Positions 1-64,000 of a DNA stretch of 64,000 bases are shown here, one piece after another. The translations under genes were made by a program, and so were the position numbers. Below the pieces are notes generated by a model that was not told the DNA's origin, ran no database searches, and was given only the letters and a program-made list of their open reading frames with translations. How positions within the stretch are numbered: position 1 is the first letter of the stretch; each line of letters starts with the position of its first letter. This stretch comes from Bactericera cockerelli (taxonomy: Eukaryota > Arthropoda > Insecta > Hemiptera > Triozidae), in the NCBI GenBank assembly GCA_024516035.1, contig CM044959.1:11818765-11882764 (forward strand), read 5' to 3'.

Positions 1-3000
1 GTCCCCGAAAGTGTTGCACATTTGGAAATGGGTGAACAAGGTTGTTTTGAAGATTTTGGAGTAAGCTCTGAGCAAACCCAAAGGGATTTAATATTGTATG
101 AGAGAGCGTTTCTCTTACGTGAACATGGCGTGCAATGTTTTAAAATTTCCAAGATTTTTTGAAGACTAAGGAAATTGAACCATTTGCCCTTTGATTAATC
201 ACCCTCTTAACCAGCCTTTGTATAGTCGGAAAATCGAAATCCAGTATAATGAACTAACAATAATTGGTCGGTGTATATTCATTTTTGTTCATTTTGGATT
301 CGGCACTACAGATTAGATGTTTTACTATTCAAATCTTTCGATTCGTATTATGTACATGTACATAAAAGATCCACTCGAACTGATAATTCCCAAAAAATCC
401 AAATACACCATCAATATTCTTCATAGACTCTCAATATTCTTGAATTTGTTGAACCACTTGTCGGTTCATTAAATGACTCATATCTCCACCCAGTGAACTC
501 AGAATCGTCCAAATACAGAATCGGTCGAATTAAGAATCGACAGACGGACAGAATCACTTGACTCGATAAATCGTAACGTGTACATACAAATCAGACTATA
601 AGTCCCAGTGTTTTACATAGGTAATTACACACCAGACAATTCTGTACAACATGTGTATCAAGACCTCTTCAGACCTTGCATTTAACGAGATTTTTTGAGA
701 AGATTCAACTTGTTAATTTAATTGAATTACTGAATGAATAAATAAATATGTTCTATTATAATAATTGATTTCTTTAAAAGATAAGTTCTTCGCAAAAAAA
801 GGAGAAAAGATATTTTTGAGATAAACCAGATTGTGGGATCTTCAGTTGCTCTATTTTTAATTGAGGCTTGAATGCAGTTCTTACTGCTTTTATGTTTGTA
901 CTAGAAACATACATTTGAAAAGTTACCTCGATAAAACAGTAAATGAGAATCGGTGGAAGATTAACCTTAATATTTAATCGCAGAACGTGGTCAATCTTTT
1001 TCGTACTACTGCTACTACAATTTATAAAACCATAATTTGCAAAGGTAATCCAAAGATAATTTGCTCAAAACTTAACCTGTATGGTCATCACCATTTCTGC
1101 ATTTAACGTTGATGAAGTCTGTAGTGTAGTTCTGTAGGTGTTTCGCAATGTATGGTGTGGCGTGTACTCCAACTACTCAATTATATTTATAGTCTCCTTG
1201 TAGGGTAAACTGTTCGATCTCGGGTAATCATCAGATGCAGATCATTAAAACCAACAAATTAAGATCTTCGATTAAAAAAGAGGTCTGCCCATTCTTGGAA
1301 TTTCTGGTAAGCATTATGGACTGGAATTTATGTGAAGTTAATTATGCTGTACGAGTCATTGGTTTGCATCAATTAAGACCACGAGTCATATCAATGATAT
1401 TGTCAAGGAAAGCCTTTTAATCCTGACATCCTCTTGTGTGCGATACGTGACTTGATTACAGTTTAAATTAAGCTAAGCAGCTTCAGTTAATTTAGGTCGA
1501 ACGGCGCGATTGACCATACTACTCATTGCGCAAAGCGCGTATTTCAGAAAAAAAAATGGTTTATCTGATCAATTATATAATTGATCAGATTAGTTTGTAT
1601 GAGACAATTTAACGACCATATTAAGATCATCACTTGAAATGGACTCCATAGACCATTTTAAGACTGTAAAGCTTATTTCCAATCAAACTTGATAATGTAT
1701 GAATGTATATGGAAATATAATTGGAACAATTAAATTGTAGTTGACTACTTACAAACATGGTCATCATATTATATTTTGACTTGTAGCTTTGTGTGTCGCA
1801 GGATAAACATTTTTTAAAGCCACAAACGCTTTTCCAACCCAGCTATGGTACCTGAAGGATTTTTTGTGTGCTCTAATTGATATGTCAGTTTCTATATCGT
1901 TTCTTCCTCTGCTGTGCGCAGTCTACCTTCCCCGTATCCAAATTACAGAATTGTCCCCGTTCTTGAGATATTAAGTTCCAGAACCTTAAACACCGAAGAG
2001 TCCGCAACCAGATCAGACCAAAGTGGGTGCAATGGTGAAATACTCGGGCTGGAAATCATACAAGCCGTGGAGGTAAAACCTCTGCTATAATTTAGTTCGG
2101 AGGAAATTTGTAATTACGGTCAATTATTCAAAAACCTCTATGGAGGATGTGGGAGTCAGCATGAATAAGTTATGTCTGAGATGTGATGCACTGGACCTGA
2201 AGTTCTGAATGTCTTTGTTTCACGGTCTTTTGTTTGGTTATCTCGTCATTTTAGTTTGGTGAGTGATATTTTTTGTCTGACAGTTCCGGTCCTAAGATGA
2301 GTGACTAAACTGACGTTTTCCAACATAGATTGTTGGTCTAGTTGTTTAGTAGGATGTTGTACTCTGTATGTGTAGTCGGTCGGTTGTGGGTTCAATTATT
2401 GATGTGATGATTAAAATATTCCGGATGACAATTTTTGTTCCAAAATTGACTGATATTCTTGTAATTTATCTTTTTCTCTTGCTAACGCCATCTTTTTCTC
2501 GAGATTTTCTTTTTTTAACTGACATAAATATCGCTTTCAAAGATTTCTCTGTCTTTGCTAAGGGTAAGAAATATTTACCCTGTTAACTTAACTCACATAT
2601 CGATTTAGTTTCAAGTAATGAAGGATAAAAACTGTTTATTGTCTATCATTTCATAACGCTGATTTAGCATAGGCGTTTGGTGATGATAGGATTGAGGTAA
2701 TTATCCATCATTTTGTATAATTACGGACGCCAGTTGCTTTTATCGTTGCATTTAGTTGATGACTCAGTGGATGTGAGTAATTATAATTCCGAATAGATGA
2801 CAATTGTGACAGGTACACGTTCACACTCCAGGTCTCATACATGAATGTTTGAATAGTCTTTTATCAAATGAACACTTCCATGTTCATTGAACAATTGCTG
2901 AAAGACTCTGAAAGAGTAATCAAATGTATTTGATAATCTCATTGAAGAGTAAAGTAGCAGCGCAGTGGATCTCTTACTTCTATTGTTTAAAGAAAGTACT

Positions 3001-3811
3001 ATACTTAACAAAAAGAGCCATGTTCTAATGATGTTGGTAACACTTGAGAAATGATTTCATTGTTTATTCGCAGTATAGCCATCGTCAATCTCAAAATCAC
3101 AACAATGCTTTATCTACAGAAAGTACACCATATCAAAATTCCAAATATGAAAATGTTAAGTCAACATTTTTCAATTTGACGTCCGGATTGGTACATCAAG
3201 TTAACAGAGAGAGAACAGACTAAGGAGAGATAACCTGTCTTAATTAAGAAAATTAATGATGAACATTAAGACAATCAATTTTTTTTACAACGTTTATATG
3301 TATAAAAAATCGATCAAATTCTAAAATACTCCTTCAAACGAAATCCTTCTTACAACAAAAATCCTGACAGTTTGACATCTCAACTCGCATAAATAAAGAA
3401 TCATTTCAATACAAATGAAGACCATAAATTTGTCATCCGAAAAGTCGCCCAGGAGATTCGAAAGGGCGGTCATGTCGAATTTAATTTGATGTCATTGTTT
3501 AGTCTGTGTGGTCCGTGGGTCCGAATTTCAATGGAAATATACCTGTCCGACTTGGCTGTGCTGGGGAGATTATTCAAATTCAACGTCTCTCGTGGTCTTC
3601 ATATATGAACGCAGAGTATGACATGAATATTGAACAAGATGAGGCTCGACTTTAAACCGAATTTCGAAGTTTCAATATCGACGTACTTATACTGCCCGAA
3701 TAGGACAAGTCCTACTGATGAAATAGGACTTATAAGTCCTATTATATCAGCAGTAAGCCCAAAACGTATCATTATGTGGTCAAAATTCCAAATGGGAGGA
3801 TAACTTGTCAT
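1..3811. other. Non-coding stretch, no gene recognised
   Basis: AT-rich sequence with only short, compositionally random open frames (up to about 72 codons) that show no recognisable domain, no coding-like composition and no convincing splice pattern. The only structure noted is a perfect palindrome at 1563-1590, listed separately. It lies far upstream of the DDR start codon, so it is intergenic or part of a 5'UTR intron; the sequence cannot tell which. Confidence 0.6.
1563..1590. repeat. 28-bp perfect palindrome
   Basis: The sequence ATCTGATCAATTAT is followed immediately by its exact reverse complement with no spacer, centred between 1576 and 1577. It contains two TGATCA sites. The function is unknown; it could be a relic of a foldback element or a chance AT-rich palindrome. 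Confidence 0.7.
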
Positions 3812-3876
3812 GTCTCGACTAGGTTTCGAACCCGCGTCCTAAGGATTACTTTGACCACTGAGTTACCGAGCCAGAC
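3812..3876 (-). repeat. tRNA-like sequence, probable SINE head
   Basis: Read on the minus strand it starts GTCTGGCTCGGTAACTCAG and contains GGGTTCGAAACC, close to the RNA polymerase III B box; GGTAACTCAGTGG resembles an A box. The spacing and about 65-nt length fit a tRNA-derived SINE head. It lacks a clean cloverleaf, so I do not call it a functional tRNA gene. Confidence 0.4.
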
Positions 3877-5540
3877 AATATGGGGCTAACAGTGATTTGG
3901 TAAACTCTGTAGATCGAAAAAACGGCTGATGAGTGTAATAATTTTCAAATGTTAGATTCCAAGGAAATCTGAAGATATTTTTGAGATACGCACCAATAAA
4001 ATAATGCAAAAAACAACTACCTTTTTGTCAGCACACACATACACTCCAATTCATCTGCTTAAGTTACCCAACTGCATTTGTAGTTACTCAATAACAATGT
4101 GGTACAACTTCTCTGATGAAATTCTCTCCTTTACCAACCACATACAACTCCTATCTTCGCCCCTGTAACAAATTAACTCATTCAGATATAAATTAAGCAA
4201 TCAACAAAGCTCTCGTTAATTGCTGACATGATGTCCTCCATCCATTGTCTAACTTTTTTTTATCATGAAAAAGAGAAAAAAGTGCTTCAGTTGAACAAAA
4301 CCAAGTCCTCCTTGACGTATGGTCGGAACCCCCCTGAAGAACGTCAGAATAAATCAGTCGGTCTGTCAGCCCTGCTTCTGGAATTTGGACCTCCTACGTT
4401 TTTCTCTAGAACACAAGTCTTGGAATCGCGGGACCACGGTCTCCTAGTGCCATGCAAAATTAAGGTAACTTAATTGTGAAGTCGAAAATGAAGTTGTATG
4501 TTGGATTGAGCAATTTTTTTTTTTTTTGGTAGACATATTTCGGTAGCTTTCAGACCTGGAAAACAAGATATCCAATGAAACAAGATATTCCAATGTTTCA
4601 CAAAAGACAATAAATATGAAAAAAAAAAAAATCAAAGAAATTTCGTGGAATCAATAATTTAATTTCAATACTGAATTTTTTGGAATGACCTCAGTATCTA
4701 TTTTGAGGAGGGCTGGAAGTATCAGTGGGTTCCTAAATGTTGAGTCTGTCCGTCTTTTGCTATAAACAATGAGCGGCAATATTCAGACACACGTCACGTA
4801 CCTATGAACAATATAAACATAATAAATTTCATATTTTACTAGGAAATATCATAACAATTTTAGTGTAATGAAATTGACTCTCAATAATACCCGACAAAAT
4901 GTACACAAAATTCGATGATGTCGCATAAAGACGATTTCCATTTCAAATATTACATTGGGCATCGGTATTATTCATGCCAATATTTTAGCGAGTATTGGCG
5001 CCAAAATAACTTACATACTTTTTATTTTCATTATTTGATTTTTTTAACCTCGAACATTCTACATTACTTATTGCAAATACTAAACCATCATTTTTTACAG
5101 AGCGAAACTTGTATTTTTTAAAGGTTGTCATAATTTGGCAACATTTGACATGTCAAACAATAATATTTTTCATAAGTTTTTTCGTAGAAAGAATTGAAAC
5201 AAGACTGCCCAATGGCCACTACTTCTGTTGGTATAATTTTCAGATGATTTGTATGTTTGGTTTTTAAGTTATGTAGGAATGGCTGATTAATGATGAACGT
5301 AAAAACCTCAGGACTTACTAATAGGAGAAATAACTAACTTGTCCTATTCAATTTATAATAAGTCAATATCATTATGGATACCTCTTCTATGTCAGAGGAC
5401 CTGGTGATTCAATGGGGACAGGTGCATTAACTACAAGTATTATAGTAAATCATAAGAAATAGAATTCAATTTACAAGATTTCTTATAGAAGATAAATCTA
5501 GATTCTAGAGAGTTTAATTAAGTTATCATATTTTAATTAA
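3877..5540. other. Non-coding stretch, no gene recognised
   Basis: AT-rich sequence with homopolymer runs (poly-T at about 4506-4519, poly-A at about 4620-4632). Short open frames such as those near 4228-4473 and 4915-5121 show no domain or splice support. Nothing functional is recognised. Confidence 0.55.
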
Positions 5541-5645
5541 TTAAGTTATCACCTACGTAATTTCACAACTACTCAAACGCACTTTACCAAATCTACGCTG
5601 AAAGCGGGACTTGAACCACCGACCTCACAAGTCCGCCGCTTGACA
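5541..5645 (-). repeat. SINE-A copy (tRNA-derived), truncated at 5' end
   Basis: Reverse complement of the family seen at 6124 and 50871. It has the tail block (CACAACTACTCAAAC on +), the GGACTTGAACCACCGACC B-box region and CAAGTCCGCCG. The A-box part is missing and the sequence runs into an A-run after 5645. SINE-A names, within this window only, a family with a tRNA-like head and a tail reading GAGTTTGAGTAGTTGTGA. Confidence 0.65.
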
Positions 5646-6123
5646 AAAAAAAAATAATATTTTGACCCTCGGTTTACAGTAGTTTTAAAGAAGATTTGTT
5701 TTTTTTTACGAGTAGGTATTACATAATTATTAATAATGTATCTGGACTAAAATCTTTCTTCAAAAAACATTCCGTCTTGCTTTTTATTTTCCTTCAAATT
5801 AATTTATCATAACTTCACATTTGAAATTTCTTCTGTCGAATGATTTTTTTTCTACATAACCAAAAGACTGAAGAGGTCCACGTTAGAAACATATTTACCG
5901 TCCTGGTCGAGCCATAAATTTTCTCCATCTGTCATCGTCGGTCTGTCAGGCCGATTCCTCGGAATCAGAAAAAATATTATTCCAAATTGAATTAGATAAG
6001 AAATAAATCTAGGTGGTCCCCAGGCACCCGATTCGTCCAACTTGTGATGACCATTGTTGTCCAAGTGAGGGCCCGAGGGTGCCGACCTTTGACGGCGAAG
6101 TTGCTAGAAGAAGTAGAGGAAGT

Positions 6124-6305
6124 AACCGACCTCAGTAGCTTGATCGATTAGGCGGCGGACTTGTAACCTGGAGGTCGGTGTTTCAAGTCCCGGTTTCAGC
6201 GTAGATTTAGTGAAGCTAGTTTGAGTAGTGTTGATTTCACGAAAGTGATTAACACAAATATGATAACTAGATGTAGAGATTAAGACAAATATTATAACTA
6301 GATGA
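6124..6305 (+). repeat. SINE-A copy (tRNA-derived)
   Basis: Most complete copy of the family. The head runs ACCGACCTCAGTAGCTTGAT, then GGCGGCGGACTTGTAACC, then a B box GTTTCAAGTCCC. The body is GCGTAGATTTAGTGAAGC and the tail is GAGTAGTGTTGATTTCACG followed by AACACAAATATGATAACT. The last segment is partly repeated as ATTATAACTAGATGAAGAG. The promoter boxes suggest Pol III origin; mobilisation would need a LINE partner. Confidence 0.7.
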
Positions 6306-6402
6306 AGAGACGACGAAGATATTGATGTTGATCTTTGTAGAGATTTAAAAATAAAAAAAAGATTGTCTCACAGCCGTTTTTATTTTATAGCCATGAAACA
6401 TC

Positions 6403-6549
6403 CAGTGGTGTATCTACACCCAAATTTAGGGGGGTTGAGGGATGGATATTCTTTCTAAGGATTGCATAACTTTTCAGGGGTTCCTTGAAATTTTAGGGCG
6501 AGTGTTTTCACGTTTTCTCCCCTGACCCGCACCCGTGGCCACGCTCCTG
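6403..6549. mobile_element. Possible hAT-like MITE remnant
   Basis: The left edge CAGTGGTGTATCTACACCC and the reverse complement of the right edge (CAGGAGCGTGGCCACGGG) both resemble CAGTGGCG-type hAT termini followed by G-rich sequence. No matching 8-bp target duplication is seen (left flank GAAACATC, right flank ACAGCAGC), so this is weak and may be coincidence. Confidence 0.25.
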
Positions 6550-6559
6550 ACAGCAGCTA

Positions 6560-6665
6560 CTGTAGAAGCTTGCTGTCTGTGTTGTAGCTTGCCCATCCCA
6601 TAGTATGCCTCCCCTCTGATGGGCGAAAAGTGACACATGACTTCCCATTTACGTGCTGGGTCAAC
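6560..6665. repeat. Dispersed repeat, copy 1 (partner at 10855-10965)
   Basis: It shares CTGTCTGTGTTGTAGCTT, TTGCCCATCC, CCCCTCTGATGGGCGA, AAGTG and ACTTCCCAT, in order and orientation, with 10855-10965. Immediately downstream (6724-6780, minus strand) is a tRNA-like TTGGGTTCGAATCC block, so this may be the body of another tRNA-derived SINE. Family unknown. Confidence 0.5.
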
Positions 6666-6780
6666 ACGAGCGCACCGGAAGGTATCCCTTACAAACAACT
6701 GTAACCAAACCATACATTTTTTCTTGGGTCTAGGATTCGAACCCAAGAACCATGGCAGTGGTAAGATACTCATCTTACCA

Positions 6781-8346
6781 TTGATGATGATAATCTTGAT
6801 AACGTATTAGAAGGACTAGAAAATAAAGAAATATGAATTATTAATGTGACCATCTATCTGCAGTAGCAGAGGTCAGTCGTCTCTTTTGTTTATGTCAGAA
6901 CGCTGGGTGCATATTCTAATTGAGGCTTTGATCTCAGCCTCGGTAGTATGGTAAACAAACCTTTCATACAATGTATGTATACGTAAATAGTACATACATA
7001 GGTTTTATGCCCGACCGATTGATCTACGCAGTCCTAGAACTCTTCCCGGCTTGGGAGACAGACAATCTCCAAGATCTAAAGTTGATGGACCTAAAGTTAC
7101 AGATATGGATCTTGAATATTTTCAAAGTATCGGTGAACTGTAAATAGACTTGATTAGGCTTAATTGAAATGATATTTTTGAAATGGACGTCCTTGATGAA
7201 GACCTAATGAGCCATTTTAGCATTTTAGTGAAAACATGACATTTTAGCTCATGGAACAGGTACACTCTATTTTATTTAACATTAATTAACTAGGCAATGT
7301 ACAATGTACATGTGCATTTATTAATTTCAGAGAAATATAATCAGTTAGATATTGAATTTAATTATTAAAAACATATTACTTTTAAAAGACGGTTTGACGT
7401 AAACAAAACTTTCAGTAGAAGTCTCAAAATGGACTCAAATCAACAGATGGTTTCAGGGATGAAATCCTATGGTTTTCCGACATGAATTTTTCACATTTTC
7501 GTTCGAATTAAAATAGCCGAATAGTTAATCTATTTAACCAGACGAATAGTTAAAGTTAAAAGCTGAGGGTAATATACCACACACACCCTGTAATTATCTG
7601 AACCATTCCTCTAATGGAGAATTAAAGCGATAACAACAACAGTCGTCGGGCTACTCCAGCATTTAATTTAATGAAACTAGTGCACAATGAACCTATAATT
7701 ATTACTACCTCGTCCTGTATAAATATTAAGGGTAATTAAAATTATAAAAATATTATCATCGACTTAGATCTTGAAACAGACAATGGACCCGTGTTCATGC
7801 AAAAAAAATAGTACAGGGTTCGCCTTGATCCTTCTGAAATGCCTTTATTTTCACAACTGAAGAAGTTTCAAAATGAAATTTCTTTGGCGGAATGCTAGAA
7901 AATGAAATGCCATTGATTGTCACTCTCCAATTTAAGTTTTGAACATCATATCAATCGCAATGAAAATGTTGGTATTGATGCAGAATGAATGAATTCAGAC
8001 TTTCTCTCGAGCTGACAAATCCCGTTTAAGGAAATGTCCTTGGGAATAGTATTGTTTTATTGAATTCTTGATTTGGGTGAAAACCAATAACTACAAGAAC
8101 TGAAAGACTATTCGACCTGGAAATCAATGCTATCCACGAATACATGTTGCGATGCATAACTTGAGGGGACCCCTGAGCTCTCTGAATTCATGCACTCTGC
8201 ATTGAGGCTTCCAACTCCGGTATTTGATCTTCAAACCGTGAATGGTGAGTTTCAAAATAAATGGCATTCTGGTTTCTAGCATCCTATCAAAAAAAAAAAA
8301 TCATTATGAAGCTTCTGATTCGAAAATACATATCAAAATGGTCCAT
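6781..8346. other. Non-coding stretch, no gene recognised
   Basis: AT-rich sequence with stop codons throughout all frames. No protein domain, tRNA, splice-bounded exon or convincing repeat was found. Confidence 0.5.
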
Positions 8347-8542
8347 GATCTGGTACAACTTTTCACTATTTTGTTTATACTGATCTGTTTATACTGATAA
8401 AATAGAGGTGTTAGTTGATGGCATGGATATTCAGAACTATTACCTGCTGATGAGTGCAAATAAGCTCGAAACAGCTGTCTAGGTATGTTTTGATATTCAT
8501 GTACATCTGGTACAACTTCTCACTATTCTGTTTATACTGATT
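8347..8542 (+). repeat. Hammerhead-bearing tandem repeat, about 1.2 units
   Basis: The block ATCTGGTACAACTT-TCACTAT-TGTTTATACTGAT at 8347-8383 recurs at 8505-8542, giving a unit of about 158 bp. Between the two lies a conserved segment (AAAATAGAGGTGTTAGTTGA, then the ribozyme fold). Related fragments occur at about 13406-13520 and 26985-27050. The arrangement recalls tandem hammerhead-carrying satellites, retrozymes and the terminal repeats of Penelope-like elements; no reverse transcriptase is nearby, so any mobilisation would be in trans. Confidence 0.7.
8432..8492 (+). ncRNA. Type I hammerhead ribozyme candidate with minimal stem III
   Basis: All conserved core blocks are present in order. 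CUGAUGA is at 8447-8453, GAAA at 8468-8471 and the cleavage triplet GUC at 8477-8479, predicting cleavage after 8479. Stem I pairs 8441-8446 with 8480-8485 (one G-U), then after a UAU/U internal loop 8432-8437 with 8487-8492 (one G-U). Stem II is 8454-8457 with 8464-8467, with a six-base loop and one U-U mismatch. Stem III is A8471-U8478, C8472-G8477, A8473-U8476, almost loopless, as in schistosome and Penelope-type hammerheads thought to act as dimers. The second copy at 13504 reads GAGC at the stem II 5' strand, which would pair perfectly with GCUC here, so the U-U looks like a derived mutation. Activity is inferred from the fold. Confidence 0.75.
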
Positions 8543-9812
8543 AATGGCTGACCCTGTATATATTCTTGCGTCCATATACATATTGGACGCGTTTTGTTGT
8601 CTACCGTTTGGTTATCTGGTGGTCTGATCTGTGCAGGTCTAGTTTGTTATGCTGGGTAATGGGGCGCACCATTTCAACATGCTTCTATCGTGTAGGAATC
8701 CAAGCATGAACTCTGCGCCCTAGGTAAGTTTCAGCGCCTCAAACAGTGAGTTCGATAAAGCACCTGTGTTTTCAGTTTTTTTTTTTTATTGTTTTGGCGA
8801 ATCTGTTTTTCTAAGTTAGTGCTTTTGCTCGTCGTCATTTGATATCCTAAGTTTTTAATATGTTGATAAATAAAATTATATTTTCTTCTTAATATGAAGA
8901 TAAATTTATGTGCTTTATTCAAAGTGGGGCGTGTTTGTACGATAGATAAAACACCTGCTCTTTTTCAGTTTGTGTGTGATGTATTTTTTTTTCTCATTGT
9001 TTTGACGAAGCTGTTAGTAAGTTGGTGCTCCTGTAGTCCATTAAGTTTTTAATATGATTTATTAAGAACTATTTTGCTTCAAGGAGATCAATGTTTTCAG
9101 TTTCTTTTTACAATTTTTTTACTACATTGTCTTCACGAATTAGTTTACAAGTAGTTGGTCCATAAGTTCTTTATCAGATAAATATGTAGTTCCTTCAAGG
9201 AGATCTGAGGGGCGTGTTAGTTGACCGTATAAATACAGAGGTGTGTATGAAACAAGTTGTCCTCCAACATTTAAAAGTTATATTGTAGAGCAATTTACTT
9301 CAACTTGTACTGCAGTTTAAAAAAATAGATTTACGAGATTTTATTGAAGAACGGATAGATTGCTGAATCAATGGACTCCCAATGCGAATGAATTATATGA
9401 TTATGAATATAATTTCATAGGTAACTTACATGTAGTAATTTTGTAAGTAAATTTTCACGGAATATTTTATTTCTTATAAAAAAATCTTTTATGTCCTTTT
9501 CCTCTTGGGGTGCTGCAGTTCCGCGGCTCCTTAGCACCGGTCGGGCCTGTTAGCTATGTCCTCTTTGTATATTGCGCACACAACAAGACATTCATCTATG
9601 TATGTTCTCCATGTACAATTATGTATCTCGTGCATACAATGCACATCCATCCGTCACTCTTTGTTCTGAAGCCTACTATTTCCGACTCCGCTAAGGCGTT
9701 ACACCTCATGACAAACTTCCCATACGAAATACTCCCATGGAATTGTTACAGGACAGAATGTTTCTCTATTGAAAATGTACGACACATTCAACAAAATTTA
9801 CGACCAAGTTGA
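8543..9812. other. Non-coding stretch, no gene recognised
   Basis: AT-rich, with repeated motifs such as AGGAGATC and TGTTTTCAGTTT around 8760-9200. An open frame of 100 codons at 9510-9812 has no recognisable domain and no splice support. I see no supportable gene. Confidence 0.5.
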
Positions 9813-10014
9813 ACTTGGATATAAGAGAAAACTCCAAACAAGAGAACAATTACCAGGTCCAATTTATCTCTCTATTAGGGAAAATAACCTCTTTATAAGA
9901 TGAACCTTTTGTAACATAACATTACAAATAAAACGTTTATTCTATTTTATAAGAGGAACCTGCTATATGCAGAGAAAAATATGATCCCTTGAGTTCTCTT
10001 ATATCCAGTATATC
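9813..10014. mobile_element. Small foldback element (MITE-like)
   Basis: The ends ACTTGGATATAAGAGAA and TTCTCTTATATCCAGT are inverted repeats (about 15 bp, one mismatch); inner blocks ATAAGATGAACC and ATAAGAGGAACC are related in direct orientation. Length is about 200 bp with no coding capacity. No target duplication is clear, and a SINE starts 14 bp downstream. Confidence 0.4.
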
Positions 10015-10027
10015 ACTTGACTACCGT

Positions 10028-10200
10028 GCATTGGTATAGTCAAGTGGTTAACGCGCTAGTCTGGTAGCATATTAATCCGTTGGTTCGAATCCCTCCCAGT
10101 GCATGAACTTATCCTCATTTGAGTTTGAGTCTCAAAGCGAGTTTGAGTAGATGTGATATCACGAAAGCGATTAACATAAATATGATAACTGCTTCTACGG
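10028..10200 (+). repeat. Chimeric SINE: SINE-B head with SINE-A tail
   Basis: The head GCATTGGTATAGTCAAGTGG ... ACGCGCTAGTCTGGTA ... GTTGGTTCGAATCCC ... CCAGTGCATGAA matches the copy at 21017. From about 10138 the sequence switches to the SINE-A tail (GCGAGTTTGAGTAGATGTGA, CACGAAAGCGATTAACA, AATATGATAACT). The B box GGTTCGAATCC is intact. The opposite combination occurs at 57345-57640. Confidence 0.65.
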
Positions 10201-12692
10201 CTTCAAAATAATGTACTGAAAATAGGTGTCTACATAATGAGTTTCTTAATACAAAAAAATACATACAATACATAATGTTATATGTTCAGACGAGTATAGA
10301 TAATAGATGCAATAGATTATACTAATATGCGAAAACAATGAATACATTACGTAAGAGATACCTTACATTTTCGCATTACTTTGCGAACATCGCTAGGTTC
10401 CAAATTCCATATTAGGTAAACATAGCAGACATTACACTGCTGTTAAGGTACCTACTTATGTATGCTTATGTAGCATTACATAAGCAATAACTACTTGAAT
10501 ATGTAATAAAGCTTACGTACTTATGTTAGGAAAACAGAATAAAGCTTTTAACAGTGAGCAATTGTTTGTGGAACATTTTCAACATAAATTTCAGCGCTCT
10601 GTTTTCACCAACTAATTGTGCGGTGGAATTTGCAACAATCTAAGTATCATGAGAAATAAAGGCTGTTTGTTGTCTTTGGTTTGAAAGTGTTTTTTATGTT
10701 CGCGTCAATGTACTTGAAATTTTTGAATCATTTTGGTTATTTTGCCTATTTTTAATCTTCTTCTATAGTTTCGTGTGGCTCGGGTTCGATTCCGGACATT
10801 AGCGATCAATTATAATAAATTAATTCCATGCATTTTTTCGTAAACATGAAACAATAGCTTCTGTCTGTGTTGTAGCTTTTTCAATTGCCCATCCTGTAGT
10901 TTTACTCCCCTCTGATGGGCGAGAAGTGTCACAAAAACTTCCCATGTTAGTGCTATAACCCCGCCTTTTGTTATTTATGTAAATAAATTTCAATAAAGAT
11001 TTTACTACTACTACTACCAACTTTTGTTATAAGATTTCTTTATTCTAAGATTATTTTCAAGATACAAAGTTATATTGGTAACAATTGGTTTTTAACATTT
11101 ATAGGTAGTTAAATAATTTAAATACTCCACCGTGTCGGTAAAAACAATCCTTTGTTTTTGTAATATAACCACCTTTTTAACTTAACAATACATACTTGTT
11201 CACGAATATAGGAGTGAACAATGTTAGTAGAATTTTTAAATTTTCTTTTATTTTCAATCCAACTTAATTTAAAACACCAAAATTCCAACGTTGCCAACAC
11301 AAAGCTTCTGTCAACAAGCTTCAGAGGCATTCCGCGAATATTTGAATATTGTTCACAAAGTCGGGAAGAAAGAGAGAAGAGAGACCATTTATAAAAATTG
11401 GATGAAGGAATTTCTTGTGCAAACAATTTCGTTATTAAGGTGTTAGTCTGTTAAATGTTGAGCAGTAAATAATATACGGTTTGCTGTAATTGGTGCAAAC
11501 TATTTTGGTATTGTTCTCATTGTGTTTTAACAAGTGTCAAATTTATTTTTTTCTTGTTATTCTTATCTTCTTCTTACTTTTTTTTGTATACAGTGTGGGT
11601 CATATGACTCATGACTCTCACGAGTTATAATATGAGGGGTTCTCAAAGATGGAAAAGTTCTGGACATCAACTGTAAGATAATCTACAGTTGTTTTCTTTT
11701 ACTGAACAAATTTCACCTGTTCATTTCTTTCTTGTACTTTTAGAAAATTTCCTGAATAACTGCGCTAAATAAAGCTGTGTTAAACTGAACTTGAAAAAAA
11801 TCAAATAAACCGTTCGAATAACACATCCACTTTGACTCTGTCCTTGTGTAATGTAATAGACCTCTGTTTGTGTATTAAAAACTTTTCTCTTAGTAATACA
11901 CATGAAAATACATACATTCAGCGTAACTATACTATGCTCATTTTGATTTCTTGGCGTTCATACCATTCAATATAGATGGCTATAACATCTATAACAAGTC
12001 AAAATACCTGACCAGGTCCCAGTTTTAGCTACTCAAGTGAGGAATGCAACACCTGTAAACGTGTCTTGTACGACCGACACTATAAATCTTAACAAAAGCA
12101 GTAATTGAACATCCTTGAGGCAATTTTATATTTCAGGAATATTTCACATTCTTGCGAATTCGGTAGACACTTCGTCTGTGTTTCTAACAGAAGAAACAAA
12201 AGATGCTAAAAAAATGAACAAAAGATAAAGAAGAACAACTAAAACATAAAACACAAAGTCTGGTTACCAAAAAACTACTGGTCCGATAAAAATCTAACAC
12301 CAAACTTTACACCAATTTAATTGTCAGTATTGTCACTCGTGTTGCCAAATTCAAACACGGATCTTTCATTGTGGACGATTTGCATATATTTTTGGACATA
12401 CCTGAAGAAAATTTTCTTCGTACAAAAAAAATCTTTGTGTTCAATATTTGGCCATGTCCAAATTTACCAAAAGATTAGAAACAAATCAGCAATATTGTAA
12501 TTTATTGACTCACAATCTTTGAAAATCAAATCAGAGCGTTGAAACCAAAACGAATCAATGGACATGAAAGGAGCCCTTGGTTCTGGGCGTCCATATAATG
12601 CCCTCGCTACCGTTATACACATAGGTAAGTGCCTATCTCACGGACATGTACAAAACAATAACCAACCCCGATCATATTAATATTTTAAATTC
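10201..12692. other. Non-coding stretch with one dispersed repeat
   Basis: No supportable gene. Bases 10855-10965 are the second copy of the repeat at 6560-6665. A short hairpin (CAACTGTAAGATAATCTACAGTTG) sits near 11667-11691. An open frame on the minus strand at 11118-11426 (102 codons) has no recognisable domain and AT-driven composition. Confidence 0.5.
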
Positions 12693-12746
12693 TAGGGACT
12701 CAAACCACCGACCTCTAGCTTATTAATAGAGCAGCTGAGGCCGTCT
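12693..12746 (-). repeat. Degenerate SINE-A head
   Basis: Reverse complement reads CGGCCTCAGCTGCTCTATTA ... AGAGGTCGGTGGTTTGAGTC, matching the head of SINE-A (CGACCTCAGTAGCTTGATCG ... GGAGGTCGGTG-TTCAAGTC) with substitutions and a gap. The tail is absent. Confidence 0.45.
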
Positions 12747-13405
12747 GTTTTCGCATTTTAATTCGATTCATTTTCTCTATTTTCAAAGGAACGTTGCCTA
12801 AAATAACCTAATAAAATAACATCGGTATAAACTTTCAGACCACTCTATGACGCAAGTACTTTGTGAACAATATTCCGCCAAATTAATGCATTCGAAGGTA
12901 TTTTCAAAGAACTTAGCCTGAAAGTCCCTTGACATAATCCAGCTATCAGCTAGCATGAAAACTATTGAACCGTACAGATTTCAGCATATTAAATTTGACC
13001 TACTCAAGGTATTGCCCTGTGTGGTCGCATTACGTCCGCTTTGACAAATGTTTATCCGGGAAAATCAATTTCCTCCATGCATAAAGTTTAGTCCGTCAGT
13101 TGGTTAATATGGCATTGTCAAATATTGGAGTTTCGTGCAATTTCGTGGTTATTATTACACTATCAAAGGGATATGGAAATTTCTGATATGGAACGTTCTG
13201 TTGGGTGCACAGACTGTAACTGCGTAACACTTTGGTAGGGTTATGGAGTCTGCATTGGATATTGTGGTACCTTCTGAAGTAGATGAATCTGGTAGAATGG
13301 AATAGGGAGGGGAGGAAATAGAATTTCAGGGTAAAAGCAGTATGGCTTTATTAGGTTAAATGATTCCGTAATAGGTTATTGCGTATATATCCAATACAAC
13401 TGCTC

Positions 13406-13520
13406 ACTTTCTGTTTATACCCTTTTCACTTTTCTGATCACTTTCTGTTTACCTTTAAAATAGAGAGGTTAGTTGATGACATGGATAAAAGAACTATTAT
13501 TTGCTGATGAGAGCAAATGT
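13406..13520 (+). repeat. Second copy of the hammerhead-bearing repeat, broken in stem II
   Basis: It shares CTTTCTGTTTA, AAAATAGAGAGGTTAGTTGA, ACATGGATA, AGAACTATTA and TTGCTGATGAGAGCAAAT with 8347-8460. The homology stops just inside the stem II loop and turns into AAATAAATAAAATA. The core CTGATGA is at 13504-13510, but the GAAA block, stem III and cleavage site are missing, so this copy cannot be a ribozyme. Confidence 0.6.
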
Positions 13521-13879
13521 AAATAAATAAAATATATTTTTTTATTGTATGTTTCCACACTCTAATAAATTAAAAAAAAAGAATATCCAAAGGTCATCAA
13601 TGTGGATTTTTTTCTACAATTCACTGGTAGGTTATAGGCTGGGGTAAAAGGGGCACAAGAGGGTGTATTTTTTTTTTATTTTAATTTTAACAAATTTACG
13701 GGCTTAGCCCATGTTTTGGTGTATGTTTCCATGGTGTAAGAAAACATATAAAGGGTGGAGCGGGGTAAACGAGAACGGAGGAAGGCAAAGATGGTAGTGG
13801 AGGTGAAAAGGGAAAACGCTACAAAAGCTTTCCCCGTGTCGTAATTTATTCATATGAAGCCTATATGCCGAGGTGTGTG

Positions 13880-14575
13880 CTCTGTCTTCCAGTTTTACCT
13901 TTACCTCCCCTCTTTCTGTCCCCTTATTCTTACCTTCTTCTATTCCCCTTTTAATTTCCTCTTTCTTTTCCATCTTCATTTCTCCCTCTTTCTCTCATTC
14001 TCTTCCTTTTTCCTTCTCAAATTTCATTATTTACTCTTCTCTTATTCTCTCCAACTCTGTCCCTCCTTCCCTTATTCTCTCTCTTTTCCCTCCAAGTCTC
14101 TATCTCCCTTACTCTCTCTCTCTCTTCTTTCTCTCTATCTATCTTTTTCTCCTCTATCTCTCTTCCTATCATATTTACATCCTTTCCATTTATTTCCTGT
14201 ATTTATTTTTTATTGCACTCACCGTCCATCCAGACTGGCTCTACTCTTATCCTACTATCTTCCTTCTCTTCTTTTCCTTTTCTCCTTAATTTTTCATCCA
14301 CCCTCTCCCTATATAACTCTCCTCTCAGCATATTATCCTTCCAGTCCTTCCCTCAGTTTTATTTAGTTTCTATTTTTTCATACCTCTTTCTTTTCTCTCC
14401 TCTTTCCTCTATTATTCTTAGCCTCTACATTTCTATTCTGTGTCTGTCTCCTCTCTTAAGTCTCTTTCCCCGTCTCTCTCTCTCTCTTTGATTCCCTACT
14501 TCCCCTCTCTTCCTTTCCCTATTTCCCTTCTCTCTCTCCTCTCCTTTTCTTCCTCCCTCCCCTCACCTCGTTCAT
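13880..14575. repeat. Long homopyrimidine-biased tract
   Basis: About 700 bases made mostly of T and C on the + strand, with (TC)n and TCTCTCCCT blocks. Open frames across it encode only Ser/Leu/Phe/Pro-rich low-complexity peptides and are artefacts of composition. A complementary purine tract lies at 15417-15820. Confidence 0.8.
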
Positions 14576-15245
14576 TAGAAACTTGGGCCTCACACAACAG
14601 AGCGGTGTATGTACAATTATCGTACACTGGTGCCATTGTGTCTACGTATCTCGAAGCCTGAGGGTGATCATTTTAATTTTTAATGCGCCACCTAGCTACT
14701 TCGAGTAAGGGAACCTGTAATTTTAAACAGAGGGCGGTACGGGAGGGAAATTCTCAAACAGTTTTTTTACCGTTAATTTTTCCAACCGTTCGTTTTCTAA
14801 CCTTTCATTTTCTTCCGGCCACAAAAGTTTTCCCATTTTCCTCAAATGGCTTCCTATATGAGAGAGAGAGAGAGCTGAGAAAAATTATAGAGTCCAAATA
14901 GTTCCTGAATATTTCAAAACATCTTTAAATACGTACCTTGAGAGTTAAATACATACTAGTTTCTTAAATGGCTTCCGTTATTATAGGGAAACCCAAGATC
15001 CGTGAAAATTATGGATTAATTGGGAATTAATAGTTTTTTGAATTTTGAATATCATAAAGATCCTTCGAATTTTACCAAATTATAGTTCCTGCTGCGTGCG
15101 TGCATTTCAAAATAGCCTTTAATAGGAGCTATAATTAGGGGTTTTGTGAACTTTTGAAAATTAAATACTTTTTGTTCAAAAGAAGTTTTGTCATGCTCAA
15201 ACGAACCGTAAGTTGAAAAGTTTTGATGCGTATTCAAATTCAGGT

Positions 15246-15362
15246 TCTAATAACTTTCGTGATGTAACAACTACTTAAACTCGCTTTACTAAATCTTTGC
15301 TGAACTTGGGACTTGAACTACCACCAACCGCCTTATCGATCAAACGACTGAGGTCGGTGGTT
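15246..15362 (-). repeat. SINE-A copy
   Basis: Reverse complement contains ACCGACCTCAGTCGTTTGAT, GCGGTTGGTGGTAGTTCAAG, AGTAAAGCGAGTTTAAGTAG and TGTTACATCACGAAAGTTA. It keeps head, B-box region and tail, with about 15-20% difference from the copy at 6124. Confidence 0.65.
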
Positions 15363-15416
15363 GATTAAATGGTAAATGGCCTTTTAAGGAATTCGGTCCA
15401 TTATGTCGAGATTTGG

Positions 15417-15430
15417 GAATGAGAGAGAGG

Positions 15431-15498
<68 letters not shown>

Positions 15499-15600
15499 AG
15501 AAAGGGAGAGAGAGAAAGAGAGGGTAAAGTAATCTATGGGAGAAAGACGAATGGTAGGAGGGAGAGAGAGAGAGAGAGGGAGAGGAGAGAGAGAGAGAGG

Positions 15601-15632
<32 letters not shown>

Positions 15633-15820
15633 GAGAAAGAGAAAGGCTACAGAAAGAGAGGTAAAGTCATCTATGGGGGAAAGACGAATGGTGAAGAAAG
15701 AAGGAGAGGGAGAGAGAGAAAGGCTACGGAGAGAGAGGGAGAAAGAGAGGTAAAGTGATATATATGGTGGAAAGACGAATAGTAGAAGAAAGAAAGAGAG
15801 GGAGAGTAGGAAGGAAGCAA
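15417..15820. repeat. (AG)n microsatellite and purine tract with nested repeat
   Basis: It begins with an almost pure (GA)n run of roughly 100 bases, followed by GAGAG/AAAGAG blocks. Within it a longer motif recurs about three times: GGTAAAGT, then ATCTATGGGAGAAAGACGAAT or close variants (near 15523, 15660 and 15749), making it a compound minisatellite. The Arg/Glu-rich open frame across it is a composition artefact. Confidence 0.8.
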
Positions 15821-15824
15821 AAAG

Positions 15825-17084
15825 TCCCCTCTCATAACTCAGGGGAAAAGTTGAAATAGAGGACCTTAAATACTTAAGTACTCCTGCACAGCGTCACAAT
15901 GGGAAGGAAAACTTAATTTACATAATTTCATGTTTATGTTTTTTCGCTCCCGTTGTCATGACGACAGCTCTGACCATTATGTGAGTGGAATAATAACAAT
16001 AATTCTGCCAGACCTTTGTTCTAGAAGGATTAGATATGGATATGATTACAGCCTGTATATTCATGTTTATTCGTGTGTGTATATATTGCTTGTATTTATG
16101 TGTAAGACTATGTACAAGTATTGTTTGTGTGTAAATGTTTAATGTAAATGTCATAGCTCAGGTCAGTTAATGATATTCTCTACAACTTTGGGTTTGTACA
16201 TAGCCTGTGCTATATGTATGATACCTCTAATCTAAAGCCTTGTATGGTGCGGAGAATTGGAACGAGTTTTGTGTACTGGGGAAATTTTTCGGTTTTATAA
16301 AAGAGCTTTTTTTAAAATCTTGGGTACGAAATGTTTCAGTGTATTATTGGCCCTTGTTTTCCTGTGTGAAGCTCAGAATTTGTATGTTGTATAATAGTAT
16401 GTATTGTAATAAATTACAAAGACTGGTGAAGAAGTGAAGTCTTGATTATATTTGACCAAACATAATCACGATTATCACGAAGCTTTTAAAATTAAATCGA
16501 TTTTTCCACAATTAAAACGAAGCATTTATTGGGTTTCAAAAATATTTTATTGTGCATTACCAAGTCTCTCCCCGTCTTAATGAAGAGTTAGTTTCTCTAT
16601 TAAATCTTTAACCTACCTTTCTTACTGATTCTAAAATTACTTTTTCCTTAATTTAAATCAAAGTCAAAAGGAACTCGTGCTTTGTTGTTAAAGAGCAAAA
16701 TGTTCGATACAACACTTCATAAGATGTGTAGTTAAAATGTGTGAAAAAAATACGTTAGTATACAGTAGAGAGGCGTTATTCAAATTGTTAAGGAACTGGT
16801 TCACAACTTCAAATGATCTTATACAGAGTTCACTGAGAATTTTTTGTATTGTGTGTCATAGTACTCATCGCAGCGGTGATTCTGTAACACCCTCTTTGTA
16901 TTTGCTGTCCAATAAGTTAGACTATTAATTATCAGATGATAAATAAATATAGTTACAAACTACCTACCTTGTAAAATTGAATTTCTTTAAAGTCATTAAA
17001 GATATACATATACTGCTATATTCATATTACTTTCGATAAATTTCTAATATTAGAAATCGGAAATCTTGTGTTTGTTTTTTTAAA
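15825..17084. other. Non-coding stretch, no gene recognised
   Basis: AT-rich, with short open frames only and no domain or splice evidence. It ends at the left terminus of the DIRS element. Confidence 0.5.
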
Positions 17085-17151
17085 AAATATTAAAGTTTTT
17101 CCCCCGTAGGGTAAAAAACTATTATTTTGGGTCTTGCGTAAGCTTGACCCA
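17085..17151. repeat. DIRS outer left end, pairs with internal complementary region
   Basis: Exact 67-bp inverted match to 17331-17397 (starts AAATATTAAAGTTTTT, ends AAGCTTGACCCA). With the intervening 179 bp it could extrude as a large hairpin. In DIRS biology such complementarity to the internal region is thought to bridge the linear ends for circle formation. Confidence 0.85.
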
Positions 17152-17309
17152 ATGAGATTACGCTTTGGTCTTTTGATCTAGTAACTGTGCAAACGCGCCT
17201 TAACTTTCTCCCTTTTCCGTAGATTTCCCCTCTTTTCTCCAACAGTGCTGCTCCTAGCGGAGGAGCTTTTGATTATGACTAGAAAGCTTCTGAACTTCAG
17301 TATCTTTTG
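17131..17309. repeat. DIRS left inverted terminal repeat
   Basis: Inverted match to 23234-23418 through CCAATGAGATTACGC, GTAACTGTGCAAACGCGCC, CAACAGTGCTGCTCCTAGCG and TTCTGAACTTCAGTA. Identity is near complete, except the outer 20 bases, where GGGTCTTGCGTAAGC replaces GGGGTCTATGCTACAGC. That end-specific difference is mirrored in the internal complementary region. Confidence 0.88.
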
Positions 17310-17330
17310 CCAGAGGCAAGAGCTTTTAGC

Positions 17331-17430
17331 TGGGTCAAGCTTACGCAAGACCCAAAATAATAGTTTTTTACCCTACGGGGGAAAAACTTTAATATTTTGG
17401 GGTCTATGCTACAGCTTGACCCAATGAGAT
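17331..17430. repeat. DIRS internal complementary region
   Basis: A composite block: 17331-17397 is the reverse complement of the left outer end and 17394-17430 of the right outer end (TGGGGTCTATGCTACAGCTT). The two halves meet at about 17394-17398, reproducing the head-to-head junction of a circularised element. It lies just 3' (minus sense) of the recombinase remnant, the usual DIRS position. Confidence 0.85.
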
Positions 17431-17629
17431 GTGTTTTCATTCTGCCGGTTGGAGCAGAGTACTGTGAGAAAAGAAGAGTATGCGGAATATAACAGGAACA
17501 AAACAAAGATCGTATAGTCTTTACGGGTATCTTAAATAATGTTTTGTCTTTATCCAATTAATAGATAGTACACTTGAAATAAGCTGTTCTACACAGCCTC
17601 GAAGCATGTGGTGGAGATATCTGGACACC

Positions 17630-18224
17630 TTTGCGGTGTCTTAGCTATCGGCCTCAAATAGTGCCTATGGAAGGTTCTATCACTTTTCCAGTCTCCTATT
17701 TTCAGAATAGAGTCCAAAGAAAACTCAGAATTCATTCGTGAGGTCCCCACCGCAGACCTAAAAGACCCGGCCGAAGCATTTATACCTGCTCCACGCAGGG
17801 CTGAACCACCCTGCGATTACAAATCTAGAAGCAGGGTTTACTCGTCCACGTGTAGTGATAAAGAGAGAATCGCAAGACTTGGACTTAGAGCGGTTACCAG
17901 ATAACTCGATTAGTTTTCAAATCCAAGAGACGGGATCAAGGTTGGGATCTGAGTTATTCTTTTTAAGCAGCCAGCCAGACAGTACGTGGGAGGCGAAATC
18001 TGATTTAGAACCAAAAGCTGGCCAAAAACCATCTCGTCTCCTTGGTCTTGGAAGAGATCCTGAGAGGAGCGCAGGAGAGTCAAATCGTGAACCCTTCTTG
18101 CAGAAGGTAACAGGAGGACAAGCGCCACATGGCGACATACTTCGAAAAGTTGAGTTTACTCGTGTTTGGTAGGTGGTTAGTCATCCAGGAAGAGAGAGTT
18201 TCAATATTCCAAATCTCTCTAGAT
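17630..18224 (-). pseudogene. Tyrosine recombinase of the DIRS element, frameshifted
   Basis: In minus order and changing frame I read REIWNIETLSSWM, ALVLLLPSARRVHDLTLL (first catalytic Arg context), FGSKSDFASHVLSGWLLKK, DPNLDPVSWI, ASRFVIAGWF, GAGINASAGSFRSAVGTS (second Arg context) and GDWKSDRTFHRHYLRPI (nucleophilic Tyr). This matches DIRS YR domains, which act on double-stranded circular intermediates. At least three single-base frame changes break it (about 18120, 18000 and 17800), but the catalytic neighbourhoods survive, so decay looks recent, or part of it is sequencing indel error. The element's 5' neighbour is the RNase H remnant; a SINE with target duplication splits the sequence just upstream of this domain. 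Confidence 0.8.
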
Positions 18225-18569
18225 TTAGGGGCCACCTCCGTGGCTATAACCACTGCCCACAGTCCAGAGATCCCGAGTTTGATTGCCGGTTGGGGCAGAC
18301 TTCGACGAAACTTCTGTTCCCTCCAAACACGTGAGGCTGATGGCATTTCCGGCCCTACCCAGGCTGGGTGAGGTTAATGCGGGAAGCTGGTACGATTCCC
18401 AGCGAATGGAGGGTAAAACCCCCGTCTTGACTACGTCAAATCAGGACGTACATCAGAATTAGAATCATTGTTCACAATAGATCTAAATAGAGGCCGGTGT
18501 GATAATTAATTGGTGCTTCCCTTGTGGAACTCCAACCGGTCTAAAATAATAAATAATTAGGGGCCACCT
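18225..18569 (+). mobile_element. SINE-C inserted in the DIRS element, with 13-bp target duplication
   Basis: The duplication TTAGGGGCCACCT flanks the insert at 18225-18237 and 18557-18569; the element proper is 18238-18556 (319 bp). The head CCGTGGCTATAACCACTGCC ... GAGTTTGATTGCCGG is tRNA-like with a degenerate B box. A second TACGATTCCCAGCG block lies near 18390. It ends in an AATAATAAATAAT tail directly before the second duplication copy. Tail, duplication and Pol III-like head support retroposition. Confidence 0.8.
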
Positions 18570-18949
18570 TCAAACTCAAAGGGTTTAGTACGTGTTCTAC
18601 GATTGGGCGGTAACATATCTCTGTGTGTCTAGGTTGACACACCCTAGGTTAACACAGGGGTCCGCAAAGGTTGACACAACCGATTTGTGAACGAGAATTA
18701 TACTGTACGCAAAGTTTTCAGAGTGAAGAATGCTCAAAAATCTTGCGACTTCCTGGGGGAAAGATTGTTTCGAGAAACATTCTTAGCTGACGACCATGAG
18801 AGCCACCTTTCCCAAGGGACCTTGTAGGTTTAACTTTTCCTGTGGACAGGTCTACTAGGCACTCGTTTAGATCCTTCAGAGTGATGGGTTAGCAAACTGC
18901 TCTCCTCAGCAGATCTGGGCGCCAGACCGCGTTTTCCCAGGACTGAGCA
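18570..18949 (-). other. DIRS internal sequence between RNase H and recombinase
   Basis: Minus-strand spacer or degraded coding sequence of the DIRS element. I recognise no motif. It contains a short repeated block (GGTTGACACA, GGTTAACACA, GGTTGACACA between 18634 and 18680 on +). Confidence 0.5.
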
Positions 18950-19626
18950 ATTATGATAAATGCGCCATAAGCTGAGTTCAGGTGGTTCAGGACTCGAGGA
19001 AGCAGGGGAGGGGTAGGAATACCCATGCTAGCGGGAAGTTCCATTCTCTGAAAAGGATGCCTTCTTCAGAGACCTTGCTTGAACATCTCGAGCTGAGCGA
19101 GAACGTAACACGGAACGACTGCCGACTTTGCTGACCCAAAGAGGTCTATGACCGGTTTTCCCCAGACCCGAAATATAGGTGCTGTTAGCTGGAGGAGAAG
19201 GTGCCATTCGGGAATTAGATTTCAGCGAAATAGACTGTCTGCGATGTTGTACATCTGTGGGATGTACTCTGCTCAGAGAACAATATTGACTGACGCTATC
19301 CCGTAGATTTTCTCTACTCTCCTATCGTATGTAAGCCACTACCGTTGCATTGTCTGTGAACAAGAACCACTTTGTTCTGAAGATATTCCAAATGTGTTTC
19401 AAAGGACATCTGCACTGCGAAGAGCTCTTTGACATTGATATGCCACTCTTTTTGGCTCCTTCTCCAAGAATCTTGGCCATTTGATTGCCTTCATCACTCC
19501 CCATCCACTGGAAGATGCGACGTTCGTCACAAACACTTGAGGTGGACGATGAAAAATTGGAAGTGGAAGATGAAGCGTTGAGATCCACCGACGAATCGAG
19601 ATAGGACCATCGAAGGAATTTGACAC
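18950..19626 (-). pseudogene. RNase H domain of the DIRS element, frameshifted
   Basis: Across frames on the minus strand: VFVTNVASSSGWGV (usual VFVTDAS..GWG; the catalytic Asp appears as Asn), WFLFTDNATVVAYIR (DIRS RNase H DN motif), YNIADSLFR, IPEWHLL, GKPVIDLFGSAKSAVVPCYV and FQRMELPASMGIPTPPCFLE. Together these follow the order of a DIRS or Ty3-like RNase H followed by its C-terminal ADSLSR/IDLF region. Frame breaks and the Asp to Asn change make it non-functional. Confidence 0.75.
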
Positions 19627-19630
19627 AACA

Positions 19631-21016
19631 TTAGGGGTTTGGATCTTGGGAGTCGCCGACTAAGTTTTCAGGTTGAAGACCTCTCACACCCAAATCTCTT
19701 TTCCTTGTGATACCCGAGTTGCGGTGAGGGTGTTGAGATCGGGGGACAAGTATCCTCGTAGTGCGGCTTCTCTGAGGTCGTGGGCGAGGTTGAGAAGAAG
19801 AAGAGTGTGATTTCACAGCTTCGAGTAAGGCCTTGGGCTCAAACAATTAGTCTTCCGAAGGAGGAATATCCTTCAGAATCCGACGCGGGACCTAAATCGC
19901 TGGTACGAACAGGCTTCTCCGACTGGCAATAGTTTGGGATCTCTTTCCGCTTACGCACTAAAGAAGACTATCGGAAGTCTCCTTAAAAGCAGAATCTTCC
20001 GAGGTCAGTTCTTTTATCAGGTCGTTCTTCAACGACTTCACAGATGGATGTGCCGCAACGATCTGGTTCGAGGCGTCTGCAGTGCAGGACGTTGGAGAAT
20101 TAGGCCGTGGGATAATATCCCAAAAGCTCCGTCCATATTAGCCAGGAGATCCGCTCATGCACTTTAGTTCCGCTGGGCCTTCAGTTCCGAATTTGGCTGC
20201 AGACGAGCAAAGATACCATAAGCGAAGATACTATGTATCTAATGCTGTTCCAACTTGTAGAATTGAGATTCTGACATTTGCGGCCATTTATTTCGGCTTC
20301 AGGAGATGGAAGAGGAACATCCGGCTCACATTCTTTTACGCAGGGGGTAAAATCGAACGGAAGGTCTGGAGTCGCTATAACTTCCTCGTGCTCGCCATAC
20401 AGGGGACGAGCTTCCGGGAGAGAATAGTCACCCACAGAATCCGAGGCTTCCGAAGGGTCAGACGCCGACAACTCATCGTCCTGGACGATCGGTTGAATAT
20501 GAGTCGGCCGGAGCCTGGTGAAGAGAAAATTCATGGCGTCATTCATCCTTCCCATCAGCCTGTCCTCTTGTACTTGGAAGCGTTTGTCAAGAGTTTTTTG
20601 TGTCCCAGAATCTTCCGGAGACTCTGTTGACAGGGACGATTATCTGGAGACTGGTATGGAAACATTTCCAACCAGGATTATGTCCGCTGCTTCACGAGAA
20701 ATTTAGGGGAGCTACAGCCTGAGCCATGATATCGTGTGACTGCGATGATCCACGGATCTGCTTTTTCATATTCCTATAGTGGTATTCCTTCAAGACTGAC
20801 GCACTTGGATCAAAGGCCCGAACTATATTCAGCGTGGGGAGGGCGAACCGAAGCTTGTTAAGGACTGTTGCATCTACTTCAAAGCCTAAGTCGATCGAGT
20901 TGATCAGCGTCCAATCGCTCCAGCCATCAGGTAGAAACTTCTTTGCCGCATGCTTCAGGCGAGACAGGACGTCATTGTCAGACGGCAGGTCACAGAGGGC
21001 TCCCAAAGACCACCGA
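19631..21016 (-). pseudogene. Gag-like remnant of the DIRS element; no RT core found
   Basis: The minus strand has an open segment at 20692-21016 (GALCDLPSDNDVLSRL, KKFLPDGWSDWTLINSID, RAFDPSASVLKEYHYRN), another at 20181-20555 with acidic/Ser-rich sequence, and a Pro/Arg/Ser-rich stretch near 19700-19846 (SSSQPRPRPQRSRTT) typical of Gag C-termini. No reverse transcriptase YLDD-type motif or LPFGL motif appears between this and RNase H, so RT was probably deleted. A SINE interrupts the 5' end at 21017. The Gag call rests on position and composition, not a confirmed domain. Confidence 0.5.
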
Positions 21017-21230
21017 GCATTGGTAGTCAAGTGGATAACGCGCTAGTCTGGTAATCCAGTTAGCGTAGGGATCCGTTGGTTCGAATCCCACTCAGTGCAT
21101 GAATTTTTCCTCATTAATTTGAGTTTGTGACCACATAATAATAAGACTCTGAGGGTTAGGTGGCAGAAAATGCTTTGAGCATTAACCTCGCCTGGTGGAT
21201 AACTTCCACTAAAGAGTATTATTATAAAGA
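21017..21230 (+). mobile_element. SINE-B copy inserted in the DIRS element
   Basis: The tRNA-like head GCATTGGTAGTCAAGTGGAT, ACGCGCTAGTCTGGTAATCC and GTTGGTTCGAATCCC (good B box) is followed by the body CAGTGCATGAATTTTTCC, TTTGAGTTTGTGACCACA, TCTGAGGGTTAGGTGG, CATTAACCTCGCCTGGTGG and CTTCCACTAAA. The same body occurs at 57481-57640. The target duplication is not resolved. It separates the gag-like remnant from the minisatellite. Confidence 0.75.
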
Positions 21231-21317
21231 TGTTGCCGTAGCCATCTGACAAGAATACTAGGCAAACAGTGAGTATTGGCAGTATTTTATCTCTTGAACG
21301 GCTTAAATTATTGAGCA

Positions 21318-22996
21318 ACGATGCAATATCCGAAGCAGGGCTCGACCAGAAAGGAGAAGGGGATCAGGGAGACGCGCCCAAGCAAAAGGCAGACGAAGAA
21401 TCACTTCACGGCTCAAATCCTGAGCAACGGCTTGACTGGTTCCAAAGGTATAGGTACCAGGAGATAGGCAAGGGGTCTAGAGAGACGCACCTAAGCAAAG
21501 GAGGGAAAGAGTCCAGCCCACGGATCAAAAATCTGAGAAACGGCTCGAATGATTCCAGGGGTTTAGGAATCAGGAGACGGGCAAGGGGTCTGAGGAGACG
21601 CACCCGAACCAATTAAGGACCGAGTTCAGCCCACGGCTCAATATTTTGAGCAACGGCTCGAGTGGTACCAAGGGCCTAGGCACCAGGAAACAGGCAAGGG
21701 GTCTAAAGAGACGCACCCAAGCCAAGGAGGTACAGAGTCCAGCACACGGCTCAAAATCTTGAGCAACTACGCAACATCTACCGATGGCATAGGTACAAGA
21801 AGACAGGGAAGGGGTCTAGGGAGACCGCACCCGCAAAAAGGGACAAGGTCCAGTCCACGGCTCAAAATATTGAGTGACAGCTCGACTGGTACCAGGGGCA
21901 TAGGTACCAGGAGACAGGCAAGGGGTCTAGGGAGACGCACCCAAGCCAAGCCAAGGAGGGGCAGGACCTAGTCCACGTCTCAACTTGTATCGAAGGCATA
22001 GGAACCAGGAGAAAGGCCGGGGGTCTAGGCAGACGCACCCGCAAATGGGGAGGACAAAGTCCAGTCCATGGCTCAAAATCTTGAGCAACGGCTCGACTGG
22101 AACCAAAGGCATAGGTACCGGGAGACAGGCCGGGGGTCTAAGGTGACGCACCCGCCAAAGAGGGAGGAAAAGTCAACTCCACGGATCAAATCTTCGGCAA
22201 CGGCTCGCAACTCCACGGATCAAATCTTCAGCAACGCTCGTAACTCCACGGATCAAATCTTCAGCAACGGCTCGCAACTCCACGGATCAAATCTTCAGCA
22301 ACGGCTCGACTGGTACCAAAGCCATAGGTACCAGGAGACAGGCTGGGGGTCTGGAGAGACGCACCCGCCAAAGAGGGAGGACAAAGTCAACTCCACGGCT
22401 CAAAATCTTGAGCAACGGCTCGACTGGTACCAAAGGCATAGGTACCAGGAGACAGGCCGGGGGTCAGGGGAGACGCACCCGCCAAAGAAGGAGGACAAAG
22501 TCAACTCCACGGCTCAAAATCTTGAGCAACGGCTCGACTGGTACCAAAGGCATAGGTACCAGGAGATAGGCCGGGGGTCAGGGGAGACGCACCCGCCAAA
22601 GAGGGAGGACAATGTCAACTCCACGGCTCAAATCTTGAGCAACGGCTCGACTGGTACCAAAGGCGTAGGTACCAGGAGACAGGCCGGGGGTCAGGGGAGA
22701 CGCACCCGCCAAAGAAGGAGGACAAAGTCAACTCCACGGCTCAAAATCTTGAGCAAAGGCTCGACTGGTACCAAAGGCATAGGTACCAGGAGATAGGCCG
22801 GGGGTCATGGGAGACGCACCCGCCAAAGAGGGAGGACCATGTCAACTCCACGGCTCAAAATCTTGAGCAACGGCTCGACTGGTACCAAAGGCATAGGTAC
22901 CAGGAGATAGGCCGGGGGTCAGGGGAGACGCACCCGCCAAAGAAGGAGGACAAAGTCAACTCCCCGGCTCAAAATCTTGAGTAACGGCTCGACTTG
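21318..22996. repeat. 114-bp minisatellite within the DIRS element
   Basis: About 14 units of roughly 114 bp. The core contains CACGGCTCAAAATCTTGAGC, AACGGCTCGACTGGTACCAA, GGCATAGGTACCAGGAGACA, GGCCGGGGGTC and GAGACGCACCCGCC. Units at the 3' (+) end are nearly identical and those at the left more diverged, suggesting recent expansion on the right. Near 22180-22300 a shorter unit of about 40 bp (GGATCAAATCTTCAGCAACG) is itself repeated four times. Because the unit is 38 codons, open frames cross it on both strands; these need not be genes. Confidence 0.88.
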
Positions 22997-23233
22997 TACC
23001 GAGGCACAAGGAACTCAAAACTCATGAGCCCAGGATGAAAAATCAGGAAAGATCTTACCCTGATTTCTGTAGCGCTGAAATATAACACACGGCGCGAAGA
23101 CGGACTGGAACTTATCAAAATGTCACTTGAAAATATATGGACACGGCTCGGAAACGGACCGCAAATTGATTAACTTTCACCATATAAAGACAAAATATTT
23201 TGCACAATAAATTGTTGTTACTAGGTCAAAGAT

Positions 23234-23418
23234 CAAAAGAGTACTGAAGTTCAGAAGCTTTCTAGTCATAATCAAAAGCTCCTCCGCTAGGAGCAGCACT
23301 GTTGGAGAAAAGAGGGGAAATCTACGGAAAAGGGAGAAAGTTAAGGCGCGTTTGCACAGTTACTAGATCAAAAGACCAAAGCGTAATCTCATTGGGTCAA
23401 GCTGTAGCATAGACCCCA
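23234..23418. repeat. DIRS right inverted terminal repeat
   Basis: Inverted partner of 17131-17309. Its outer edge TCAAGCTGTAGCATAGACCC continues to about 23422, which is where the match to the internal complementary region stops. Read on the minus strand this is the 5' end of the element. Confidence 0.85.
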
Positions 23419-23422
23419 AAAT

Positions 23423-25443
23423 AAAATATTTTTTTGCTTCGTCCTCATATTTTAATATAAGATAAGTACTCCAATTATATACCGAAATAATATTTTTATT
23501 AAGAAACTTCATAAAATTTACGTTCATTATTAATTAGTAAAAAACTATTTTCGACCAACACCTGCACCTTGTAATATGCTGACAAACCGCATTCAGACAT
23601 TTGATCTTAAATTTTTATGATCAACCCTGTATATTCCTCACATCCTTCCTCGTATCCTGAGCAACTCCTATCTGACACTTCTCATCTTCTCATTTGATGA
23701 ACCACGCTCGGTTTCCAGTTTCGTGTCAAATTCTTTATTAAAATCAAATTACAAACAACTTCGGAGTGTAGGCTTATTGAAGATATGATTTCACAACGTA
23801 TTAAGGTTGTTAAGTTCATTCAATGACAAAGTCAGGAACTGTATTCAGGATTTCACTGAACAAAATCTGACTCATCCTAGCTTGTTATAGTTTAAATTCA
23901 GCCAAAGTGAGCAGGGAAGTTGTAAAGATGTCAATACACCTAATTCGCCGGTTGCAATCTGAAACGGATTTCAGGAAAATTTATTTTTGTTAAAAAAAAT
24001 ACCGGTATTGTTGTAATAACTCTCACGAATATTACGATAAAGTAATTTGTCAATAATTTGTAGTGTAAGGATCATTTGGTCCTCTGTATTTGGTGATCAA
24101 AATAATAATAATAATAATAATAGAAAATCTTATAAGGGCAAAGTTTTATAAGTAAAGCTATTAAGCCCAGAACTAATGACTTATTTAAACATGTTATATT
24201 TTAAATAAAAAATGTATATGAAATTTTGTTAAATGTTGTGTCAGAATCTAAATTTTAAAACTGATTCGAAAGAATCTCAAGCACCTCAATAATTTCATAT
24301 GTTCGATCCTGTTTGCAATGGATCGTTCCAATAAAGAAGATAGTTTTTATCGATAATAATGTATAATTATAGGATAAATATATTTTAATGTAGAAGAAAT
24401 ATTCTCACCTCATTTCTGAAAAGAAATCGTTCATTGAAATTCGATCTTACTAATCATAGATGTCTCGATCAGGGACTTTCCACCGCGCCTTAACAAACCA
24501 GCTTAAGCTTAGTCAACTACTGAGGTCAGTTAAACCTACGTAAAATAAAAATAATTGGAAACACGGCCCTGTTTAATGTTTTTTTAGGTTACAAGATTTC
24601 GGATAAGAAGTTTTGAATAAGATTTTTTTCTCTCTTTTTGTTGAATCAATATTTTTTCAATACGTTGTTCGAGTTAATTTTATCGGTAGAAATATCAGTG
24701 AGGGTAATTTGATTCATAATGTGATGGGCGTTTTTCCTTCAACCTGGATATTTTTTGTATCAAAGTAGGTATTCATATTTTTTTGTATCTTTTTTCGACG
24801 ATAGTCTACCATGGGTTTTTTTTTTAATTTTGGTGAATGCATTATGTAGGTATTGTCTGGGGAAATAAACTGTTTAACCTAATGGACCAAGTTTCTTATT
24901 CTTGTTTCTGCTTTGCCAGAACAGGAAGGTTGGAATGGTTTTAGCTTAAATAGATTCAGGTGTTAAAAGTTGGAAATACCCCGGAGCTACTGGTAATTTT
25001 AGTAATGTGAGAAGTGTTCCGCTAAACTACAGCCCGATTAAATCCATATTATTTATGAATTTATATTATTATTATTAGATTATTGTAGTAACTATTTTAA
25101 ATAGCGCTTTGCTAGTCTGTGTCGAGAGAAAGCTAATTTGTGCGATTGTGAAATTTGATAATTTGAAGAAAAAAAATTGCTTTGGCACAAAATATACCTA
25201 ACTTGGTTATTAATTATACATTATAGCTATTCATTATAAATGACCACCAGTTACAAAATTTCATCCATCCGTCCAAAATTTCCTCTACTGCTTCATTTTT
25301 GTTTTAATTTTCACCCCTAACAAATTACTTCACTGAATAATTGAAATGGACGATCAACAACAGATTTCGAAAACTGCGCCAGGTTCGACTCCTATGAGAG
25401 AGAGAGAAAGAGAGAGTTTGCAATTAATCAGCTAATTCAGCAC
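23423..25443. other. Non-coding stretch with minor repeats
   Basis: No supportable gene. It contains an (AAT)n run near 24101-24121 and, at 24470-24540 on the minus strand, a degenerate SINE-A head (GACCTCAGTAGTTGACTAAG ... GAAAGTCCC). The rest is AT-rich with homopolymer runs. Confidence 0.5.
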
Positions 25444-25668
25444 ATGTACCGAAGACTAAGGCTACACGAACATACGCCACATCCAACCCTAGCTGAAGCA
25501 CATACGGATGATGTGGACATACGTCCTGGCCGTCCAAAGAAAACAAATCTGCATGGCCTGAGGGGATTTCAAAACGTTACATCAGGAGTTTTGAAAAGAA
25601 TTACTTCAAATAATAACCCCTCACATCCTTTTTATAATGATAATAATTTACCATCCCTCGAAAAATGA
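25444..25668 (+). CDS. Hypothetical 74-codon open frame, unrecognised
   Basis: It encodes a basic, polar peptide starting MYRRLRLHEHTPHPTLAEAH, with an AT-hook-like RPGRPKK near residues 28-34. GC content is somewhat higher than the surroundings, and it follows an AG-rich run and an ATTCAG that could be a weak splice acceptor. There is no domain, no partner exon and no clear promoter. It may be a fragment of a dead element or chance; functional coding is doubtful. Confidence 0.15.
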   Translation: MYRRLRLHEHTPHPTLAEAHTDDVDIRPGRPKKTNLHGLRGFQNVTSGVLKRITSNNNPSHPFYNDNNLPSLEK

Positions 25669-26984
25669 AGAGAGATTTAAAAATCACTGGCCCAATATTT
25701 GCACGGATCTCTTGTCTAAAGAAAACATTGAAGTGCTTCATTTGAAAGAGAAAAAAACTACCAGCTGATTCAATAACATAAAATTAATTGTGTTAATACG
25801 GTGAAGAACATGCGATATTTACATGCAGATCAAGAGAAAAGCCGCGGGTCATGTTCATAAATTTATATCGAGAGGTCTCAAGTGTTTTTATTGAGGCGCT
25901 GGTCGAAAATATACAGGGTATCATCAATAGTTTTCTATGTTTGAAGATTTTTCTCCTTAAAATTACTTTTTGAAGGATAAGGAACATTAGATATTAACCA
26001 AAGTTTCAACAAAACCACATCTTTAAATCTGACCTATTTCAACAGAAGTCTTTTTCATTAGTGTTCAGCTATGTATAGTAACCATTTAGATAACTATTAA
26101 CCTTAAAACCTACAGTAAAAATCAACTAAAAATAAAAATTAACTAAACATATTTGTGTTGAATCACGTTCGTGATCAAACTCACGCTGGTAATTTTTTTC
26201 CGAAGTTGGCACTCGAATTCTCTGCCGCCTTATCAATCAAGCTACTGAGGTCGGTAAAGATGAACTACCTAACAAAATGGGCAAATTGAATATGTCTCAA
26301 AAAAATAAATAATAATAATAAAAAAATAAACGTAAATTTTTTGATGGTGCTATTAAAAAGATTGACGAATCAGGAATCCAGGGAATGGAGCGTCAACTCT
26401 TCAAAGATATGGGGCACAGTTCCTAAGTGTTCGACCGAATTCTCCACCACTCTAATTATTATTATAATAATTATATACTATCTACTAAGCTGTAATACAC
26501 TCTGTATGTGCAGAAAACTAGCGGCAGATGTGAGATACAAGATGAGAAGATGATCAAGCAGTGATGAGTGATAGACTCTCCAAAAAAATGAGAGATTTGC
26601 ATGCTGTGCTGCAAGCCCTAGTTATTTTGAGTACCAGTTTACGATAGAGCCTATAGATGGAATTGCCTTCAGGCAAAATACAAGCATGCATCAAATATCG
26701 CCTGGAGAACTTATTCTGAAGTATGTTTCAATTGGAGCTATTGATTTGCTTCCTTGTTCAAAACTCACATGTACTTTTGATTTACGTTTGCTGTCCAAGA
26801 ACAGAATAAGTTTGACCTTTCGTCTCATAGTGAGAATGGTCTTGTATTTTCAACCTATTTGTCCAATAAAATATAGATATAGGTATTCAATTAAATGTTT
26901 GATATTCCTCTTTGCTCCACATTCACCTAATTAGTACTTTTCACATTGACTGCTGGAGTAAAGAGACTTTTCAGTCTTACCTCG
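25669..26984. other. Non-coding stretch, one SINE copy
   Basis: Apart from the SINE-A fragment at 26160-26257, I see only short AT-driven open frames. Confidence 0.5.
26160..26257 (-). repeat. SINE-A copy, diverged
   Basis: Reverse complement reads TACCGACCTCAGTAGCTTGA, TTGATAAGGCGGCAGAGAAT, TCGAGTGCCAACTTCGG and a tail with TTTGATCACGAACGTGATTC. The head is well preserved; the B box is mutated and the tail rearranged. Confidence 0.55.
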
Positions 26985-27050
26985 GCAGTATTCATGTAGA
27001 AGTTGTACTAGAACTTCTCACTTTTCTGTTTATACTGAGTATAAACAAGT
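26985..27050 (+). repeat. Fragment of the hammerhead-bearing repeat, no ribozyme core
   Basis: TATTCATGTA, GTACTAGAACTTCTCAC and TTTTCTGTTTATACTGA match 8494-8542, the segment just 3' of the hammerhead stem I. The ribozyme core is not part of this fragment. Confidence 0.5.
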
Positions 27051-30043
27051 TACATTCTATTCTATTCTAGATAAAATTTCAATGGTGTTATAGGTACAAT
27101 ACACTAAAGAATTCGAAGATCCGTTTAAGAATTTGTAAGTTGGGTATACATATCCTTAGAGCTTGGAGCTTCAATGGCGTTTACTGAATACCGATGTAAA
27201 TTATACACCTTATTTTTGCATGTTTTTTGAACACCGCCTTTAGCTTTGAAAATTCGCATGCATGTTTAACATGTCGGTGCACTTTCCAGTCATGTTTTAA
27301 TGTTTAACAACGCTCTCTTGTTCGTCATTATCCGGCACGATAAAGACATCATGTTTGAGGGCTCGTCAAAGTTGTCAGGTTTCTTTGAAGGCGTTTTCAT
27401 GTCCATCAAGGAGGTTGTCTTGTATTTTCTCTGCTTCTAAGAAATATCAGTTACTCTTATTAATATTGAACTCTTGTTATTTATTATCTATCTCAATTAA
27501 CCTTGAATATTTCTTGAATCTTGTATTGTAAAAAAAACTTGAATACTTCATCTTTTAAAATATTGTAAGTAGTTTGCTGTATATTTTTTTTTTAGTTTTG
27601 TCGGGACTTGTGATATTCTAATGAAAAACATTTCAATTAGATACACACAATTTTCAATAAGTTCCATAATTTTCTAATTGGAAATTTGTCAATTGCTCTG
27701 TATTGTCAAATTTTGGTCAGTTTATAATTGTCAATTCCTCTTTTTCCTTCTGTTAGGTGGTATTTCTATAATAACAGTCGTTTCCTCTTCAATACAGCTT
27801 ATACCTGCTCAACCTTGATATCCTGACCCTTGAACTTTGAGTCTATGCCTGGGTCACTCCCTCATGTAAATGACTCATTAAGGACATGCACCCTCAAGAT
27901 GCAACCCGCATGCACGAGGCACTAACAACAATGGTTAAACAATGTTACGGAAACAGGAAATGCATATTAAATAGACATTTTAAACAAATGTATCGAACGA
28001 TATAAACGTGCCTAGCCAATTACAGAAAAGTACCCACTTTTTGATTACCATTTAGTAGACCACCAATTAAACGAAGTATTTTAATCCTGAAATCTAATTA
28101 AAACCACCTAGGTTATATGTATGTCTATATGTATGTCTATATGAATGAATAAAAATATGATTATCACTATAAATATATGTATGTCTATATGAATGAATAA
28201 AAATATGATTATCACTATAAAAATAATTTGATTATAACTGCTATTTAAATAATTATTATTTATATATTCTTCTGGCTAAGACTATTAATATATGTAGTAA
28301 TTATATTATTATTGCACGAAGGTAGACCTGTTTTGTAGACAAAGAAATTAAAATGGTAATTTCAGGATCATTTATAAACTTGAAGTAGCCGGGCTTACGG
28401 TCATTTAATTGTTATTCTACAAGTGTTGGATTCCACACTCAGGTAATTTGTATTTGGGTAAATGGAGAATAAGAATTCTTCATTTTTTTGTTTTTTGATT
28501 TAACCTAAATTTAGAATTGAAATTCCTCAACTTTATATCTTTAGTTGTTTCCCCTACTCTTAATTCATAATCAAGTGTCAAACAAAGAATTTAGATATCA
28601 AGCAACAAAAAAATATCAGATTTTGTGTTTTCAGTAATCCGAAATAAATGTTGCGTTGAAAAAATTGAACAATCGTCATCCATGTTCTAAATTAAAATAA
28701 ATCTAAATTTAAATGAACTTACATATGTATCGATTAATTGAATTATAACAAACAAAAAGAATCGATTTCTTAGGGACTCAAAAACAGCAAGACATGCTAG
28801 CGAAACCCCTCATCAGAATTTATCTTGACCTTTCGAACATTTTGGAAAGCACCTGTCAATGATTTTGTTTCTCCAAAATGGAAACTGAATAAAAAAAGAC
28901 GACCTCTTTTTAGCAGGTGTGAGTAGAAAGAGTCTGTTTCCAGCCTGAGACAAAGCAATACATACATCCTGGAAGATGGAGACTTAAAAAGTCAACAATT
29001 CTGTCCTGGAACATCCAGTGTATTCCAGAGTCTCATCTCCTAGTCAATAAGCCTGCAGTACGACACGTCCCAGCATTAACTCGTAATGGAGAAAATGTCT
29101 CTCAAGCGTGACACAGTAATTATGCTGAACGCTTTTCCCCACCCTACCCTACTCGCTATTTCTGAATTTTTAAGAAGCTCAAAATGTTCAATGTTACCTA
29201 TCTCGGGTATTTAGGTTTCAAATTAAAAGCTTAATGACTTACTTTTTACCGACCCTTTGACTTCTTCTTCCTGTTTTCTTTTACTGAGGTGACTGAGATG
29301 ATGATTTTGAAACTCTCTTTCAACCTAGTAATTTTTTTAAACTGAATGAGAGCATGGAAACTCTAGAAATTAGTCACTTTAAAGTACAAATTGTTTTATG
29401 TACTTGTAGTCAAAATGTTCCAGTTCTGTAACGATTAACTTGTTAAGAGTGAATGACATTGTTTTTTAAACAATAATTCAAGGTTTGAAATGTCGCCGTG
29501 CCATTTTTGGGATTTCTTATCTTCCATGGCATATCTTCAAAATATTATCTACTGTGACTAGGGACTTTGATGTGGTGAATTTATTTCCCGGGTAGGTACT
29601 TGCATTATCAGAAAATAATATAAAGATAATAATATATGTTAAATTTAGATGTCCAATACCCACATCATAAGTTTCACAAAGTACTTTTACAATGATACAA
29701 ATGTACCACATATACTGTCTTATTCCAGTTCTTCATTTATTAATTGTATCAAATTCCCAGGCTTTGAAAGGGTTCGCACAATGCACATCGCGGAACTCCA
29801 AATGAGGCTCAAGTTTTCATTTAATTTCTTCATCAGATCAAAGCACCGGAATAATTGAACTTATTCTTAGCACACAATATAAGACAGTATTACAAATCCT
29901 TTCCCTATCTTGTAATGTGGCAATCCACGCAACTCTTTTCAGATTATTGTTGTCAATGATTTCCAAAAGCTTACTCATGAAAATTTTATGCACCTTTCTT
30001 GAAAGGTTGAAATATTTTGCTGACTTTGAAATAATAAACGTTA
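27051..30043. other. Non-coding stretch, no gene recognised
   Basis: AT-rich. A tandem duplication of about 58 bp lies at 28108-28225 (TATGTATGTCTATATGAATG, AATAAAAATATGATTATCAC twice). No exon or RNA gene is supportable. Confidence 0.5.
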
Positions 30044-30215
30044 TGCTGGCTGGGGGACTATAAACAGGGAGTGTACCCTGTATACCAGCATTGGCTTGGT
30101 TCTGGGAGCCATTGTCAATTATTAGCCTCCTTGTAAAGACAGTGGTAGAAGTGCTGAGTCATTCCTCCACTGTCTGGCTACCATCGTTCACGATGACGCC
30201 ACCCTATAATGATGA
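30044..30215 (-). repeat. Dispersed repeat R, copy 1
   Basis: About 170 bp with GCTGGCTGGGGGACTATAAA, CAGGGAGT, TTGTAAAGACAGTGGTAGAA, CTGAGTCATTCCTCCACTGT and ATCGTTCACGATG. An inverted copy lies at 54491-54640, continued at 55902-55988, where it carries two extra tandem units of its end (CAGCCAGACTGCTGGTCTAC). The class is unknown; it lies directly upstream of the DDR first exon. Confidence 0.65.
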
Positions 30216-30395
30216 TGCTAGTATTTTTCAGAAGTGATCACTCAACTTATGTTTTTGTTGTAGATCCACAAGCGTGTACTGTCAATTTTAAGTTAATTAT
30301 TTGGAAATTTACTGAATAATAGAAATACATTGTTCTAGAGTATTCTAGACAATCTAGATTCTAGACTAACTTGACCTTCTTTTTATCTGTTCTAG

Positions 30396-30453
30396 ATCCA
30401 TGTGCAGCTGAGGTTTGCTGACTCTGTTCCAGTGTCCTGGGACCGAATGGAAG
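30396..30453 (+). promoter_or_regulatory. DDR 5' leader with upstream AUGs
   Basis: A pyrimidine-rich acceptor (CTTCTTTTTATCTGTTCTAG) ends at 30395, so this is probably the start of an internal exon, with further untranslated exon(s) upstream. An alternative acceptor CTGTTCCAG ends at 30432. Two AUGs precede the signal-peptide start: 30400 opens a three-codon frame (Met-Cys-Ser-stop) and 30447 opens a frame that overlaps the main start out of phase. Such upstream AUGs could lower translation; this is inference. Confidence 0.5.
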
Positions 30454-30526
30454 ATGCATTTGTACGTCAGAACTGTTCTGTCTGGTCTGGTGGCCCTTGC
30501 GCTGGGAGTAGCTGCCTCCGACACTT
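30454..30526 (+). CDS. Discoidin domain receptor, exon 1 (signal peptide)
   Basis: Starts at ATG 30454 (A at -3) and gives 24 codons plus one base: MHLYVRTVLSGLVALALGV then AASDT, a classic signal peptide with a hydrophobic core and AAS before the likely cleavage. The exon ends ACT-T at the donor GTAAGT (30527), phase 1, and joins CG-CAA-TGT of exon 2 to read Ser-Gln-Cys, fitting the Cys at the start of the discoidin domain. DDRs are collagen-binding receptor tyrosine kinases of the plasma membrane. Assignment depends on exons 2 and 3; on its own this exon is only a signal peptide. Confidence 0.75.
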
Positions 30527-31240
30527 GTAAGTAAACTTCAATGTCTAATATAGGTGGGTGTAAAGAAGGTATGACAATGAGTGTCTAGGAGGAAAAATTA
30601 TATTCCTATACTCTTAGATGAGGTTAAGAATAGAAAAGGTGGTATTAAAAGCATTATTCGCATGGGGTTTGTTTTGATCAATTTGTGGTTATTATTATCA
30701 TCATCCCAATAGTATCCTTTCAAATTTATATTTCAGGGTTTCAACTGAATAACAATTTCTGAGTTTCTCTATTTTTGGGAAGCCTGTGCCTATGCTTGCG
30801 TGCTTGTCCCAGTTTCCTCTATGTTTTTATATAAAATCTGAATTTTGTTATACTACTGGTGAAAATTGACTTCTTCTTTTCACTTTGACCTTTCCCCATC
30901 CAACCTGAAGTCGATCATTTAATTGGGGAGGATATTTGACTATTTCGACAATTTTACTAAGTCGACTGAAATAGGTACATTAGAATCAAAATAATATAGA
31001 ACACAAGACTGGAACACGTACTTTTTTCACATTTTGTCAGCGTTGGCATCATCTTTGTCCCAAATGGACAAAGTCTGCTTTTTATTGTCCTCCAGTTCTT
31101 CTCAATCGTCTTTCTCAGCTATTGTGTATTTTGCTTCATCATCATGTGCTCGTGTTTCTTCCATATTATTCTCATCAGTATATGCTCTTATGTATGTTGG
31201 TGCCGAATTTCTAGTTTTTCCTTCATGTACTACTCGAGTA

Positions 31241-31685
31241 TACAGGGTGGTCCAGAAAGTTTGCACCAAAATGATAGGGGTAATAAAAGAGACCATTTCC
31301 AACAAAAATATTCCCGGACATTTTCCTTTATTTTTTGTCGTTTTCAAAATGGCGGCCAAAACGTGTGTTTTTCAAATATTCCGACTTTGGTTGGCTTTTG
31401 ATTTTTTCATTTTTTTCTGTACCACCTAGAAAAAAACGGATTGCATTTTTGAATTGAAAATCAAATTTTAATTAAAATAAGTAAAATTAACCCGTTCAAT
31501 GTTTTAATGATCATGCTCATTTAGGCTGTCAACGTGCTGAAAGCACATATTTGAAAAACACACGTTTTGGCCGCCATTTTGAAAACGACAAAAAATAAAG
31601 GAAAATGTCCGGGAATATTTTTGTTGGAAATGGTCTCTTCTACTACCCCTATCATTTTGGTGCAAACTTTTTGGACCACCCTGTA
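31241..31685. mobile_element. Palindromic mariner-like MITE with TA duplication
   Basis: The element is 31243-31683 (441 bp) flanked by TA at 31241-31242 and 31684-31685. Inverted arms of about 139 bp start CAGGGTGGTCCAGAAAGTTT and end CCACCCTG, with only scattered mismatches; the spacer is about 164 bp. TA target and CAGGGTG ends fit the Tc1/mariner superfamily. There is no transposase frame. Lying in the transcribed DDR intron, it would fold into a long hairpin RNA. The open frames across it are shadows of the repeat. Confidence 0.85.
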
Positions 31686-31907
31686 TAAGTTTTGTATCTG
31701 TAGCTATTTCTTACATGTTCAGGACGGATATATATAACTTAGAATCCCCTCCCCTCCCCTGTCTCTCTTGATATTATGTTTTTCAAATGCAGCTCAAGCT
31801 TACAGTCTTATTGCAAATGTCTTTATTTTTCCTTCTTTCTTCTTTGTTCGACGTAGAAAGGAAAACCTCTTGAGCAGGTTTGTAATTTTCTATATTCTTT
31901 TCTTCAT

Positions 31908-31934
31908 CTGTCTCTCTCTCTCTCTCTGTCTCTC

Positions 31935-31984
<50 letters not shown>
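31908..31984. repeat. (TC)n microsatellite
   Basis: Almost uninterrupted TC dinucleotides with a few TG steps (CTGTCTCTCTCTGTCTGTCT), the longest clean TC run in intron 1. Confidence 0.85.
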
Positions 31985-31987
<3 letters not shown>

Positions 31988-33519
31988 TTATGTCTTCTTT
32001 AGCTTTAAGCCTTTTTTCCTTGTATTCCAAATTCACACATTTCATAACATTTCTTTTCTCTTATTCTCTCTTTCTTACTTTGTTCTCTGGTATGCATAAA
32101 ACATTTTTCCTTGAATATTGACGTAGATTTTTTGTAAGACTTGTTTCATATTGATGGTGAGAATTTTATTCGTGCCCTTCTTCGATTGAAAAATTGACAC
32201 AGTAAAAATTTGAAGCCCAGTCATTGCTCTACTGAAATCTCTCCGTTTGATATGTCATTTGAAATTTCTCTGAAATGCCTCAAATTGGACATCATTTTTC
32301 ATGTCCACTACCGATTATTACTGGACCTGGACCAAATCACCTTATTCCAACAACCGCAAATATTAAACAAAAAGCATATTTGCTCTTGAGTTTTGTAACA
32401 TCTTGTTTAGTAGGAACTCCTGTGAAAATATCCTATTTGCAAATATATTTGGCATCCTATGCTGTATCGTTCTTTTCAGCTAAAAATAATCACAATTGGA
32501 TAGATTTCATTGGACAAGCACAATCCAAAGTATGTATGTATCGGAATGCATTATATTAGAGGTCTTCTGATTGAACACTTACTGACTTATGTCACTCAAG
32601 TAAGAGAGGGAGCCTGTAATAGGTCAGGTCAATCACCGATCAAATCTATTGGAGTATGTACAAGGAATTTCCACCATGCTTGAATCTGATTGGACCAATA
32701 GGGATGGAGGATGCAAATTTGCTCAGAAGAATGCAAATTTGAATTTTGGATCGGAACCAAATGAAATAAAAAAACTACCACAATACTTGCAGTGTCTGTA
32801 TCCACATATACTTACTCAAAAATAATATCTACATACATCGTTTCTTAAAAGTCATGATACTTTCTTTATTCTTATGTATGTGCGTAAATAAATACTTGTA
32901 GATACAGAGGTAAATTTCTTAATTGAAGGTTCATCGTGTTACCTGTTTGAGTTTCATAGATTTCAACTTTGTAAAATCTACATCATATTCACTGAAATTT
33001 GGATTCCTAAGAACTGATGTCGAGAAACAAGGTTCAATCAAGAGTGGAAAAGAAAAACTTATTAGAAAATCTAAATTAAATATCTCTGGTGGCTTTCTGT
33101 AAGCTTCAATTTACTGTTATTCTTGGAGATATTGGTGAGGAGAATGTCTTTGATGTAAAAAGTAAAAGTTTGAACCATGCACCTTTTTTATCTGGTAATA
33201 ATTTATCATGTGCTGATGGTCAAATTTAATCAGAAGTAAAAGTAGGTAGATTAATCCCTATGAAACCGTCCTTGTAAAAATACTTTCAATGGTTAAAATT
33301 TCTTACAGATTTCAAACCGATCTAAGAAAAAACATTCATATTTAGAAGTTTAGACAATCAGAAGCATGAGCGCTGACCTTAGCAATTTAGGCTGGCAAGT
33401 GAAGAGTTCATTGAGAGAAAATTTTGTAACAAATTCTGAGCCTCTGAAGTCACCCTTAATTCTTTTTGCTATGTAAATTTTTTTCATTATATTACCGCTC
33501 TCGTCCAGGTAAAAAACAT

Positions 33520-33900
33520 GCAATTTCGACTCTCTCTCTCCCTTCTTCCCCTATCATCATTTTTTTAGCTCTTCCTGTCTCTTTTCCTTCTCTCTTTAGC
33601 CCACCTTTTTCTTTCCTTCTTCCCCTCTCTTGGTCATCACTCCTACTCTTCTGCTTTTTCTCTCTCAGGTCTCTCATATCTCCTCTGCATCCTCATTTTT
33701 CTCCCATTACTCCCTTCACAAGTTGCTGTTGACTTTGAAACACTTTAAAATGCAAATTTCTTTCGCTCACTCTTTCTTCAACCTCTCTATCTCCTCTGTT
33801 CCTTTCCTCTGCCTCTGATCTTTTCCCTTTCTTATTCTCTCTTCGTCCTTACTTCTATCCATCTCTCATCAACTTTCTCTCTTTTTTCTTCTTGTCGTGA
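33520..33900. repeat. Pyrimidine-rich low-complexity tract
   Basis: TCTCTCTCCC, TTCTTCCCCT and similar blocks on +, interrupted by about 60 unbiased bases near 33720-33770. It ends at a switch to purine (GAGAGAAAAGAGAGAGAAGG at about 33898), forming a possible snap-back. Open frames here are composition artefacts. Confidence 0.65.
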
Positions 33901-36049
33901 GAGAAAAGAGAGAGAAGGGAGACAGGGAAGTGAAATATGTACGTTCTGTGAAGAGCAAAAAGTAGCATCGATCTGTTTGTTCTAAATAATGAGGCTTAGG
34001 ATGTGCGTCTTTAGTCCTGTGAAGTCTTCTTCATTCAATTTCAAGTTAGAAAATTTCTGGAACAGGCAGATACTTTTCTTCTCCTCCCTCCGGTCCTGAA
34101 GAGTCAATTTCTTCAATACATCATAGGGTTTTCTTCAATACATACTTCAATACTTCAATACATCATAGGGTATTCAATTATATCATAGGGTTAATATTCA
34201 AGATCATTTGTAGACCAATATTTTCTATTCTCACAAAATTCTTTTGGCGAATTTCATAGTGAATTTTTTTTTTACTGAAATCAAAAAAAGGTGAAAATTC
34301 AACAATTGTTTTCCACCGTTGCGTTGATTTGAAAAGAAGAAAAAACAATTGAAGATGTTTCAACTTATCTATTCAATTGACAAAAATCTTTTTGAAAAAT
34401 GTATAGGTATCAAGTAAAATTCTTGTGGAGGCAAAAGTAATGTTGGTATTTTCAAGTGAAAACTGAAGAGTCCGCAACTCCCGTTGGCTCTTCAAGTTTT
34501 CCTTTGCCGTTGTTCATTCCTCCTCCCTCTCCCTCCTTCTCCCTCTCTTCTTCCTCCCCAACATAATGCGGTAACCTGACTGTTCAACTTTCAGTTACAG
34601 GTAAAATAACACCCTCTCTAGCTGACAAGACATTTACATTTTAGGAGGGGTGAATTCCTGCTCTATGTTCACGGGAATGACTGACGCATTTAAAAGTTTT
34701 GATAACGGTTTGAACCTTATACCGCTGTGTTATGACTTGAAAATAACGGCTTTAATGCAATGTAGTAGTTATGAAGCTTGCGCTGAGAGTCGAATTGTTA
34801 TTGATATTAAAAATAAAATAAAAACATTCTGTTTGTTCAATATCGCAACAACGCGCGATTTTCTCCTTAGACAAGCTCTGCCAACCTTCCTATTTTCATA
34901 TTGACATTCAAATTTGGCATACGTAATGAACGTTGGCCATGCTCATCAATAGATAAAACTCTGTTAGAGAATTCGTATAGATGGCAGATAGTTAATATAT
35001 TTTATTTAGAAAATTCAGAGTAAATATTATTGTCATTGTAGAGAAACAGTCTAATAAGATTCCTTGTTGTGAGAGAATTTAGTAGAGCTGTACAGTGTAC
35101 ACGGATCCCCGAGTAAGAACAAATGATTAAATAAAAAGTATAAAATACCCTCGATCAGTAAGTTCCGTGTTGACTTCCACTATCTGAGAACATAAGATAA
35201 GGAATGAAAATATCTTAGTGAGTTTTTTCACATTTAAGGTTTTCGTAGTTACCCTCAGTGAGTCTTTAACAGAAAATTCAAATTGTAATTTTTCATGTCT
35301 TCCTTCCCAACCATTAGATTTCATTATTTCTCCTTAAATTCTTTTGAACTCATCTTCACCACACCATCGTCTTCTTTTCTGTAGTCTCTCTCTCCTAATC
35401 TTTGTTTCCTTCTCTTTCATCTTCTCTTTTGTTCATCCACTGAAGTTGTTCATAATGTTCAAGTGGGTATTGATTTTCAGGAGCTCCACAGTCTCAACAA
35501 TTGCTCCAAGTCCTTCGCCGGTATCTTCATCTATGTCTGTTGTGTTGTCGAGAAGCTCATCTTGTTTTTGACGGTTCGTTTTGTTTTCAAGTGTGTCTAC
35601 TTGCCAAATTAGACGGCTTGTCTTGATGCTCCATACTGCTCCACTTAGAGAGCAATTACTTTATTGTGGGAATGTTTCAGTGTTTGAATTTGTTTCTTCT
35701 CTTTCATGAGCATCTTGTTTTCTAATTTCAAGGAAACTTCTTGCACTATATTTTCTATCCAAAAGTCTCTTTGTGCTGTTGTTCACGCTATTACATTACG
35801 TAAAATTTTAACTTTCTAGAACAGTGGTGCTCTGATTAGACTGGAATAGCAATACCGATCCAATTTTTTATTGGGGATAACACTTTTTTATCGTCAGCAT
35901 GATTACAAACTCTGATACTGTTCCTTACTTGTACATTAACGTACACTTTTAAATACTTGTAATGGTCTTTCCTGAGTCTTGAACATTTACATTTTAGCTT
36001 CTAAAGCCGACATTTCCGTACTTAGCTCATACTGTTGAGTGCTTTTGAA

Positions 36050-36130
36050 ATTTCTCTTTCTCTCTCTCTCATTCGCTCTCTCTGTTTCTCTCCAATTTTT
36101 TCTCTCTCTCTCTCTATTTCTCTTTCTCTT
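36050..36130. repeat. (TC)n low-complexity tract
   Basis: TTTCTCTTTCTCTCTCTCTC and relatives, about 80 bases. No other signal. Confidence 0.7.
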
Positions 36131-37144
36131 AAAACAATGGAAAATATGTCTGCCCAGCTTTCAACGCAGGAATCAATCAATCCCTCGCTACTTGATGTGT
36201 TAATGTGCCTCCTCGACTTAACAAGGGCTTTTAATGATCCATTCAGAGTACGAGTAGGGGGCTCCAGCTTCATTTTACAAGTGTCAGACAGTTCAGCTTT
36301 TTTCATATTTCACGTTCAATCCATTATTGTACGCAGTAGGCTAATACGGGGTGATTTGCATTGAAGAACATTGTTGTATTGTTAAAATTGAAAAACAAGT
36401 TTACCCTTTGATTCCCAAATAGTAAATTTATTACATAATTATGCACGTGTGCTTTCAAACGGTTCTAGCAATTTACAGGATTTTCAACAATAGTTCTTTT
36501 CGTCAATTCTAATAATACTCACTCTTAAGTTAAGTCCACTTTCAATGATTTGCAAAATTTACAAGCAAATAAAAAAGTCCTCATAATACCTGCAGAAATA
36601 CTGAGAAATCTGTACGCGAAATGAAATACTCAGACTCAGAATCTATGCATAGAATTTAACTACTCATTTCAGAAACTTTTTGAGAAAACTGATATCGTGA
36701 TACACCCTGAAGGTTTTGCACAAATCCGCCAGCTTTTGTGTTCCTGTTCTGCACTTGAACTTTGCCTATTGCTTCTGCCTCGTCTTCACTGCGCTCTGGA
36801 TTCTTTTGTCTTCTGATTATTCGCCTTTTTATTCGATTCAAATTATGTGGAAAAAAGTCTCTCCCTCTCTCCACAGTCTTCTTTTGTATGGTTTATTTTT
36901 TCAGCCAGAACTGCTAGTAAATGCTGAGCTTATCTCTCTCTTTCTTTTCTCTCGTACTCTCTTTCATACCGTCGTTTTGGCCCTTTTTGCTTCTCTATCT
37001 CTCTTTACTCTCTTCTGTATGTCTCTCTCTCTCATTCCATCTCTACATTATCTTACTCTCTTGTTAAAGCTTGATTTAACTTGTGTTGATTTGCTGAATA
37101 CTTCCTGAGTTCTTTTTTTCGATGTGTGGTTAGACTCAGGTTAA

Positions 37145-37281
37145 ACGATTTCACTCGTTGGAATAGTTTTTTCTTCACTTATTGCAGAAAGATGGAAAAA
37201 ATGGCAATAGTAGGCGATTCCACTCGTTGGAACTGATTTTTCTTCACTTATTGCAGAAAGATGGAAAAATGGCAGTAGTAG
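37145..37281. repeat. Tandem duplication, about 68 bp x 2
   Basis: CACTCGTTGGAA, TTTCTTCACTTATTGCAGAA, AGATGGAAAAA, ATGGCA and TAGTAGG occur twice in order, with a few substitutions and single-base length differences. Function unknown. Confidence 0.75.
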
Positions 37282-38445
37282 GTATTTTAGAAATTGTCAG
37301 ACATGTTTCCGGAACTTCATAAAATCCAAAACAAAACTTACTCCAACTCGCAGTATTTTAAAAAAAAAGAATTTATACGAGTATCGATGGTATAAATTGC
37401 TTACAACTTTGAATTCTACATTTCCCTATATCTTAATTTTGATAGCTCAACATATTTCTGTTTTTTTTTTTTTTTCTAAAGGGACATAAAAACAGCGATA
37501 GACGATACTATCCCGCAAATAATACCAAAATCCCCTTTTAATCTTGATGTCTAATACGTACAATATTTACAAGGATGTTGTTTTTTAATGTCCACTTTTA
37601 TATCTCTTTTTGTCTAACTACTGTTACTGCTCGTTTTTTATGGATCTAAGGAGTTTACCTCTTCGTTTAATAGGATACTCAAAGCCGTTGTAATATAGCA
37701 ACTCATTTCTGTATAATATTTGGTTAATTTGCGAAATCTTTTCCAAAATATTCTTACATATTATTCTACGTATCTTTTTATCTAATAGTAATACAAATCA
37801 TTGAAAATAGGTACATACCAGTACTGATCGAATTTCATTTATTTTACGTCTGTTGACGATTTCGCAGTTGTCTCTATTACGAGCTCTTTTCGTCATATCT
37901 CTTTCTTTTTTCTCTTCCTCTACAATTCCCATTTTATGTCTTCTTTTATTACATCGGTTTATTGTTTTCATAAATTATTATAGACAATTTGTGTAATTCA
38001 CTTTCTCTTCTTCTTTCCTCTACTTCGCCCATTTCTTCACTTTTCTTGTCTTCTATTGCCGTTTTAGTTTTATCCATAGTTTTTTGATTCGATATTTACG
38101 AGACTTTAAATTATTGTTTTTATGGATCGTACTTTGTTGGTAAAATATATTTGTCTTGAAATTTTATCATTTTGTTGATACTTTGGTTTATTATGTATTG
38201 ATTATTATATTACGACTACGACAGATCGTTTCTAAATCTGTGTTTCGCTTTATGGAAATGTCTCACTAAGGAAGGGAAAAAAAATCTTCTTATTTAATCC
38301 TTTATCTTTCTTAAACAGAGGAGATCTCTCCAAGAATTTGATTTTAAAGTCTACAAGTCCTTCTGGATTTGAAATCTACTGGATTTGAATCTAACAACTT
38401 CTCAAAAGACTACCGATTCTTTCGGTAAAAATAATAGCACAAATA

Positions 38446-38836
38446 CATAATTGAATGGGTGAGTAGAAGAACCAGGAATGTCGAAAATCGATTTTTTTTT
38501 CTTCGTAGAATAAGAAAGAATGCACTCTTTTCTATCATCTCTGTGAATATGAAGGAGAAATACCCCTTAAAAGTATAATTTTTTTCGATTTTAAAGTGGG
38601 GGAAGCGGAAAAAAAATCTGATTTAAATCAAGGAATGTAACAAAATCACTGACCACTTTTGCTAGCGGTATTCGTACATAGTTGTGAGAATCTTGTCGAA
38701 TAACAAGGAATGTAAAATTTAATTTTATTATACGCATTAGCATCAGGAAAGCAAAAATAAGACAAATCTTATTTCTGCTTTCCTGAAAAGTCGATTTTTG
38801 ACATTCCTGGTTCTTCTACTCACCCATTCAATTATG
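38446..38836. mobile_element. Palindromic MITE with a second internal hairpin
   Basis: Ends CATAATTGAATGGGTGAG and CTCACCCATTCAATTATG, with about 45-bp inverted arms including GTAGAAGAACCAGGAATGTC. Length is 391 bp with no coding capacity. Within it, 38743-38762 and 38767-38786 form a 20-bp hairpin with one mismatch and a CAAA loop. GGAATGT motifs recur in the interior. No target duplication is resolved. Confidence 0.75.
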
Positions 38837-38902
38837 TCGTTTCATTTTAATATCATCAAGTATCTTACTGTATCAAGCGCCCTCAGCGAGAATACACTAG
38901 GT

Positions 38903-39070
38903 CCTCGTTCCAGAAAGCACTCTTATAATCCCAAATATCCCTTACTTCCGTCACACAACAACACACTCTGATTGGTTATTTCGTTCAAATTAACCACTCA
39001 AAGTGCGTTGTGTGACGGTTGAAAGGGAGATTAGGGAATTATGAGAGTGACAGTGGTTTCTGGAACGAGG
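38903..39070. mobile_element. Small palindromic MITE (168 bp)
   Basis: Perfect 14-bp terminal inverted repeats CCTCGTTCCAGAAA and TTTCTGGAACGAGG; imperfect pairing continues inward (CACTCTTATAATCCC with GGGAATTATGAGAGTG, CCGTCACACAAC with GTTGTGTGACGG). The target duplication is unclear. It lies 66 bp from the previous MITE. Confidence 0.75.
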
Positions 39071-39300
39071 CGACGCGACGGCCGGCCAAGTTCTACCTCC
39101 TAACAGGCAACCTATAAAAACATTTTCCTACAAATCATGTCGTCCTGATAAAATTCGATTATTTCGACATCAGAGGAAAAAAAGTACAGAGATGAACGAC
39201 GCGGAAAAAATTAATATTCAAAAGGTTTCGACAGCATTGAAAAGTTTCTCCTATCACTCATTTTGAATACAAATGAACTTTCCGTGTAATATGATTAGCT

Positions 39301-39484
39301 ACCTCTCTCGCTCAGTGCTGTGATAATTTCCTTTGGGGGTGAGCCCTCCCCGTCAATCCTCAGCCCTTTCCTAGTTCCCCGCATCTCGGTATCTTCTCCA
39401 ACTTTTCCTCTCCTGGAAACTTGTCCTGATTTTGCATCAGTTTTGAGTACGATGCGGGTATTTCCTGTGGCATGAATCATTCTG
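39301..39484 (-). other. Possible minus-strand exon, unrecognised
   Basis: On the minus strand a good acceptor (GGCTTTTTCCACAG) is followed by about 60 open codons (begins MIHATGNTRIVLKTDAKSGQ, with a Lys/Arg/Gly/Glu-rich middle) and then a donor-like GAGAG/GTAGCT. GC content is higher than the flanks. No domain is recognised. It could be an internal exon of a gene nested in the DDR intron, or chance. Confidence 0.2.
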
Positions 39485-42400
39485 TGGAAAAAGCCTGGAC
39501 ATTAGATCTGGGCATCTATACAAACATACTTTCTTTCTAATTTCATAAATTACGACACGTATCTATTAATTTTTTGAGATATTCTATGTTTTCTGCTAGT
39601 ATATTTAACAGATGGATGATCTATTTTGCAAGTGAAAAGTCAGCTAAAGTTCAGAAAATGAATCGCGTGCATTACAAGTCTTGCATGTACAAAAGCCATC
39701 TTCGAACCGTGTTTTATTTTAATATACAAAAAATACACCAGAACGGAAGGTTGGCAATTCCTGGTTTCTGAATAAAAACTTAAACATCGAGTGTGCAGTG
39801 ATGTAAAGTTTTCCAACAAGCGAAAAAATAATCCACCATGTCTTGTACCTAATATAGAAAATGTTTAGTGAAACGTTAATTCGAACAGTTAGCAATATGT
39901 TTTCAATTAACTTCCGCTTCATAAGGCATCTTTTCCATATACCTACAGGAAGGAGTCCTTATACTCACAACTTCTGAAGTTCCCCACACACTATCCATGC
40001 GCCTCTGGATTGTCCTACGCTTTTTGTTCGCGCCACATACTTGGTCTTAAAACACCTTTTCGTTGTCATGAAGTCCTCATACTATCAGACACAAAACCAA
40101 AGTTGCTCAGGAGGTCATGAAACGTCCAAAAATATGAAAAAATTGAAATCGGAGCAAAAGACTATTATTATACACAATTCTTCCGATTTCTAATATGAGA
40201 AATTTATCGGAAGTCATATTGAAAGAAACACATCCAAGTTAATGAAATATAAGTTTGCTTGATCAAAAGCGTTCTCATTTAGTCGACCTTACGATGGACC
40301 ATTTTCTATTTCGTCTGTGCCAAGAATCAATTTCGTGTCACAATCCCAAGGATAAAGGATAGTGTATGGAGCACTTCAAGTCATTATTTTTCCTGGATCC
40401 CTGACTCTCTGAACTCTTCATGTAGGAAATTTTGCCATAAATTTAAGTCCTTTCATCGGCGTCGCGAAGTTGTGTGGTATGCCTTGTTTTTCATATGCCA
40501 TATTTCCAACTCAAGTTTTCTGAATTGCTTGTACTCGTATGTTAGACTTTTCTCCTTCTCCTTGAAATTCCTGTCCTCGTATGTAAGCCTTGTTATCTTC
40601 TGACATTCTGCACAATTTTCTGCTCTTCATATTGCCTGATTTGGCTTGCAATAAATTCCCTGACACCACCAACATTCTCACATCTGCTAACATTATCATC
40701 TCACATCGATTGTCTTGGAAATTATTTCGCATCACTTGTTCCTGCAAGTTACTTGTGAAAATTCCAACACAGATAGCTGTAACAAATTTCTCTGGATTTA
40801 CTGGTGTAGTGGTAAGATGCCTAGTAAGATTAGTAAAATTTAAGACTTGTGTTCATATCTTTGGCTGGGAAATTCATATAAATGTACATAGTAAAATTCA
40901 AAACTAAATACATTCAAAGTCGTTCAGACTTTGAATTTTAATTAAAAGAACCAATTTCCTATTGTGGCAGATTGAAATAAGTGTATTCTGTTATTAGATC
41001 ATCACAGTTTTGGTGTTCATAATCAATCTAAAAGAGTGAGTTCTTTTACCTCTTACTGAAGAAGTTTTTTCGGTATCATGTTTATGTTAATTATTTCTCA
41101 AATTTAGTCGGGATCAAATGTAATGATACTATTCTGTTTATTAGACAAGCGTCTTAGACAACACCATCACCACAGAATCATTATCTATTTCACTTTAATC
41201 AGCAACTACAACATTAGCCTCTTCCTTTTCCTTATCAACAACATCATTAATATAAGCAACCTCTCCTTAGAAGTACTCAACTTGCAAGACACTGATAAAG
41301 AAGACATGGATACGTGATAGTATATCTTCTTGCAATATGCCCAAGGCTCCCAGCAACTCACATCTGACTCAGGTACCATTAGCACCTTCTCAGAAGCTTG
41401 AGGCTTCAAGCCTCATCACTGGATCAATAAATCCGATAAGGCCCTCTCCCGTTCCAAGTGAAGAAGCATAATAATTCTTGTGTAAGATTCAAATCCAACT
41501 ACGAGATTACATTTTGTTTACAATTTTAATGTGTTTTTATTAAAATTTTGGCAACGGCTCCTAGATGTATTAGAAAGGTACTTACTTGTGTTTTATTTAT
41601 TGCCTTCACTGAGTAATAAGATTTTGTTTGTTTTAACCGTTAGGGTCTGATGTGTTCATTTCGGTTTCATAGCTTGCTTGGCTACGTCTGATACTGACAT
41701 AGGAAAGTACTTTCTTCTTAGACATAATATGTATCATACTAGAAAATTATCCGTTTTGATGGTGTGAAGGGGAGGTCTCTAAATACAAAAATTATCTCCA
41801 AATTTGATATAGTTCTTTCTCAATTGTATCTTTGTAAAACTGTAGGTACATCATTAGGACACTTGTTTTATGTGTAAATATTTCAGTATTAACAAGCAAT
41901 CTAATTAGTTTTATCAAAGTTTGGATACTTGAAACTCTAACATCTTCTATTCTTCTTGAGATTATCACCATCATTAATAAATTCATACTTGATAACAGTT
42001 GATATCTCATGTTCCTTTTGAATAAAAGGATGGTCGTTACTTTTATTGATGATTGTGCATGTATTGGAGTTGCAATGACCAACCTGGTTGTTGGTGCTGT
42101 TGATATGAGGATCTAGGCACACTTCCAGCGGAGTCTCTTTGATATGGTGATCATAGTCCTCTCCTGTATATAACTATTAGATATTATTGTCTATAATATA
42201 TTTCGTTTTAATATCACCAGGTTGGATATCTGATGTTTTCATATCTTCAGTTTTGATATGTTTGAATGATAATGATCTATCTGCACAGAACCGGGACTTG
42301 AAGACGCGACCTGAGTGAATGAACTTGGCCCAGGCCGCGTATACACTTTTTTACGTCGGTGGAGTACGACGGCATTCGCATAGTTTTTTTTCATCAATTA

Positions 42401-44230
42401 TTATTATTAGTAACATTTGTTATTTTGAACCTAGGTATAACCCTTGATTTGGTCAAACAATATACATGTATTATGATGATCGGTTGAAACGTATTGTCTC
42501 TCTATGGTATTTCTCCTGCCCATCTAAATAAATTGAGAAATCTAACTCTTGATATTTGAACGTTATACATACATGATGATACAAGTCCAATTCGACTGAT
42601 TGCTAATATCTGACCCAAACAACGCAAATGTACAGACACACAACTTGCGTGACTTAGTAAGTGTAAAGAGGGCTCATGTGATATTTTTGTGTAGAGCTCC
42701 AATATCTCACCCGAAAAACAGACTTCCTAGTTTTGATAATCATTGATTCAATTTCTTGGAAAATTATTTCATAGTATAATATGCATATTTGTTTTTTCTT
42801 TCCTTTCTTGTGTATTTTTGTATGAATTATTGCAAGGTGCAGAGGATTTTGTCAATACACCCAATATGATTTTTATCTGATGTTTCTGGAACCAAATTAA
42901 AATTCAAGCCCAGTATTTGGTAACTTCCCGAAAATATGGCTTTGTTTTTGCGGATGTAATTTGACACGTGCTGTTCCTGATTTGTAATTGTGTCTCAGTT
43001 CCTTATAGGAAGAATTGTGTCTGTCTTTACGTATGCATAATAATTCTTGTTGATGGTTTCAAGCACTAAATGGTGCCTGGTTAAGGAGATAAGTTCGAAC
43101 TCACATGAACCACTACGAAGGCATGCACTAAGTTTTCTTTCAATCTTTGTAGCTATCCCATTACATTCGAGTTCACCTTAAATTAAATTCCAAACGACAA
43201 AGATGTAGCCAAAATGTTGAAGCACCACTCTATCAACAAACTCGTAGAAATGTCATACCACTATACTCGTAGAAACCTGCGAACAGAAAGAAAATGGTTT
43301 GTTTGAGAAACTTTATATTAAATACTAACTCAAATAATTCTTTATTGTCTATTTGCTCTTGTCCTGTCTTATCAGTTTTCTTTTTTCTTGGATACTTACC
43401 TCTTCGTCTTGTCAATTGTTCTATCATCACTAGTACTATCATCTTCTTTTTCTTCTTCAGATTCATTAGATTGTTTTTCTTTGTGCTTAATAAACGTTTC
43501 CCTAGCTTTCTTATTTACTTCTTTCTTCTAATTGTTTTCTAAGTGTTTCTTCTTTCTCCATGTCAATAAAGTAAAGAAACTCATGGACTAACTTGGGGAG
43601 AGAAATGATTTTTTCATTTAGAGCTTCAAAGTTGGAAATAGACAAATTTACATGGACATGGCTTCATTTAAAATTAAAAAAAAAATCCTTTGTTTTGTAT
43701 AGTATATTAAATTTGTAAATTAATCTACTTACACCATCTACCAAACTACTCACTTGCACAATGCACGCGTGTTGGGAAAAGGACAGCGTGAAGACTAAGG
43801 ATCTTTTTTATCCTGAACGATGATTCTTGCTGATTTGATCTCGAACTCATTTTAAAGTAACATCATAATAATCTCTTTAGGTCCCCTTTCATTCATCATT
43901 TTTATTGCACTTATAATACAATTTTTCTGTAGGCCAAAACGTCAGTTAGTTTCTTATCAGTCCGACTATCTCCACAATGCATGCGGATGGGAAACGTGTA
44001 ACAATTCGTGACATAAATCAGAGACCGGTAAAAAAACGAAGCGAACAATTAAAATTGTTTCTCATGACGTAGAAAACAAACAATAAAAAGAATTCGGCTA
44101 ATTCGAGGGAAGAAAAAAACGTAACAGCTCATTTATTTGTAACTCTACACGAAACATATTGACGTTGGAATTCTACTGCTCGGTGCTCCGGTGAGAGATA
44201 AATGAGGACCAATTAATAGCAGAAACAAGA

Positions 44231-45480
44231 GAACAACGTGAGAAATAGTGCAAGACCTGGAGATGGATGTGAGATAGTATTGGAAGTAAGAGAGAGTGTA
44301 TTAAATGTAAGGCAGTTAAAAGAAAAAGACGTTTTTCGTAAGATTATTAGATGAAAGACAGGATACTGAGATATTGTATTAAACGATTTGATGTTGATAG
44401 GGCATTCTAAAGTTTAGGGCCATAAAGGTCCTTTGTTTAGGCAGACTTAAGGCCACATCATGAAATGGTATTAAACGTACACTATGCCATAGGGTAGGTG
44501 GGGGGAAGAGTTACGCAAAAAACACTTTTCGATTTTTCCAATTATTTTCGGTTTGATCTATTGTCCTGAAATGTCGCACCCTGATTCACTGGTTCGTTAT
44601 CCACCTTTTACTTTTTACTGTAGGATTCAACCTTGTGGTGTAAAAATTGCAAAATTAATTTAGCAAAGTCATTTTTTGCGTATTCTTACCCCACCGCGTG
44701 GGGCAAGAGTACGCGCAATTTTGTATAGGAAAATCATACAAAATTGGTTTTCTGGCCAAAATTTTTTGTAAGTGAGGTTAATGTGAGTAATTTGATAACA
44801 GCCACGTTCAGGAAGGACTACAGAGAAACTTTAGGACCCACCAACTAACTAGGCATCCAAAGAAACCTAGTAAATATATATTTCTAACCCCATTTTGCGT
44901 ACTGTAACCTTTTGCGTACTCTAACCCCATTTTGCTTCGAATAGATTAAATTTATTTTAAAAAGTAACTTCACTATCAAACGAAAAAGCGACAATTAATT
45001 AGAAAGTTTAGATTTTGCTGCACCAGAAAAAATAATTACTTTAGAAAATTCACAAAACTAAAAAAAAATAAAAATAAATTAAATTTCAAAAAAAATAGAT
45101 CGCGACACCAAAAAAAATTTCTTACCTCATTATTGCAGCCTGCTTTCTTCCTAGGCCAAATATAAATAAATTTGGTGAGCTCTTAATCATAATCTGTTCA
45201 ATCGCGCTGATTCCTTTGAAAAACGTTGCTTCCTTCTATGAAAACTACGCCTGCGTACTCTTACACTGCGCGTACTCTTCCCCCCACCTACCCTACACAC
45301 CCTCAAGTCGGAGTTTCAACCAATCACACTGCACTATATCCCGAGTTAAGGCATAGTGTCTACTTAGATTCAATCTAATCCTGATTTACAATTCGGCCCT
45401 TAGGCTTAAAGTTTCCCTTTGATAACCCTTGTGTTTTGGCCACCAGCTAAACTACTAGTATACTCCGTTGAAACTGTCCC
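44231..45480. repeat. Tandem duplication, unit 1 (carries a transposon)
   Basis: Unit 1 is 44231-44489 plus 45296-45480, separated by the TA-flanked 802-bp element. Removing it gives about 446 bp, co-linear with unit 2 (45481-45930). It begins GAACAACGTGAGAAATAG and ends CTCCGTTGAAACTGTCCC. Differences from unit 2 are mostly single-base length changes in short runs. Confidence 0.88.
44490..45295. mobile_element. TA-flanked 802-bp non-autonomous DNA transposon
   Basis: The element is 44492-45293 with TA at 44490-44491 and 45294-45295. Its terminal inverted repeats read GGGTAGGTGGGGGGAAGAG. The interior is AT-rich with repeated GCGTACTCT/GCGTACTGT and ACCCCATTTTGC motifs and a CCCCACCGCGTGGGG palindrome near 44690. 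No transposase frame. The empty site is present in unit 2 as CACTATGCCATACACACCC, proving both boundaries and the TA duplication. TA target suggests Tc1/mariner-type mobilisation. Confidence 0.92.
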
Positions 45481-45930
45481 GAACAACGTGAGAAATAGGG
45501 GCAAGACCAGGAGATGGAATGTGAGATAGTATTGGAAGTAAGAGAAGATGTATTAAATGTAAGGCAGTTAAAAAAAAGACGTTTTTCGTAAGATTATTAG
45601 ATGAAAGACAGGATACTGAGATATTTATATTAAACTATTTGATGTTGATAGGGCAATTCTAAAGTTAGGGCCATAAAGGTCCTTTGTTTTTGGCAGACTT
45701 AAGCCACATCATGAAATGGTTTTTAAACGTACACTATGCCATACACACCCTCAAGTCGGAGTTTCAACCAATCACACATGCACTATATCCCGAGTTAAGG
45801 CATAGTGTCTACTTGATTCAATCTAATCCTGAATTACAATTCGGCCCTTAAGGCTTAAAGTTTTTCCCTTTGATAACCCCTTTTGTTTTGGCCACCACTA
45901 AACTACTAGTATACTCCGTTGAACTGTCCC
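45481..45930. repeat. Tandem duplication, unit 2 (empty site)
   Basis: 450 bp, directly abutting unit 1. The pre-integration sequence is at about 45732-45751. Both units share GACGTTTTTCGTAAGATT and ATCCCGAGTTAAGGCATAGT. Either a local duplication before insertion, or two haplotypes joined end to end by the assembler. Confidence 0.88.
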
Positions 45931-48590
45931 ATAACCAGTACTACAGGTCTTCTTTCTATTTGACAAACAGCTGTCGCCCGCTTGCGGGCCGAGCAGGGCC
46001 CCGTGAAAGCAAAAATCCTTTTTTTCGCCAATGGCAGGTGTTGTAGTGGGAATTTCGAAAAAATCCCGTCTTATTGCACATACTAGACTAAAGACCAAAG
46101 CTACCTACCAAATTTCAGCTTCCTAGGACTTACGGTTTGGGCTGTAGAGCGATGATCATCAGTGGTCAGTGGTCAGTGAGTTGTCTTGACATTTATATAT
46201 TAAGATAATAATTGTCTCCCAGACACAAACGATATTTCATAGAATACATATACAGTAAATTAATTTTCATTATGTAAATGTAAAGCAATTCTTCACAGCA
46301 TATGGAATATACCAGGTAGGTGGTGAGTAATGGGATGAGATTTTATGAATAAATAAAAAAAGAAACAAATTAGATGATAAAATAACAGACGCTAGCCGGC
46401 GAACTCAACCAGATGACACAACAAATCAATCCTCGTGCTGTAAATAAAATGACATCTAATAAGAAGTTATCAATATTAGTATTATCTACATATTGTGATA
46501 TACTTAGCTGGGTGGAAGAGAATGCGTCATTAAATTTGTTTAATGGAGTATCAATCCGAGATGCCATCTTGTTAATCATTGTCTTGTTCAAACATTGTGA
46601 GAGATTCCACTTTTGTATTCCCTAGGCTGCTGGCAGATAGCTTCACTGAATTGAGATTTTGAAGTAAATGTTGTTATAACAATATTAATTTCGATGATAT
46701 ATTAAAATTAAAAAAAAAAAACAAAGTTAAACAATACATGCAGATAGAACTGTGTCTCAAAATGGACAGGTAAGCCAACTATTATAAATATGCTCGTTGT
46801 ACCATCTTTATTTTGCTAAACATTTAAACATTTTTAATATGTATATAGGTTTTTTAATTATATTTTCAATTTACTTTGGAAATAAGTAAACATAGTAAAA
46901 AATGATAAATCAATGTTATTGTGTACTCGTTCATCACACTACAGTGACCTCTTGTGAGTTTTCAATCATGCGGAAGGTATGTTAACATATCCATGGGACT
47001 GAAGGAAATTGAGTCGTATTGTTTGCCAGCCTTTTAACTTTACATTATACCACCACCAACCCAGTTTCTGTCTGAGAACAAATCAAACCAAACAAATCAA
47101 AGGCTTGCAAACATGAGTTGGTTTTGTTAAAACCCGTTTTATTTACATGTTTTTTGTATATCAGTTTACAGATGACTTTGTGTGTATCTTCCATATATGT
47201 GCTAGAAATGAACATTAAACAGTTTTTGTCACTCATTCTTCCATTTCAATGGAATTTCTCTTCATCGTCATTCTCTACATCCTCTTTTTCAGCTTTTCCT
47301 CCTCTTGCTTCTTCTCCTTTACTCTTTTTCTTCCTCCCTTTCTAGTTTTTTCCTTTACTTCTCACTCTCCATCGACCTTCTCCTCCCTCTTCTTTGCCCC
47401 ATGAGCAATAGTTCACTGTCACTCCTTCCTCCAATATGCAGTTAAATTCCCCCTGTTGTCCATGTCCCTGTTAAAAGCACTCACAAAGGCTTCATTTGCA
47501 ATGTTAAAGCCAAATGATAAGGTAATGGCGGGGTATGCATGTTATATTATGATTAAGATTCAGAGCCCACCACAGTTAAAACAAAACCTCAATTGTGTAT
47601 TTGTGTTCCATTCTGACCATCAGTACCCCCCCTATCATGGAGGTTGGAATCAGTGAAATGATATTCTCCCATTCCAATGCATTGTTCTTGCCTTCACAGT
47701 CTTCGTTTCATGTTCATTGTTTCCTGCGTCATTACATGCTCGGTATTGTCTTTCATTTTCAATAATTGTACTGTGTGTGTTCACATCATGTTTTAGTATT
47801 GTCTTTCAATTTTCAATTATTGTACTGAGTGTTTTTGACATCAGTATTGTTCTCAATTTCCAATAAATGTACTCTGTAATATTATTTTATAATTATCTTC
47901 ATTATCTGGTTTATCATATTGTTTTTACAGTAATTAGACTGTTTTGACGTTCTTAGTTTTCTTGAATGTGATTGGTTTTGTCTTTTGAACATATTTTGGC
48001 ATCTATTAATCAGATATAGTAATAAGACAACAACATTTTCACTAGAATACACTAGAATAGAACTAATTCTACGAGTTTCCTTTTCCAATTTGAATAAAGT
48101 TGGCATGTTTTCTGAAGATCCTCCTCCAAGGTACATTTCGAAAACATGAAGAATGACAATAACGAAAGTTCTTTTTACTCTGCGTTAATCCTTGAAAGCA
48201 AAGATTTTTTCCCTTTCATTTCGTTCTGAGCAGATTTTGTTTACATATTTATTTATTGAAAAAAACACAGCTATTGTTTATTAGGAAAATAAAGTTTATA
48301 AGCCTATGCTTTCGAATCTTTACTGTCCCATTTTATTATTGCTCTCCAGGACTTTGTTTCAAAACATCTAATTGATTTTGAAATACTTTTGTTGGTTGAA
48401 TCACTCTTAGATCAATATCAATTAGATTTTTCAATTTTTATTTGTTTTATTATAATAATAATTTGTTTATTATAATATAAGTATTTAACTACCAAAATGG
48501 CACCATTTGACAGAAATAATACTGAGAACTCAGATTTTTATTTGTTTTTGTACACTATCACATCTATTGCAGGTTGTATATATGGTCCAT
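45931..48590. other. Intronic stretch with minor repeats
   Basis: No exon recognised. A GC-richer block at about 45960-46190 (CGCCCGCTTGCGGGCCGAGC; GGTCAGTGGTCAGTGAG) may be a repeat end. At 47740-47885 a segment of about 50-60 bp (GTATTGTCTTTCAATTTTCA, ATTGTACTG) is repeated about three times. CT-rich sequence occurs at 47240-47440. Confidence 0.5.
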
Positions 48591-48596
48591 GCCACT

Positions 48597-48800
48597 AACT
48601 TGTGGTAGAGATAACCAAGAATGCGGCTGCATTGCCGCGTTGAATCGCTAAGGATAATCTCTTGCAGCAAGAATTCTTTGGCACTTTGAGTGCCAGTGGC
48701 ACGATCAAATTATCTCCGTTCCACAAATTGTGATTTCTTAAAAGTATAATATACTTAGTTTTATATAGTATATTATACTTTAAGAAATCACAATATGTGG
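48597..48800. repeat. Foldback region with a strong AT hairpin
   Basis: 48721-48754 (starts CCACAAATTGTGATTTCTTA) pairs with 48768-48800 (ends GAAATCACAATATGTGG) around a 13-base loop, with few mismatches. To the left, ACTTGTGGTAGAGATAA (48597) pairs loosely with TTATCTCCGTTCCACAAA (about 48711-48728), and GCGGCTGCATTGCCGC forms a small stem. It is probably a degraded foldback transposon; boundaries unresolved. Confidence 0.5.
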
Positions 48801-50870
48801 AGTAAGAGCGTTAATCAATATGTAGATGTGATTTTTATATCACTTCCGTTATACTTATAAAAAAAGAAATTTCCTTTCCAAAAATTTAATATTCTAAATA
48901 TATTATGAATACCTAGTTGAGAATGGTGTTTTGGGTTAGTTCTTGACTTCTCAATTCCAAGAAAAAGAAGAATTTTCTTTGAAACAATTATTTTTATTTG
49001 TGCCAAAGAAAGAAAAAAGAAGAAAGTTTTCCAGTTTGCCCATAAGAAGATGAAATATATTCGTATTTTTCTATATTACATTAGCTATGGTTCCTCCCTA
49101 TATCATACATTAAGGATTTATGCTTATTCAGCCTATAATGTTTCGTTTCTCATGTTTCAATGTTTTAAAATGTGGAACGAAACCGTTTCCGTGATTTCTT
49201 TCTCAAGACGTTTCCTCTCAAAAGTTAAAATACCATAAAACTCATGGTGTTGAATGCAACGTGTTGAAGTTTTAAACATTTGAATTTTGAAAGGTAACTT
49301 CTTTCAAAACAGGACTTCCACTCCGAAATTTCATACTGTAAATAATTTACAATCTATGTAAAGTAAAGTATCCAGTTTCCAATTATTTTTTAATTTTCCA
49401 TTTTGGTATAAAATATATATTCAAGCAGGTAAAAACATGTCTTCAAACTCACTACCGAGAGGAAACGTGCCTCTGAAATTGTATTTTAAATTGGACAGTG
49501 GAGATGGATGTAACCATAGAAGTTGACATGCACCACTATAATCTAATAAAATATAGAATGATACATAGAAAGATATCGGACACAATGGTCAAATGTATGA
49601 ATTAAGTCCAAAATAGTGTGCATGTCCAATTATTGATATCTTTTCAATTCATGGGTACTTAACACTTCCTATTATTATGAGTTTTCTGGAAAATACCTGG
49701 TATTGATTGAAAGAATAAATATAATAAAGCATGGTCAATGTACACTCGAACCATTACTTAGTCCAGCATATCCTTTGTAAGCTCGGCAAATGCACGTTAG
49801 TCGTTTAAAGCCCACAAGAAATAAAGATTGTATTACTACAAACTCTACTTGCAACATAGGTATCAAGAAAAGATATAAAAACCCCTACAAATTATTATAG
49901 TTTTTATTGTGTGTAGACGCCGACCATAAATGATCTCTAAAACGTTGTGCAAATTGAATGTCCGAATGCAATAAATATTAGTCCTAATTAATTCCAGAAA
50001 ATTATAACATGTTGTTTTACATGTTCATAAAATGTTCTGTAGTAATGTTTAATCTGTTTTGTTGTGTCTTGTAACCTACAACATGTTCCTCAAGTTGTGT
50101 TCTCACAATGGTAAAAGGAACAAATTAATTTGTATTTCCATGTTGCCTTAAAAGGTACAACAACTGAAGTATTGGACTTTCGCTTTAGCTCTTTTTGTAT
50201 TTAATAAAATGGAACTCTTGTTTTGAGTAAACTAAAAGAGATGAAAATATTTTTCCCCAAATTTAATTCTGACATTCCTAAGACTTCAATTAAGGGTGAT
50301 CTCAACAGGAATTCCTACCTTGGCATGAAGATGGAGAAGACCTAGTTCCCTTTAAGTCTAATTCTTCCTCTGTGAACCGATCTGTGCCTTATTGTTCTGT
50401 ACTTTTGTCGCTGAAATAGAGAAGGGAAAAATAGTTGAGTTTCATATTTACGAAAACAAGATCTTATCAAGAGAAAACAAAGTACTTAATTAACGATTAT
50501 AGCAAAAAATGAATACTGTTGTCTGAAGATTCGAAAAGATAAATTGAATTCATCTAAAAAAAAAAATTCTATTAATATTTCGGATGTTTCACTGCTTAGG
50601 AAACACCCTCCAGTTCACTTCACACTTAGAAACCATGTCACACTCAGTGTAAACGATTCATGTATTCTCTCTAGTCTTTCTTTCTGGGAACGGAATGTAC
50701 TCTCTCTTCCTGGTAAGTTTCTTACTTCCGAGCTTCCCCGCCAAGTCAAAAAGTAGGAAGAGCGTACCAAGATTATGGATATGTACATGGAACTGTTGTA
50801 TTTTTCATCCCATGATACAATCTAATTTGAGCACTGAGCTACCTGGACTTCACAAAAAAAAATAAATAAT
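48801..50870. other. Intronic stretch, nothing recognised
   Basis: AT-rich DDR intron 1 sequence without exon, RNA gene or clear repeat. Confidence 0.5.
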
Positions 50871-51003
50871 ACCGACCTCAGTAACTCATCGATAAGACGG
50901 CGGACTTGTAACCAGGAGTTCGTTGGTTCAAGTCCCAAGTTCAGCAAAGAATTATTAAATCGAGTTTGAGTAGTTGTGACATCACGAAAGTGTTAAAACA
51001 AAA
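50871..51003 (+). repeat. SINE-A copy just upstream of DDR exon 2
   Basis: ACCGACCTCAGTAACTCATC, GACGGCGGACTTGTAACC and GTTGGTTCAAGTCCC (good B box), then CGAGTTTGAGTAGTTGTGAC and ATCACGAAAGTG. It ends about 62 bases before the exon 2 acceptor, so the exon's branch-point region lies in or directly beside the SINE tail. Confidence 0.7.
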
Positions 51004-51065
51004 TATAATTTTGAGTATTAAACAACAACACAGCAATGACTATCTTGTTCTTTTTTTTAATCCAG

Positions 51066-51172
51066 CGCAATGTGATCGCTCCTCTGTGGATGGAAATGGA
51101 GCCATCCAAAGAATGAAGACATCACCGCCAGTTTCGACATTCGTAAGCGGAAATGTGGACCTGCAACATGAC
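51066..51172 (+). CDS. Discoidin domain receptor, exon 2 (start of discoidin domain), frame disturbed
   Basis: Bounded by a strong acceptor (TTTTTTTTAATCCAG) and donor GTAAGT at 51173. DDR-like pieces appear in three frames: Cys (TGT) after the junction, APL (GCT CCT CTG), GNGAIQ, NEDITAS, STFVSGN and GP/QH. This is the expected order of the discoidin N-terminus (Cys, PLGM, a GxI/xDExITAS stretch, then the segment before RTDYYGGAWCP). The length of 107 gives phase 0 at the 3' end, but exon 3 needs two leftover bases. Alignment by eye suggests several compensating single-base indels, some in A- and T-runs. Either assembly indels or a damaged exon. Confidence 0.7.
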
Positions 51173-52908
51173 GTAAGTTATCGAACCCTTTCCTGGTTGT
51201 TGAATACTTTTTTTGATCAAGAGATTTGATGTGCCGTATGTATTTTTGACGTAAAAATACTGCATTACTCAGTATGCCTCCAGGAAATTGGATTATATAA
51301 TACAAAATAAAAGGTATTTAGATACAGAACCATTGTAATTAGGTAAAAGCATCCCAACACAGGATTCACTAATATATGGTGAAACTCATATGGGAGAATA
51401 ACACTAATTATTGTTCAAGTTAAGGCAAACCACTATCCAAAAAATTAACAATAATTTAATAACAACTTCTTGAATTAAAATTAATAAACAAAGAAATGTG
51501 TTAATTTTATTAAACAAGGACTATAACTGTAACAAAATTATGTCCTGGGCAAGATTCAAAATATGATGTACCTGTGTACGTCTTTTCATGCTTGCTGAGT
51601 TATAAATTTTTCATTTTTTGTGTCAACACAACAAGAATATTACTCTTTTGCCAGATGGAACAGCAAAAATTATCTATAACAAGGAGAGCATTTTTAAAAA
51701 TGTCATCACTAACTGTATACTGGGGAAACTGACTACAAGATTACAAGGATAATGTGGTTTAGATAACAGCATTACACCAGCTGCACTTTGGTGCAGGACT
51801 TTTTAGTTATGCAGGAAATTCTAATAGAAAGAAGACATTAAGGGATCATCTGCCCTCGTCCTTCCCTTGCATTCTCAATTCCTATCCTCCTTGTCCTTGC
51901 ATTATTCTATATTCATCTTCTTCCCTTGTTGAAATATCTCAGAAAGTGGCAGTAGCTGGAGGGATTTGCATTGCACATAACATGACATAACCCGGGAAGA
52001 AGACTTCCAATGAAGTAAAACAAAAAGAACATGAGCGGGGGGAAAAATTCCATAAAACATGGGATTATTAGATTTTGTTGTGGATATTTCTGAACCCATA
52101 ATGGGAAAATAAAAAAGGAAGAGTGTCATCCCTCGGGATATTCGTCTTTCAAAATTATTTTTGAAGACTTCTATGTTTTTAAACCCGGTTTTTTCTTTGA
52201 GGGAATAAGAGTTGATCCTTGTGGTAATCTTTTCCATCAAGGCTTTCTCCCCCTTTTCTTTTATGATGGCATAAATTTGTGGATTTTCTTGTCCAAGTTC
52301 GTTGACACTCAGATAGGGATTGTAATCATGCGAGTATGTTTACCTGTGTTGTATTCCCAATTTTCTTCTAATCCATACAGTCAGCCTGATGGTTACACTG
52401 GCGTGAGATTTCTTGGGAAAGGGTGACCAGAATGACACTTTTATCTTTTGCCAATATCCAACTTTCAGAAAACTCCTTTGAAACAATCTGAAACTAATTT
52501 ACGTTAGGCATATTTTGAGATTCTCAGATAATAAAGAACCCACATGATCAAATGTTGAGATTTCAGAAAATTACACATTTTTGGTATTACCACTTTTAGT
52601 TTACATACCACTTTTTCTGTGAAGTTTTTGGGTACAAGCATTGTTAGCAAGAAGCTCGCAAACTCTAATAGCATCTAGATTTTTGATGTCTCAATATTTA
52701 AAAATTTTGGTCATTTGATTTCAAAGGTCAGACAGTAAAATTTTAAAAAAAAGTTTAAAACTCCCTTAAAAACCCTAACAATTTCACTTATAATTTATTT
52801 TTTTTGACCTTTTAAAACAAAGTTGAAAAAACCAACCCGGGAAATTCCTACTCCGTTTTAAAAAGAAAAAATTACATTTTGAAGTAGGCAAAAGAGGACG
52901 TGTTTTAT

Positions 52909-52949
<41 letters not shown>

Positions 52950-53883
52950 GTGAGTGAGTGAGTGGGAAAGAGAGAGACAGAGAGAAATAGAGAGAGAGGA
53001 CAGAGGACAAAAAATGAAAGTATTAGGACTATTCGGAGGAGAAGGAAAAAGATGAGAAAAAACTTAAGAAGATAAAAGAAGGAGAGAAAAAAATGTCTGA
53101 TAGAAAATCAGTTTTCTAGAAAGTATATTAGAAGAGATAGAATAAAATGACGAGAAAAGGAAAACAATTTTTGACAGATAAAATAGAAACAGAGCGGTGG
53201 AAACACATCAAGTTGACGGAAATTGGATTTATTTGCGCCGTGATTGTCACACGAAACTGTTACATCTTCCAGCCCGATATTGGAAATAAAATAAAAGTAA
53301 TGGATGAGAGAGAGAAAGATAGGGAGAGAAATATTGAAAAAAGAAGGGAGGAAGAAAGATAGATAGGGATGAAGCGGAAGAGCGAGAGAGGTTGAAAGAA
53401 AGGGAGGGTGAGAAATAGAGAAAGAAACAGTGGGAGAGAAAGGAACAAGAGAGATGAGAGAGAGAAAGGAAGAGGGAGAGAAATATGGAAAAATTAAGGG
53501 AGGGAGAGAGATAGATAAGGAAGAGAGAGAAAAAAGGGAGGGAGAGAAATAGATAAAGAAACAGTGGGACAGATAGAGAGGGAGAGAAATAGAGGGAAAA
53601 TGAGAGATTGCCATATAGAGGGAGAGAGATAAAGAAAAAAAGAGACAGAGAGATAGAGAAAGGGGCTTTAACGTCGCTTTCAACTGCATGGTCATATGGC
53701 TGTATTAATGTTTAATTTGCACAATGTTTTTTTTTTTTTTTAATAAAGATTTTGAAAAAAATCAATGTTTTCAATGAAGAAACAATCATTCCCACAGCAT
53801 AATATTTTCACACTATTTTCCTTAAATGTCCTCTAAGGGGCCTACTCCTCTAACGAACGACCTGTCTTATCTGTGTGTTTCAG
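51173..53883 (+). other. DDR intron 2 (2.7 kb)
   Basis: Donor GTAAGT; acceptor CTTATCTGTGTGTTTCAG. It contains a purine tract at 52911-53665 and a poly-T of 15 near 53727-53741. No other feature recognised. Confidence 0.7.
52911..53665. repeat. Purine-rich (AG)n tract
   Basis: Starts with about 35 bases of pure (GA)n, then (GTGA)n (GAGTGAGTGAGTGAGTGAGT), then GGGAGAGAAA blocks to 53665, interrupted by an unbiased 53110-53300 segment. The 195-codon minus-strand open frame (Ser/Leu/Pro/Phe) is a composition artefact. Confidence 0.8.
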
Positions 53884-54115
53884 GGTCCGCACAGATTACT
53901 ACGGTGGGGCCTGGTGTCCGAAAAACCAAATCACCACTGAGCCCCGGGAGTGGATAGAGATTGACCTGCACACTGTACACGTCATCACGGCCAGTGGGGT
54001 GCAGGGCCGCTTCGGGAATGGACAAGGGGCCGAGTTCACAGAGGCCTACCTGATTGATTACTGGCGCCCCAAGCTGGGCAAGTGGGTCCGCTACAAGGAC
54101 TTCAAAGGAAATGAG
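53884..54115 (+). CDS. Discoidin domain receptor, exon 3 (discoidin / F5-8 type C core)
   Basis: One base completes the previous codon, then 77 codons: VRTDYYGGAWCPKNQ, EPREWIEIDLHTVHVITASG, VQGRFGNGQGAEFTEAYLID, YWRPKLGKWVRYKDFKGNE. It ends in phase 0 at AATGAG/GTAAGA. GAWCP, the WIEIDL strand, HVITASGVQGR and the Y-x-IDYW/W-x-RYKD strands are signature DDR discoidin elements that form the collagen-binding fold. The domain's last part (VLxGN ... CMRVELYGC region) must be in the next exon, which I do not find before 64000. GC content is clearly above the flanks, as expected of a conserved exon. Confidence 0.93.
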
Positions 54116-54490
54116 GTAAGATTTATTATATATATATATATTATAAAATTATTAATATAAACCCTAAAAAGAATACCTACATAATTTGATTTTTTTTTTA
54201 CTTTCCTTACAAAAAAAATGCGGAAAAGAACCTTGGTGTTTGCTGACAGAGGTAATCAAGGATTTTTGATCGAAAATAATTTTATTGCTATATTGCATTT
54301 AAATTTCCAGAGATACATAAAAATGGCTCCCCAAGAAAATTGCACTTGACGCAAAACAAAAGTCTATTTTCGATCCTTATTGTTTAATAAGAATAAATTA
54401 TCGAGACTCACTGGCACATTTCTTGACGCTTTGACTTGAAATATAGTTCTTTTCCTGTTCATGGTCAAAAAAAAATATCATCTCCATCAT

Positions 54491-54640
54491 AGGGTGGCAT
54501 CATCGTGAACGATGGTAGCCAAACAGTGGAGGAATGACTCAGCACTTCTACCACTGTCTTTACAAGGAGGCTAATTATTGACAAGGGCCCCAAAACCAAG
54601 CCAATGCCGGTCTACTCCCTGTTTATAGTCCCCCAGCCAG
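54491..54640 (+). repeat. Dispersed repeat R, copy 2 (left part)
   Basis: Inverted relative to 30044-30215: TAGGGTGGCATCATCGTGAA, CGATGGTAGCC, TGACTCAGCACTTCTACC, CTTTACAAGGAGGCTAATTA and CTCCCTGTTTATAGTCCCCC. It is interrupted at CCAGCCAG by the 1261-bp transposon and resumes at 55902. Confidence 0.7.
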
Positions 54641-54724
54641 CATGCGCGGATATAGGGGGGGGCACGGGGGGCACGTGCCCCCCCAGATTTTTTCGGTAAG
54701 CGGTGTTTTTGAAATTTCATTATA

Positions 54725-55222
54725 CCTAACCCCGTATAAAAAATGAGTTAGGGGGGCACGGGCCCAAGTAGTTCTCAATACTAAGACTAATCCCGTAAAA
54801 AAAAGATCTCAATAAGTTAGGGGGCACGGGACCCAAAATAATTCCCAATTCTAAAACTAATCCCGTAAAAAAAAATCTCAATAAGTTAGGGGGGCACGGG
54901 GCCCAAAATAATTCCCAATTCTAAGACTAATCCCGTAAAAAAAGATCTCAATAAGCTAGGGGGGCACGTGACCCAAAATAATTCCCAATTCTAAAACTAA
55001 TCCCGTTAAAAAGAAGATCTCAATAAGTTACGGGGCACGGGACTCAAAATAATTCCCAATTCTAAGACTAATCCCGTTAAAAAAAAAGATCTCAATAAGT
55101 TAGGGAGGCACGGGACCCAAAATAATTCCCAATTCTAAGACTAATCCCGTAAAAAAAAGATCTCAATAAGCTAGCGGGGCACGGGACCCAAAATAATTCC
55201 CAATTCTAAGACCAATAAGAAA
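54725..55222. repeat. Minisatellite of about 68 bp x 7 inside the transposon
   Basis: Repeated unit: TTAGGGGGCACGGGACCC, AAAATAATTCCCAATTCTAA, GACTAATCCCGTAAAAAAA, GATCTCAATAAG. Units differ mainly in A-run and G-run length. A second set of units of about 190 bp follows at 55300-55740 (CATTTGA-ATAT-GAT, AAATTCTGATGAGCC, AAATGGATGGG; about 2.5 copies). Confidence 0.85.
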
Positions 55223-55771
55223 TAACTAAATAATAAAGTTGTCAAATCCACACAGATTGTCCGAGAAACCTGAAATTTTACCTATAGGTCCATTTGGATC
55301 AGGGAATATATCTCTAACCTCTAGGGTTCAGCTACACGAGGTAAGGACAAAAAATGGATGGGGGACACAAAAAAATCACATTTTTCGACCGAAATTAAAT
55401 TTTTTTCTCAAAATTTATCGTGACAGCGCCACGGCGGCGGCGTATCAACTCAAAAAGAGAAAGTTTTAAGCAAAAGTTCAAGTTTTCATTTGAGATATCA
55501 ATCACGAAATTCTGATGAGCCCTTTTTGAGCTACGTTGAGTAAGGACATAAAATGGATGGGTAAACAAAAAGTATTTACGTTTTTTGACCTGAATGACAT
55601 TTTTCTCAAATTTGTCCTGACGACCTATCAACTCAAAGCGAGAATGTTTTTGCAAGGGTTGGAGTCTTCATTTGACATATTGATCGCGAAATTCTGATGA
55701 GCCATTCTTGAGCTCCAGTAAGGACAAGAAATGGATGGGTGACACGAAAAATATTGACATTTGTGTTTGTG

Positions 55772-55772
<1 letters not shown>

Positions 55773-55805
<33 letters not shown>
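55773..55805. repeat. (GT)n microsatellite
   Basis: Uninterrupted GT dinucleotides of about 32 bases inside the 1261-bp transposon, near its right end. Confidence 0.85.
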
Positions 55806-55812
<7 letters not shown>

Positions 55813-55901
55813 TGCGTGCGATTGGCTTGCGAAGCGGCTTGCTAGTTAGGTATATTGTGCGATTGTGCCCCCCCAGTACAAGAGGGCTATATCCGCGCAT
55901 G

Positions 55902-55988
55902 CCAGCCAGACTGCTGGTCTACTCCCTGTTTATAGTCACCCAGCCAGACTGCTGGTCTACTACCTGTTTATAGTCCCCCAGCCAGACT
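55902..55988 (+). repeat. Dispersed repeat R, copy 2 (right part) with tandem ends
   Basis: Continuation of 54491-54640 after the insertion. The segment CAGCCAGACTGCTGGTCTAC plus CTGTTTATAGTC occurs twice, so the R element ends in a short array of about 35 bp; copy 1 at 30044 has one unit. Confidence 0.65.
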
Positions 55989-56413
55989 TTATAATAATAC
56001 CAAGATTATTTTGCAAAAATATTGTAAATGATACATATCAGTAAACATAATTATATATGGGGGAATATATTTTTTTTTGATACAATATTTATTTCCATAC
56101 ACACTGTTCCTTCATCCTGCTGGAAAAACAAGAACTCCACTGGAGTTGCTCCAGCCAATGTCAGAGTTTGCTTTAGTCAAAGTAGGATTACTTCGACGCT
56201 TCTTAGAGATAAATTTAGATAAAAAATTCTTTTCAGTGTCAGAATTTAAAAAGAGTAACAATTTTTAATTGTAGGTGTCAGATGGTGTTTTATGTGATTT
56301 AATTAAACGCGATATCTCGGCATAAATAAGCATTAACGTGTCCTCTTACTCTGGAGTTGTGTCATAATTATATTATTTATTTCTGTTGCATTTCCTTTGC
56401 TTTCATCTTTAAG

Positions 56414-56570
56414 AGGAGAGGAGGAAATAGGGAGGGAGGTAGAGGTAGAGAGAGGGAGAGAGAGGAAGGGAGAGAGAGGAAGGGAGAGAGAGGAAGGGAG
56501 AGAGAGAGGGAGAGAGAGAGAGAGAGGGAGAGAGAAAGGGAGGGAGAGAGAGGAAGAGGAGGAAGAAGAG
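56414..56570. repeat. (AG)n purine tract
   Basis: GAGGGAGAGAGAGGAAGG-type repeats of roughly 150 bases, with a GGAAGGGAGAGAGA subunit repeated about three times. Open frames on both strands are composition artefacts. Confidence 0.8.
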
Positions 56571-57344
56571 ACACATCAGTTGGACAAACATGATAAAAAA
56601 GTATAGAAGAGAGTGCCGTTTTTACTTTTGAAATATTAATAATTTATGATTTGCATTAAAAAAAATTAAAATGTGAATGTTTATTCAGCGAGTCAGTGCA
56701 CATAAATATGTTTAAAATAAGAAACTGTGTCCATTGAAAGGTAGATGTTCTAAAACTTTATTAAGTCGGATATGAAGCTGAGAGACAATTTATACTGCCA
56801 ATTTTGAAAGACAATATAGTTTCCTTTTAACGTATATTTTTAACTAATTCGGATATGAAGACGAGAGGAAATTCATAGTGCCAATTTTAAAAGACGATAT
56901 AGTTTTCTTTTAACGTATATATTTATCCTTTGTTTTTCAATTAGAAATTGAATTAAAGCAAATGTAAATGAGTTTTTTTTATATATACAAAAACTTTAAA
57001 AATGACACCATTCATTCCTAGAGATTATGCACTTTCCAATTATACAAAATTATCCGGTTTCGAACGCAGGACCTCTGGACTACAAGTCAAATGCAGACCA
57101 ATAATTTTATTATCTTCCAATGGTAGAACCTGTAGTTCTGCTTATTAAAATAAGCATTCTTGCACCAATCATTTATTTAATTCTAAAAATAGAAAACTTG
57201 ATTCAGGGCATAGATAGTAATTATTTTATTTTCTTTCGTTACACAAACGTTTATTTTCATTGTAAATTATTTTATTTATACTCTAGTAATGGTAGAACTT
57301 TATAAACGGCAAATAATGACAAATAGTTACATTGTCATCTCCCT

Positions 57345-57640
57345 CAATACTTTCATCGATAAAGTGGAAGACTTGTAACCTGGTGGTCGATGTTTCAAGT
57401 CCCGGTTTCAGCGTGGATTTAGTAAAGCGAGTTTGAGTAGTTGTGTTTGGTAATCCAGGTAGTGTATGGATCGGTTGGTTCATATCCAGTGCATGAATTT
57501 TTCTTCCTTAATTTGAGTTTGTGACCACATATAATAATAAGTAATAAGAATCTGAGGGTTAGGTGGTTGAAAACGCTGTGATCATTAACCTCGCCTGGTG
57601 GTTATCTTCCACTAAACAGTGCTGTTATAGTTATTAGTTC
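57345..57640 (+). repeat. Chimeric SINE: SINE-A head with SINE-B body
   Basis: 57345-57440 is SINE-A (TCGATAAAGTGGAAGACTTG, GTTTCAAGTCCCGGTTTC, GCGAGTTTGAGTAGTTGTG). From about 57445 it becomes SINE-B (GGTAATCCAG, TCGGTTGGTTCATATCC, CAGTGCATGAATTTTTC, TGAGTTTGTGACCACA, TCGCCTGGTGG). The join falls in the middle of the SINE-B tRNA part, so it may be a template-switch product or a nested insertion. It ends 57 bp before the LINE poly-A end. Confidence 0.65.
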
Positions 57641-57892
57641 AGTGACGTTTCGACCACTTTTTAGAAATACTGAACATTTTTTACTGCTTCATAATATTTT
57701 TTTTTTTTTTTATGGCTTTAACGGCAGGATTCTCACACTGTGAGCTCTTCCACCCAACCGATGATTTCCCCTCAATCATTCCACAAGGCAAAACCCGATG
57801 GTCAGACAAGGGGAAAGTAGAAAAAGAAGAGATAGAGAGAAAAATAAATAAAATAAAATGTCACACCCAAGAAAGAAATAGAAGAAGAAGGC

Positions 57893-60800
57893 TCATTGAT
57901 CAGCAGCATATAACTGTTTGATCGAATGAATAAAGCTGGGAGCACTCAGCGCATGTCTGATTTCAACTGGCAGCGCATTCCAAAGACGTGAAACCCGAAC
58001 ATGGAATGAATTTGTGTATGCTGAAGATCTATGACAAGGAATCTCCAAGTCTTTAGAGCTTTGAGACCTCGTATTGTATCTGCTTATATCGGATAAATAG
58101 CAGAAAGCACTGCGTAAGTACTGTGGCTTTTCTGAGCTAAGTGTTTTGAATAAGAGAGTCAGGGCGTGAAGATCACGCCGTTGATCTAATCTTATCCAAC
58201 CCAGCTGGGAATAGGAAGGTGAAACATGATCAAATTTTCGCAGATTGCACACATATCTCACACATGCATTTTGAGCCAACTCTAATTTGTGTCCTAAGTC
58301 CACACCAAATCCACCATAGACGGAGTCACAGTAGTCAAAGTGCGGAAACACGAGTGACTCAATAAGTCTTCTTTTAAGATCCATTGGGAAAATATGTTTA
58401 AATTTTCCCAATGTGTACAAACAGAAGAACACCCTCTTCCGCACATGACTAACATGATTCGTCCAGGTTAAGGAATCATCAATCAGAACTCCCAAGTTCT
58501 TAGCATCATTCACAACTGGTATAGCTGTACCGGACAGAACCAGAGGTGGCAGATTAAGGGTTGGGAGAACTGATGAACAGAAATAACGTGTTCCAAGGAT
58601 GAGTGCCTTGGATTTAGCAGGATTCGGGGACAAAAACAGTTCGCTGGCCCAACTCTGGAAAACCTCTAGCTCTCTATTCAACACACATATTGTCTCAGCG
58701 AGTTCCTCAACCAAGCAATGTGTATATATCTGAATATCGTCTGCATAGACATGGTATTTGCAAGATTTAAAGACTCGCCGGAGACCAGATATGTACAGAG
58801 AAAAAAGTAGAGGGCCCAGGACGGAACCTTGCGGGACGCCTGAAGAGATGTCTCTCCATCCAGAGACAGAGCAGCGCTGTTTAACACGCTGCCTTCGTCC
58901 TCGAAGGTAACTACCTATCCAAGACAAAGCAGACCCTGAAAAACGAAACTTGCCCAAGATTGCCAGCAATACATCAAAGTCGACGGAATCGAACGCCTTG
59001 CTCATATCCAAGAGCACCAAAATAGTCACTTTTCTGGCGTCGATTGCCAAACGAATATCGTCTGTCACTCTAAGAAGAGCAGTAGACGTGCTATGGCCTC
59101 GACGGAATCCGGATTGAACAGGGTCGAACAAGTCAAATGCTTCGATGTATTGCAAGATCTGCTGAGAAGCAACCTTTTCCAGGGCTTTAGAAAGAACTGG
59201 CAGTATTGCCACCGGGCGGAAATCGCTACAGGAGGCAGGACTTGAGACCTTATTCAAAGGTATAATCTCTGCTGATCTCCATTCCGATGGAAATACTCCA
59301 GACGTCAAGGATAGGTTAAAAATCCGTGTGATCGATGGGAGGATAAGATCCAAAGACATCCTCACCATAGAAATGTCGATTTCATCGAATCCCCTAGCCT
59401 TTGATCTGATAGCGCGAATCACTGTACTGACGGCTTCCTCCGATACCTCCTCAAAAGAGAACCACACATCAGAAGGTATGGTATCAAAAACAAAAACGTT
59501 ATTTTCAATACCATCCAGAATGGTCCTCTTAACGAGGGGGCATGGACGAGGAACTACGGACACGAAGAACTCATTCAGCTCATCCAGCCCGAAGGTGACT
59601 GGAGGAGATGACTTTAAGTTCCCGATGCCCAAGGAGTTCAATTTCCTCCAGGTAGATTTTGACCCACCCTTCAGAATGCCGCCAGCAAAGCACCGTTTCG
59701 CACGACGAACAAGGTAATTAGTACGATTCTTCTGAATCTTGTAGGCATTTTTATCATTGTCACTGCGTGATTTCTTGAATTTACTCCACAGGCGGTCTCT
59801 AAGAGCCATACTGGATTCAATTTCAGAGCTCATCCACGGAATGGGTGGACGAGTAACACGCTTCTCAACAAGCGGTGCAACCTCATCGAACACTTCCAGA
59901 AAGAACCCTGTGAAAGCACACAGTACATCATCCACAGAAGTGCCCGATGTGGTACTGTTCCAATCGACAGCAGAAAGATGATCCGACAACAGCTCATTGT
60001 CCAGCCTCCTGAGATCCCGATACCTGATATTTTGTACAGGGTACTTGGGTACCTTCACAGAGTAGGCAACATAAAGCATGTCATGCCTCGAGATCCCAGG
60101 GGTCGGTAACTGACCATAGAGCTTAACCCTCTCGGTCTGTGCAGTGAGAGTCAGATCTATCTGTGTCGATGGTCGGGCATCCAGATGGTGATGAGTGGGT
60201 CCCGAAGGAAGAACAGATAGACCAAACAATGTCAATATTTCATTCAGGCGGCAAGTTGAATGATCGGATGAATGTAAAATATTTACATTAAAGTCACCCA
60301 TAATAATTAGATGTTCATATTGACTAATTTGTTCCGTCAATAAATCCTCTAGTATGGTGAGTTCACTAACACCAACATCTGGCGCCTTATATACCACCAC
60401 AGCCAAGAGTTTTGAAAATTTCAATTTTATTTCCACCGCCATATATTCAAAACATGGATTCGAAGTGGATTCACTACACGAGACAATCTTATGAGGAAGA
60501 TCATCTCGTAAATACATCGCAACTCCACCACCTCTCCTAACGCGGTCATGCCTAACAAGTGAATACCCAGGAATGTCAACCACGCTGCTTGATAAATCGG
60601 GCTTAAGCCATGATTCACCAATAAGAACTGCATGTAAGTCCACGCCATCGACAATGGTTCTTAATTCATGTAGGTGTGGCATAACACTCTGGGCATTCAA
60701 ATGCACAGCCTTAAAACATTTAGGGAAACTTGAAAACTTGGTTTTCAAGGTTTGATTTACAGTTGCAAGAGGTTGAAGTGGAGGAGTTGTTGATGGTTGT

Positions 60801-61039
60801 GTGTGAACATTAATAGAGTTAGAGACAGGGGATGAAGAAGTAGAAGTGGAAATCATAGAAGGGGGGGAGACAGAGGATAGCGCAGCGCAAGCATCCCGAC
60901 CGTCAGAGCCAACATCCCTAATCGCGAGATCATCTGTTTCCTGAGAGTCAGGATCGAGATCTAGTGTCCCCTGCATATCCGTGGCTACAGTGCCACTTCT
61001 GTCAATATCGTTCATATCGGACGACGGTGAATGTGTCAT
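57893..61039 (-). CDS. LINE ORF2: endonuclease and reverse transcriptase, intact
   Basis: Open from 61204 to the stop at 57893 (1103 codons); the likely start is Met at 61039, 23 bases after the ORF1 stop, giving 1048 residues. Positions below count from 61204. AP-type endonuclease about 163-385: LNAQS (169), IGESWLKP (195), GDFNVNIL (303), SRHD (372). Reverse transcriptase about 640-900: DFRPVAILPVLSKALEKV (661), QSGFRRGHSTS (697), LLDMSKAFDSVD (731), SSGVPQGSVLGPLL (787), the catalytic YADD (820). There is no RNase H domain. The enzyme nicks the target and reverse-transcribes the element's RNA there. No stop or frameshift in 3.1 kb suggests recent activity, and all listed catalytic motifs look normal. 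Confidence 0.92.
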   Translation of the reverse strand: MTHSPSSDMNDIDRSGTVATDMQGTLDLDPDSQETDDLAIRDVGSDGRDACAALSSVSPPSMISTSTSSSPVSNSINVHTQPSTTPPLQPLATVNQTLKTKFSSFPKCFKAVHLNAQSVMPHLHELRTIVDGVDLHAVLIGESWLKPDLSSSVVDIPGYSLVRHDRVRRGGGVAMYLRDDLPHKIVSCSESTSNPCFEYMAVEIKLKFSKLLAVVVYKAPDVGVSELTILEDLLTEQISQYEHLIIMGDFNVNILHSSDHSTCRLNEILTLFGLSVLPSGPTHHHLDARPSTQIDLTLTAQTERVKLYGQLPTPGISRHDMLYVAYSVKVPKYPVQNIRYRDLRRLDNELLSDHLSAVDWNSTTSGTSVDDVLCAFTGFFLEVFDEVAPLVEKRVTRPPIPWMSSEIESSMALRDRLWSKFKKSRSDNDKNAYKIQKNRTNYLVRRAKRCFAGGILKGGSKSTWRKLNSLGIGNLKSSPPVTFGLDELNEFFVSVVPRPCPLVKRTILDGIENNVFVFDTIPSDVWFSFEEVSEEAVSTVIRAIRSKARGFDEIDISMVRMSLDLILPSITRIFNLSLTSGVFPSEWRSAEIIPLNKVSSPASCSDFRPVAILPVLSKALEKVASQQILQYIEAFDLFDPVQSGFRRGHSTSTALLRVTDDIRLAIDARKVTILVLLDMSKAFDSVDFDVLLAILGKFRFSGSALSWIGSYLRGRRQRVKQRCSVSGWRDISSGVPQGSVLGPLLFSLYISGLRRVFKSCKYHVYADDIQIYTHCLVEELAETICVLNRELEVFQSWASELFLSPNPAKSKALILGTRYFCSSVLPTLNLPPLVLSGTAIPVVNDAKNLGVLIDDSLTWTNHVSHVRKRVFFCLYTLGKFKHIFPMDLKRRLIESLVFPHFDYCDSVYGGFGVDLGHKLELAQNACVRYVCNLRKFDHVSPSYSQLGWIRLDQRRDLHALTLLFKTLSSEKPQYLRSAFCYLSDISRYNTRSQSSKDLEIPCHRSSAYTNSFHVRVSRLWNALPVEIRHALSAPSFIHSIKQLYAADQ

Positions 61040-61061
61040 GCGCTGTGACGCATTCGTCAGA

Positions 61062-61751
61062 CTAGATGAAAAAATTATTTCTATTATTTCTACCCCCACC
61101 CACACTGCACCCTCTCCCCCCAGGTCGCTCACTATACCTATTGCGGGAGTCATTATAGTAATTAGCATTATGGTAATCATAATCCAAGTAAAAATCATAA
61201 TCATAATGACTATCTATAAAGTCAGAGTTTACATTATTAGGGTACATGTTGGGTAAGGTAGAATTAAAGTAAACAATATCATTGTGCCTCTTTTGTCCCT
61301 GTTTCCTACGATTTTGTTTAGGTTTAGACTTAGAATACTTAACATTAGGTACAATAATATTATTAGTATTATTACTATTAAGAACATTGCTGGGACGCTT
61401 CTTTTTTATTTTCTTACTGACTCCCATCTTGTTCGCTGACTTAATCTCCACACCTTCCTTGAATAGCTCCGCCCATTGCTCAGTGAACAGATCACAAAGC
61501 TTTCTCTTCCCGAACTTGTTTAGGTGTAGTCCATCCGGTGAGTAATCTGCATTATTCAGAACAGGCTCAGGATTAAAAATGGTCACATTTTTGGAACGGA
61601 GAAAGTTTGCGATCTTCACGTTGAGACGAGAGATGTGTAGATTCAGATGATGGTCATTTCTCCTCAATGGCACCAGCACAACACCAATCTTACAAGATTG
61701 ATATTTTGATAGCAATTCCGAGTAAGCTTTCAGACAGAAATAGTCCTCACT
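61062..61751 (-). CDS. LINE ORF1 C-terminal part with SGNH/esterase end, 5' truncated
   Basis: Open from 61751 to stop TAG at 61062-61064, with no convincing Met start at the left edge, so the N-terminus is missing. KIGVVLVPLRRND and YSPDGLHLNKFGKRKL (61553 region) form the end of an SGNH/GDSL-type hydrolase fold; the Asp-x-x-His of DGLHL is the second part of the catalytic triad. The Ser and Asn/Gly blocks would be upstream and are absent. The C-terminal third is Lys/Asn/Tyr-rich and basic, probably RNA-binding. CR1- and L2-type LINEs carry such an esterase in ORF1. Overlap in another frame with the ORF2 open region is short. Confidence 0.7.
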   Translation of the reverse strand, partial: SEDYFCLKAYSELLSKYQSCKIGVVLVPLRRNDHHLNLHISRLNVKIANFLRSKNVTIFNPEPVLNNADYSPDGLHLNKFGKRKLCDLFTEQWAELFKEGVEIKSANKMGVSKKIKKKRPSNVLNSNNTNNIIVPNVKYSKSKPKQNRRKQGQKRHNDIVYFNSTLPNMYPNNVNSDFIDSHYDYDFYLDYDYHNANYYNDSRNRYSERPGGRGCSVGGGRNNRNNFFI

Positions 61752-61752
61752 T

Positions 61753-62490
61753 CAGTATCCAGACAGATTTAAAAAAAATGAGCTTTCAATGCTAACTTGA
61801 AAATATATTATCTGCGTTTCTGAGCACCTGGATTGTCTGAAATCCCGTTAAGTTTTAATAGTTTAAAAGCTTAGGCACAACAGCCAATTTGGACGGAAAA
61901 AGCTCGACTGCCCGGCTATTAAAATTCATAATTAGCAAAGAAAGCAATTACAGTATTAAGCTACCTAGAACGTTAAAGTACTCATTCTAGATAAATAGTT
62001 TAATGGTACCTTAAACTTTATATTTTATAAAATACATTTATGGTAGTTATACTCATTATATGTCCCGTTTTACAATTTCCTTCATTATAATAGACCGCCA
62101 AGTGTACAAATAGTGTCCAGTATTAGGTCTACGCACGGTAGTAACGTAAGTTATACAGCTGTAACGTTTAGTCGTAAATAATAAAGCTCTCATGCAGTAT
62201 TGCCGAGTGACAAATGTGATGGTTGCACCGCAGTGTTGCCAGCTTTCCAATGTAGGTCATTGGGGTAGAAGCTAGGAAATTAACTTGCGTTCGTGTTCAA
62301 GTGTGACGGGGTTGTGCTAAAGTTTAGAGCTTTGAATATTATAGATTTTCTGAACTTCCTATGAGCTACTCGCAGTGATAATCTAATGAATTTTTTTGGG
62401 TGATTCCATTACTTTCTTTTCTATAGGTTACCTACTTATATTGTTAAATTGTAGCAATAGAAGATTTTAAATACCTACATAATATTAAAG
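61753..62490. other. Non-coding stretch, nothing recognised
   Basis: AT-rich intron 3 sequence beyond the 5' end of the LINE. No gene, RNA or repeat supported. Confidence 0.5.
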
Positions 62491-62621
62491 AGGGCGGAAT
62501 TAATAGATGTTTTTGTAATACCTCTGTGGCGCTAAGTCTCCATTTACGTACTGTTTTAGATGGTGAAAACAAGTGCTAAGTCATGACTTAAGAACTCGAT
62601 TTTGTCTATTAATTTCGCCCT
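62491..62621. mobile_element. Small MITE, copy 1 (131 bp)
   Basis: Terminal inverted repeats AGGGCGGAATTAATAGA and TCTATTAATTTCGCCCT (two mismatches). The interior, GTGGCGCTAAGTCTC, GCGCTAAG/GTGCTAAGTC and TGACTTAAG, is partly palindromic. A second, inverted copy is at 63761-63895. No coding capacity; target duplication unclear. Confidence 0.7.
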
Positions 62622-63760
62622 AAATATTATAGGAACCCTTTGTTGTTGTTGCCTTTAACATTTTGTGTCGCACATATTTTTATGTATGCATTGCATAATA
62701 TATGTCCTACATTTTCAACACCAGAAAAACATCTCATTTTAATGTTTATACCGAGCGACACAAACTTTAATTTCGCGGTGGTAACAACAGCAAAAGTTTT
62801 GTTCAAACAAAGATGCGAAATGAATGAAAACACAGAGAAGCCGCGAAAAAACAAACAGCGCTCAGGTAAATTAAAACACCAGGTGTTGTGTACAAGGGAG
62901 AAATAAATTTCTCTGGAAGAACATTTAAAAGTTGGTTACCAAAAAAGAAAGAAAAGTTTCATATTTATGGTCCCTTAAAAAATGCGGCTGAAAAAATGGA
63001 CTAGTTGGGAGGAGTTAGCAGGAGTACCTAGTTAGAAACTTACAAGAATTTGAAAGAAAATGATTATGATAATAATAGCAAAAGTCAAAAGGCCTTTGCC
63101 AATACCTACTTATTATTTACCACTTAAATGTTTTTTTTTTTTTTTTTTTTTGTAAAGTATGTCATCTATATGGACCATATAAAATACATATTTTTTATGT
63201 TTTAAAAATGTTATTTTTTTATAAAGACAAAAAAATATATCTTTATATAAAAAAATATATTTATTCTACGTACATCGTCAGCGGTTTTTGGACATCCATA
63301 ATCATACTGATGGTCCGTGTATGGACAGGTTGACGTACTTTATGGCAAGATAGGAATCGGACTTCCAATTTTTCTGAAGCACTTTTATTTATTATTTTTT
63401 TTAATGTTACAAAAATGTAAATAGGGGAGACCTCGCCTCCTATGTGGCTGCAACATGCATCCTCGATTAAACGATAGGGTTCGGTGAAAGTTTTGATAGA
63501 GATATTTTTTGGCATATTTATTTATCGTATGGCTTTATTACACATCTCAAAGTGAGAAGACATGTGTACTAATCTTACTTGATCAAGAAATCTGATGGCA
63601 GTAATTGTTTGATCACCAAAATTGTCAGTACTTTAGCCGCATGTCAATGCGTTGCCCAGGGTGAACCACGAGGAGGCGTACTAACATTTCACCCCAACAT
63701 TTTTTTAACGAAGAATCAAACAAAATGCCTAGAAACAAGTAAAAGATAGGTTTAGGAAAG
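62622..63760. other. Non-coding stretch with poly-T
   Basis: No gene recognised. A 24-25-base poly-T at about 63128-63152 could be the poly-A tail of a minus-strand retrocopy, but no identifiable body follows. Several A/T-run palindromes (ATATTTTTT) occur at 63185-63260. Confidence 0.45.
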
Positions 63761-63895
63761 TTAAATTAATAGACAAAATCGATAACTTAAGTCATTGCTT
63801 AGCGTCGGTTTTCCCTGTTTTAGACTGCATCACAGTACGCAATCAGAGACTTAGCGCCACGGGAGTATCATGAAATCGTCTATTAATTCCACCCT
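63761..63895. mobile_element. Small MITE, copy 2, inverted
   Basis: Inverted relative to 62491-62621: ATTAATAGACAAAATCGATA, CTTAAGTCATTGCTTAGCG, AGACTTAGCGCCAC and TCTATTAATTCCACCCT. One terminus is eroded (AAAGTTAAATTAATAG instead of AGGGTGGAATTAATAG). Confidence 0.65.
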
Positions 63896-64000
63896 CAATG
63901 TTGCTTAACTAGGTACTTTGCACTTTTAACTAGGCACGCTTAACTAGGTACTTCATGTTCAAACGTTTAAAGAGCTTTGATCAAATTTCACCAGGTCCAA

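What the first reader, a model, noticed from the sequence alone, without database searches (positions are those of the whole stretch)
8347..8542. Hammerhead ribozyme in a small tandem repeat, with a second, broken copy
The sequence shows CUGAUGA, stem II, GAAA, a near-loopless stem III, GUC and a two-part stem I of 12 base pairs around an internal loop, all in type I order, with predicted cleavage after 8479. The unit repeats at a period of about 158 bp. The copy at 13504 has GAGC at the stem II strand, which restores perfect pairing with GCUC seen at 8464, so the ancestral motif was likely a full hammerhead. Type I hammerheads with minimal stem III are known from schistosome satellites, Penelope-like elements and retrozymes; this unit has no visible RT and may be a new non-autonomous family.
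Basis: partly seen in the sequence, partly recalled or inferred. Interest (0 to 1): 0.88.

Follow-up and report, generated by a model that had tools for sequence, protein, structure and literature searches.

The report
Tiny self-cutting-RNA mobile element family
This animal genome, likely an arthropod's, carries thousands of scattered whole or partial copies of a 144-letter repeat with a hammerhead motif, whose RNA is predicted to cut itself and likely to be copied back into DNA by a borrowed enzyme; the copy found here is slightly worn, and elements of this kind are already known.

Summary
Window 8441-8485 forms a type I hammerhead (predicted cut after 8479) in a 193-bp copy (8348-8540) of one unit plus part of another. 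The local period is 157 bp because of a 14-bp duplication; the family unit is 143-144 bp. The window copy scores below Rfam's cut-off (26.9 vs 34 bits) and has a U-U mismatch in stem II. The genome (565 Mb, likely arthropod) holds 1,836 matches to the 33-nt core pattern and 3,098 to the 28-nt 3' tail pattern; both patterns reversed match 0 times. Sampled copies are dispersed and noncoding, have one fixed 3' end 61 nt past the cut, ragged 5' ends, often reiterated TACTGA tails, and mostly stop by the previous cut site. This is a family of animal non-LTR retrozymes, slightly below the published size range. The fixed internal start resembles the internal initiation reported for a Penelope-like element, which makes such an element a candidate driver; the one inspected here has no hammerhead hit and no significant sequence match. 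Cleavage, circles and expression are untested. New member of a known kind.

The parts
8348..8540 (+). Retrozyme copy: one full unit plus a 5'-truncated partial unit, ending at the family's fixed 3' end (...TTTATACTGA)
   Evidence: the same insertion with its flanks recurs 316 kb away (L002, 98%)
8372..8398 (+). 14-bp tandem duplication (TGTTTATACTGATC x1.9) that lengthens the local period to 157 bp
   Evidence: sampled family copies mostly have a 143-144 bp period without it
8441..8485 (+). Type I hammerhead motif; cut predicted after 8479; U-U mismatch in stem II
   Evidence: (RF00163 26.9 bits, E 0.024, cut-off 34)
8471..8478 (+). Palindromic ACAGCUGU stem III, which could pair between two hammerheads
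   Evidence: sequence
8417..8437 (+). 5' arm of the extended stem I rod
   Evidence: predicted fold
8487..8507 (+). 3' arm of the extended stem I rod
   Evidence: predicted fold
8513..8540 (+). Conserved 3' tail with the fixed end, 61 nt past the predicted cut; taken as the reverse-transcription start
   Evidence: 3,098 matches to the tail pattern genome-wide
13422..13518 (+). Second copy, cut short inside the hammerhead after CTGATGAGAGCAAAT; no second half, no fixed 3' end
26989..27038 (+). Third copy, 5'-truncated: about the last 50 nt with the fixed 3' end

Best explanation
The feature is one worn copy of a dispersed family of 144-bp noncoding repeats of the animal retrozyme kind, whose tandem RNA is predicted to be cut by its hammerhead ribozyme and likely copied back into DNA by another element's reverse transcriptase, probably starting at a fixed site 61 nt past the cut. 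Inferred steps: transcripts of tandem copies cut themselves, probably best when two hammerheads share the palindromic stem III; the uncut or ring-closed product serves as template at an internal site; copying starts at ...TATACTGA, often restarts on the same few bases (giving TACTGA/TTATACTGA reiterations), and usually stops within the next unit at or before the upstream cut site. Shown in the sampled copies: core, fixed 3' end, ragged 5' ends, reiterated tails, size edge; shown genome-wide: pattern counts. Not shown: transcription, cleavage, circles, the enzyme.
For: 1,836 matches to the core pattern and 3,098 to the tail pattern, reversed controls 0. In 54 loci covering the first 58 places of the tail list, 53 join the tail to unit sequence; after merging loci with similar flanks there are 44 insertions, 43 of 31 to 209 nt and one of 363 (probably two neighbours bridged); 20 of the 28 loci of 100 nt or more (some sharing flanks) keep a hammerhead by stated rules. 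Size edge at 205 nt (61+144): 16 insertions at 145-205 nt against 1 at 206-288; in the core-chosen set 23 against 5. Extra tail blocks in 57 of 97 loci. Two relatives over the Rfam cut-off. Rod folds, z -3.1 to -5.3 in four sequences. Low GC (36%), no LTR, no reverse-transcriptase gene, as in PMC7229834 (sections read). A Penelope-like element with RT and GIY-YIG domains is in the genome.
Against: The window copy is below the Rfam cut-off and has a stem II mismatch. Predicted monomer folds prefer an alternative core by 6 kcal/mol in three family copies and by 10 in the window copy, so a lone copy may cut poorly. No consistent target-site duplications. No expression data. The inspected Penelope-like element has no hammerhead hit and no significant DNA match to the unit, and no other element with the same tail was found in the 10 of 105 places looked at. 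The size edge could come from the rod structure stopping the enzyme near the cut site. 8 of the 28 sampled loci of 100 nt or more fail the hammerhead rules.
Confidence: 0.88

Rival explanations
1. It is ordinary satellite or minisatellite DNA that spread by unequal exchange and segmental duplication; the hammerhead is a passenger.
For: Some copies do share flanks (L002 with the window copy; 9 of 53 tail-chosen and 3 of 40 core-chosen loci merged), and a few arrays of 3 or more units exist.
Against: Most sampled loci have unrelated flanks, one fixed 3' end and variable 5' ends, which DNA duplication does not produce; only 4 of 37 core-chosen insertions exceed two units.
Confidence: 0.05
2. A LINE, not a Penelope-like element, supplies the reverse transcriptase; short reiterated 3' tails are typical of some LINE clades (recalled).
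For: Reiterated TACTGA tails look like LINE-style stutter; the window holds a LINE with endonuclease and RT domains.
Against: That LINE appears to end in poly-A, and no element with the TACTGA tail other than the retrozyme turned up in the 10 of 105 places read. A start inside the RNA is reported for a Penelope-like element and said not to have been seen with other retrotransposons (PMC11167929).
Confidence: 0.35
3. The ribozyme plays no part in spread; the 205-nt size edge and the clustered 5' ends are reverse-transcriptase stops on the rod structure of an uncut transcript.
For: 5' ends cluster in the 3' arm of the predicted rod (unit position 83 or later in 33 of 50 loci, L122 with its unjoined tail included); few ends lie exactly at the cut (L094 does); insertion by a Penelope-like protein in vitro did not need hammerhead cleavage (PMC11167929).
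Against: 20 of 28 sampled long loci keep a hammerhead that meets the rules, which suggests that source copies need it; the number of 5' ends falls off sharply at the cut position in both samples.
Confidence: 0.3
4. Chance resemblance to a hammerhead in an unrelated repeat.
For: Window copy alone: 26.9 bits, E 0.024, under the cut-off.
Against: Family copies reach E 1.3e-5 to 7.3e-5 in a small search, still under the cut-offs; two relatives pass the cut-off; stem II is perfect in most sampled copies.
Confidence: 0.02

Closest known systems
Animal non-LTR retrozymes with type I hammerheads (Acropora, Mytilus, axolotl; PMC7229834)
   Same: Type I hammerhead in small, low-GC, noncoding tandem or partial-tandem repeats, thousands of copies, no LTR, predicted self-paired RNA; Penelope-like element present in the same genome
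   Different: Unit 143-144 nt against RNAs of about 170-400 nt (abstract) or 150-450 bp repeats (section 13); long copies mostly hold 1.0-1.4 units; fixed 3' end and 5' size edge described here; circles and cleavage not tested here
Penelope-like elements with hammerheads (PAc of Anolis, PMC11167929)
   Same: Partial-tandem copies, A+T-rich target flank, copying that starts inside the RNA downstream of the hammerhead cut (85-92 nt by my subtraction in PAc; 61 nt here); 5' truncation (recalled for such elements)
   Different: No protein gene in the unit; the Penelope-like element inspected here (L137) shows no hammerhead hit and no significant match to the unit
Plant LTR retrozymes (PMC4918200, search listing only; features from passages in PMC7761336 and PMC7229834)
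   Same: Small noncoding retroelement with hammerheads flanking a unit
   Different: Plant ones are larger, use type III hammerheads and carry LTR, primer site, polypurine tract and 4-bp duplications
Rfam RF02275 Hammerhead_HH9
   Same: Best Rfam model for four copies in two family loci (31.8 to 34.2 bits)
   Different: Below its cut-off of 52; not a member by that test

Membership tests
Type I hammerhead ribozyme (Rfam RF00163) | Score at or above the gathering score | tested here: not met
   Window copy 26.9 vs 34; L007 32.5. Relatives L012 43.0 and L013 42.3 pass
Type I hammerhead ribozyme (Rfam RF00163) | Conserved core CUGANGA, GAAA, H at the cut, three stems in type I order | tested here: met
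   Window copy with one stem II mismatch; 20 of 28 sampled loci by stated rules
Type I hammerhead ribozyme (Rfam RF00163) | Self-cleavage | not testable with these tools
   Needs transcription in vitro
Animal non-LTR retrozyme | Type I hammerhead inside small repeats, many copies | tested here: met
   1,836 matches to the core pattern
Animal non-LTR retrozyme | Repeat unit of about 150-450 bp in tandem | tested here: inconclusive
   143-144 bp, just below; copies 0.2 to about 4 units, mostly 1.0-1.4 when long
Animal non-LTR retrozyme | Low GC, no LTR, no reverse-transcriptase gene | tested here: met
   GC 36%; a 144-nt unit cannot hold such a gene; one frame of the unit happens to lack stops
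Animal non-LTR retrozyme | Target-site duplications longer than 4 bp, when present | tested here: inconclusive
   Shared flank strings of 8 nt or more in 9 of 97 loci against 2.4 expected, 7 or more in 20 against 7.4; at least four of the 9 are trivial (L087 and L099 in older repeats, L111 oligo-T, L040 tail sequence); no common length
Animal non-LTR retrozyme | Expression as linear and circular RNA | not testable with these tools
   No transcript data
Penelope-like element | RT plus GIY-YIG gene in the element | tested here: not met
   The 144-nt unit has none; present only in separate elements
tRNA/5S/7SL-derived SINE | Pol III promoter or RNA-gene head | tested here: not met
   No such Rfam hit at the unit; no A or B box by simple pattern

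The most novel reading that the evidence does not exclude
The genomic copies are a fossil record of retrozyme replication: insertions start at one internal RNA site 61 nt downstream of the ribozyme cut and end by the previous cut, so a cut-then-internally-primed module shared with Penelope-like elements is what mobilises animal retrozymes.
Probability: 0.35. Interest if true: 0.7.

Novelty: new member of a known kind. Interest (0 to 1): 0.5.

Why it matters
How animal retrozymes get back into DNA is open; PMC7229834 names Penelope-like elements or LINEs only as candidates. This family has thousands of copies with a single, sharply defined 3' start and a size edge at the ribozyme cut, so the enzyme and the state of the template can be tested directly. 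It also adds a unit slightly shorter than the ranges in that paper.

Tried and rejected
Chance motif: rejected by genome-wide counts. Satellite array: rejected by distinct flanks and the fixed 3' end. Partner by shared tail: the pattern with C or T before TTTATACTGATACTGA gave 105 matches (45+60; control 0); of 10 read, 9 carry retrozyme sequence upstream by eye (two of them, L138 and L139, near-identical) and 1 (L140) does not; no partner found. Partner by hammerhead: the Penelope-like element L137 has no hammerhead hit at E up to 5 and no significant match to the unit (best E 0.89). Window LINE as partner: appears to end in poly-A. Core pattern in viral contigs: 0. A first constrained fold did not take effect and was redone. 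The open frame of the unit: kept in 22 of 40 loci and present in 15% of shuffled units, so not distinguished from chance. Rows dropped before counts: L122 (tail not joined) in the tail set and L076 in the similarity-chosen set; L072 (another hammerhead family) and L073 (the L002 insertion again) left out of the similarity-chosen set, and L001, L003-L005 and L008 not used there because they overlap the window, L074, L075 and L076. The similarity-chosen set is biased to long, intact copies and was not used for the size edge. Four loci (L079, L086, L089, L094) are in both sets. The equal-density null is crude. Both list-based sets come from contig C1 only.

Full report
What is there. The window copy spans 8348-8540: a full unit preceded by part of another, so that 37 bp recur at its two ends (8348-8384 and 8505-8541, 35 of 37 identical, spacing 157). 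A 14-bp duplication at 8372-8398 explains why the spacing exceeds the family unit of 143-144 bp. The hammerhead lies at 8441-8485. Rfam Hammerhead_1 gives 26.9 bits, E 0.024, under the cut-off of 34. Position by position, stem I has 6 of 6 pairs, stem II 3 of 4 with a U-U mismatch, stem III 4 of 4, and the cut is predicted after 8479. Stem III is the palindrome ACAGCUGU; a hairpin of it has room for two pairs at most, but two hammerheads could share it as eight pairs (inference; dimeric action of type I motifs with a weak helix III is described in PMC7761336, passages read).

The family. The genome in which the window lies was searchable: 565 Mb in 1,032 contigs, window on C5. A search with 220 bp gave 55 matches from 40 scored of 1,221 candidates. 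The core pattern (33 nt, 3 positions degenerate) occurs 927+909 times, and the tail pattern (28 nt, 1 position degenerate) 1,515+1,583 times; both patterns read backwards occur 0 times. The genome holds 77 matches to the Chitin_bind_4 cuticle family (86 of 86 candidates scored), with none in 14 control genomes (the control genomes named are prokaryotes), so the host is likely an arthropod; this reading rests on recalled knowledge of that family.

Anatomy of copies. In 54 loci that cover the first 58 places of the tail list, all on contig C1, 53 join the tail to unit sequence; the 3' end is fixed (by the choice of the tail, and with no unit sequence running on beyond it) and 5' ends vary. In 40 loci chosen by the core instead, the same 3' end appears. 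Merging loci with similar flanks leaves 44 insertions in the tail set: 12 of 61 nt or less, 9 of 62-93, 5 of 94-144, 16 of 145-205, 1 of 206-288 (209 nt), and 1 of 363 (L149, probably bridging to its neighbour L148). In the 40 core-chosen loci, 37 distinct: 5 of 94-144 nt, 23 of 145-205, 5 of 206-288, 4 longer. The drop at 205 nt = 61 + 144 is where the upstream cut site would be; if ends were equally dense per nt, so few beyond it would have p 1.1e-5 and 1.9e-5 in the two sets, a crude null, since length may fall off anyway; but the count rises from 94-144 to 145-205 before it drops. One insertion (L094) begins exactly at the nucleotide after the cut. Two readings remain: the template's 5' end was made by the ribozyme, or the enzyme stops while melting the 3' arm of the rod. 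After the fixed end, 57 of 97 loci carry one or more extra blocks such as TACTGA, TTATACTGA or TTCTGTTTATACTGA (a lower bound, since the pattern used misses variants), as if copying restarted on the same bases. The first four bases after the tail are 72-88% A+T, part of which may be worn tail. Shared strings of 8 nt or more between the two flanks occur in 9 of 97 loci against 2.4 expected, at least four of them trivial; there is no regular target-site duplication.

Is the motif kept? Of the 28 sampled loci of 100 nt or more (some share flanks), 20 meet these rules: CUGANGA, GAAA, not G at the cut, at least 3 of 4 pairs in stems II and III and 5 of 6 in stem I; 8 do not. Of 54 RF00163 matches in the genome (74 of 85,613 candidates scored), 51 exceed the cut-off; of the 30 given as loci, two (L012, L013) are relatives of this unit over more than half of its length, the others match it over 40 nt at most or not at all and belong to other hammerhead families.

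Folding. Units fold into a long rod with z-scores from -3.1 to -5.3 (four sequences, two of them from the window copy). The best monomer fold does not form the hammerhead core: the constrained hammerhead is 6.0 kcal/mol less stable in L007, L047 and L043 and 10.0 in the window copy. Nearest-neighbour energies ignore the tertiary core, so this is only a hint that single copies are weak and tandem ones better.

How it most likely works. A non-autonomous retroelement: transcript, ribozyme cutting, possibly ring closure, then copying by a borrowed reverse transcriptase from one internal site into nicked A+T-rich DNA. Shown: structure, pattern counts, fixed 3' end, ragged 5' ends, tails. Inferred: transcription, cutting, ring closure, nicking, enzyme. 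A template with sequence on both sides of the cut is needed, since long copies run across a whole hammerhead; a ring or an uncut tandem would both do.

Which enzyme? PMC11167929 (abstract and main text read, parts 1 and 2 of 4) reports that a Penelope-like protein starts copying inside its RNA, 111-118 bp into the gene, with the hammerhead cut 26 bp into it; by subtraction 85-92 nt past the cut, against 61 here. It also reports that hammerhead mutants did not change insertion in vitro, which speaks against a need for cutting. This genome has 25 GIY-YIG matches (41 of 41 candidates scored), five in open frames of 838 aa; L137 has RT and GIY-YIG domains and a 3,597-bp tandem period. But L137 has no hammerhead hit and no significant match to the unit. 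So the link is one of geometry, not of sequence, and a LINE remains possible.

Known or new. PMC7229834 (abstract and sections 13, 14, 17 read, passages of the rest) describes animal non-LTR retrozymes in many phyla, insects and crustaceans included. This family fits, with a unit a little shorter than the stated ranges. A term search of that paper found no word beginning with truncat. Paper searches for retrozyme, hammerhead, Penelope-like, target-primed and SINE terms showed in their listings no paper on a fixed 3' start in animal retrozymes; the library is partial and most listed papers were not opened.

Noticed in passing
window 63626-63695 (-): HDV-like ribozyme (RF02682, 45.5 bits, cut-off 44) about 1.9 kb upstream of LINE frames on the same strand (EN+RT frame 57893-61213, upstream frame 61062-61751); genome-wide 26 of 35 matches exceed the cut-off (62 of 17,470 candidates scored).
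   Followed up: partly
G000 C7:17217000-17236500 (L072 holds the first 10 kb) and other loci, e.g. L015, L020: A different minimal type I hammerhead family (GCCTAACTGATGAGTTC...CGATCGTC), dispersed and in an array with steps of about 705-718 bp and longer.
   Followed up: partly
L137 and the C1, C2, C7, C10 places: Penelope-like elements with 838-aa frames, 3.6-kb tandem spacing and nearby copies on opposite strands, some near chromosome-contig ends; no hammerhead hit in L137.
   Followed up: partly
window 21357-23004: Tandem array of about 114-bp units, open over 255 aa in one frame.
   Followed up: no
unit of L067 (144 nt): 144 is divisible by three and one frame of the circle has no stop; 15% of shuffled units do the same, so not distinguished from chance.
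   Followed up: yes
L043 1088-1206: Long near-perfect inverted repeat that draws microRNA-family hits under their cut-offs.
   Followed up: no
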